Positions 1 to 40,191 of a stretch of 40,191 nt of DNA are shown piece after piece (the first letter of the stretch is position 1; every line of letters begins with the position of its first letter). The notes beneath the pieces were generated by a model that worked only from the letters and a program-made list of their open reading frames with translations, ran no database searches and was not told the DNA's origin. Source of the stretch: Bacteroidota bacterium (lineage in GTDB: Bacteria > Bacteroidota > Ignavibacteria > Ignavibacteriales > Ignavibacteriaceae); contig JAKAJV010000079.1 in NCBI GenBank assembly GCA_021813585.1, positions 1-40,191 on the forward strand, given 5' to 3'. A program made the translations under genes and the position numbers.

Positions 1-116
1 GAGTGTCATACCCGCGAAAGCGGGTATCCAAGATGCGAAAATATGATAAAAAATGGATTCCCACTTTCGTGGGAATGACAATGCAGACATCAAAATGTAT
101 TCCTGCGTAACATGAG
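1..116 (-). repeat. MITE-like inverted-repeat element, copy 1 (cut by window edge)
   Basis: This stretch matches the reverse complement of 7563-7678 with about three mismatches in 116 bases. It holds two perfect 8-bp hairpins. One is at 8-27 (arms ATACCCGC/GCGGGTAT, loop GAAA) and the other at 57-76 (arms ATTCCCAC/GTGGGAAT, loop TTTC). The right end, TGCGTAACATGAG at 104-116, is the element's terminal inverted repeat with one internal change from copy 2. It is followed by TTATTTA at 117-123, the reverse complement of the putative target duplication of copy 2. The other 27 bases of the element lie outside the window. There is no coding capacity. It lies just beyond the 3' end of the DUF4340-like gene and could also act in transcription termination, which is inference. 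Confidence 0.85.
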
Positions 117-162
117 TTATTTAAACTTAAGTTAGCCGGAATATTATAAGCAAGAAAATTAT

Positions 163-1098
163 TTAATTCTTAATAAAGCTTTCTTTGCCTACGTAAATTC
201 TTTTCCAGAAATCGGCTTTCTTCCCGTCAAAATAAGTATTGGGGAACTGGGTGGAATTTATCGCAATGTCGGAAGTATCGGCAAAGGCCGAAACGGTAAT
301 CGCTCCCAGCGAAGACGTTTGAATGGTCAGCGTATACTTCGACTTTGCTAAAAGAGAATTAGCCGGATCGTCGATAAAGTTTGGGTCCGTAATCTGAGAA
401 AGGGTATTGATATAATTTGCTACCTTGGCTGAGTCGGCCTTTTGGCCGTTTATCTCCCAATTATTTTTTACCTTAACAAGCTGGTAAGAACTATCTGCCG
501 GGTAAATGAACGACAATTTATTCCAGTTAGCCGGATTATCGTTTATTACCCTGTCGTCCCTAAAATAATTCGCATCATGGTTGAATTCGTAGCTCATAAA
601 GCCCATCACCTCGTACACATTATCGTCATCGGCTACACGTACGTATGTGGACATGCTTCTCGGCTGCTGAAATGTAAATTTACCTATAGTCATATCCAGC
701 GCGTTTTTATTCCCTTCATAAACTTTTATTCTGGTTCCCGTTGTATCCACCTGGAAGTCATGCCATTTATCGCTGCTCTGCGCGGCTACCCCTATCGTCT
801 TAAAAGCCAAAAGCTGTGTAAACAATTCCTGAATTTTAGGACGCGGCACCGGCGCTGTTTTCCCGTCTGCCAGTTTAACTTTCCAATCGTTACCTTCCTT
901 GTAGATTCTAACTTCTTTATGGTTGGTAGCCCTGGGATAAATATCGATCGACGTTACCTTCGAAGTATCGATATTTACAAGCGTACTCCTAAATGATCTT
1001 TCACCGTTCTTGGAATCGTTAATCATAAAGATAACAACAACGGCCAGCAGTACGATGAATACAATAATCAGAGTTTTATTGGATAGCTTGTTAACCAT
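163..1098 (-). CDS. DUF4340-like membrane-anchored protein of the Gld-type ABC module
   Basis: A 311-residue protein with one N-terminal membrane segment at about residues 8-26 and an otherwise soluble, probably periplasmic, beta-rich body. Sequence style and position match the DUF4340 family, which is commonly encoded just after the GldG-like (ABC_transp_aux) component of this transporter type. It starts with ATG and overlaps the end of the GldG-like gene by 8 bases, so translation is probably coupled. It is the last gene of a four-gene minus-strand operon (4284 to 163). The biochemical role is unknown; by context it assists the ABC complex on the outer face of the inner membrane. Family assignment is from recognition, not a search. 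Confidence 0.8.
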   Translation of the reverse strand: MVNKLSNKTLIIVFIVLLAVVVIFMINDSKNGERSFRSTLVNIDTSKVTSIDIYPRATNHKEVRIYKEGNDWKVKLADGKTAPVPRPKIQELFTQLLAFKTIGVAAQSSDKWHDFQVDTTGTRIKVYEGNKNALDMTIGKFTFQQPRSMSTYVRVADDDNVYEVMGFMSYEFNHDANYFRDDRVINDNPANWNKLSFIYPADSSYQLVKVKNNWEINGQKADSAKVANYINTLSQITDPNFIDDPANSLLAKSKYTLTIQTSSLGAITVSAFADTSDIAINSTQFPNTYFDGKKADFWKRIYVGKESFIKN

Positions 1099-2617
1099 AT
1101 GTCTCGTTCATCCATTTGTTTCTTAATTTTCTTCGATATTGATAGCGTATTATGCCGAAGCCGATGATTAGAAATAAAGGTACTATAAAGTTCAAGTATT
1201 TTACCAGTGTCTTCGTCCCTTCGGTTATATCGGCATTAAGCGGTCTGGACGTAATGCCTTTGGTCCTTAAAGCTATCAAGCCGGTATCGTCGGAAAGCCA
1301 GTCGATTGCATTAGCCATTAAGTTTACGTTATCGGGATTAAGCTTCTGCGCACTCTGCCCGGCTCCGTTGGTAGCAAAATCTCCGTCTCCGAAAACAACC
1401 ATTTTGGAATAAACGCCGCCCTCAATTTTACCATCAACTGCAACTGCAACCGGCAAGTTGGAGACCGGGAAATCGCTTGCAGACCATTGTCTCGATACAT
1501 CGAAATAAACCGGCGGCCGCTGTATACCCGCCCGCTGCGAAGTTGAGGCCAGCGTAACTATGTGAATCGAGCTGTCCGTTGCTGAATATTTTATCGGGCT
1601 GCAGAAAGGCATCATAACCGATTCGATTCCCTTCGTAATCGGATGGTCGGCAAAGGTTGTAATAACCGGCAGGTAAGGAAACCTTACCGGGGTATTCATT
1701 ACAAACATGCCCTGCTGCTGCCTTACCATTATGTTGCCGCAATTTGCATCTACAATAAAACCGTCTTCAACTGTTATCCCTTTCTTTTCAAGCCAGGTGT
1801 TTAAACCGGTATAAAGGCTGGAGCCGGTAGCTTTGGACAGATCGCCTTTAACTCTGTTCAATGCAATCAAAATTCTTCCTCCGCGCGATAGAAAATTATC
1901 CAGCTGTGCAAGATGCGCATCGGACATAGTGTCCGAAGGCGCTATTATTACCAGTGTTTTGTATTCATCCGGAATCGCGCCGGTTGAATCATTAAAATTA
2001 AACGGACTCACGTCGTATAAAACCGATAGCTGCTCGTCAAGCTGGGGCAGCTCTGAGAGCGAAGGCTCGCCGTCACCTTGAAGAAATGCGATCTTCGGCT
2101 TGTTCTGGATAGACAATTTTTTAATGGTCGATGATAATGCATACTCCATTGCAGAGCCCGGCTGAATGAAAGGGATCTTCTCCGTTCTACCTTCATATTG
2201 AAGAACAGCGCCCAGGTAAGCCCGCTGCTGCTTCATCTGATCGCGTTCGCGAACGTTAATTACAATCGGCTGTATACCGGCCTCCTGTGCCTGAATTTCC
2301 TTTTCCCTGTTCTCGTTCGGATTGGTAAATTGATATACTACTTTGCCGCCGGATGCATTGCTGTATTCAATCAGCATATCTTTAAAATCATTTCTTACCC
2401 GTGCTATATCCGGAGGAAGATTTTCTGAGAAATAAGCAGTAACTGTTACAGGTGCCGTTAGCTTGTTTAATATATCCTTCGTCGCTTTGCTTAAAGTATA
2501 TTGATGCCCTTCGGTAAAATCCAGTCTTACAAAAAAACGGTCGGCTACAATATTCAAGAGCAGGAGTATTCCGAAAAGCAGGGCAACTGTGGTTATAATT
2601 TTTTTCTTAGTCAGCAT
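1091..2617 (-). CDS. GldG-like ABC transporter auxiliary protein
   Basis: A 508-residue protein with a signal-anchor helix at about residues 8-26, a large extracytoplasmic body, and a C-terminal membrane helix at about residues 474-492 followed by a basic tail. This bitopic layout and the order ATPase, permease, this gene match GldG (ABC_transp_aux family) of the gliding-associated ABC transporter in Bacteroidota. The body includes a stretch resembling the DUF4350-like part of GldG, with text such as GDGEPSLSELPQLDE. The gene begins 3 bases after the permease stop, so the two are co-transcribed. Homologues occur in non-gliding bacteria, so gliding is not implied. Confidence 0.85.
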   Translation of the reverse strand: MLTKKKIITTVALLFGILLLLNIVADRFFVRLDFTEGHQYTLSKATKDILNKLTAPVTVTAYFSENLPPDIARVRNDFKDMLIEYSNASGGKVVYQFTNPNENREKEIQAQEAGIQPIVINVRERDQMKQQRAYLGAVLQYEGRTEKIPFIQPGSAMEYALSSTIKKLSIQNKPKIAFLQGDGEPSLSELPQLDEQLSVLYDVSPFNFNDSTGAIPDEYKTLVIIAPSDTMSDAHLAQLDNFLSRGGRILIALNRVKGDLSKATGSSLYTGLNTWLEKKGITVEDGFIVDANCGNIMVRQQQGMFVMNTPVRFPYLPVITTFADHPITKGIESVMMPFCSPIKYSATDSSIHIVTLASTSQRAGIQRPPVYFDVSRQWSASDFPVSNLPVAVAVDGKIEGGVYSKMVVFGDGDFATNGAGQSAQKLNPDNVNLMANAIDWLSDDTGLIALRTKGITSRPLNADITEGTKTLVKYLNFIVPLFLIIGFGIIRYQYRRKLRNKWMNETYG

Positions 2618-2620
2618 AAA

Positions 2621-3346
2621 TTAATCTACAATGTTTCTTTTAGAAAGTGATGTCTCGGCCAGGGTTAAGCCGAATACTGTAATACTTAAAAAGAAAATAA
2701 CGTCCTTTGAATCTACCACTCCTCTGGAGATGGAATCGAAATGAGTTGAAAGGCTCATGTAACTTAGAATTTCACCGATGGTCCCGGTAAAGTCGCTTGA
2801 TAGCACGTTAAAGATTATAAGGAAAAAAACACCGATAAAAAGTGAGAGAAGGAATGCAACAATCTGGTTGCTTGTAATGCTGCTGGCAAAAAGCCCGATG
2901 CTTATATACGTCATGCTCATTAGTATAAGTCCTAGATAGCCGCACCAGACGGCGCCGTGGTCGATCGGCCCCATAGCCCAAACGCTTATGTAGTAGGGCA
3001 GGGTAAGCAGAAGTGCTATCCCGATAAGCATTAAGCAGGCTAGAAATTTCCCAAGGATTACCTGCCAGTCGGTTACTGCTTTGGTAAGCAGAAGCTCAAT
3101 TGTTCCGCTCTTGTTCTCCTCGGCCAGCATTCGCATGGTAAGCGCCGGAATAAAGAAGAACAAGGTCCAGTACGCAACTGAGAAGAAAGGCTGAAGTGTA
3201 GCCTGTCCGATGAAAAATATATCCGAACCGGAAATCCAGGTAAAAAATCCGCTAAGCGCCAGGAAGACTACAATTAAAATGTAAGCAGTTAAAGAATCGA
3301 AGAATGATTTTAATTCGCGGACTGCTATTATCCAAATTTTATTCAT
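2621..3346 (-). CDS. ABC transporter permease, GldF-like
   Basis: A 241-residue integral membrane protein with about six hydrophobic segments. The first follows the opening MNKIWIIAVRELKSFFDS, typical of ABC-2 permeases that begin with a cytoplasmic amphipathic helix. A charged loop containing the motif MRMLAEENKSGTIELLLTKAV is diagnostic of the GldF/ABC-2 type. It lies 5 bases after the ATPase gene and 3 bases before the GldG-like gene, so the three form one transporter. It should form the channel half of the complex. The substrate is unknown. Confidence 0.87.
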   Translation of the reverse strand: MNKIWIIAVRELKSFFDSLTAYILIVVFLALSGFFTWISGSDIFFIGQATLQPFFSVAYWTLFFFIPALTMRMLAEENKSGTIELLLTKAVTDWQVILGKFLACLMLIGIALLLTLPYYISVWAMGPIDHGAVWCGYLGLILMSMTYISIGLFASSITSNQIVAFLLSLFIGVFFLIIFNVLSSDFTGTIGEILSYMSLSTHFDSISRGVVDSKDVIFFLSITVFGLTLAETSLSKRNIVD

Positions 3347-3351
3347 ATTGT

Positions 3352-4284
3352 TTAATTGGTTGTTAGTTCTCTAAAAATATCTTCAAGTTTGGTTTCAATC
3401 GGGGTCATCTCCGTCATCACCCAGTTTTTTTGAACGCAAAGCTGAAAGATGCTGCGGCGTGAAGATTTTCCCTCCCTGCTCTGTATAAGGAATGTCCCGT
3501 CTTCATTAAGAACCGGATCTACCATAAGAACCGTATCCAGGGACTGCAGTAAAGATATAACACTGTCCCTGCTGCCGTAATCGGCAAACTGCACGCGAAG
3601 CATTTCATTGCCCTGCGCCTGCTTTCTTAAAGTTTCGGGGGTGCCGTCGGCAACAATCTTTCCTTCATTTATTATTAATATCCTATCGCAGGTAGCCTCA
3701 ACCTCGGGTAAAATATGGGTGCTTAGGATTACCGTTTTTTCCTTGCCGAGATGCCTTATCAATTTTCTAATCTCAATAATCTGGTTCGGGTCTAGGCCGG
3801 TTGTAGGCTCATCAAGAATTAAAATCTCCGGATCGTTTATCATGGCCTGGGCAAGCCCAACACGCTGCCTATAGCCTTTGGAAAGCTCGCCTATCTTCTT
3901 ATGCTTCTCAATATTCAAGCCGCAGACATGAATCATTTCAACAATCTTATCCTGGATTTTAGCCTTCGAAATCCCCTGCAGCTCGCCTACAAACTCGAGG
4001 TAATCAATTACGTTCATGTCGTAATAAAGCGGATTGTTCTCCGGAAGGTATCCAATCTTCTTCTTTATTTCTTCAGGATTATCGTGGATTGAAAAATTAT
4101 TTACCCGTACATCACCCTTAGTCGGAGCCATAAAGCATGTAATAATTTTCATTGTGGTTGTTTTGCCGGCACCATTAGGACCGAGGAACCCCAGAATCTC
4201 ACCGGTATTTACTTGAAAAGAAATATCATTGACTGCATTTTGCTGGCCGTATGTCTTGGTAAGGTTTTCTACTACAATGCTCAT
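3352..4284 (-). CDS. ABC transporter ATP-binding protein, GldA-like
   Basis: A 310-residue ATPase. Walker A GPNGAGKTT is at 35-43, the ABC signature LSKGYRQR at 134-141, and Walker B ILILDEP at 154-160, followed by the D-loop TTGLDP and a switch His in LSTHILPEVE. The roughly 90-residue C-terminal extension beyond the nucleotide-binding domain is usual for GldA and other ABC-2 exporters. It is the first gene of the operon; the ATG start has only weak upstream ribosome-binding complementarity. It powers the GldF/GldG-like partners encoded directly downstream. The transported substrate cannot be told from sequence. Confidence 0.9.
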   Translation of the reverse strand: MSIVVENLTKTYGQQNAVNDISFQVNTGEILGFLGPNGAGKTTTMKIITCFMAPTKGDVRVNNFSIHDNPEEIKKKIGYLPENNPLYYDMNVIDYLEFVGELQGISKAKIQDKIVEMIHVCGLNIEKHKKIGELSKGYRQRVGLAQAMINDPEILILDEPTTGLDPNQIIEIRKLIRHLGKEKTVILSTHILPEVEATCDRILIINEGKIVADGTPETLRKQAQGNEMLRVQFADYGSRDSVISLLQSLDTVLMVDPVLNEDGTFLIQSREGKSSRRSIFQLCVQKNWVMTEMTPIETKLEDIFRELTTN

Positions 4285-4404
4285 AATATGTTTTAAGCAA
4301 TTTGAATTTAAAATAGAGTTGTGTTCAAACTTAGTTAATTAAATTATATGCCCATGTGATAAGAACAATAATTGAATTTTTTCAATTTAGAATGTTTTGA
4401 CGAT

Positions 4405-4421
4405 AACATTTTTAAAATGTT
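4405..4421. other. 17-bp near-perfect dyad between nagA and the ABC operon
   Basis: The sequence AACATTTTTAAAATGTT has 8-bp arms around one central base. It lies about 20 bases after the nagA stop and upstream of the ABC ATPase gene. It could be a weak hairpin at the nagA 3' end or an operator for the ABC operon. It has no T-tract of terminator quality on the minus strand, so the role is open. The rest of 4285-4441 is AT-rich with nothing else recognised. Confidence 0.4.
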
Positions 4422-4441
4422 CCCCGCTTGTAAAAAGATTT

Positions 4442-5602
4442 TTATTTTTTATAAACAACCGCACCGTTTATTATGGTTAAATAAACCGAATGATCTTCAT
4501 TTAGAATTACAATATCGGCGTCCTTTCCCGGATCGAGCGAGCCTTTCCTATCGTAAATTCCCAAAAGCTTGGCGGGATTTTTTGTAACCGAGTTTATTGC
4601 AGTCTCCATAGAGCAGCCGGTAAACTTCATAAACTGGAACGCAATATTCCCCAGGCTCATTGTCGAGCCGATTAAAGTTCCGTCTAAGTAACGCGCTGCC
4701 CCCTTCTTCGATTCATATTTTCTGCCGTTATACTTATAAATGCCGTCCGGTAATCCTATCCCGTGCATGCCGTCGGTTATACAAATGCATCTATCGCCGC
4801 CCACCAGCCTGTAAACCAAATTCACTATGCTCGGGTGCAGGTGGTGCCCGTCGCTTATAATTTGCACCGAGACATTTTTACTTTCGAATATAGCCGCCAG
4901 AGGCCCGGGTTCCCGGTGATGCAGCGGCGGCATTGCATTAAAGATATGTGTAACATGATTTATTCCGGCCTGGAAGCCTTTAATTGTCTCTTCATAATTT
5001 GCATCCGAATGTGCGAAGGATGCGACGACACCCCGCTTAACAAGTTTTTTTATAATTTCCAGACTTCCGGGTATTTCCGGTGCAATCGTCATCATCTTAA
5101 GCGCGCTGCCGGCGGCTTTAAATATTTCGTTCAGTCCTTCCTGCGTCGGTGCATAAATAGCATCAGGTGCCAGTCCGCCTTTTTTCTTTATGTTGATGAA
5201 AGGGCCTTCTAGGTGGATTCCCAGCAGAACGGCACCGCCGGTATTTTTATAGGCGAATTTCTTCATCAGCTTTAGATGTGAATTTCCATCCCCGGGCTTT
5301 ACTACCGTTGTTCCCAGGTAGGATGTTGTACCTACGCTTGCCAGTGTTTTTGATATTGCAATCAGCGCCTCGGGAGTATTATCCAAAACATCTGCGCCGC
5401 CCGCGCCTTGAATATGCACATCGATGAATCCCGGAGCCGCCGTTCTGCCCTCAGCATCGATAACATTTTTAAAGGCGGTACGTCCTGCGGCTTTGCCTAC
5501 ACTTTTAATTCTTCCGTTAGAGATAACAATATCGGCAGGTTTACCTTTCGAGGCTTTGTTGTATAGTCTGCAATTTTTAATTATCAGCTCGCTGCTGTTC
5601 AT
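4442..5602 (-). CDS. nagA: N-acetylglucosamine-6-phosphate deacetylase
   Basis: A 386-residue amidohydrolase of normal NagA length. It removes acetate from N-acetylglucosamine-6-phosphate in amino-sugar and cell-wall recycling. Visible landmarks are PGFIDVHIQGAGG at 57-69, HLEGPF at 130-135 (metal-binding Glu), AHSD with His198, VTHIFNAM with His219, the substrate loop DGHHLHP at 251-257, and catalytic Asp277 in ITDGM. The first metal motif reads HIQ rather than HIH, which suggests the single-metal form seen in E. coli NagA; that is inference. The ATG start has AGGAA upstream. It appears monocistronic here; nagB is not in the window, but a ROK sugar kinase lies at 10856-11818. Confidence 0.93.
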   Translation of the reverse strand: MNSSELIIKNCRLYNKASKGKPADIVISNGRIKSVGKAAGRTAFKNVIDAEGRTAAPGFIDVHIQGAGGADVLDNTPEALIAISKTLASVGTTSYLGTTVVKPGDGNSHLKLMKKFAYKNTGGAVLLGIHLEGPFINIKKKGGLAPDAIYAPTQEGLNEIFKAAGSALKMMTIAPEIPGSLEIIKKLVKRGVVASFAHSDANYEETIKGFQAGINHVTHIFNAMPPLHHREPGPLAAIFESKNVSVQIISDGHHLHPSIVNLVYRLVGGDRCICITDGMHGIGLPDGIYKYNGRKYESKKGAARYLDGTLIGSTMSLGNIAFQFMKFTGCSMETAINSVTKNPAKLLGIYDRKGSLDPGKDADIVILNEDHSVYLTIINGAVVYKK

Positions 5603-5724
5603 CTTCAGTTCCTTTTAGGTTTATTTCGTCCTCAAGTAACATAAAAATTTAATTGATCAATTCAATAATATCATAATTAGTATCAACGTCAACCATAAAT
5701 TGACGTAATTTTTTTAAATAATTT

Positions 5725-5752
5725 TTGTTGGTAAAGAATTTTCTTTTATAGT
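5725..5752 (+). promoter_or_regulatory. Possible promoter of the APC permease
   Basis: TTGTTG at 5725-5730 and TATAGT at 5747-5752 are separated by 16 bases and lie about 43 bases before the permease start codon. The -10 match is good but the -35 match is poor. In this AT-rich stretch chance matches are common. Confidence 0.3.
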
Positions 5753-5794
5753 ATATTCACACCGATTTTTTAACAACTCAAAATTAACAACCTG

Positions 5795-7159
5795 ATGGAA
5801 AATAAATCTGGCGCACTTGATAGAAGCTTGGGGCTTTTACATGCAACAGCATCAAATATGGCAACGATGGTAGGCATCGGTCCCTTTATTACGATACCAT
5901 TAATTATTTCAACTATGGGCGGGCCGCAGGCAATGCTGGGCTGGGCGGTAGGAGCTATAATTGCTATTTCCGACGGGCAGGTGTGGGCTGAATTAAGCAC
6001 TGCCCTTCCCGGAGAAGGCGGGTCTTACATTTATCTAAGGGAAGCTTACAAAAGATATTTCGGCAAACTTATCGCCTTCCTGTTTATCTGGTCATTCCTG
6101 TTAAGCGGTCCGTTTGAAATTGCTTCCGGGATCGTCGGCATGATGGAATACCTTTCATTCATCTGGCCGTGGCTCTCCGGCGTAAATATTAGATTGATCG
6201 CATTTGCCGCCGGCATATTAACCATTATCCTCCACTACAAAAAGATTAAGTTTGTCGGCGTTGTAACGGTTGTTCTCTGGATTGTAATGCTAATTACTGT
6301 GGGAATAACAATTGTCGTAGGCATCATTCACTTTAAGCCTGCAGTCGCATTCGATTTTCCCAAAGGATGGTTTTCATTCTCTTGGGGATTTGTAATGGGC
6401 CTGGGCGGAGCCACCTTAATTGCGATGTACGATTTGATGGGCTACTATAACATCTGCTACGTAGAGGAGGAAGTGAAGAATCCCGGTTACGTTTTTCCCC
6501 GCGCAATTATCTGGTCGGTAATCGGCGTTACCATTCTTTACGCTGTTATGAACTTTTCAATTATCGGCGTTTTGCCCTGGCACGAAGTGGCAAAATCGCA
6601 TCATATCGTTTCGGACATCTTTAACGATTTTTACGGCAAAGTGCCGGCAGTAATTTTAACTCTGCTGGTTGCAATAACTGCTTACGGCTCCATCTACGCA
6701 CTAATGATGAGCTACTCTAGGCTTCCTTTTGCGGCCTCCAGAGACGGCTTCTTCTTCGGCTGGCTTAAGGCTGTTCACCCGCAGAAGCACTTCCCGCATT
6801 ACTCCCTGCTCTTAGTCGGGGGGATTACATGCGTCGCAAGCTTGTTCAACCTAGACTTTATAATTGCCGCAACCCTCTCAAGCAGAATCTTAATTCAATT
6901 TCTCGGTCAGATTGCGGGACTGACAATACTTAGAAAAGCAAGACCGGATATGAAGCGCCCTTTTAAGATGTGGCTTTATCCCTTGCCGTCTATTGTTGCA
7001 TTCATCGGCTTCAGCTTTATCTTTATTAGCTCCGGCATCGAGGCTATAAGCCTAGGGCTGGTTTGGCTTTTAACCGGAATCGTTTTCTTTATCTTCTGGG
7101 CAAAGAAAAATAATGAGTGGCCATTTAAGGCTAACAGCTTTGCCGGAACCGCAGCTTAA
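5795..7159 (+). CDS. APC-family amino acid permease
   Basis: A 454-residue polytopic protein with about twelve hydrophobic segments, normal for the amino acid-polyamine-organocation superfamily. The first helix carries the family's glycine-rich substrate-binding motif (MVGIGPFITIPLI, about residues 25-37). The conserved loop after helix 2 reads AELSTALPGEGGSYIYLREAY (about 65-85). It should import or exchange an amino acid or amine by proton or sodium coupling; the substrate cannot be named. It is transcribed alone and convergently with ytxJ. The two stop codons overlap in TTAA at 7156-7159. Confidence 0.88.
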   Translation: MENKSGALDRSLGLLHATASNMATMVGIGPFITIPLIISTMGGPQAMLGWAVGAIIAISDGQVWAELSTALPGEGGSYIYLREAYKRYFGKLIAFLFIWSFLLSGPFEIASGIVGMMEYLSFIWPWLSGVNIRLIAFAAGILTIILHYKKIKFVGVVTVVLWIVMLITVGITIVVGIIHFKPAVAFDFPKGWFSFSWGFVMGLGGATLIAMYDLMGYYNICYVEEEVKNPGYVFPRAIIWSVIGVTILYAVMNFSIIGVLPWHEVAKSHHIVSDIFNDFYGKVPAVILTLLVAITAYGSIYALMMSYSRLPFAASRDGFFFGWLKAVHPQKHFPHYSLLLVGGITCVASLFNLDFIIAATLSSRILIQFLGQIAGLTILRKARPDMKRPFKMWLYPLPSIVAFIGFSFIFISSGIEAISLGLVWLLTGIVFFIFWAKKNNEWPFKANSFAGTAA

Positions 7160-7512
7160 GGCTCTGCTTTTAACAGAGCGGTTAGCTTGGCCGGAGTAAT
7201 ATCATAATGGCTCGCATGCCATTTTACGCTGCCGTCCTTTGCCAGCCAGATGAGCTGCGGAGACTGATGCTTTACCTGCAGCTCTCCCGCAATGTGCTGG
7301 CTTAAAGGGCGCGAATCAATAACATTTATTTTAACGCATCTTACAGGCGTGTTTTCAGAAAGTGATGAGAACCATTCGCTAAAATCGTATTCCACCGAAT
7401 CGCTTATTCCGCAAACCGGGCTGTATTTAAATATGATTATTTCTGAAGAGCCTGTAGTTTTATTTTTAAGGCTTTCCCATTCTTCTATTTTTTCTATTTC
7501 TGTAATCTTCAT
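7156..7512 (-). CDS. ytxJ: YtxJ-type monothiol bacilliredoxin (DUF2847)
   Basis: A 118-residue thioredoxin-fold protein. The single-Cys site lies in KYSPVCGIS, at about residues 29-37 of the ATG-started protein. The family's hallmark C-terminal half is present: a DSRPLSQHIAGELQVKHQSPQ-like helix and cis-Pro region, then WHASHYDIT. YtxJ proteins are linked to bacillithiol redox chemistry, which is found in Firmicutes and in Bacteroidota/Chlorobiota. I chose ATG at 7512 over TTG at 7518, because GGAAA sits about ten bases upstream of the ATG. It is convergent with the permease and shares 4 bases with it. It is followed upstream by the inverted-repeat element at 7563-7705. Confidence 0.88.
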   Translation of the reverse strand: MKITEIEKIEEWESLKNKTTGSSEIIIFKYSPVCGISDSVEYDFSEWFSSLSENTPVRCVKINVIDSRPLSQHIAGELQVKHQSPQLIWLAKDGSVKWHASHYDITPAKLTALLKAEP

Positions 7513-7562
7513 TAACAAATTTCCGACTTATAACTAAAATTTACCGTTTCAAAAATAAATAA

Positions 7563-7705
7563 TTCAAGTTACGCAGGAATACATTTTGATGTCCGCATTG
7601 TCATTCCCACGAAAGTGGGAATCCATTTTTTATCATATTTTCGCATCTTGGATACCCGCTTTCGCGGGTATGACACTCAAGCTTTATAATTTTGCGTAAC
7701 TTGAG
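7563..7705 (+). mobile_element. MITE-like element, complete copy 2, with 7-bp flanking duplication
   Basis: A 143-bp element in inverse orientation to 1-116. Its ends are TTCAAGTTACGCA (7563-7575) and TGCGTAACTTGAG (7693-7705), which are inverted repeats matching at 12 of 13 positions. The seven bases TAAATAA occur directly outside both ends (7556-7562 and 7706-7712), as expected of a target-site duplication. Inside are the two 8-bp hairpins with GAAA-type loops described for copy 1. No open reading frame fits, so any transposase would act in trans. It lies between the ytxJ start and the NYN gene end, where its hairpins may also affect transcription. Confidence 0.8.
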
Positions 7706-7776
7706 TAAATAACTTTCACAATGAGCATATACAAAAAAATATCTCCCGCTTAAATTAAAAGCCCGGCGGAATAAGC

Positions 7777-8232
7777 TTACTTTGCATCAAAGAGCTTCTT
7801 AAACAGGTCTATGTCGTTAATCGAATCTATTTTCCTCTTCTCCTCGTCGTCGCTTTCAGTCTTAAATATTTGCTCTAAAAACTCCTCGCTGGAAGAAATG
7901 CTGCAGCCGCATACGCGGGCAAATTCTTTAAGGTTATTATCGGAAGAAACCAACGTAATGTTCTTTGGATTTTTGGCCGCTTCTATTTCCCTTTTAATCA
8001 TATCATCCGCAATGTTGTTTTCGCTGTATATTATTTTTGTCTTAAACGTCTTAATCGGGATATTGGCATAGCCGTCAAAATGCAGGGATACTTTTATTTT
8101 TTTCTCGCGGAAATATTCTTCAATCTTAAAGGCAATTTTTTCCCTCGGCGCCTGCCTGTCTTTCTTCAGCAGATCGTTAAGGCTTTTGCTCTTTCCGATA
8201 AGGTTGTTTCCGTCGATTATATAATGCTTCAT
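7777..8232 (-). CDS. NYN-domain (YacP/Rae1-like) RNA nuclease
   Basis: A 151-residue PIN-like NYN protein. It opens with the acidic-site motif IDGNNLIG (6-13). Next comes a strand ending HFDGYA (about 51-56), then SENNIADDMIKREIE (about 70-84) with the second acidic cluster, then LVSSDNNLKEFAR (about 94-106) with the third. This matches the YacP family; Bacillus Rae1 (YacP) is a ribosome-associated mRNA endonuclease. It starts 14 bases after the LptD-like gene stop and is therefore probably the last gene of the ROK-LptD-NYN run. Exact substrate is unknown. The C-terminal 30 residues are charged and likely helical. Confidence 0.85.
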   Translation of the reverse strand: MKHYIIDGNNLIGKSKSLNDLLKKDRQAPREKIAFKIEEYFREKKIKVSLHFDGYANIPIKTFKTKIIYSENNIADDMIKREIEAAKNPKNITLVSSDNNLKEFARVCGCSISSSEEFLEQIFKTESDDEEKRKIDSINDIDLFKKLFDAK

Positions 8233-8246
8233 TCAAAATATCTAAG

Positions 8247-10808
8247 TTAATACTTGCCGTTATAAAATTGCCCGCGTTTTGTTATTTTAAGGTCCTGCAG
8301 CTGCGGCGCTTTAACTCTTATTTCCAGGTAATAGCCGCTAAAGATGCCTGTAGGGTTCCAGGTAAAATTCATAATCCAGCAATGGAGGTCTCTCGTAATC
8401 CTAATTTGAGGTGCAGCCAGCTGCTTCTGCTCAAAGTCGTAGCTGCCGGTAACCGAAATTTTCCACTTGGGGGTTAAGTTAAAATCCAGGCTTGCACTTA
8501 AGTTGGAGGTTCTTGAAGGCTGCAAAGGATTGAACTTTGAAAGCGAATAATTATAGCTTAGAGACAAGTTCCACGGAATGCTGAAGTCCGCCTCTTTTTC
8601 GTTATAAATTCCCTGGTAAACATTCGTCTGCTGCTGGAATGCTTCGCCGGCTTTTGTCGTGTCGGCTTTTTTTGCTTCTTCGGCCGACTTAAGCTTTTCA
8701 CCCGACAAGCTTGTGGAGACCGAAAAGCTAAAGTTCGTAAGCCTTAGCAGGCCTTTACCTTGGTTAATAAGAAACTTGTTTATTTGATTCCCAGTGGAAG
8801 AATAATCGTAAAGCGAATAACTTGACGAGCCGAAAAAGTTCAGATAGTCTCCCACTTGAGTACGGTAAGACAGGCTTAAAGGAGAAAACCTCAAGCTGTC
8901 TGCCGCAAAATTATAACCGATGCCGGCAGATAGATTCAGCAGTTGAATCTTCTTTACTTTGGAAGTGGTATCAGTCGGATCGGCTTCGGTCTTCATCTCG
9001 AATACGTTGCCTACAGAAAAGTTTATGCTCTGCGATTCTCCCTGTGAAGGAGCGGCAAAAATTTCCCGCTCATATTTATCGTACTTAACCGGCTGGCCTT
9101 TGAAGTTGTAATAAGTACCGTAGTAGCCCCATCCGGGCCTGGAAAAATCCGGCGTATAGTTATAGGAAATTGAAGGAGTAACAATATGCCTTATGGCGCT
9201 TATGCCGAAGACGTCGGGCTGGAACATACCGAAGAATTTTGTAGATGCCGAAAGGCCGAGACTGAAAGTTCTTACTTCGCTTATCCTGTGAACGTCGTTG
9301 GTAACTACCGAGTCGGTGCTGTCCACCGCCATTCCCGCAGAGTACCGGTCGATCATTTTGTTATACCATTCTTCGTTATAATTAATGCTCGGCGATATGT
9401 TAAAGAATCCTATCTTAGGCGAGGCGCTTATGCTTATTGTATGCTGAATTCCGCCTCTTATGCTTAGCTGGCCTGCGTTCTTGTTCCTGGTATTTTCAAA
9501 CTGGCCGGTATAATTCATTCCAATCAGATCATACCATTTCTGGTCGCTGTAAACTCCCTTTCTTCTGAAAGGATAGAACTGCGGAACATTGAACGAAAGG
9601 CTCGGCAGTACTTCGCTAATGTTGCCCGATTCAAGGTCCTGGCTTCTGCTGTAGCTTAGTGTTAAGCTGTTACCGGATTCATCCCAAGTTTTAGACAAAG
9701 TGGCGTTTGAGAAAATGTTATTGGTGAGAGCTTCGTTCAAATCCGTGGACGTATACTGCAAATAATTTTTACCGGATACAAATCGTAAGTTTGCATCCAG
9801 CCTTAGAGTTGGAGTAATAGTCTGGTTGTGAGAAATCTGAATGTTCCATTGCTTGCTTAAGCTCTGGGATAGGTTATCAGGATTATCGGTTTTTATCAAT
9901 TTATAACCGCCTTCTATGCTGCCGCTGTAGTCGTATCTTTTAACATACCTAAACCTGCTGTCAAGGCCGAAGCTGCCGCGTGTATAATAATCGCCGGTTA
10001 AATTCAAATCCATGTAATCGTTTATTGCCCAGAAATAACCGAAGTGAGAAAAGTAGTATCCGCGCGCAGCGTCCTGGCCGAATGCCGGGACAATAATGCC
10101 CGATCTTCTTCCGGATTGCAGAGGGAATACCGCAAAGGGAAGCGGGATGGGAAACGGTACGCCGCCGAAGTACAGCCATATCCACCTGGCAATGATTTCC
10201 TGCTTCTGTATAACTTTCATTTCCGGCGAATAGAAATAATAGTCGGGCGGATTTGAATCGCAGGTAGTATAGATTCCGTCTTTTACAAAATAAGTATCTT
10301 TATCTACTTTTTTAATCTTCTCCCCTGAATAAATTGCGCCCTCGCTCTTTGTTTTGGCCATGTTAATAAATCCCCTGGTTGTTTTAAAATTATAGATCAT
10401 TGAAACGCCGTCGTACACCTCACTGCCTTGCGAAAGGATCGGGGTATTCTTAAAGTCTCCCGGAATCGAATCGTTCGGAACTCCGGTTGCGTTAACATTG
10501 TGTGTTTCGAAGTTGACGTCTATGTTTGCGCTTTTAAGATCGGTATCTTTATACTTAAGCTCGCTGTTTCCGTATAGGTCCATCTTCTTTTCGTTAACAT
10601 AGAAGAAAAGCGAGTCCGACGAGCTTGCATAGATAACTGTATCAACATCGTAGGATTTATTTTTTGCGGTTGTATCCCTTACAGCAAGAGAATCTTTTCC
10701 AAAGACAGCCAGAGAATCTTTTTTATTCGATATGAGCGAATCGGCTCCCTGAGCCAGAGCGGCGGTGTAGCCAACCATAAGAAAAAGTATGAATAAAAAA
10801 ATTCTCAT
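8247..10808 (-). CDS. LptD-like outer-membrane LPS assembly protein
   Basis: An 853-residue exported protein with a signal peptide at about residues 1-19 (cleavage after ALAQ). An OstA/LptA-like region at about 55-170 has repeats of the form LYGNSELKYKDTDLKSANID. A long C-terminal beta-barrel is rich in alternating aromatic strands and ends in an aromatic residue (NGKY). The motif FGGVPFPIPLPFAVFPLQSGRRSG (about 212-235) is typical of the region where the N-terminal jellyroll meets the LptD barrel. It should insert lipopolysaccharide into the outer leaflet of the outer membrane with an LptE-like partner. It lies 47 bases after the ROK gene. Bacteroidota proteins of this type are diverged from E. 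coli LptD, so I give no gene symbol. Confidence 0.85.
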   Translation of the reverse strand: MRIFLFILFLMVGYTAALAQGADSLISNKKDSLAVFGKDSLAVRDTTAKNKSYDVDTVIYASSSDSLFFYVNEKKMDLYGNSELKYKDTDLKSANIDVNFETHNVNATGVPNDSIPGDFKNTPILSQGSEVYDGVSMIYNFKTTRGFINMAKTKSEGAIYSGEKIKKVDKDTYFVKDGIYTTCDSNPPDYYFYSPEMKVIQKQEIIARWIWLYFGGVPFPIPLPFAVFPLQSGRRSGIIVPAFGQDAARGYYFSHFGYFWAINDYMDLNLTGDYYTRGSFGLDSRFRYVKRYDYSGSIEGGYKLIKTDNPDNLSQSLSKQWNIQISHNQTITPTLRLDANLRFVSGKNYLQYTSTDLNEALTNNIFSNATLSKTWDESGNSLTLSYSRSQDLESGNISEVLPSLSFNVPQFYPFRRKGVYSDQKWYDLIGMNYTGQFENTRNKNAGQLSIRGGIQHTISISASPKIGFFNISPSINYNEEWYNKMIDRYSAGMAVDSTDSVVTNDVHRISEVRTFSLGLSASTKFFGMFQPDVFGISAIRHIVTPSISYNYTPDFSRPGWGYYGTYYNFKGQPVKYDKYEREIFAAPSQGESQSINFSVGNVFEMKTEADPTDTTSKVKKIQLLNLSAGIGYNFAADSLRFSPLSLSYRTQVGDYLNFFGSSSYSLYDYSSTGNQINKFLINQGKGLLRLTNFSFSVSTSLSGEKLKSAEEAKKADTTKAGEAFQQQTNVYQGIYNEKEADFSIPWNLSLSYNYSLSKFNPLQPSRTSNLSASLDFNLTPKWKISVTGSYDFEQKQLAAPQIRITRDLHCWIMNFTWNPTGIFSGYYLEIRVKAPQLQDLKITKRGQFYNGKY

Positions 10809-10855
10809 ATAAAATGATAGTCACGCGCCGACATATCCGGCAATACAGATATTCA

Positions 10856-11818
10856 TCATGATTTATAGAAGACCAGAGCAGAAGCGCCTTTAATTCCCGC
10901 ATCGTTCTTTAATTTAGCCGGAAGAATTTTAATCCGTTTGCTGAGCGGCTTTAATACGCGCTCCTTGGTTTTTTCGCAAACCGAATCAAGAAGCAGATCG
11001 CCGAAGCCTGCCACCCCGCCTCCGATGATAAATGTTCCCACGTCCAGCACGTTTGCTGTTGAGGCTAATGCTGCGCCTAGGTATACACCCAGGTCTTTAA
11101 TAGCTTGCACTGAAAACTCATCGCCGAGACTAGCAGCCTGATGAATTATAAGTGGAGTCAGTTTATTTAAATCATTATTTATCAGTTCCCAAATTTTGGA
11201 GTCCTTATGGCTTTCAAGCTCGCCGGCAACGCGCTTAATTATATAATTGTTTCCCATGTATGTTTCAATGCATCCGTAAGAGCCGCAGTTGCATTTCAGC
11301 CCGTTGTAATCGATTGACATATGCCCTATCTCGCCGGCAGCGCCGGTTTCACCCCTAAATAATTTCCGGTTAAAGATAATTCCGCCGCCTACGCCGGTTC
11401 CCAGGGTAATCATAATAAACGAATCCAACTTTTTACCGGCACCGAAAATCATTTCGCCTATGGCAGCTACGTTCGCATCGTTCTCAACATGTACATTAAT
11501 TTTAAATTCCTTTTCCAGAATTTTTCCTAGATTAACTTTTTCCCAGCCGGGTAAATTAGGCGGGTTCTCAACTGTTCCTTTCTTAGTGGAAACAACGCCC
11601 GGCGCTCCTATACCTATTCCCTGAATCTTTAATTTGTTCTTCTGAAGAATTCCCTTTACGCCTTTTTTAATCTGACTTATAACGCTCTCCGGCCCGCCGC
11701 TTGCAAGCGTATCGAGCGAATTTTTCTTTATTATCGTACCCTTTTCAGAAACTATTCCGATTTTTATGTTGGTGCCGCCTAGGTCCACCCCGATTGCATA
11801 TTTGTCCGACTTGGGCAT
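10856..11818 (-). CDS. ROK-family sugar kinase (glucokinase-like)
   Basis: A 320-residue ROK kinase of usual length. The phosphate loop DLGGTN is at 12-17, the catalytic-Asp motif NDANVAAIGE at 113-122, and a glycine-rich ATP loop GTGVGGG at 140-146. The zinc site has GEIGHM (His165 region) and CNCGSYGCIE at 176-185, complete with all three Cys. The motif set fits glucokinase, N-acetylglucosamine or N-acetylmannosamine kinase; sequence alone does not separate them. AGGAAA precedes the ATG. It is the first gene of the run continuing into the LptD-like gene. The nagA gene 5 kb away makes an amino-sugar substrate possible. Confidence 0.9.
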   Translation of the reverse strand: MPKSDKYAIGVDLGGTNIKIGIVSEKGTIIKKNSLDTLASGGPESVISQIKKGVKGILQKNKLKIQGIGIGAPGVVSTKKGTVENPPNLPGWEKVNLGKILEKEFKINVHVENDANVAAIGEMIFGAGKKLDSFIMITLGTGVGGGIIFNRKLFRGETGAAGEIGHMSIDYNGLKCNCGSYGCIETYMGNNYIIKRVAGELESHKDSKIWELINNDLNKLTPLIIHQAASLGDEFSVQAIKDLGVYLGAALASTANVLDVGTFIIGGGVAGFGDLLLDSVCEKTKERVLKPLSKRIKILPAKLKNDAGIKGASALVFYKS

Positions 11819-12106
11819 TTTAATTTCCTATAAAAGTTATTAATTCTTAATGTTTAAAATATTTTAATAAATCAGGGTTTTAATTTAATATTAAAGAACC
11901 TTTAATTAAAATATAAAACGAAGGATTTTAATATATTGTTACAATATTCCGCGGCGCATAATCGGATTTGCCCGCCTGAAATATTTTAAGGCCGTTATAC
12001 GGTTTTATTTGCCAGTTAATTGCTATCTTCCTGTTGTTAAGGGAATACCGGTGTTGTCGGCCGCATGAGCAGTCAAGTATATAAAATGATTTTTAGAATC
12101 ATCATA

Positions 12107-12715
12107 TCAATTAGTAAACTGCTTGCTCACTATTTTCAGTTCACCGGGATAAGTTATATTGCCCAACGGAGATGAAACCGTTGGCTGAGCGTACAATGCA
12201 ATCCTTGATGAATATCCTTTTTCTCCTGCGATAGACATTGCCAGGTTTATTAACGATTCATACCCCTTGTCACCGAAAAATTTTATCAAGTCGACGTTCA
12301 TCTGAATAGGGATAGTTGTTATTTCGCCTGTGCCGGGTACCGAAACCGGGTTTGCCAAATTACCTGTAATTGTTTCTTTATCATCAATCAGCAGCTTCCA
12401 GGGGAACGACACGATTGTAGCGTTGGTCCTTGCGTATCCTCCTGTCCCGTCATTCGGATTTTTTGCTTCAACATTCAGCGTGAAGGAGACCGGGAATTTA
12501 TTGCTTGCAACCGATGAGCTCAATTTCAAAATATCAAGCGGATTAAAATCACTCAGCTTCGTCTTGCCTTCCAAAGATATACCGCTTACCATAAGATTGT
12601 CTATCCGGCCAAGCTTAAATTTAAGCCTCGATAAATTTACAATCGTCTGATAGACACTGCAGCTTATATTGGTAAGAGCAAAAAGAAGGAACAAAGGTAA
12701 AATTAATTTTTTCAC
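12107..12715 (-). CDS. LEA14-like (WHy domain) lipoprotein
   Basis: A 202-residue protein with a type II signal peptide ending in the lipobox NISC (Cys19), so it is probably lipid-anchored. The mature part resembles the LEA type-2/WHy fold: FTLNVEAKNPN at about 79-89, then SFPWKLLIDDKE, and an alternating strand pattern with the turn VSVPGTGEITTIPIQ. Bacterial LEA14-like proteins are linked to stress and desiccation; the role here is unknown. It begins with GTG and overlaps the oxidoreductase stop codon in GTGA, giving translational coupling. It is the last gene of a five-gene minus-strand run. The 288 bases after it (11819-12106) show only AT-rich sequence and a small hairpin near 12086. Confidence 0.75.
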   Translation of the reverse strand: MKKLILPLFLLFALTNISCSVYQTIVNLSRLKFKLGRIDNLMVSGISLEGKTKLSDFNPLDILKLSSSVASNKFPVSFTLNVEAKNPNDGTGGYARTNATIVSFPWKLLIDDKETITGNLANPVSVPGTGEITTIPIQMNVDLIKFFGDKGYESLINLAMSIAGEKGYSSRIALYAQPTVSSPLGNITYPGELKIVSKQFTN

Positions 12716-13710
12716 TTTTTAATCAGCCTAATGGATTCATCAATCTTGTTTAAGATAATATCCGCTACCTTAAGTGCTTTCAAACCGTCTTCGCCGGATA
12801 CAACCGTCCGGCTGTTATTTAAAATAGAATCAATGAACAATTCAAGCTCATACTTTAATGCGTTTATTTCCTTTAGTTCGGGCTGTTCATATACAACTCT
12901 CTTTTTCCTGTCGCCAACTCCTATCTCGCCGAAGGAAATAAATGCCGAGTCGATCTTTTCATCAACCGGTACTAGCCTGTAAACTTCCGAAACGCCGGTA
13001 ATAAAATCCAGCGAGATATAATTATCCTTCTGGAATATCCTCATCTTCCGCATCTTCTTCTGCGATATTCTGCTTGCGGTAACGTTGGCAACGGCGCCGT
13101 TTTCAAATTGAATCCTTGCATTTGCTATATCGATTGAATCCGAAACAACCGCCACGCCGCTGGCTTCCACATGGGCTACTTCGCTTTTAACCAGGCTTAG
13201 AATAATATCGATATCGTGTATCATTAAATCCAGCACAACGGCAACGTCTGTACCTCTCGGATTAAACTGGGCAAGCCTGTCGGTTTGAATGAACATCGGC
13301 TCAAGCATGTATTTTTCAAGTGAGATTAATGCGGGATTGAACCTTTCTATATGCCCGACCTGAAGCTTAAGGTTCTTTAGGCCGGCCAGCTCAACTATTT
13401 CCTCGGCTTCGTTTATTGTTGCGGTTATAGGCTTTTCAACAAAAACGTGAATGTTCTTATTCAGGCACTTAATTGCAAGCTCATGGTGAGCGCTTGTAGT
13501 TGCTACAATTGAAACCGCATTAACTTCGTCAAGAAGACCATCCAGACTTTCATAAGCTTTAATGTTGAATTCATCCCCGGCATCTTTAGCCGCTTGAAAA
13601 TCAATATCGTAAATACCCGCAAGTTCACAGGAGTCTATTTGTTTAAACATCTTAATATGCAATTTGCCTAGATGCCCAGTACCGATAACACCTACTTTAA
13701 GTTTTTCCAT
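12712..13710 (-). CDS. Gfo/Idh/MocA-family oxidoreductase
   Basis: A 332-residue NAD(P)-dependent oxidoreductase. The Rossmann motif GTGHLG is at about residues 10-15. The family's catalytic-site Lys lies in VEKPI (about 91-95), and the substrate-domain motif HIERFNPA is near 120. The C-terminal domain carries MIHDIDIILSLV (about 163-174), the usual His/Asp region of this family. It probably oxidises a sugar or nucleotide-sugar hydroxyl. Involvement in surface glycan or lipid A sugar synthesis is a guess from the neighbouring envelope genes. Its ATG overlaps the stop of the upstream DUF5103-like gene by one base (TGATG), and its stop overlaps the next gene by four. Confidence 0.88.
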   Translation of the reverse strand: MEKLKVGVIGTGHLGKLHIKMFKQIDSCELAGIYDIDFQAAKDAGDEFNIKAYESLDGLLDEVNAVSIVATTSAHHELAIKCLNKNIHVFVEKPITATINEAEEIVELAGLKNLKLQVGHIERFNPALISLEKYMLEPMFIQTDRLAQFNPRGTDVAVVLDLMIHDIDIILSLVKSEVAHVEASGVAVVSDSIDIANARIQFENGAVANVTASRISQKKMRKMRIFQKDNYISLDFITGVSEVYRLVPVDEKIDSAFISFGEIGVGDRKKRVVYEQPELKEINALKYELELFIDSILNNSRTVVSGEDGLKALKVADIILNKIDESIRLIKK

Positions 13711-14945
13711 CAGTTGCCGCTCTTAATTTGTTGATAGCCGATAATTCTGTCGTAACTCCCGTAGTTGGGGTCGTTATAATATAAAAAAATCTGGTATATA
13801 TTAGAAGTCGACCAGTTGTTGCCTTCCAAAATTACCCAATCAGGATTTATAATCTGCCCGTACTTATCCCCTGCTACTACATATTGATAATCGTAAACTC
13901 CTCTTTTAAGCGGGATAGTCAATTTGTACAATCCGTAGCTTTCGTTCATCTTGAAATCGGGAGAGAGTTTCCAGTTATTAAACGCACCGACCAGATATAT
14001 ACCGCCTGTAACCTCCGAAGGAGGCCGGATTGTAAAAGTAACATTCAGGTATGTTGCGTAATCGTTGTCGTAGTTTGTAAGAATCGATCCGCCGTAAAGG
14101 TCTTTCCTACCTTCAGTAAAGAATCGAGAATAATCTACTTCCTCTAGATGGGCATTAACATCTTTAGCAGAAAAGACATTCGTGTTTCTCAAATCAACTT
14201 CGCGGTATTCGTTGCCTGGCAAAATATCCCTGGCGGTAAAAGTAAACTTCCCGCTGCCGTTCCAGTAGTACTGGCGGGTGTTTGTGTTAAAGTTCCGGCC
14301 GATAATAAAGGGGTAATCTATTTCATGGTTGTCTATAATTTCAACCTGCGTTACATTGCCCGGGTATAATTCAGTCGGAAGATTAAAACCCGTTGTAATA
14401 TTAAAAACCTTTGATAGATCAGCCGGGAAATAAACTTTGTCTTCCAGCTGCTCGTTCTTTATAGTATCCTGCAACGCCACCACTGGCTCAACCACATAAA
14501 ACTTGCCCTGCCCGTATACAAGGGATGTATCCTGGGAGTCGGTAATATAAAATCTCCATTTGCCGGAAAAGGGGAAATCCACCGTTCCTTTCCTGTCGGG
14601 GAACGATCCGGTAAAATGGTATTTCGCATCATTAACTACCGTATTAGGTAAACGTGAGAATCCCAAGTTATAGTAGATGTTCTTTCCCTGGTTCAAAAGA
14701 AAAATATTCTGATACGGCACCCAGTTCCTATCGCAGAACCTGAATACAATGCTCATATAGGGAATTGCATCGCCCTGCACATCGAACTGGATAGTTATTG
14801 TGCCCCCGCTTCCGTTCTGCCGGTAAATTACCGGGAAAGATGTTTCGTTGTCGCCGGCATATGCTTTCAAGCTTTTTATTTGAGGCACTTGAGAAAATAC
14901 CGTGGCAGCAAATAATAGAACGGCGAAAAACAATTTGTATTTCAA
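13710..14945 (-). CDS. Type IX secretion plug-like protein (DUF5103)
   Basis: I prefer a TTG start at 14945 (411 residues). It has AGGGG about eight bases upstream and gives a clean signal peptide, KYKLFFAVLLFAATVFSQ. A start at 15005 (also TTG) would overlap the preceding gene and bury the signal peptide. The mature protein has an N-terminal beta-domain (VIYRQNGSGGTITIQFDVQG) and a later region with VGAFNNWKLSPDFKMN that resembles an early-set carbohydrate-binding fold. The overall layout matches the DUF5103 family, annotated as the type IX secretion plug domain. It should sit in the periplasm or outer membrane. There is no other T9SS gene in the window. Confidence 0.82.
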   Translation of the reverse strand: MKYKLFFAVLLFAATVFSQVPQIKSLKAYAGDNETSFPVIYRQNGSGGTITIQFDVQGDAIPYMSIVFRFCDRNWVPYQNIFLLNQGKNIYYNLGFSRLPNTVVNDAKYHFTGSFPDRKGTVDFPFSGKWRFYITDSQDTSLVYGQGKFYVVEPVVALQDTIKNEQLEDKVYFPADLSKVFNITTGFNLPTELYPGNVTQVEIIDNHEIDYPFIIGRNFNTNTRQYYWNGSGKFTFTARDILPGNEYREVDLRNTNVFSAKDVNAHLEEVDYSRFFTEGRKDLYGGSILTNYDNDYATYLNVTFTIRPPSEVTGGIYLVGAFNNWKLSPDFKMNESYGLYKLTIPLKRGVYDYQYVVAGDKYGQIINPDWVILEGNNWSTSNIYQIFLYYNDPNYGSYDRIIGYQQIKSGN

Positions 14946-14958
14946 GGCTCTTCCCCTT

Positions 14959-15198
14959 TCAGAAGTTAAAAATTTCCACGCACTTAATCGACTGATACGG
15001 AACAAAAATCTTTACCATCGTCTTCTCTCTTTCCGCTTCCAGCAAAAGCCCTTCGTCAAATACTTCTATCAGCTTGCCGGTCTTAAAGACAATTTCGTAA
15101 ATAGGAGTATTCGATTTGGAATCCATAGTTAAGCCGTAATTTTCGTAAAGGGTAATATTCAGCGTTTGACCTGTGAATTGTTTCCAGTCGATTTTCAT
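14959..15198 (-). CDS. Small conserved-looking hypothetical protein, possibly Sm-like fold
   Basis: A 79-residue soluble protein with ATG start, 13 bases before the likely DUF5103 start and 9 bases after the upstream gene, so it is well placed in an operon. I do not recognise the family. The alternation of short strands (LNITLYE, YEIVFKTGKLIEVFDEGLLLEAE, KTMVKIFVPYQSIKCVEIF) and the closing KIFVPYQSIKCVEIF recall the last strands of Sm/Hfq-type barrels, where a VP-x-x-I pattern is common. That is pattern reading only. There is no signal peptide and no cysteine pair. Confidence 0.7.
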   Translation of the reverse strand: MKIDWKQFTGQTLNITLYENYGLTMDSKSNTPIYEIVFKTGKLIEVFDEGLLLEAEREKTMVKIFVPYQSIKCVEIFNF

Positions 15199-15207
15199 CG
15201 TTCATCC

Positions 15208-15915
15208 TTATTTTAGTTCATTGATTGTTTTTATAAAATCGGCAATATCGCTGCACGGGTAATATTTCTTAATAAACTGGTAAGCCAGAGATTTATCTCC
15301 CGCACTAAGATAGTTAAAATAGATGGAAGCTATAATCGGCTTTAACTTACCCATATTGCTGCAGTCTGCATGGTTTGTTTCCAAATATGAATCGAGAGTT
15401 TCTATTAAATTTTCATTCTCCGAAATAAATATATCATAGACATCATCATTAACTGGATATAATTGAGCATTTTCATACTTCCAGCATTCAATAGGAATGA
15501 AAGGCTCATCATCATCTTTATTGAATACATCGAATTTAGCCTCGCCGGTAATTATCAAGGTTCCGCCCGCTTCACCGGATGCAATTTGGTACGGCTCCAT
15601 CGAGCCGGAGTATATTGAATCGGCGGTATAAAACGAATCGACAGTGTTGAAAATATAAAGCGTATAGAAGATGCCGTTCTGTCTTTTAAAGGAATCAATT
15701 ACCAGCAGCTCGTTAACGCCGTCGCTGTCAAGGTCAGAAACAAACTCATGCGGATCGTTAAATTCTTTTTGAAAAACTGGCTTATTATTCTTGAACACTT
15801 CCAAATTTACGCCGTTAAAATGTGCGTTGAACGAATCAAATATATATTTTCTCTCCTGGCAATAAGAGTTAGAATACATCAGATAAAAGAGAAATAAAAT
15901 TATCCCTGTTTTCAT
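15208..15915 (-). CDS. Secreted hypothetical protein with VCBS/FG-GAP-like calcium loop
   Basis: A 235-residue protein with a signal peptide MKTGIILFLFYLMYSNSYCQ; cleavage near residue 19 is likely. Residues around 61-72 read DLDSDGVNELLV, the calcium-loop signature of FG-GAP/VCBS repeat proteins, followed by strands typical of one or two propeller blades. The C-terminal third is helical (about 165-235). I do not recognise a family. It is the first gene of the five-gene run toward 12107. The opposite, plus-strand peptidase gene begins about 190 bases away, so 15916-16103 probably contains two divergent promoters, none clear enough to mark. Confidence 0.7.
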   Translation of the reverse strand: MKTGIILFLFYLMYSNSYCQERKYIFDSFNAHFNGVNLEVFKNNKPVFQKEFNDPHEFVSDLDSDGVNELLVIDSFKRQNGIFYTLYIFNTVDSFYTADSIYSGSMEPYQIASGEAGGTLIITGEAKFDVFNKDDDEPFIPIECWKYENAQLYPVNDDVYDIFISENENLIETLDSYLETNHADCSNMGKLKPIIASIYFNYLSAGDKSLAYQFIKKYYPCSDIADFIKTINELK

Positions 15916-16103
15916 TTGCTAATAAGAAGAAAGTTAAAATGATGAGGCAATATATGTTTTTATTTTAAATTAAACAGTATATATAAAAATATCGGGAAAA
16001 ACCGTTCATAATCTTTATGATGAAAATTATAAAAACTTAATGGTAAATAAAAAAAATTCTGTCTAATTTACGCTTCGTAATTTTAACAATCCGGGGAACT
16101 TAT

Positions 16104-17669
16104 ATGAAACGTTCAATTAGTGTTTTATATGTTCTATTTTTTTTGTCGCTTTACGGATGCAGCTTTCTAGGAATTACCGATGAGAAACCTGCAGGTGAAA
16201 AAGCAATTACAAGCAGTTCGGCAAAAGGATATATTGATTATTTAGCCTCAGATTCCTTAAAAGGCAGAGACACTCCCAGCCCCGAGCTGGATTCGGCAGC
16301 AAAATTTATTTCGCTTCATTTTGAAAGTGCCGGACTGCGCCCGCTAAACGGCAGCTATTTCCAAAAAGTAAAGATGGGCTATATAAGGCTCGGCAAAGAA
16401 AATTTCCTTAAGATTAGAAAAGGGAAAGAAGAGGCAGCGTTTAAATTAAAAGACGAATTCACTCCTTTCGAAATAACCGCCGATAAAGAAGCATCGGCGG
16501 CGGTTGTGTTTGCAGGCTACGGCATAGATGCGCCTGAATATAATTACAACGACTACGAGAACCTGGATGTTAAAGGCAAGATCGTCTTTGTGCTTAGGCA
16601 CGAGCCGGGTGAAAACGATCCGGCATCAATCTTTAAAGGCAAAGAGCTTACAAAATATTCAAGCGTGCTTGAGAAAACGGAAACCGCAATAAAGCACGGC
16701 GCAATCGGAGTCCTCATCTGCCAGGATCCGCTTAATCATAAACTGCTTACACCGCGCGGGTTCCCCTGGCCTTCGCTTTCCAAATTCATCCCGGATAAGG
16801 CGCTGCCTCTTTCTCTTCTGCTGGATGAGAAAGATAAAGTACCCGTAGTCCAAGTGGGGGAAGAAGTAATAAATTATCTTTTCGGCAGTACTGATAAATT
16901 GAGAGATATACAAGCCGGCATCGATAAAAATTTAAAGCCGAGCTCCTTTGCTATTGACGGCGCAAGCGCTACATTAAAAACAAGCACGGAATTACAGGAT
17001 GAATCGGCAGACAATGTTATAGGCTTTATAGAAGGCACCGATCCGGTTCTGAAAGATGAGGTGCTTGTAATAGGCGCTCACTACGATCATATAGGAATTA
17101 AGAAAAACCATGCTGCAAATGAGGACTATATTTTCAACGGCGCGGACGATAACGCTTCCGGTACAACTGCGCTGATGGAAGTAGCCGATGCTTTTTCTGC
17201 GAACAATTTAGGACCGAGAAGAAGCATTCTGTTCATAGCATTCTGCGGTGAAGAAAAAGGACTATTCGGCTCCCGGTATTATGTTGAGTATCCGCTATTT
17301 CCTCTTTCCAAAACCGTTGCCATGCTTAACATTGATATGGTCGGAAGAAACAGTATAGACAGCCTTTCTATTTTCGGCGCTGCTGCCTTCCCGAAGATTA
17401 CCGAAATTGTGAAAGATAAAAATTCCGAAACTGGATTTAATCTTGTATTCGATCCGGTGCTGAACGGCGGGAGCGACCATATGAGCTTTACGCGGAAAAA
17501 AATACCGGCTTTATTCTTTCATTCGGGCATTCATCAGGATTTGCACCAGGTTTCCGACGAAGTAAGGTTTATTAACTACGACAAGATTGCTAAAGCCGCT
17601 AAGCTGGTCTTCCGGACTGCCTGGCAGATAGCAAATGAAGGAGATTATTATTTTCCGAAATCAAATTAA
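16104..17669 (+). CDS. M28-family zinc aminopeptidase with PA-domain region (lipoprotein)
   Basis: A 521-residue exported protein whose signal ends in the lipobox LYGC (Cys19). Residues about 130-270 resemble a protease-associated insert (VVFAGYGIDAPEYNYNDY, VKGKIVFVLRHEPGE). The M28 catalytic core has the zinc ligands and base in order: AHYDH with His326, GADDNASG with Asp348/349, CGEEKGLFGS with Glu383/384, NIDMVGRN with Asp411, GGSDHMSF, and a C-terminal His in LFFHSGIHQ. It likely trims peptides in the periplasm or at the cell surface. GGGGA precedes the ATG. The next gene starts 35 bases downstream and is probably co-transcribed. Confidence 0.92.
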   Translation: MKRSISVLYVLFFLSLYGCSFLGITDEKPAGEKAITSSSAKGYIDYLASDSLKGRDTPSPELDSAAKFISLHFESAGLRPLNGSYFQKVKMGYIRLGKENFLKIRKGKEEAAFKLKDEFTPFEITADKEASAAVVFAGYGIDAPEYNYNDYENLDVKGKIVFVLRHEPGENDPASIFKGKELTKYSSVLEKTETAIKHGAIGVLICQDPLNHKLLTPRGFPWPSLSKFIPDKALPLSLLLDEKDKVPVVQVGEEVINYLFGSTDKLRDIQAGIDKNLKPSSFAIDGASATLKTSTELQDESADNVIGFIEGTDPVLKDEVLVIGAHYDHIGIKKNHAANEDYIFNGADDNASGTTALMEVADAFSANNLGPRRSILFIAFCGEEKGLFGSRYYVEYPLFPLSKTVAMLNIDMVGRNSIDSLSIFGAAAFPKITEIVKDKNSETGFNLVFDPVLNGGSDHMSFTRKKIPALFFHSGIHQDLHQVSDEVRFINYDKIAKAAKLVFRTAWQIANEGDYYFPKSN

Positions 17670-17704
17670 CCAACACCAAACAAAAATATATTACAAGGAG
17701 TGTT

Positions 17705-18547
17705 ATGAAAAATAACCTATTAAGACTTTTTGTTATTCTGCCGGCAGTTGTTTTTTGCTCTAGTCTTTATGCCCAGGATGCTTACAAGCTTCAGTATAAA
17801 TTCGAGAAAGGCAAAACCTATCTTTATAGAATTGAGGCTACAACCGACATCAGCCAGGAAATGATGGGACAGGAAATGAAGTTTAATACCATTTCCAATA
17901 ACGTAGCAAGGTTTAACATAGAGAACACGGCAAACGACGGAAGCGCGGATATAATCTTCTCGCTTGATTCGGCTTATGTTAAAAGCAATATCCGGGGTAA
18001 GGATACCACTTTTAACCTTCAGGATATGATTGGCAAAAAAATTAAAATGAATGTTTCGGAACTCGGACGGATTAACACTTATACCGTTCTCGACTCAATG
18101 CAGGATAACAACAGGACTTTGTCCGTCGCACAGGAATCGAAGAACTTCTTCAGGCTGCTTAACGGAAAGGAAACCAAGGCAGGCGACAAATGGAATTCTA
18201 CCGAAGTCGACACAATAAACAATATGGGCGGCAAAATAGTAAGCAATATAGATTATGAATATTCGTTAGCGGGCATCGAGGATAAACTCGGCCATCAATG
18301 CTACAAAATCCCGTTCACAGCAAAAATAAAAATTGAAGGCAAGGGCAACATGAGCGGGATGGATCTTTTTATTGAAGGCAATGGTAAATCATCCGGCACG
18401 GCTTACCTTGATGTTAAAACCGGAATGAACGTTTATGTGGAATCGAGCGTTGATAATGAGATGACGATTGCAACCTCAGGTCAGCAGACCATGACGATAC
18501 CCATGAGCCAAAGTACCAAAAATGTTATATCCTTAATAGGCGATTAA
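17705..18547 (+). CDS. Secreted DUF6263-like protein
   Basis: A 280-residue protein with a cleavable signal peptide (cleavage near SLYAQ, residue 24). The mature part is a single soluble beta-rich domain opening YKLQYKFEKGKTYLYRIEATTD, a pattern I associate with DUF6263. Other landmarks are the segment GDKWNSTEVDTINNMGGKI and a C-terminal VDNEMTIATSGQQTM. Function is not known. A strong ribosome site (AAGGAG) precedes the ATG, and a Rho-independent terminator follows the stop. It is paired with the M28 peptidase upstream. Confidence 0.72.
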   Translation: MKNNLLRLFVILPAVVFCSSLYAQDAYKLQYKFEKGKTYLYRIEATTDISQEMMGQEMKFNTISNNVARFNIENTANDGSADIIFSLDSAYVKSNIRGKDTTFNLQDMIGKKIKMNVSELGRINTYTVLDSMQDNNRTLSVAQESKNFFRLLNGKETKAGDKWNSTEVDTINNMGGKIVSNIDYEYSLAGIEDKLGHQCYKIPFTAKIKIEGKGNMSGMDLFIEGNGKSSGTAYLDVKTGMNVYVESSVDNEMTIATSGQQTMTIPMSQSTKNVISLIGD

Positions 18548-18566
18548 TTCTGCCGGGATGTTTTTC

Positions 18567-18599
18567 AGCCGGTCAAATTTTTTTTGACCGGCTTTTTTT
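18567..18599 (+). terminator. Rho-independent terminator after the DUF6263-like gene
   Basis: A perfect 11-bp stem (AGCCGGTCAAA at 18567-18577 with TTTGACCGGCT at 18583-18593) and a five-base loop are followed by seven T residues on the plus strand. The minus-strand side lacks a T-tract, so it serves the plus-strand operon only. Confidence 0.95.
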
Positions 18600-18655
18600 G
18601 TAATTGGAAATTCTTAAAATCAACTCACAAGAAGATTGGATTATTCCATCTTTCT

Positions 18656-19345
18656 TCAATTGATGTCTTTATTGCTGGTGGAGACTGAAAAGATATCGAC
18701 GAGCTTATTGTCATCTACAATAACTGCGCTTAACTTATTACCGGTATATACCGAGGTATCGATATACAGAGCGTCGCTTCTTTTATTATAAAACACTTCC
18801 TCGTGCCTTGTATGGCCTACAACCTGCAGCTTACCTATATTCAGCAGATCGCTCCTTGTCCATAAAATCCCGTGCCGTTCAATAATATCCTTCGTTAAGT
18901 AATCCTCAATTAAAGACAGGTCGTCTTTAAACTTAGCCGGAAAAACAGATTTATAATGACTTGAAATCCCCGCATGAGAAATAAAGCAGTCTATAAGATT
19001 TAAATATAGCGGCGCTTTCAAAATAAACTCAAGGTGAGATGCAATCATGTCAAAATGATTTTGATATGAAGCGACTGTATTTTCATAGCCGTTATACAGC
19101 CAGGAAGAACCCATATCGCTTTCGGGGAAATTTACGAAGTAATAAAACATGTAATCGTGGTTGCCGGGGGTAAATACAATGTCCGATGATTTGATGAACT
19201 CTATAACTTCATAGCTAAAATTGCCCCGGTCAATTAAATCTCCGACGCTGTAAATTTTAATATCAGGATACTTGGCTTTTATTTTTTCTATTAGTTCCAT
19301 CAGCGAATAATAACAGCCGTGGATGTCACCTATAACAGCAATCAT
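18656..19345 (-). CDS. Metallophosphoesterase, serine/threonine phosphatase-like
   Basis: A 229-residue calcineurin-type phosphoesterase. Metal-binding motifs are in order: GDIHG at 6-10, GDLIDRG at 35-41, GNHD at 61-64, a His in the segment FISHAGIS (about 127-134), and GHTRHEEVFY (about 178-187). The set GDIHG/GDLIDRG/GNHD is that of PPP-family bacterial phosphatases such as PrpA/ApaH relatives. It could dephosphorylate proteins or cleave dinucleoside polyphosphates. It is convergent with the DUF6263 gene and transcribed apart from the CoA-transferase upstream. Confidence 0.88.
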   Translation of the reverse strand: MIAVIGDIHGCYYSLMELIEKIKAKYPDIKIYSVGDLIDRGNFSYEVIEFIKSSDIVFTPGNHDYMFYYFVNFPESDMGSSWLYNGYENTVASYQNHFDMIASHLEFILKAPLYLNLIDCFISHAGISSHYKSVFPAKFKDDLSLIEDYLTKDIIERHGILWTRSDLLNIGKLQVVGHTRHEEVFYNKRSDALYIDTSVYTGNKLSAVIVDDNKLVDIFSVSTSNKDIN

Positions 19346-19439
19346 AATGCAAAACTATTAATTACGTTGTTCACAATTTATAAAAGTCTGGCTGTTAAAG
19401 GAAAGGTATTATTCATTTCGGCAGCTCAAATGAACGCAG

Positions 19440-20795
19440 TTAAATATATTTATTCTCACGTGCGTACTTAAAGAGATCATCCCTAAAATCGGGATGAGCG
19501 ATATTGATAAGCGCCTTAACTCTTTCACTAACCGGCTTGCCGAAGAGCTGAGCGTAACCATATTCGGTAACCACATAATGAACATCGCCTCTTGTTGTTA
19601 TAACGCCGGCACCCGGTTTAAGATGCGGGACTATCCGCGATATTTTAAAATCCTTCGTGGTAGAAGGCAGTGCTATAATGGGCTTACCGCCTTCCGAATG
19701 CGATGCGCCCCTAATAAAATCCAGCTGCCCGCCGAAGCCGCTGTAGAATTTCGGCCCGATAGAATCGGAACATACCTGGCCAGTTATGTCTATCTCGATT
19801 GCGGAATTTATAGCTACCATCTTATAATTCTTTGCAATAACAAACGGATCGTTCACATACTCCTGCCTGTGAAATTCGATCATCGGGTTGTTATTAATAA
19901 AATTATACAGCCTCTTAGTACCGAGCACAAAGCCTGCAACAATCTTGCCGGGATGCAGCGTCTTCATTTCGTTGGTAATAACTCCCTGTTCAACAAGGTC
20001 TATAGTGCCGTCGGAAAACATCTCGGAGTGTATCCCAAGCCCTTTCCGGTCGGATAGATATTTTAATACGAAATCCGGTATAGCGCCTATTCCCATCTGT
20101 AGCGTGGAACCGTCCTCTATAAGCCCGGCAATGTTGTAAGCTATCTTTTTATTTATTTCGGTAACCTCGGCAGCGGCGTCTCTTTCGCCCTGCGGCAGCT
20201 CTGCAATTTCATCATCAACTTCTACAATATAATTTATTTTGTTAATATGAATGAAGCTGTCTCCAAGTGTGCGGGGCATGTTTTTGTTAACTTGAGCAAT
20301 AACTACCTTTGCCTTCTCGGCGCCGGTTTTTGTTAGTCCTACCTCAACGCCGAAGCTGCAAAAGCCGTGCTCGTCCGGCGGGGATACGTGAATAAGAGCA
20401 ACATCAAGATTGATGTAGCCCTTTGCAAAAAGGAGTGGAGTTTCATAAAGGAATATCGGAGTAAAATCTGCCCTGCCGCTCCTTACCGCTTCCCGGCTGT
20501 TGGCGCCGATAAAAAATGCATTATGCCTAAAGTGCTCTTCCATACCGGGATTTAGGTACGATACATCGCCAACTGCCAGCGCATGCATTATTTGGATGTC
20601 TTTCAACTCGTCTTTTCTTTTTACTAGCGCATTTATAATTGTCGTTGGAAATGCGCAGTTTGAATGAGCTAGAATTCTGTCCCCCGATTTAATTGCCTTT
20701 ACCGCTTCTTCCGCAGATACAATTTTTTGATTGTATGCTTTCAGAATATTGAAAGGGATAATATTTTTTGACTTTATTTCTTCGGTTGTAACCAT
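19440..20795 (-). CDS. Acetyl-CoA hydrolase/transferase family (4-hydroxybutyrate CoA-transferase-like)
   Basis: A 451-residue family I-type CoA-transferase. The middle of the protein carries GLGIHSEMFSDGTIDLVEQG (about 252-271), whose Glu in HSEMFSDG is the likely covalent-intermediate residue. Later are GFGGQLDFIRGASHSEGGKPI (about 354-374) and the closing TRGDVHYVVTEYGYAQLFGKP (about 401-421), both family signatures. It should swap CoA between acetyl-CoA and a short acid such as 4-hydroxybutyrate, propionate or succinate. The acceptor cannot be chosen from sequence. It lies upstream of the phosphoesterase on the same strand with a 94-base gap. Confidence 0.9.
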   Translation of the reverse strand: MVTTEEIKSKNIIPFNILKAYNQKIVSAEEAVKAIKSGDRILAHSNCAFPTTIINALVKRKDELKDIQIMHALAVGDVSYLNPGMEEHFRHNAFFIGANSREAVRSGRADFTPIFLYETPLLFAKGYINLDVALIHVSPPDEHGFCSFGVEVGLTKTGAEKAKVVIAQVNKNMPRTLGDSFIHINKINYIVEVDDEIAELPQGERDAAAEVTEINKKIAYNIAGLIEDGSTLQMGIGAIPDFVLKYLSDRKGLGIHSEMFSDGTIDLVEQGVITNEMKTLHPGKIVAGFVLGTKRLYNFINNNPMIEFHRQEYVNDPFVIAKNYKMVAINSAIEIDITGQVCSDSIGPKFYSGFGGQLDFIRGASHSEGGKPIIALPSTTKDFKISRIVPHLKPGAGVITTRGDVHYVVTEYGYAQLFGKPVSERVKALINIAHPDFRDDLFKYARENKYI

Positions 20796-20880
20796 ATTAA
20801 ACCAATTTTACTTTTGTAAGTTCTTTTGGAACATCTCATGATTAAAATAAAACTTTATTTGCGGTATCCGCACGCTCTAT

Positions 20881-22002
20881 TCAGTTTGTAGAAAAAACTC
20901 TGAGCTTTCTAAATTCCAGGTTAAAGATGTTTGCTATTGCCTCGTTGGAGCAGTAGCCTTGATACGAACAGACACCTTTTGATAAGCCGGGATCGCCGAG
21001 CAAGGCATTTGCCAGGCCGTTGTCCGCAATATTCTGAATATATCCGAGTGATGCATTATTCAAACCGTAGCTGGCGGTTTTTGCAACCAGCGCTGGCATG
21101 TTGGGCACGCAATAGTGTATTACATCGTACATATAAAAAACCGGATCGGAAATATTTGTTACATGGCTTGTCTCAATGCATCCGCCCTGATCGATCGATA
21201 CATCAATTATAACCGCACCTTTCTTCATCTTCTTTACCATATCTTCCGTAACAAGATGTGGAGTCTTTTCACCTTTAATAAGTACAGCGCCGATTAGAAC
21301 ATCGGCAAATTTAACTCCTCTTGAGATTGTATACGGATTTGCCATAACGGTTGTTATCTTTTGCCTAAAGGTTGAGTCTATTTTCCGCAGACGGCTTAAA
21401 TCGTTGTCTATTACTATAACCTGGGCGCCGCGTCCCAATGCGGCTCTAGCCGCAGTAGTACCTACAACTCCTGCACCCAGTATAACAACTGCGGCAGGCG
21501 CAACTCCCGTTATTCCGCCCAGCAGAATACCTCTTCCGCCTTTAGTGTAGCTTTCAAGATATCTTTCAGCTATCTGTATTGAAAGCTGTCCAGCAATCTC
21601 ACTCATAGAGTGCAGGACAGGCAAGCCTTCCTGGCCTTCGATCAGCTCGTATCCGATTGCCGTAATATTTTTCTTCAGCAGCTTCTCGATTGTTGATTTA
21701 TTTCCCACAGCAAGGTGAAGGAACGAGAAGAGAATCTGGTTGTCTTGAAGAAGCTCTGTTTCCTCATCGGAGAGCGGCGAGACTTTTGCAATTAGCTCCG
21801 ATCTCCGGTATACTTCTTCAGAATTGTAAACAATAATTGCACCGGTTTGGGCATAATCTTCATCGCTAAAATTACTGCCTTCTCCCACACCGCTCTGAAT
21901 ATAAATTGTATGGCCTGCCCTTATAAGAGAGTCCACACCCGCAGGAGCTAGTGCAACCCGTTTTTCTTCATAAATGTTTTCTTTTGGAATCCCTATTCTC
22001 AT
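20881..22002 (-). CDS. ald: Alanine dehydrogenase
   Basis: A 373-residue enzyme of the alanine dehydrogenase/transhydrogenase family, of normal length. Substrate residues expected for L-alanine dehydrogenase are visible: Arg15 in EKRVAL, Lys73 in AKVSPL, and His96 in HLAVG. The NAD-binding motif GAGVVG is at 176-181, and IDVSIDQGGC carries the active-site Asp. It should interconvert L-alanine with pyruvate and ammonia. The C-terminus ends in a short extension with two Cys (CSYQGYCS). A transhydrogenase alpha subunit is less likely, because no PntB partner follows. Confidence 0.9.
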   Translation of the reverse strand: MRIGIPKENIYEEKRVALAPAGVDSLIRAGHTIYIQSGVGEGSNFSDEDYAQTGAIIVYNSEEVYRRSELIAKVSPLSDEETELLQDNQILFSFLHLAVGNKSTIEKLLKKNITAIGYELIEGQEGLPVLHSMSEIAGQLSIQIAERYLESYTKGGRGILLGGITGVAPAAVVILGAGVVGTTAARAALGRGAQVIVIDNDLSRLRKIDSTFRQKITTVMANPYTISRGVKFADVLIGAVLIKGEKTPHLVTEDMVKKMKKGAVIIDVSIDQGGCIETSHVTNISDPVFYMYDVIHYCVPNMPALVAKTASYGLNNASLGYIQNIADNGLANALLGDPGLSKGVCSYQGYCSNEAIANIFNLEFRKLRVFSTN

Positions 22003-22219
22003 TTATGCTTTTCTTTTTATTTATTTATACTTAAAACTACCTATAACCGTCCAAATTTTCAAATTGCAATAAGGTCAAATTAACCTGCGCCGTCTTAAGA
22101 AATTCAGATGTCGGATGCCTGAAAGATTATTAAAATGAAGAAATCCGTTTCCTCCATTAAAAAATTTTTTGAATAACACGGATGGTATTAAACAAATATT
22201 TTGAAAAGAAAAAATGCGG

Positions 22220-23194
22220 CTAAAGAATTACCGGTGTCAATGCCTTCTTGCCCGACAGAACTGCTGCAACGTTTTTTGCAGCCAGCAAGGCCATCTCTGT
22301 CCTGGCCTCTACAGTAGCGCTGCCAATGTGGGGCAACAGAACCGCATTCCTTATTTTAAAAAGCTCTTTATTTATACCCGGCTCGTTTTCATACACATCC
22401 AGACCGGCGGCATAAATTCTTTTTTGTTTCAGTACTTTTATTAATTCTGTCTCATCTATTACCTCTCCGCGGGAAGTATTAATGAGAACGGCGCTGCTCT
22501 TCAGCAATGCCAATCTTTCTTTGTTCAGAAGATGGAATGTCTTTCCGGTTAAAGGAAGATGGACTGAAATGAAATCCGATTTTTTAAGTACGGAACTCAA
22601 GCTTAATTTTTGTGCCCCAAGGTTTTTTTCCAGGTACTCATTCTTCATATCGGAGAAATATAAAATTTTCATCCCGAAAGCTTTGGCTCTTACTGCAGCA
22701 GCAGTTCCTATCCTTCCCGCACCTAGTATTCCGAAATATTTGTTTTTAAGCTCAATGCCCAATAGCAAGTCAGGCTTCCATGCTTTATACAAACCGGCAC
22801 GGGTAAAATTCTCTGCTTCATTAATTCTTCTTGCACAGGCAAGCAATAACGCAATTGCCAGGTCTGCGGTAGAATCCGTAAGTACGTCGGGAGTGTTTGT
22901 AACGATGATATTTTTTTGAGCAGCGTATTTCACGTCGATATTATTATAACCGACTGCATAGTTGGCAATTATTTTACAGCGATTCAAACTGTCTATTACC
23001 GGAGGATCGAATTTTTCTGTTAACAGCGAAATGACCGCATCCGCGTTTACAATATTCTTTAACAGCAGGTCTTTGGGTATCGGCAGATCTTTTGAATAGA
23101 CCTTGACCAGAAAATTATTATCCCTTAGAAGCTTTATTGCAGCATCCGGAATTTTCCGGGTTACAAAGACAAAAGGTTTTTTCATTCCGTTCAT
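22220..23194 (-). CDS. D-2-hydroxyacid dehydrogenase (glyoxylate/hydroxypyruvate reductase-like)
   Basis: A 324-residue NAD(P)-dependent enzyme. The nucleotide-binding motif is GAGRIG in the segment GILGAGRIGTAAAVRAKA. The catalytic triad is visible: Arg in INTSRGEVIDE, Glu in LDVYENEPG, and His in LLPHIGSAT. Likely reactions are reduction of glyoxylate, hydroxypyruvate or another 2-keto acid. ATG at 23194 and a second ATG at 23185 are both possible starts; neither has a decisive ribosome site. It lies 18 bases downstream of the SpmAB-like gene on the same strand. The 217 bases beyond its end (22003-22219) hold only a weak long-loop hairpin (ATCCGT...ACGGAT). Confidence 0.88.
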   Translation of the reverse strand: MNGMKKPFVFVTRKIPDAAIKLLRDNNFLVKVYSKDLPIPKDLLLKNIVNADAVISLLTEKFDPPVIDSLNRCKIIANYAVGYNNIDVKYAAQKNIIVTNTPDVLTDSTADLAIALLLACARRINEAENFTRAGLYKAWKPDLLLGIELKNKYFGILGAGRIGTAAAVRAKAFGMKILYFSDMKNEYLEKNLGAQKLSLSSVLKKSDFISVHLPLTGKTFHLLNKERLALLKSSAVLINTSRGEVIDETELIKVLKQKRIYAAGLDVYENEPGINKELFKIRNAVLLPHIGSATVEARTEMALLAAKNVAAVLSGKKALTPVIL

Positions 23195-23212
23195 TAAGCT
23201 AATACAAAAATA

Positions 23213-24847
23213 TTATTGACCGAATAACATTCTGACTATAAAGATAGCGCCTAGAACTCCTGCAATGTCTGCTATCAATCCGGCTGACAAAGCATGCCTG
23301 ATATTCCTTATATTAACCGCACCGAAATATACTGCAAGTACATAAAAGGTGGTTTCGGAACTGCCGTAGAATGTGGATACCAAAATTCCGATAAAAGAAT
23401 CCGGGCCGTGGACTTTAATTATCTCGGCCATTACTCCCAGCGAGCCGCTGCCGGAAAGAGGCCGCATCAAAGCCATAGGCATAGCTTCTGCCGGCAGACC
23501 GATTAAATTTGTTATAGGGTGCAGGATATAAATCAACCAGTGCATTGCACCGCCTGCCCTAAAAATTCCAATAGCAACCAGCATGGCAACAAGGTATGGT
23601 ATTATTCTAACCGCAATGTTAAAACCTTCCTTAGCGCCTTCAATAAACTTTTCGTAAACCTTAACCTTTTTTATAGCCCCGTAACCGATAAAAGCAACAA
23701 TTAGCAGAGGTATTGCTATTGTCGAAAATATCTGTATAATATTCTTAAATAATTCGGGAGAAACAAAGCTGAATACCGACGCAATATTCTTACCGATACC
23801 GGAGTAAATTCCCGCAGCCACCAGAAGCAGTATTGCTATTACAACTGAAATGGCTTTCAGGTTGCTTTGAAGCCATGCGGAGAACTGTCCCTTTTTTATA
23901 GGAAATTTCTCAAGAGTCTTTGCTGCTGTAACGCCTGCAACCGTTGCACAGAAGGAACCAAACAGGGAGGTTCCGATTATTATTGCCGGCTCCGAGCTGC
24001 CTGCAGCAGCTCTTATCGCAATTGCTGTGGCAGGTATTAAAGTCATGCCTGCAGTATTTATAGCAAGGAAGGTACACATTGCGTTTGTAGCAGTGCCTTT
24101 GTTCGGATTCAGTTCATTCAATTCTTCCATTGCCTTTAAGCCAAACGGCGTAGCTGCGTTGCTTAGTCCCAGCATATTGGCCGAGATATTCATTATCATA
24201 GAGCCCATCGCCGGATGATCTGACGGTACCTCCGGGAACAATCTTTTTGTAAGAGGTCTTAAAGCGCGGGCAATAATTGCAATCAACCCGGCTTCCTCTG
24301 CAATCTTCATTACGCCCAGCCAGAGTGCCATTACGCCTATCAGCCCAAGAGCTATTGTAACTGCCGTCCCGGCGTATTCCAGCGCAGCGCCGGTAACATT
24401 CTTCAACTTTAAGAAAGAAACATCCTCAAGAACAACATGTGCAGCGGCAGTTGTAGGATTTATTAAGCTGTCGATTTCCAGCCTGCCTGTAAGGTCATCT
24501 TTTTCCCCGGATGCAGTAGCCATTTCCTGCCAGGTCTTCGGCTCACTGCTGCCCACCTTAAAGAAGATGGAATTTTTAGATTGGTCGGAATTAATGGTTA
24601 CTTTTGCCGGTAGTGAAATATCCGAATTAAAATTATCATTGTAGAATTTATTAAAGTCGGCTTTTTTTACTTCCAGCCTGGCGTCGTAACTTTTTTTGCT
24701 GCCGCTTTGGTAAGCAGAAGAAAATTCAATTTGAACAGGAAGCGGTTCGTTGTTCCTGAATTTGTTTTGACTTTGATCTATAAAATCGGTCGACAGGGCA
24801 GCTCCTATCCCCAAGAACAAAAGTGCAAGCCAAACATAATTTAGCAT
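23213..24847 (-). CDS. SpmA-SpmB fused nucleoside-recognition membrane protein
   Basis: A 544-residue membrane protein that joins two halves usually separate in Bacillus. The SpmA-like half (about 160-325) contains NISANMLGLSNAATPFGLKAM and FLAINTAGMTLIPATAIAIR. The SpmB-like half (about 385-540) contains the segment ending in MRPLSGSGSLG and then STFYGSSETTFYVLAVYFG. Fused SpmAB proteins are known in Bacteroidota. Between the first membrane helix (3-20) and the SpmA core is an extra 120-130-residue stretch that should be extracytoplasmic. Role outside sporulation is unknown; a transport function is inferred from the fold. GGAG lies seven bases before the ATG. Confidence 0.87.
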   Translation of the reverse strand: MLNYVWLALLFLGIGAALSTDFIDQSQNKFRNNEPLPVQIEFSSAYQSGSKKSYDARLEVKKADFNKFYNDNFNSDISLPAKVTINSDQSKNSIFFKVGSSEPKTWQEMATASGEKDDLTGRLEIDSLINPTTAAAHVVLEDVSFLKLKNVTGAALEYAGTAVTIALGLIGVMALWLGVMKIAEEAGLIAIIARALRPLTKRLFPEVPSDHPAMGSMIMNISANMLGLSNAATPFGLKAMEELNELNPNKGTATNAMCTFLAINTAGMTLIPATAIAIRAAAGSSEPAIIIGTSLFGSFCATVAGVTAAKTLEKFPIKKGQFSAWLQSNLKAISVVIAILLLVAAGIYSGIGKNIASVFSFVSPELFKNIIQIFSTIAIPLLIVAFIGYGAIKKVKVYEKFIEGAKEGFNIAVRIIPYLVAMLVAIGIFRAGGAMHWLIYILHPITNLIGLPAEAMPMALMRPLSGSGSLGVMAEIIKVHGPDSFIGILVSTFYGSSETTFYVLAVYFGAVNIRNIRHALSAGLIADIAGVLGAIFIVRMLFGQ

Positions 24848-24868
24848 CAGGCAGCTCCATTTGTTAAT

Positions 24869-25903
24869 TTATTCTTTTAGGACATTTATTTTTTTATAAA
24901 ACGGAAATGAATAATTCCCGTTCTTGTTCGCAGCAATAATCCTTATTACGTGCTCTCCTGTTGTAACATTCGATAGTCCGACAACAAGCTTCCCGGTCGA
25001 AGGCTCAAATGTATACTCATTATCCGTTACAGAGTCTATCTGAACTTTTATCTTGCTCTGGTCTATTCCCGACGAGTCTGTTAGCTCGAATGATAAATTC
25101 AAATTTTTTACTGAAAGGCAGGTGTCGGGTTCAATCATTTTTATTTGAGGAATACCCTCGCGGTAATACCGGCATAATCCTCTAAATATTCCCCAAGCTT
25201 CTATTTTGTTAAAATCTTCCAGCACCAGCCGCTTAGCTTCAAAATGATGGGTGTTGAAACTGCATTCCACAAGTACGGCGGGTATATGGGACAATCTTAA
25301 AACCGAAAATCCCATACCAGGGTAAATCATATAATCAGAATAGGTGCCGTCGAAAGAGCCGAGCCCGCCGGAATTTCTCATTGCATACGCTAGATCTCTC
25401 TGGATATATTTGGCAATATCGTGGTTGCAGGGTTCATACTCGTAATTTATATCCTTAGCGTGGTAGTAGGTGGAAGTATAGTTTGTCCAATCGTCGTTAT
25501 GCTCTCCCGGCGCGTTGTGGTGAATGCTGATAAACAGCTCGGCGCCGCTGGCATTTGCTATTGTAGAGCGGTCCTTTAGATTAACGGTTGTATCTTTTTC
25601 ACGCGACATAAATACGACGGCCCCGGCATCCCGAAGACAGTCTCTTAAGGCTAATGCAACCCGCAGGTTTAAATCGGCTTCAACCGCAATTCCGTCGTAC
25701 CCGGTATTGCTTCTATCGTTTCCGCCGTGGCCGGGGTCCAAAAATATTTTTCTGCCGTTAAGATACGGCCGGTACTTATCGATAAATACTTCTTTTGCAG
25801 AAGGCGTTCTTAGTTCAACAGGAGTATCGAAATATACATCCTTGGTAGCGGAACACCCGGCTAGAATTAAAGATGAAATAAACAGGGCAAGAACTATTCT
25901 CAA
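24869..25903 (-). CDS. N-acetylmuramoyl-L-alanine amidase (Amidase_3) lipoprotein
   Basis: I choose TTG at 25903 because GGGGG lies six bases upstream and the product begins with a neat lipoprotein signal, RIVLALFISSLILAGC. TTG at 25909 overlaps the previous stop and is the alternative. The zinc amidase domain shows FLDPGHGGND (first zinc His), EADLNLRVALALRDCL (second ligand Glu), FISIHHNAP (third ligand) and VLVECSFNTHH with the catalytic Glu. About 85 C-terminal residues form an Ig-like beta-domain (FELTDSSGIDQSKIKVQID). It should cleave the peptide stem from muramic acid in the periplasm. It follows the FMN-binding protein gene with overlapping or abutting codons. Confidence 0.9.
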   Translation of the reverse strand: MRIVLALFISSLILAGCSATKDVYFDTPVELRTPSAKEVFIDKYRPYLNGRKIFLDPGHGGNDRSNTGYDGIAVEADLNLRVALALRDCLRDAGAVVFMSREKDTTVNLKDRSTIANASGAELFISIHHNAPGEHNDDWTNYTSTYYHAKDINYEYEPCNHDIAKYIQRDLAYAMRNSGGLGSFDGTYSDYMIYPGMGFSVLRLSHIPAVLVECSFNTHHFEAKRLVLEDFNKIEAWGIFRGLCRYYREGIPQIKMIEPDTCLSVKNLNLSFELTDSSGIDQSKIKVQIDSVTDNEYTFEPSTGKLVVGLSNVTTGEHVIRIIAANKNGNYSFPFYKKINVLKE

Positions 25904-25905
25904 TA

Positions 25906-26370
25906 TCAACCCCCCGTTTCCTCAAAAGCATGGATCTCTTCGGTATCTATTAAAATTACTTTGGTAATAAACAAGTAATCAATATTGCCGCCCGACTGCT
26001 TTTTATATTTTAACAAGTAGTTGTTTTTTGCTTCCTCAATTAATTTCGGGTCGTCTACTTTTTTAACGTTCCCTTTAATGGTAATTGAAAAGATACTATA
26101 AGTCGGATCGAAATTTATGCTTTTTGTCTTTTTAATTTTGCCTTGTTTTAGGATCGAAAAGATAGCGCTGGAGTCCATCTGCAAATTATCGTAAAGCTCG
26201 TCATCCTGGTGAAAAAAAATATAGATATTTTTATCCATGTAAAGAAATGTGGTAATTAGCTGAGTAATTTTATCTCCGTCGTACGCTAAAGCAAGAACAC
26301 CTGCCTGGTTGCTGCTTAGTTCTTTTTCGATCACTTCTAAATCTCTTATCTGCGAGACTATTTTCTGCAT
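25906..26370 (-). CDS. Pyridoxamine 5'-phosphate oxidase-like FMN-binding protein
   Basis: With the ATG at 26370 the protein has 154 residues; an upstream in-frame TTG at 26385 would add five. The order of strands, the segment GVLALAYDGDKITQLITTFLYMD-like core followed by NIYIFFHQDDELYDNLQMD, and the charged turn GNVKKVDDPKLIEEA fit the split-barrel FMN-binding family. No residue set identifies true pyridoxamine phosphate oxidase, so the substrate is unknown. It immediately precedes the amidase gene. The 235 bases upstream (26386-26620) hold no gene. Confidence 0.78.
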   Translation of the reverse strand: MQKIVSQIRDLEVIEKELSSNQAGVLALAYDGDKITQLITTFLYMDKNIYIFFHQDDELYDNLQMDSSAIFSILKQGKIKKTKSINFDPTYSIFSITIKGNVKKVDDPKLIEEAKNNYLLKYKKQSGGNIDYLFITKVILIDTEEIHAFEETGG

Positions 26371-26620
26371 AGAAACTACTTTCAATTATTTATAGCTGGT
26401 TTTGAATATAAACTCATCTGTCGCCGGGCGAATATATTATTAGTCAGGGAATAATTATACCCGCATTTGATTTAGCTTTAACTGCGAATGAAACTAAACC
26501 AAGAAAACAGTAAAATTTTAATTTAACATTCTCCTTAAATATTTCATTTGAAAAATATAAAAATAGTTTGATAAAAATAAACGTAGTATTGAAAAATAAC
26601 AATTTACATTTTTAATAATT

Positions 26621-29600
26621 TTATTTCTCTATTATGCATCGGTTCCATTTTGTGGAATAATAACAGTTTTTGCAGTGATTGATATTCTTCCAATATTTTT
26701 TCTCACGGACAACTTTAACCATGTTCTCAATTTTACCGCCTAACGATTTAACATCGTTTAAGTCTATGTCTTCTGTTACCGGATTAGCAGGCTGCCTGAT
26801 AAAGACGAGCATTAACCGGAATTTGGAAATATCCGGGAACAACTTAGCCGCCAAGTAAGAATAAAACATAAGTTGAATTAAATATCCGCCGGCCTTCTCT
26901 TTTATCCGGTCAAGAGGAACATCATCGGATTTATAATCCACAATTACCGCGGTGCTGCCGTCGATTATCAATTTGTCTATCCTTCCGAAAAGGAAATAAT
27001 CTTTCTCGGCAGAATAGAGCTCGTACTCGTTAAAGTATTTCTTAAAGCCGTTCAAATAGCGGTAAGTTTCCGATGCATAAAATTTTTTTACATCCGAGAT
27101 AATTTCCGCGCTTAATTGAATTATCTCCCGGCGGTCTCTTTCAAACGTGTTGAATTCGTTTTCCAATTCGACGCTCACAAAATTATCTATGTCGTCATAC
27201 CCAACCTCGTTCTGAAGCAGGCTGTGAATAATCCTGCCGCGTACATCCGAAAAATTTCTTAGATTCTCATCTGTATAATCGCCCTCTTCAGGTTGAGTTT
27301 CCCCATCCTTAATAGAAAGGATTTTATCTTTGTTGTCTTCGTACTTATCCTTCATCCAAGTTTTATATCTGTCGAAAAGCGGCTGGTAGCCAAGATCGTA
27401 GGTTAAGTAATATTTTGTAGGGCACTGCTCAAAAACGGATAACTTGGTAGCCGAGATAATTTCACCTTTCTGCTCGTCGTTAATACGATCGGTTTTAAAT
27501 ATCTTTTCGGAAATATTTTCTCCCTGCTTTAATTCTGCTGCGGGATTTGCCTTGACTTCAGTAATAATTTTAATTGGTACCGTAATTTCCCGTTCAACAC
27601 TCGTATAACTGTTACCATCATACTTTAAAAACTTCAACTTAGATTTAAGAAGAAAATTGTCAGAGCTAAAATCAATGTTCAATCCTTTTTGCACCAAGCC
27701 CAAAAATGAACTCGCGCCGAACTGGTTATCTTTATTTGCACTGCCGGAAATGAACAAGTAATTTTTTGCCCTAGTAATGCCTACATATAAAAGCCTCTTA
27801 AATTCTGCAAGGCCTTTTTTATATTGAATAAGATCAGCTATCCCTATTACCGGGGCTTCGCTGTATTCGGCAGAATAGTTCTCCCTTAGCGGCACCTTAG
27901 TAAGCAGACCGAAGTTCTTATCAACCGATATTTTTTTCGCCTTAATGGAATCTTTCTTCATAACCTCATCGCATTTGTATAGCACGATGGCGGGGAACTC
28001 CAAACCCTTCGCCTGGTGGAGGGTCATAATCTTAACCGAATTTGATTCGTCTGCAACCGCAGCCTGAGCCTCATCCTCAAAGCCTTCAATCGAATCCCTT
28101 AAGAAGGCGGCATAATCATATAAAGTTTTAAATCCCTGTGAGAAAAAATCGATTGTAACTTTGATGAGCTTTTCAATGTTGGCAATCTCCTGGTCGCCGT
28201 TCTTTTTAGATGCCAACACCGTTAGGAAATTAGACTCGCTTAGAATCTTCCTAAGCAACGAGGGGACGTTAAAATTATTTGCAAGCGCAAGATTTTCTCT
28301 TAACACACCGGTTATTTTTTTAAAAGCAGGTTCGTCCGTGCTGTAATTTATCAGCTTATTCCAAAACGTATTCCCCGGCCGTAGAGAAATCTCGTATATC
28401 TCCGCATCCGACCTGGAAAAGAAGGGCGATCTTAAAATTCCCGCCAGTGCGGTGTCGTTTTTTTCATCGGCAAGGAATGAAAAATAATTATAGACATCGT
28501 AAACCGCCTGCTTCTGGAAAAAGCCTTTGCCGCCGAGAATTGAAAAAGGGATATTGAAGTTAACAAATGCTCTCTCCAGCTCCGGGAAATATTTTCTCTT
28601 ACGGCACAGAACCGCTATGTCTCCCCATTCTATCCGGCAGTTGTCAGCTCCGCTATTTACCAAATCCAAAATCCTCCCCGCCACAAGATCGGCTTCACCG
28701 CTCGAGCTGGGAATATCTTCTTCCGTATTCTCATCGGCAGCGTTGCCGGGCTTCGGAAAAATCAGTATTTCTACGCTGCCCGGTAATTCATCCTGCCGCG
28801 CACAAATAATGTCTTTATGTTCTACTTCGTTATAAAACAGCTCCGGCTCTTTGAACAAATTCTTAAATAGCTCGTTTGCAAAAAGACAAATAGCAGGCGC
28901 CATCCTAAAGCTGTCTGGCAGACTAATCAAATATTCGTTTCCTGCGGAAGCAACAATATCTTTTTTGGTAAGATTAAACACCTCTAATTCTGCGTCCCGG
29001 AACATATAAATGCTTTGCTTCTCATCGCCTACGACGAACAAATTGCCCTTCTTTAAATAATCAAGTATAGGCAGGAAAATGTTGTACTGTATTTCATTCG
29101 TATCCTGGTATTCATCAATCATTATATACCGGAATTTTTCGGACAGATATTTCTGAACCGGCTCCCTGGCTAATATGTCTTTTGTGTAGAGCAATATATC
29201 TTCGTAGTCGAGGTAACCGCTTTCTTTCTTCTTACCGGAATAAATCTCCAGCGCGTTCCGGAAGAATTTAATAACAAGCTTTCCGAAGTGTGCCATTTCG
29301 AGTTCGATTTCGGTGTGGTTTTCAGGCAGATTGATAAACGAAAACTCTGCAAAGAACTTTTCGACAATATCAATTTCTTTTGCCAAATCATCCCGAAGTT
29401 TTTTATTTAAATATTCCCGGCTGTTTATCGTTCCTTTAGTTGTTAGAATCTGATTTCCCAGGCTTCGGATAAATTTTATTTTATTCTCAGTACCGGCAAT
29501 ATTTTCGTGTCTGCTCAACAAGGCTTCAACCTCAATGCCCTTTGCATTGTCTTTTCTGGCGGCAATAACTTTTGCGTTTATATAACGCATAGCCGAAATA

Positions 29601-30262
29601 AAATTCGGATAGCCCGGCATAAATATTTTTTCCGCATTCTCCATGAACGACGAATAAAACCTGCCGGCTATTTCATCTTCGGGACTGCTGTAGATTCTTT
29701 CGCTTACATTAAGAACATTTTTCCTGTGCCTTATTAATGAAATTATCTCGCCTGTAAAAAGGCTCTTCGAAGAAAAATACCTGATCAGATATTTCAGATC
29801 GTTTTCCTCCGTTGGATTGCCCATCGCCTTCCTTATCATCTCTTCGACCGATAGCTCTACAAGTTCGTCCGCAGTCTTTTCGTCTATTGCAGAAAAGTTT
29901 GCATCCAGTCCCGCTTCCACCGGGTGCTCTCTTAAAATATTTATACAGAAGGAGTGAATTGTAGATATGTTGGCGGAAACCAGTTGCCGTCTTAAGCTCT
30001 CCAGCTTTTTTATTTCATTCGGATTTCCGCTTGTCAGGATGCTATCTTCAATCAAATCGGCAATTTTTTTATAAAGCTCGCTTGCCGCTTTATCAGTAAA
30101 AGTAATGGCGGCTATATTCCTTAACGGAATGTTTTCTTCAGTAATTATTTTTACAAACCTTTTGGAGAGTACAAAGGTTTTACCAGAGCCGGCATTAGCG
30201 GTTAGCGAGATGTGGTTCCTATAATCTAACGCTCTTTCTTGATGCGGGGTAAGAGAAGCCAT
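26621..30262 (-). CDS. AddA-like UvrD-family helicase with C-terminal RecB-type nuclease
   Basis: A 1213-residue superfamily 1 helicase-nuclease. Helicase motifs are AGSGKT at 24-29, FTDKAASELYKKI, TIHSFC, DEYQD at 383-387, VVGDEKQSIYMFRDAE, LHQAKGLEFP and YVGITRAKNY. A C-terminal PD-(D/E)XK nuclease has GRIDKL and VIVDYKSDD near 1105. Four cysteines bracket that domain: Cys947 in FEQCPTKYYL, then Cys1197, Cys1200 and Cys1209 in CKNCYYSTKWNRC. This matches an iron-staple layout. It likely resects double-strand breaks. The gene begins 6 bases after the histidine-kinase stop. No AddB gene is present here. Confidence 0.88.
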   Translation of the reverse strand: MASLTPHQERALDYRNHISLTANAGSGKTFVLSKRFVKIITEENIPLRNIAAITFTDKAASELYKKIADLIEDSILTSGNPNEIKKLESLRRQLVSANISTIHSFCINILREHPVEAGLDANFSAIDEKTADELVELSVEEMIRKAMGNPTEENDLKYLIRYFSSKSLFTGEIISLIRHRKNVLNVSERIYSSPEDEIAGRFYSSFMENAEKIFMPGYPNFISAMRYINAKVIAARKDNAKGIEVEALLSRHENIAGTENKIKFIRSLGNQILTTKGTINSREYLNKKLRDDLAKEIDIVEKFFAEFSFINLPENHTEIELEMAHFGKLVIKFFRNALEIYSGKKKESGYLDYEDILLYTKDILAREPVQKYLSEKFRYIMIDEYQDTNEIQYNIFLPILDYLKKGNLFVVGDEKQSIYMFRDAELEVFNLTKKDIVASAGNEYLISLPDSFRMAPAICLFANELFKNLFKEPELFYNEVEHKDIICARQDELPGSVEILIFPKPGNAADENTEEDIPSSSGEADLVAGRILDLVNSGADNCRIEWGDIAVLCRKRKYFPELERAFVNFNIPFSILGGKGFFQKQAVYDVYNYFSFLADEKNDTALAGILRSPFFSRSDAEIYEISLRPGNTFWNKLINYSTDEPAFKKITGVLRENLALANNFNVPSLLRKILSESNFLTVLASKKNGDQEIANIEKLIKVTIDFFSQGFKTLYDYAAFLRDSIEGFEDEAQAAVADESNSVKIMTLHQAKGLEFPAIVLYKCDEVMKKDSIKAKKISVDKNFGLLTKVPLRENYSAEYSEAPVIGIADLIQYKKGLAEFKRLLYVGITRAKNYLFISGSANKDNQFGASSFLGLVQKGLNIDFSSDNFLLKSKLKFLKYDGNSYTSVEREITVPIKIITEVKANPAAELKQGENISEKIFKTDRINDEQKGEIISATKLSVFEQCPTKYYLTYDLGYQPLFDRYKTWMKDKYEDNKDKILSIKDGETQPEEGDYTDENLRNFSDVRGRIIHSLLQNEVGYDDIDNFVSVELENEFNTFERDRREIIQLSAEIISDVKKFYASETYRYLNGFKKYFNEYELYSAEKDYFLFGRIDKLIIDGSTAVIVDYKSDDVPLDRIKEKAGGYLIQLMFYSYLAAKLFPDISKFRLMLVFIRQPANPVTEDIDLNDVKSLGGKIENMVKVVREKKYWKNINHCKNCYYSTKWNRCIIEK

Positions 30263-30268
30263 ATTATT

Positions 30269-33200
30269 TTAGGATTTCTTAAAATTTTCTATTTTATATT
30301 TTGGTATAGTAATTCTAAAAGCAGCACCCGGCTCTGCCCGGCTTATAATCTCAATGCTGCCGTTTATTCCTTCGATAAATCTTTTTGCCAGTTTTAAGCC
30401 GATGCCCATACCCTTGGATTTGGTTGTAAAGTTAGATTCAAATATCTTATCCTTAATTCCATCCGGTATTCCTGTTCCGTTATCGCTTACTACCAGGGTA
30501 AAATAATTCTCATCCTGATCGATAGAGATTTCAATCTTACTTGCGCCGGCCTGGACTGAGTTTCTAAACAAATTAATAAACATCCTTCTCAACTGCGAAT
30601 CATCGGCTTCGATAATTACTTCACTCACACCGGGTCTTACTTCGAAATTGATTTTTTCTTCTACGAATAAATTAACGGTGTCGTTTATTACGGGAAGCAA
30701 GTCCAGTCTTTCCATCTTAAAATTCGGCATTCTTGCAAACCTGGAAAACTCGGAGGCTATAAGGCTCAAGTTCTCAATCTGGCTTAAAATTGTAGATGAG
30801 ATCTTTTCGAAAATATTATCGAAGTTTTTATTCTTATCTTTGTAAGAAACGATCAGCTGCTGCACGGCTAGCTTCATCGGCGTTAAAGGATTTTTAATTT
30901 CGTGGGCTACCTGCTTGGCCATTTCTTTCCAGGCGTTCTCGCGTTCAAGCTCCGCAAGCTCAACCTGGTTTTTCTGCAGCTCTTTTGTCATAGAGCTGAA
31001 CCCGTTGAACAAATCCTTCATCTCGCCCTTGGCGTTGTTTTTTAATTCCACGTTAAAATCTCCGTGGGCAATTGAACCGGTAGCCTTGGTTAATTTCCTA
31101 ATCGGCAGGGAAATTCTATTGGCAAGGAACGCGCTAAGAATAATCATTATTAAAGTTGCAAACGAATACACGCCGAACAAAAACACGTCGTTTCCCATCA
31201 CTGAAAATGTAAGCCGAACTTTGTTAAATGCATCGCTAACGCATATTATAAACGGAGTGCCTTTAATAGTTACTTTTTTGTAGAATGCATCATAGACGAA
31301 GTTATCTATTTTCTCTTTCGTCAAATATTCCCTGTAGCTAAGGTAGTTCAGCTCATAATAGACTTCCGGATTCAGTTTATCCGTCAGCAAGCCTATCTTG
31401 TAATATTGTTCGCTCGAATTGAAAATCTGGTTTGTTCCTTCGTAAATTGAAAATGAAATTCCCAGCTCCCGGCTTACGTCGTCAAAAGTCTGGATGAAAT
31501 CATTCGAGCCTGTAATCTTCAATTCCTTGCGTATGTTGTTCTCAATATAATTCGACCGCTCGTTCAGCTCGGTAAATGTTGCGCTCTGGCTGCGCTGCTG
31601 GGCAATCTGCCGGTTGTAAACAGCAAGTACAATAACAGGGATAATGGAAATAAAAAGGAAAACCAGCAGCAGCTGAGACCTGAAACTGTATTTCAGCTTC
31701 TTAATGCTCGATAGTAAAAATATTATAAGCAGCAGTACAATAAAAATGCAGTGAATCAGGAATATCTTAAAGAAGTTAAATAGATCCCACGATAAGCGTT
31801 TCTCCTTTGTCAGCACTACTGTAATTTCCTGCGAGCCTCCTTTGCTCGTCTTCAAAATATATGTGTAGTAATCTTCTCCGTTAAGAGAAAGCTCCAGCCA
31901 GGCTTCGTTATCCTGGGATAGCTTTGCATTTAATATCGGTTTTATCTGATCGCGGGAAGGATAAATATCGCCGTAGACCTGCGTAAGCCTGGAATTTGTA
32001 AACTTAAATATCTTCAATAATTTTATATCGAGAACCGAGTTGATTATATTTTTTTTAGATTCCAAAAAATCCGGGATACTGTTTGCGCCTAGGTTTTGAA
32101 AATTGAACCCTATTGAAGCAGTAACATAGCCCAGCTTTATCTCCCTATCGTAAACAGGGATTATTCCGGTTAATATTTTTTGCGATGAATCGCCCGGTAA
32201 TACGGTTTCAATTATCTTCGGCTCCTGCCCAGAATAATTTTTAAACTGGCCGGGCAGGCTTCCGCCCAAATCGATCCCCGCATCAAAAACTCCCAGTTCA
32301 TATCCGTCCTTATTCCAGATGGACAGCGAGGAATTTATCGACTCGCGCTGCAGTGTGCTGTTGGCCCATAATTTAAAGGCTTCCGCATCATAATTAGAAT
32401 TATGATCGTAGAAATTGGTAATTACATCTTCGTTTGCAGAAGCGTTCTGCAGGGTTTCCCGCAGCAGGAATCTCAACAGGTTTTCGTTCGGTCTATTAAT
32501 CTCGAAGGCCGTAGTTCTTAATGAAATCTTTTCGAGCTCAAGATTAAAATAATTTAAAAGAGTAATTGAAATTACGGATGCGATTAAAGTTATATAAATG
32601 TAGTTGAATACACTTTTTAAATCGACATAATAGGTCTGGTAAACTAGCAGGAAAATTAGGCTAATGAATATTATGCTTAAAACCGGGCTTATCAAGGCTT
32701 CGTTCTGAAACTCTATAAACAACAGCCCCCAGATCTGATTGCTTAAAAACAAACCCGCGAAAATATATTTCGAAATCTTCTTTTCCGGCTTTGGTAAATA
32801 TGCAAGCAGAAGAAGGATCAGTCCGCATAAGAACAACACCGCGGCAGTCCCGAGCAGAAGCAGGTTCAAAATCATTGTCAGTGAGGCAAGGTTGGGAATC
32901 AGGTTCGGCTCTTTAAAATATCTTAACGAAGAATCGAACACAATACTCTTAACTGAAGCGCTCAATCCCCGGATAGTTAATAAAAAAAGAAAAGTGGAAA
33001 GAAGATATAGAATAACGAACAAGAAAATATTTTTAGGTCTCCGTGATGCAGAATCATGCAGATAATCCAGCAGATACCTAAAACCCTGAATGCAGATAAT
33101 TAAGACAAACAGCGCCGTAATAAAAAACTCAATGGGCGACCTGACTATCCCGCTGCCGAATGTAGAAGAGAAATTGGCAGGATCGACGAGAGGCCCGCGC

Positions 33201-34126
33201 AGAAAGCTTGATGGAAAGCCAAGGTAATATAGAAGCGACCTGTAAACCGTACAATAGACTGTAAAAATTAAAAACCTTGCGCTTCTGAATTTTATTGCTT
33301 TAAAATCTTTCCTGAATCCGATTCCGACAAATAAATAGACCAGAAAAGTTAGTATTGCCTGAATCTCCGTAGTTGCTTGGTACAGCGAATCTATAGTTGT
33401 TCCCAGCGAAGGCTTGAAAAATGTAACAAGACCTACCTTGCTGCCCTGTTTGTTCAATAACTCGAATGAATACTTGCGCCCGTCCTTTGTCATTTCGGTA
33501 AAAGGTGTATAGTCTACATAGAACCGGGTAAGAAATTTATCCGAAATATCTTTTGTAAAGCTTACAGACCGGTAATAGGGATTTTGTATAGAGTACTGTT
33601 TTTCAAACGGTATGCTTACAACAAAATAAAACAAGTCGTTGTCAGATAAAACGGTGTCGGTCACCGTCAGGTAAGTAACCAGTTCCGAATTATAGAAATG
33701 TATTTGCCCCGCCGGAAAAGCCAGAGGCAGAATATCGTTCTGCGGCAGAGCAACCATCGGGCTCCACGCTATCAGCTTTCCGTTCGGCGCTAACACTTCT
33801 ATCGAATAATTCTCATAGTCTTCATCGTTAACCAGCTTTATTAAAGCCCCGTAAGAAGCGTTACGCGGGTTAAGGACTTTTCTTAATTTCACTTTAAGAT
33901 CTTTTACGCATAATAATAAATTGTCTTCCCTGCCATTAAATATGGAATTAACCGAGGACTGGATGTTGTTTATTTTAATCGTTAATTCTTTATCCCAATT
34001 ATCCTTTACATGACTAACCAGAATAGGCGAGAGTATCCCCGAAAGAAAAATAAGGGATAAAATAAAAAAGACGATAGCAAAATATTTCCTATCGCCTTTT
34101 ATTTTTTTAAGAAATTCGGTAATCAT
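30269..34126 (-). CDS. Large NtrY-like sensor histidine kinase
   Basis: A 1285-residue kinase with many hydrophobic segments: one near residues 16-36, a block of about eight between 250 and 525, a pair near 790-850 and one before the HAMP domain. At least three extracytoplasmic sensor stretches separate them. The HAMP domain (about 1000-1055) is followed by the phosphoacceptor motif VAHEIKNPLTPMKL with His1075, then NLFRNSVQAG, VSDNGTGIPDG and GMGIGLKLAK ATP-binding motifs. The H-box spelling is NtrY-like. No response regulator adjoins it, so the partner is elsewhere. It overlaps the DUF4783 gene by one base and is followed at 6 bases by the helicase. Confidence 0.9.
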   Translation of the reverse strand: MITEFLKKIKGDRKYFAIVFFILSLIFLSGILSPILVSHVKDNWDKELTIKINNIQSSVNSIFNGREDNLLLCVKDLKVKLRKVLNPRNASYGALIKLVNDEDYENYSIEVLAPNGKLIAWSPMVALPQNDILPLAFPAGQIHFYNSELVTYLTVTDTVLSDNDLFYFVVSIPFEKQYSIQNPYYRSVSFTKDISDKFLTRFYVDYTPFTEMTKDGRKYSFELLNKQGSKVGLVTFFKPSLGTTIDSLYQATTEIQAILTFLVYLFVGIGFRKDFKAIKFRSARFLIFTVYCTVYRSLLYYLGFPSSFLRGPLVDPANFSSTFGSGIVRSPIEFFITALFVLIICIQGFRYLLDYLHDSASRRPKNIFLFVILYLLSTFLFLLTIRGLSASVKSIVFDSSLRYFKEPNLIPNLASLTMILNLLLLGTAAVLFLCGLILLLLAYLPKPEKKISKYIFAGLFLSNQIWGLLFIEFQNEALISPVLSIIFISLIFLLVYQTYYVDLKSVFNYIYITLIASVISITLLNYFNLELEKISLRTTAFEINRPNENLLRFLLRETLQNASANEDVITNFYDHNSNYDAEAFKLWANSTLQRESINSSLSIWNKDGYELGVFDAGIDLGGSLPGQFKNYSGQEPKIIETVLPGDSSQKILTGIIPVYDREIKLGYVTASIGFNFQNLGANSIPDFLESKKNIINSVLDIKLLKIFKFTNSRLTQVYGDIYPSRDQIKPILNAKLSQDNEAWLELSLNGEDYYTYILKTSKGGSQEITVVLTKEKRLSWDLFNFFKIFLIHCIFIVLLLIIFLLSSIKKLKYSFRSQLLLVFLFISIIPVIVLAVYNRQIAQQRSQSATFTELNERSNYIENNIRKELKITGSNDFIQTFDDVSRELGISFSIYEGTNQIFNSSEQYYKIGLLTDKLNPEVYYELNYLSYREYLTKEKIDNFVYDAFYKKVTIKGTPFIICVSDAFNKVRLTFSVMGNDVFLFGVYSFATLIMIILSAFLANRISLPIRKLTKATGSIAHGDFNVELKNNAKGEMKDLFNGFSSMTKELQKNQVELAELERENAWKEMAKQVAHEIKNPLTPMKLAVQQLIVSYKDKNKNFDNIFEKISSTILSQIENLSLIASEFSRFARMPNFKMERLDLLPVINDTVNLFVEEKINFEVRPGVSEVIIEADDSQLRRMFINLFRNSVQAGASKIEISIDQDENYFTLVVSDNGTGIPDGIKDKIFESNFTTKSKGMGIGLKLAKRFIEGINGSIEIISRAEPGAAFRITIPKYKIENFKKS

Positions 34127-34581
34127 TAATTAATATTGATCTGCGTAATTTTCCATTTTTTACCCGCTTGCCTAACCGATACATAAACCTGAGCGACGTC
34201 TCTTTTACCTTTAAATAGGAAATGGTATGAGCCGGTTGCGTACAAACTGGATTCTTCATTCTGGATATTATCGAACTTAAATTCCGTAACATGGTATGTA
34301 TCAAAAAAATCTTCCAGGATGTAGTAAGCCTGGTTGGAACTGTAGTAACCGCTAATTCCGTTAGATAAATTCAAATACATTTGAGAACTAAAGTAAGCCG
34401 AAAGCTCCGATACTTTGCCGGACGATATTCCTTTTTCTATTTTGTTAAATGTCATTCCAATAGGTTCCCGGCTTTTTATTCTTCCGGAATCTATAAAATT
34501 CTCTCTTTGCTGTGCCTTGAAGTTCATGTTAAACATAACAACTATGCTCATCAGCAGCAATATGTAATGTGTCTTTTTCAT
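34126..34581 (-). CDS. DUF4783 secreted protein
   Basis: A 151-residue protein with a signal peptide (cleavage after FKAQ, about residue 24). The mature domain reads as DUF4783: the helix FNKIEKGISSGKVSELSAYFS, then LNLSNGISGYYSSNQAYYILEDFFDTYHV, and strands ending in GKKWKITQIN. The fold resembles NTF2/SnoaL-like small barrels, by pattern. Its role is not known. The last base of its TAA is the first base of the histidine-kinase ATG (TAATG), so the two are translated from one message. It is the first gene in the run 34581 to 26621. Confidence 0.82.
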   Translation of the reverse strand: MKKTHYILLLMSIVVMFNMNFKAQQRENFIDSGRIKSREPIGMTFNKIEKGISSGKVSELSAYFSSQMYLNLSNGISGYYSSNQAYYILEDFFDTYHVTEFKFDNIQNEESSLYATGSYHFLFKGKRDVAQVYVSVRQAGKKWKITQININ

Positions 34582-34678
34582 CGATAAATACAGAACAAAT
34601 TTAATTAATTATTTGCCGGAAATCTATAACTTAATAATCTAACCTTTTATAAAACAGATAGATATAATCCCGATCAGT

Positions 34679-35491
34679 TTATTTCCTGTTCAATATGCTT
34701 TTATCAAGCGGAAGCCTGGCTGCCGGAACACTCTTTGTCTTTAGCTGGGTGTTCCCTTTTACAGTCTGGAATGCCCAATCGAAAACAAGCCTGTCGTTAG
34801 CAATGGTCTTTACTCTTATTTTGGCATAATAATTATCCCACGTCCAAATTACATAAGTATGACCAGGGATTGCAATTGCATCGCCGGTTGTGGACCAGCC
34901 GGAAGACGGTGCATAGGGGATATCGTAAATATCATTTGTCTGTCCCATGTCTTCAATATATGTATCTGTCCAAACGTCGATGTAGTATGTGCCGTTATAA
35001 TTTTCGAAAAAGAAATCGGCAGACTTATCATCGTAAGGGACTACCGAGTAAGTTGTAAATGAAAATCCGGAAGTGTTCGGAAAATTTCTGTAATTAAAAA
35101 CCGATTCATTAAATCCTTCCGGACGAGGAGTAGCATTTACATTATCATAGCTCAAATCACTTTCGTTGCCGTTATAATCGTATGCAGTTACCGCATAATA
35201 ATAAGTATCTCCGTTATGTGCGCCGTAGTCTATGTAATAATCATTTGTAGTAGAACCCAGAAGGGTGTACTTTCCGTTATAGCTGTAGGAGTAGTATACA
35301 TTATAACCTGCCAGGTCTCTAGCCTGACTCGGGTTCCAAGATATATCAACCCTATTATCGCCGTTAACAACTTGAACGCCGGTAGGAGGTGAGGGCGGCT
35401 GTGTATCTACTTCAAAAAATCCGTGCCTGCTGCACGCCGCAAATAAAAATACAGATATAAAAGCTGCGATATAAATTATATTCTTCTTCAT
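34679..35491 (-). CDS. Lipoprotein with fibronectin type III domain
   Basis: I start at ATG 35491, since AAAGGTG lies six bases upstream; a GTG at 35500 would be fused to that ribosome site. The 270-residue product has a type II signal peptide ending in FLFAAC. After it is one fibronectin type III domain (about residues 33-125) with the marks PPSPPTGVQVVNGDNRVDISWNPS, YNVYYS and the segment YYYAVTAYDYNGNESDLS. The C-terminal half (about 130-270) is unassigned, tyrosine- and aspartate-rich, and probably beta-stranded. It is likely a surface lipoprotein. It is separated from the DUF4783 gene by about 100 bases. Confidence 0.85.
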   Translation of the reverse strand: MKKNIIYIAAFISVFLFAACSRHGFFEVDTQPPSPPTGVQVVNGDNRVDISWNPSQARDLAGYNVYYSYSYNGKYTLLGSTTNDYYIDYGAHNGDTYYYAVTAYDYNGNESDLSYDNVNATPRPEGFNESVFNYRNFPNTSGFSFTTYSVVPYDDKSADFFFENYNGTYYIDVWTDTYIEDMGQTNDIYDIPYAPSSGWSTTGDAIAIPGHTYVIWTWDNYYAKIRVKTIANDRLVFDWAFQTVKGNTQLKTKSVPAARLPLDKSILNRK

Positions 35492-35735
35492 TTTGGTCAC
35501 CTTTAAATAAGTTCATTTTTTCTAAGCCAAAATGAATGCCAGTAAAAATTTACATTTATTAGCGATATAGAATATTTTAGCTAAAATTATTGTACTAATT
35601 TTTATACAAGATGTATAGCTGCGTGTAAAAAAATAATTTCAGAATCTTAGCGGCAATGAGTATAAAAATTGAATCCCTAATAAATCCAATGACAATCAAT
35701 CCGGTATCGAAATATCTTTTTTCTGTTGCAAGGCA

Positions 35736-35941
35736 ATTTCGATACGCCGCCTAAAGATATCTACTCAATCGCCTTGCTTACAACCACAGGTCATCGAGTG
35801 TTCCGAGTGAAACGAGGAACGTATCGAGATGACCGACCGTGATTTCGATACGCCGCCTAAAGGCACTTGCTCAATCACCTTGCTTACAACCACAGGTCAT
35901 CGAGTGTTCCGAGTGAAACGAGGAACGTATCGAGATGACCG
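35736..35941 (+). repeat. Tandem pair of a 106-bp palindrome-bearing repeat, upstream of the GIY-YIG gene
   Basis: The unit begins with ATTTCGATACGCCGCCTAAAG at 35736 and again at 35842, a period of 106. Each unit ends in a 46-base hairpin (35789-35834 and 35895-35940). Its outer arms are GGTCATC/GATGACC, with an asymmetric internal loop (GAGTG-type against CGTATCGA) and a short inner stem TTCC/GGAA. The two hairpins are identical. The spacer between hairpins is nearly identical, so this is a tandem repeat and not a CRISPR array. A partial inverted unit end (GGTATCGAAAT) lies at 35703-35713. The region 35492-35735 has no gene and is plain AT-rich sequence. Confidence 0.92.
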
Positions 35942-36043
35942 GAAGTAGTCTCAACTCACTATCATTCAAAACAAATTTCAATTAAACTTTATATCCGTGT
36001 AAATCATTATATTTAATCTATAGAATAATATTAATGAAAGATC

Positions 36044-36382
36044 ATGAGCGCAGGTTATATGTATATTCTTGAATGTTCCGACGGAACATTTTATACCGGC
36101 AGTACAAAAGATCTGGAAATAAGAGTAGCACAACATCAAGGAACCGGTCATCTCGATACGATTCGCCAAGGCGAATCACTCGATGACCGGGGCGCAAATT
36201 ATACTAAGAAAAGAAGACCTGTTAAGCTTGTCTATTATGAAGAATATTCCAGAATAGATGAGGCTTTCTACCGTGAAAAACAAGTGCAGGGTTGGAGCCA
36301 TAGAAAAAAGCTAGCACTTATCGATGGTAAACCCGAATTACTTCCAAAGCTTGCTAAAAAAATTTTTCGTAAAAAAGGATGA
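36044..36382 (+). CDS. GIY-YIG nuclease with an in-frame palindromic-repeat insertion
   Basis: A 112-residue GIY-YIG single-domain protein of the YhbQ/UvrC-N type. Landmarks are MYILEC (6-11, the GIY strand), FYTGST (16-21, the YIG strand), Arg27 and His31 in DLEIRVAQH, then NYTKKRRPVKLVYYEE and the catalytic Glu in FYREKQVQGWS. Residues about 34-50 (TGHLDTIRQGESLDDRG) are absent from ordinary relatives, which run from HQ-x-G directly to the GANYTKKR segment. The DNA for that insert is a 47-bp palindrome of the flanking repeat family. The gene is on the opposite strand from its neighbours and has a weak ribosome site before the ATG. The cellular substrate is unknown. Confidence 0.9.
   Translation: MSAGYMYILECSDGTFYTGSTKDLEIRVAQHQGTGHLDTIRQGESLDDRGANYTKKRRPVKLVYYEEYSRIDEAFYREKQVQGWSHRKKLALIDGKPELLPKLAKKIFRKKG
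36144..36190 (-). repeat. In-gene palindrome of the 106-bp repeat family, reverse orientation
   Basis: The 47 bases have outer arms CCGGTCATC/GATGACCGG (9 bp), an asymmetric internal loop (TCGATAC against ACTC), and an inner stem GATTCGCC/GGCGAATC (8 bp) with loop AA. The outer arms and internal loop match the flanking hairpins read in reverse complement (TCGATACG and CACTC). Only the inner stem differs. It lies in frame within the GIY-YIG gene and encodes about 16 residues without stops. Confidence 0.88.
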
Positions 36383-36398
36383 GAAGTAATTTCCGGTG

Positions 36399-36604
36399 AT
36401 TTCGATGCGCCTCCTAAAGGCATCTACTCAATCACGTTGCTTACAACCACAGGTCATCGAGTGTTCCGAGTGAAACGAGGAACGTATCGAGATGACCGAC
36501 GGTGATTTCGATACGTCGTCTAAAGGCATCTACTCAATCACGTTGCTTACAACCACAGGTCATCGAGTGTTCCGAGTGAAACGAGGAACGTATCGAGATG
36601 ACCG
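36399..36604 (+). repeat. Tandem pair of the 106-bp repeat, downstream of the GIY-YIG gene
   Basis: Two further units begin with ATTTCGATGCG at 36399 and ATTTCGATACG at 36505, again 106 bases apart and in the same orientation as the upstream pair. Their 46-base hairpins (36452-36497 and 36558-36603) are identical to the upstream ones, while the linker arms differ by a few bases. The gene is therefore flanked by direct repeats. The remaining 36605-36913 has no gene; it holds a 7-bp hairpin at 36782-36800 (ATTGTTG/CAACAAT) and a short repeated GGAAGATG. Confidence 0.92.
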
Positions 36605-36913
36605 GAAACAGCAGATAGAAAAATATCTTAGTTAACCCGGATAATCACATAGCGCGGTAAGACACAATGGAAGATGTTTGATGGATGATGGAAGATGTAA
36701 AAAAGATTAAAATATCTTGACATAAAAGACAAGGATTTAAGTGCCAATACTATAATGGTGTCTTCAGTCTGCGCGAATACAATTGTTGACCTGCAACAAT
36801 CTAATACTGCCCAATTGAATGACCCGTCTTCGCTTTCAGCTGCGCCGGGCAGGCAATTAAATGAAAACTGAATGACTGCTTAAAAATTAGGAGAGCAACG
36901 ATAAACTTATCAT

Positions 36914-38206
36914 CTATAATTCAATAAACTTATCCTGGTAAAACATCTTTTTATTATTCACAACCGCAACTGCCCTTCCGGTAAGCAGACGCTTATCGAA
37001 CGGCGAGTTCTTGGATTTGCTTTTCGAGCGCGAAAGGTCTACTGTCCATATTTCATTTAAATCGAGTATCGTAATGTTGGCCTGCTGCCTGGCTTCAAAA
37101 GTAGGAACAGGAAGATCTAAAACTTTCCTCGGATTTATTGCCATCTTATTTACTACTTCTTCAAGAGTTAAAATATTTTTATGAAGCAGCTCTGTAAGCG
37201 CAAGCCCTATTTCGGTCTCAAGTCCGGTAATGCCGTTGGGTGCGTGTTCAAACTCCGCCTCTTTTTCTTCAGCGGAGTGCGGGGCGTGGTCGCTGGCAAT
37301 ACAATCAATCGTACCGTCCTTTAATCCTTTAAGAATTTCCTCAACATCTTCTTTCGTACGCAGCGGCGGATTCATCTTTGTGTTTGTATCATACGTTTTA
37401 ACAGCATCATCTGTAAGTGCAAAATGGTGGGGCGTTACTTCCGCGGTAACTTTAAGACCTTTTGCTTTAGCCTCTCTAACCATCTCCACCGACTTACGCG
37501 TGCTGATATGCGCAATATGAATTCTGCCGCCCGTATATTCGGACAGGAGAATATCCCTCATTACAATTAAATCTTCCGCAACCGACGGAATTGGCGGTAA
37601 GCCGAGCATAGTTGAATTTAATCCTTCATTCATTGAGCCGCCGGCAATCGACTCATCCTCGCAGTGCTCGATAACCGGAAGATTGTACATCCGGGAATAT
37701 TCCAATGCACGCTTCAATATTCCCGCAGTCTTAATAGCAGCTCCGTCGTCAGAAAAGCCTACTACGCCGGCTTCATGCAGTTCAGCCATAGGGGAAATAA
37801 TCTCGCCTTTCCTGCCCACGGTAGCCGCTGCAATAACTTTCACCTCAACCAGATGGTTATTAGCCTGCTTCTTAACAAATTCCACAACTTCCGCCGAATC
37901 GATGGCCGGCTCTGTATTAGGCATGCATGCAATGCCTGTAAATCCGCCGCTAGCCGCTGCGTTGCAGCCGGATACTACAGTTTCTTCGTCTTCCCTTCCT
38001 GGCTCTCTTAAATGAACGTGCATATCAAAGAATCCCGGGACGGCAACCTTGCCTGTAAAATCATAAACTTCCGCATCCGCATATTTTTTTTCTGATAGAC
38101 TTCCGGTTTCGGTAATAACTCCGTCTTCAATAAGTATGTCCGTATTCTTCTTATTTAATTTTTGAGCCGGATGAAATACATCGATATTTTTTAAGATTAC
38201 TTTCAT
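36914..38206 (-). CDS. pyrC: Dihydroorotase
   Basis: A 430-residue class I dihydroorotase. It closes carbamoyl-aspartate to dihydroorotate, step three of pyrimidine synthesis. The metal motif DMHVHLREPG is at 61-70, followed by GFTGIACMPNTEP and a FSDDGAAI segment, with later His ligands in VIEHCED and IHIAHISTRKSVE. The catalytic ASDHAPHSAEEK and the closing HAPNGITGLETEIGLALT confirm the family and activity. AGGAA precedes the ATG. It begins 11 bases after the pyrB stop and is the last gene of the pyrRBC operon, so it should fall under the leader control upstream of pyrR. There is no visible terminator of high quality after it. Confidence 0.95.
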   Translation of the reverse strand: MKVILKNIDVFHPAQKLNKKNTDILIEDGVITETGSLSEKKYADAEVYDFTGKVAVPGFFDMHVHLREPGREDEETVVSGCNAAASGGFTGIACMPNTEPAIDSAEVVEFVKKQANNHLVEVKVIAAATVGRKGEIISPMAELHEAGVVGFSDDGAAIKTAGILKRALEYSRMYNLPVIEHCEDESIAGGSMNEGLNSTMLGLPPIPSVAEDLIVMRDILLSEYTGGRIHIAHISTRKSVEMVREAKAKGLKVTAEVTPHHFALTDDAVKTYDTNTKMNPPLRTKEDVEEILKGLKDGTIDCIASDHAPHSAEEKEAEFEHAPNGITGLETEIGLALTELLHKNILTLEEVVNKMAINPRKVLDLPVPTFEARQQANITILDLNEIWTVDLSRSKSKSKNSPFDKRLLTGRAVAVVNNKKMFYQDKFIEL

Positions 38207-38217
38207 TTAAGTTCCTG

Positions 38218-39138
38218 CTATTTTAAAGTTCCTAATAGATATAACACTGCCATTCTTATTGCCACACCGTTTGTTACCTGGCGTAAAATAATCTGGTTCA
38301 ATCCGTCCGCTACGCCAGATGAAAGTTCTACACCTCTGTTAATCGGTCCGGGATGCAGAATAAGGATATCCTTGCCGTTCTTCTCCAGGCGTTCTTCGGT
38401 TATGCCGAAATACTTTGCATACTCCCTAATCGAAGGGAAGTATTCCCGTGCTTTTCTTTCGATCTGAATGCGGAGGACATTAAGTGCATCATTTTCCTGT
38501 ATGGCCTCATCGATATTATGAATTACCTTTACTCCGAGTTCTTCAATAAACCTGGGAATCATAGTAAGCGGACCGCAAACAGAAACTTCCGCCCCCATGG
38601 TTTTTAATCCGTAAATATTCGAAAGTGCAACGCGGCTGTGTGCAATATCCCCGACTATACAAACTTTGAGTCCCTCAATCTTTCTGAGCTTCTCCCTTAT
38701 CGAATACATATCGAGCAGTCCCTGTGTCGGATGCTCGTGTATGCCGTCTCCTGCGTTAATAATATTTGCGTCGCAAATTTGAGTAAGAAATAATGGTGCG
38801 CCTGCAGCCGAGTGCCTTACTACAACCATATCTACTTTCATTGCTTCGATGTTTCTCATCGTATCCTTGAAAGTCTCACCCTTACTTACGCTGCTTGTAG
38901 AAACCGAGAAATTTACCGCATCGGCAGACAATCTTTTTTCAGCGAGCTCAAATGAAATCCTCGTTCTGGTTGAATTTTCATAAAACAGATTTACAATTGT
39001 TTTGCCTTGCAGCGTGGGAACCTTTTTTATGGGTCTCTCCAACACTTCTCTAAAGGTTGTGGCAGTATCTAAAATTAATTGAATGTCCTCTTTGGAAACT
39101 CCTTGCAGTCCTAATAAATGTCTACTCTTAAGCGGCAT
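38218..39138 (-). CDS. pyrB: Aspartate carbamoyltransferase catalytic subunit
   Basis: A 306-residue catalytic chain, normal for PyrB. It condenses carbamoyl phosphate and aspartate, the first committed pyrimidine step. The carbamoyl-phosphate site STRTR is at 56-60, HPTQG at 136-140 and the aspartate-side motif HPGPINRG at 262-269; Arg108 and His109 follow VVV in the phosphate-binding strand. It lies 18 bases after pyrR and 11 before pyrC. No pyrI regulatory chain is in the window, which agrees with RNA-level control by PyrR. Confidence 0.96.
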   Translation of the reverse strand: MPLKSRHLLGLQGVSKEDIQLILDTATTFREVLERPIKKVPTLQGKTIVNLFYENSTRTRISFELAEKRLSADAVNFSVSTSSVSKGETFKDTMRNIEAMKVDMVVVRHSAAGAPLFLTQICDANIINAGDGIHEHPTQGLLDMYSIREKLRKIEGLKVCIVGDIAHSRVALSNIYGLKTMGAEVSVCGPLTMIPRFIEELGVKVIHNIDEAIQENDALNVLRIQIERKAREYFPSIREYAKYFGITEERLEKNGKDILILHPGPINRGVELSSGVADGLNQIILRQVTNGVAIRMAVLYLLGTLK

Positions 39139-39156
39139 AAAAAATCTCTTTAAATT

Positions 39157-39702
39157 TTAATCTTCTTTTACATTAACTAAATAAATGGCGTCCTCGCCGT
39201 CAAATTCTTCCATCTTTACTTTTATTTCCTCATTCTGCGAGGTAGGAATATTTTTGCCTACATAATCCGCTCTTATTGGGAGTTCTCTGTGTCCCCTGTC
39301 TATCAATACAAAAAGCTGAATAGAATTCGGCCGTCCCATATCCATAATTGCATTTAAAGCAGAGCGGACAGTCCTTCCGGTATAGAGGACATCATCAATT
39401 AGAATTATGTCCTTGCCGTTAATATCAAAAGTAATATTCGATACCGATACCTCCGGCTGTTTTAAGCGCGTCCGAAAATCATCCCGGTACAATGTAACAT
39501 CAAGTACGCCGAAAGGCAGTTCGATATTTTCAATATCTTTAATTTTTTGGAAAATTTTTTTAGCAAGGAATTCACCGCGGGTTCGCATTCCCATTAAAAC
39601 TAGATTATTCGAACCTTTGTTCCTCTCCAAAATTTCATGCGCAATTCTGGTTAAAATTCTGTTAAGCCCCTGGCTGTCTACTATTTTTGATTTTATGTCC
39701 AT
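39157..39702 (-). CDS. pyrR: PyrR: pyrimidine operon regulator / uracil phosphoribosyltransferase
   Basis: A 181-residue PRPP-type phosphoribosyltransferase of PyrR length. The PRPP-binding loop IILIDDVLYTGRT is at 99-111, and MRTRGEFLAKKI at about 39-50 matches the PyrR N-terminal signature. PyrR binds pyrimidine-operon leader RNA when UMP is high and in some species also makes UMP from uracil. The ATG has a strong GGAGG at about twelve bases. That ribosome site lies inside the 3' arm of the leader terminator (39705-39738), so folding would block both elongation and initiation. Confidence 0.95.
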   Translation of the reverse strand: MDIKSKIVDSQGLNRILTRIAHEILERNKGSNNLVLMGMRTRGEFLAKKIFQKIKDIENIELPFGVLDVTLYRDDFRTRLKQPEVSVSNITFDINGKDIILIDDVLYTGRTVRSALNAIMDMGRPNSIQLFVLIDRGHRELPIRADYVGKNIPTSQNEEIKVKMEEFDGEDAIYLVNVKED

Positions 39703-39704
39703 AT

Positions 39705-39738
39705 AAAAAAAATCCTCCTTGACCCTTTGTCTTGGAGG
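39705..39738 (-). terminator. Attenuator hairpin in the pyrR leader, overlapping the ribosome site
   Basis: On the minus strand CCTCC (39738-39734) pairs with GGAGG (39718-39714). An AA/AA internal mismatch and GAC/GTC continue the stem, and A plus eight T residues (39712-39705) follow. It lies immediately before the pyrR ATG. The GGAGG arm is also the pyrR Shine-Dalgarno sequence, so the same hairpin can act by termination or by sequestering the ribosome site. Confidence 0.8.
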
Positions 39739-39776
39739 TTCGCTATTTTATTTATAATTATTTTTTCCATTTTCCT

Positions 39777-39794
39777 TATCCACCTCTCTGGATA
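39777..39794 (-). promoter_or_regulatory. PyrR-binding RNA hairpin in the pyr leader
   Basis: The minus strand reads TATCC-AGAGAGGT-GGATA, a 5-bp stem with the purine-rich loop. UCCAGAGAGG matches the consensus PyrR-binding loop known from Bacillus leaders (ARUCCNGNGAGGYU). It lies about 40 bases upstream of the terminator hairpin, the expected place for an anti-antiterminator. Function in this organism is inferred. Confidence 0.82.
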
Positions 39795-39826
39795 GACTTA
39801 AAGGTTATATTAAATTTTACGGAGCT

Positions 39827-39855
39827 AACATAAATTAATCTGATCAAAAAGTAAA
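39827..39855 (-). promoter_or_regulatory. Possible promoter of the pyrRBC operon
   Basis: On the minus strand TTTACT (39855-39850) and TATGTT (39832-39827) are spaced by 17 bases. The distance to the PyrR hairpin leaves a leader of about 25 bases before it. Both hexamers match the sigma-70 consensus at four of six positions, so support is modest. Confidence 0.35.
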
Positions 39856-39860
39856 GAAAG

Positions 39861-39880
39861 TTTTTATTCCGGAATAAAAA
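39861..39880. promoter_or_regulatory. Perfect 20-bp palindrome just upstream of the pyr promoter region
   Basis: TTTTTATTCCGGAATAAAAA is a perfect 20-base dyad. It lies about five bases upstream of the proposed -35 box of pyrR. Its shape and place suit a dimeric DNA-binding regulator; it has no loop, so it is a poor RNA hairpin. Otherwise 39881-39990 is AT-rich with nothing recognised. Confidence 0.45.
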
Positions 39881-39990
39881 TTTAAAATGCAATTGATTAT
39901 ATTCCATCACTTTTTGGAATTTTAACACAAAGGATATATTTTAGCATCCTAAAATTGTTCATTAATAACAGATTTTAAAAATAGATTTTT

Positions 39991-40080
39991 CGGGGAGTGT
40001 AGCCCCGATATAATCGGGATAGACTCCGCCCGGTTAGCGCGTCCCGATTCGATCAGGAAGGTCTCCGGTTCGAATCTTTG
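39991..40080 (+). repeat. tRNA-like repeat interrupted by palindromes, copy 1
   Basis: The order CGGGG.GTGTAGC, then CCCGGTTAGCGCG, then AGGTCTCCGGTTCGAATC matches the acceptor 5' side, D-arm and T-arm of a bacterial tRNA. Between the first two blocks lie about 20 extra bases containing the hairpin CCCGAT-ATA-ATCGGG (40004-40018). The anticodon-arm position holds a similar near-palindrome at 40042-40058 (TCCCGAT-TCG-ATCAGGA). The T-stem 3' strand and acceptor 3' strand are not complementary to their 5' partners. It is therefore a degenerate tRNA-derived repeat rather than a working tRNA gene. Confidence 0.7.
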
Positions 40081-40132
40081 TTTCTATAGTTCTTTTTATA
40101 ATTTATTCATTTATCCAAGAAGTTTTAATCTT

Positions 40133-40191
40133 CGGGGTGTAGCCCCGATATAATCGGGATAGACTCCGCCCGGTTAGCGCGTCCCGATTCG
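40133..40191 (+). repeat. tRNA-like repeat, copy 2 (cut by window edge)
   Basis: From 40137 to the window end, 55 bases are identical to 39997-40051, giving a period of 140. The first block reads CGGGGTGTAG, one base shorter than copy 1 and closer to a real tRNA 5' end. The T-arm part, if present, lies outside the window. Confidence 0.8.

Follow-up and report, generated by a model that had tools for sequence, protein, structure and literature searches.

In the 40,191-nucleotide window that we analysed, contig C8 of an assembly of 4,541,192 bases in 142 contigs, a gene for a small GIY-YIG nuclease stands between arrays of short palindromes. Our best reading of the sequence is that the nuclease and its cognate REP-like hairpins would work together much as RAYT transposases and REP palindromes do, but with a different enzyme fold. 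We put a probability of roughly 0.6 on the locus being a selfish cassette, in which a single-domain GIY-YIG nuclease gene is bracketed by its own recognition hairpins, while the narrower proposal that nuclease and hairpin are partners is, on sequence evidence, very probable. Ssn proteins are site-specific single-stranded nucleases of the GIY-YIG superfamily, and work said to have appeared in Nat Commun in 2025 reportedly tied such a nuclease to a repeat (NTS) in Neisseria meningitidis and tested the specificities of homologues. A tie between a GIY-YIG nuclease and a repeat would therefore already be known from Neisseria, and the system described here is probably Ssn-like in kind, with a hairpin class and an anatomy that would make it a variant.

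The GIY-YIG gene (36044-36382) is bracketed by two 209-nt copies (35736-35944 and 36399-36607) that are 94% identical and each composed of two 106-bp units, which agrees with the initial annotation of two tandem units on either side. Each unit in turn consists of two hairpins that share one motif and are oppositely oriented, a detail absent from that annotation, and the motif consists of a variable outer stem, the asymmetric loop TCGATAC/ACTC, a variable inner stem and the matching outer arm. There are nine copies at the locus (Table 1), one of them within the nuclease gene; seven have at least 6 of 7 outer pairs and two (35845 and 36402) are degenerate and were found by a relaxed scan, while the 46-nt GGTCATC/GATGACC hairpins are spaced 106 bp apart within each array. 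The reversed 47-bp palindrome that had been reported in frame within the gene was likewise recovered, carries the same motif and folds well as single-stranded DNA, at -15.2 kcal/mol (z -5.2) for one strand and -16.0 kcal/mol (z -5.9) for the other (0 of 200 shuffles equal). One flank hairpin also folded (z -2.9, with 4 of 200 shuffles equally good), a degenerate copy gave no fold relative to shuffles (z 0.4), and the near-whole unit 35736-35835, the one unit tested, was no better than shuffles (z -0.35), with one of its two palindromes folding. Immediately left of the array, CCGGTATCGAAATATC at 35701-35717 is a half-hairpin-like fragment and may be a decayed remnant of an earlier copy, close to where the cassette inserted.

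Table 1. Positions of the cassette features in the window and of the tRNA-linked locus L164 (own numbering).
Feature	Position	Strand	Remark
Lipoprotein gene-pyrC interval containing the cassette	35501..36913		
Left repeat array, two 106-bp units, each an oppositely oriented hairpin pair	35732..35944		
Hairpin TCGATAC...ACTC	35732..35773	+	
Hairpin GGTCATC/GATGACC	35789..35834	-	
Degenerate hairpin	35838..35879	+	relaxed scan, TCGATACG at 35845; ends read from sequence
Hairpin GGTCATC/GATGACC	35895..35940	-	
Single-domain GIY-YIG nuclease gene, 112 aa	36044..36382	+	
Internal in-frame hairpin, 47 nt	36144..36190	+	orientation opposite to GGTCATC flank copies
Right repeat array, two 106-bp units	36395..36607		
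Degenerate hairpin TCGATGCG	36395..36436	+	relaxed scan, TCGATGCG at 36402; ends read from sequence
Hairpin GGTCATC/GATGACC	36452..36497	-	
Hairpin GGTGATT/AATCACG	36501..36542	+	
Hairpin GGTCATC/GATGACC	36558..36603	-	
L164: tRNA-Lys gene	1378..1450	+	
L164: GIY-YIG gene match	from 1501	+	

We compiled 129 distinct hairpins of this class (class A), selected for TCGATA, ACTC and at least 5 of 7 outer pairs, features that they share by construction. Their left arms comprise 59 different sequences, position 4 of the stem is G-C in 47, C-G in 46 and T-A in 23, and an inner stem of at least 4 bp, which was not a selection criterion, is present in 92 of the 129 compared with 4 of 129 with shuffled cores. 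Since the outer arms vary and the inner stems pair, the fixed element is the asymmetric internal loop between interchangeable helices.

Searching the assembly with the 46-nt hairpin at up to three mismatches returned four copies, all at the locus, and none with the reversed pattern. A looser scan (GAGT, 4-34 nt, GTATCGANNNNACC) gave 15 raw matches that merged to 11 distinct places, six at the window gene, four at a gene on contig C38 and one elsewhere, with one match for the reversed control. The C38 gene is a second of the same type, broken by an in-frame TGA, and the clustering at GIY-YIG genes that the initial annotation had proposed to look for is thus seen at 10 of the 11 places. A third related GIY-YIG gene, on contig C129 (L008, match 1501-1734), belongs to another clade and is bracketed by inverted TGTCATTCCCGCGAAAGCGGGAA, a sequence that resembles CGTC/dRS3 repeats. 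The association held in the window genome but not throughout its relatives, where nuclease-free copies occur: around motif matches away from the known gene, none of the 19 regions fetched from related genomes (~1.5 kb each side, several stopping at a contig edge) encodes a GIY-YIG protein, and the only one of 20 fetched regions that does is that of the known gene in genome G017. Some of the nuclease-free copies lie in genomes where no relative was found at E<=1e-6 (G013, G016, G019, G021, G057 and G072). These orphan repeats are compatible with a partner nuclease, but the presence of the repeat does not imply the presence of the enzyme.

Comparison with genus mates showed that the cassette occupies a gap that is otherwise short. 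In the window genome 1417 bp separate the lipoprotein gene (34679-35500, minus strand), measured from its start, from the last codon of pyrC (also minus), while in 8 of 8 checkable mates the same gap is 143-192 bp and contains neither a GIY-YIG match nor the motif. These eight, from 11 genus mates with a pyrC match, have both neighbours on the contig and gaps comparable to within a few codons. A ninth, L174, retains only a lipoprotein remnant at the site and lacks both GIY-YIG gene and motif, and in L175 and L176 the contig ends there; the closest gene among the genus mates, that of G017, lies on a contig other than the one with pyrC. For the C38 cassette, G022 was the sole relative in which both neighbours were found, and there the homologous genes lie within ~180 bp compared with ~1 kb here. 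Because the cassettes are absent between the same neighbours in relatives, both look like insertions, and by this sequence comparison the window cassette is one. We rejected a phage or plasmid origin, since matches in 16 phage and 12 plasmid records were all below 60% identity.

The only Pfam match of the 112-residue product is GIY-YIG (E 5.9e-14), and a search with NCBIfam profiles gave no match above the cut-off. In the AlphaFold2 model (mean pLDDT 83.9) the insert lies in a low-confidence loop after helix 24-32, and the nearest solved folds by Foldseek are UPF0213 (E 1.5e-5), with structure 1zg2 first there and matched by profile at E 1.1e-18, followed by Slx1 (E 0.007 to 0.06). At the 37 columns invariant in nine insert-free relatives the window protein departs at one, with R for L in RRPV. 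Relative to the sister gene in G017, dN is 0.067 and dS 1.29 outside the insert, while within it dN is 0.58 over 15 aligned codons, and as judged from these substitution rates the nuclease is under purifying selection.

Compared with relatives that have no insert, the internal copy lengthens the gene by 14 codons; its loop sequence has no second occurrence in the genome. Among the 181 genes that we collected, the expected check for relatives with the same insert at the same residue returned only the broken C38 paralogue, in which it is further expanded, and the G017 sister. As the three genes are related and carry it at one residue, the insert looks like one ancestral event and not recurrent invasion, and we rejected the idea of a conserved device, given that no other of these genes carries the copy. 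The initial annotation had taken the combination of flanking and internal copies as evidence of a functional link; the flanks do support it, whereas the internal copy, as one old event, adds little. Palindromes also overrun the end of the nuclease frame in L006, L012, L013, L018 and L020, and C-terminal residues such as KVAS and VVEPVETT are therefore repeat-encoded in those relatives.

The purifying selection, and the position of nearly all copies in the window genome beside genes and not dispersed, would also suit a resident function of the Ssn kind, in which the repeats mark DNA for natural transformation or recombination control, stay by the gene and are not moved by the nuclease, as the N. 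meningitidis family reportedly works. We consider this unlikely, although it is the strongest of the alternatives: genus mates lack the cassette at this site and a relative at E<=1e-6 is present in 28 of 80 family genomes, which together argue that this is not a conserved core function, and class-A nucleases are common to distant phyla.

We assessed how general the arrangement is using a scan of a species-genome collection, which gave at least 591 stretches, at least 571 of them encoding a relative. The best 80 of these at least 571 were used, three of which duplicate loci that also bear G handles, and by their titles the hosts are Bacteroidota, Ignavibacteria, Calditrichia, Cloacimonadota, Chlorobiaceae, Chloroflexi, Spirochaetia, Cyanobacteria, Pseudomonadota and others. 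Bracketing was scored by aligning 300 bp upstream with 300 bp downstream at a cut-off of 16, and five of the 80 had too little flank, leaving 75 genes. The initial annotation had named close relatives without flanking repeats among the findings that would speak against a link; 48 of the 75 are bracketed, compared with 11 of 347 control ORFs from the same loci (Fisher p 4e-33), 6 of 108 ORFs with intergenic flanks (Fisher 3e-18) and 0 of 75 shuffles, and the other 27 fall below the cut-off. When outer stems were required strictly, 52 of the 80 loci had hairpins, on both sides in 22 and on one side in 30. Using wider core classes (A-E), defined after reading 20 further loci, a core palindrome lies within 350 bp of 76 of the 80 relatives (upstream in 56, downstream in 67, both in 47) compared with 39 of 1539 control tiles, although 76 of 80 is not an independent figure because the classes were written after reading loci among the 80.

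A hold-out set comprised 70 GIY-YIG loci that a Pfam search of 148 genomes from the phylum had matched; 30 came directly with the search, and 40 were taken in order of E-value, omitting loci in regions already sampled and three others. Palindrome classes were present at 22 of 23 hold-out genes in the REP half of the nuclease tree and at 1 of 47 in the other half, a count that is independent except for L151, which is the same gene as L028, and that has L183, L195 and L199, paralogues outside the tree, assigned by hand to the other half. Separately, type I restriction specificity genes lie directly downstream of the GIY-YIG gene in L018 (1896-3152) and L119 (5430-6800), with Pfam Methylase_S matches of E 9.2e-57 and 7.6e-19, respectively.

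The tree was built from 175 proteins over 98 columns, after three duplicate loci and three near-identical paralogues had been dropped from the 181, and has many unresolved forks. Its rows carry seven labels: four palindrome classes, with the co-occurring C and E merged, the GTCATTCC type, tRNA and none. Labels change 28 times on the tree against a shuffled mean of 110.5, with 0 of 200 shuffles as low, and 19 times when labelled rows alone are counted. The window clade is class A in 20 of 20 rows (SH-aLRT 93), and NCBI ranks place the hosts of its named rows in five phyla (Bacteroidota, Calditrichota, Chlorobiota, Chloroflexota and Spirochaetota), though many hosts are MAGs, for which contig misassignment is possible. 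Not all 26 class-A labels belong to the window clade: six lie elsewhere, including that of the broken C38 gene on a long branch, and the class-A label regex also matches 26 of 729 control tiles. The pattern persists within host groups: among 75 named labelled rows there are 10 changes, compared with 37.6, 34.8 and 36.6 when labels are shuffled within phylum, class and order, respectively, and 0 of 200 shuffles were as low at each rank (17 rows without a class rank and 26 without an order rank being shuffled together). Two palindrome classes are found where a genome has nucleases from two clades, as in the window genome (A and the GTCATTCC type), the MAG C4.bin.5 (L066 with D, L120 with C) and G006 (L014 with C, L165 with B). 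Sequences of the GTCATTCC type occur in 28 of 42 flanks of another clade, compared with 2 of 80 control tiles, and seven class-A genes have none in their 14 flanks. At the level of sequence these comparisons show that palindrome class follows nuclease clade across hosts, and that it does so within host phylum, class and order strengthens the case for partnership.

The initial annotation had weighed partnership against a tolerant landing site, where palindromes spread by other movers, for example RAYT/Y1 transposases, pile up around a dispensable gene. Y1-family transposases are indeed present in 8 of 8 genomes searched, with two matches in the window genome, nuclease-free palindromes exist, and the internal copy shows that the gene tolerates insertion. 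However, a class-A palindrome lies at only 1 of 20 Y1 loci fetched (of 30 matches listed), where the Y1 frame has stops, and we rejected Y1/RAYT as the mover on this count. Palindromes are also rare elsewhere in the window genome and their class follows the nuclease tree, within host groups too, which makes a passive landing site improbable. The 10 of 11 motif places at nuclease genes, the bracketing of relatives over control ORFs and the tracking of the tree by class all favour partnership. Still less probable, to the point that we give it very little weight, is that the hairpins are mainly RNA elements such as terminators or determinants of mRNA stability, selected as such for the nuclease gene. 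The gene does have hairpins before and after it, and in some relatives they code for the last part of its reading frame, but upstream copies, inverted pairs, tandem copies, clade-specific cores and interchangeable stems are unexpected of terminators.

In one set of genes from the other half of the tree, 15 of 27 have a same-strand tRNA gene within 300 bp upstream, compared with 1 of 154 other genes; this set, which does not form a single resolved clade, was picked out visually from the tree once the tRNAs had been noticed. An upstream tRNA is present at 6 of 737 control ORFs, one being itself a GIY-YIG gene and one gene being counted in two loci. The tRNA-linked loci include L147, L158, L161, L164 (Table 1), L202, L206, L212, L214 and L217. 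In 13 of 16 genes behind a tRNA, a piece of that tRNA aligns again downstream of the gene at a raw score of at least 15, and in 8 of those 13 the downstream piece has the GGTTCGA arm; at L193 the downstream side has another tRNA gene. One branch may use the tRNA T-arm as a landing hairpin, leaving part of the tRNA repeated behind the nuclease gene. If so, a single ssDNA hairpin-homing mechanism could be hosted either by tRNA arms or by REP palindromes, the T-arm likewise carrying TTCGA. Tandem GIY-YIG arrays with a period of ~317-420 bp were also observed, in L183 (G042:C1:1733881-1734727), where the array adjoins a tRNA-Pro gene, and at G154:C2:234372-235265 and G144:C86:45033-46092.

With Ssn, as reportedly described, the locus shares a small single-domain GIY-YIG nuclease with cognate repeats around its gene; homologues of Ssn reportedly have their own specificities, as the relatives here would. 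It differs in the TCGATAC/ACTC hairpin class, the inverted-pair units, the intragenic copy, the empty site in genus mates and the few dispersed copies. Rickettsia palindromic elements occur inside protein genes, as does the in-frame palindrome here; unlike those, the invaded gene here encodes the putative partner of the repeat, and the insertion is seen in one lineage only. The fold is that of UPF0213 (PDB 1zg2 and 1ywl) and Slx1, the latter having a further zinc-finger domain and the partner Slx4, unlike the window protein, and we know of no link of UPF0213 or Slx1 to repeats. Nor does the locus fit a MITE or IS with terminal inverted repeats and a transposase, the sole gene of the cassette being GIY-YIG and the flanking arrays being in direct orientation.

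With RAYT/REPIN systems (PMC3116915, PMC8266576) the locus shares a palindrome-flanked gene, inverted pairs, tandem clusters beside the gene, irregular hairpins and the pairing of repeat class with enzyme lineage. It differs from them in that the enzyme is GIY-YIG, its sole Pfam match, and not an HUH/Y1 tyrosine transposase; there is no GTAG tag at the stem base, which reads CACA before GGTCATC and GA or GG after GATGACC, although GTAG occurs within the loop of some copies (GAGTAG); the hairpin pair is not predicted to fold as one in the unit tested; and the window genome has almost no dispersed copies, while some relatives do. The 2013 survey of CGTC-tagged REPs, including neisserial dRS3, states that these are not attached to RAYTs and apparently lack a dedicated transposase (PMC3733652), and also mentions an intragenic palindromic-element case. 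The GTCATTCC-type sequences that flank the related GIY-YIG clade, including the C129 gene of this genome, are like CGTC repeats, whereas the hairpins of the window have another core. One review places E. coli YhbQ and B. subtilis YazA in a group with Slx1 (PMC7017083), and a paper on fungal mitogenomes contains both 'GIY-YIG' and 'RAYT' (PMC7263005). In titles and the starts of abstracts, among the matches listed, we found no tie of bacterial GIY-YIG genes to REP palindromes or tRNA genes.

If the locus is a selfish cassette, the nuclease would use the fixed loop to recognise the hairpin, as a folded single strand or as a cruciform, and would nick it. Cuts at the bracketing hairpins during replication or DNA uptake would release or copy the cassette, and repair after cutting would seed repeats, as tandem units beside the gene and as dispersed copies in some genomes. 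The internal copy would be an old insertion in a surface loop, passively retained, which survived because it is in frame and free of stops. That the nuclease cuts a folded single strand we put at even odds, given the asymmetry of the loop, a fold shared with the structure-selective Slx1 and the reported Ssn precedent; that hairpin cutting moves the cassette we put slightly below that, on the strength of the empty sites, of the tandem units and of a distribution over several phyla.

Short palindromes without a RAYT are common bacterial repeats. A tentative extension, which we would sooner doubt than accept, is that single-domain GIY-YIG genes are in general hairpin-bracketed selfish cassettes and the missing enzymes of many such palindromes, namely the TTCGAC..GCTCA, TTCGAGAGCCTCA, TTCGATAC..ACTC and GTCATTCC types, with one branch landing in tRNA T-arms. 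The clade-wise pairing of palindrome and nuclease nonetheless offers a concrete candidate enzyme for several RAYT-less palindrome classes, and native pairs of differing specificity allow a direct test in vitro. If these nucleases do cut single-stranded hairpins, they would be useful ssDNA tools.
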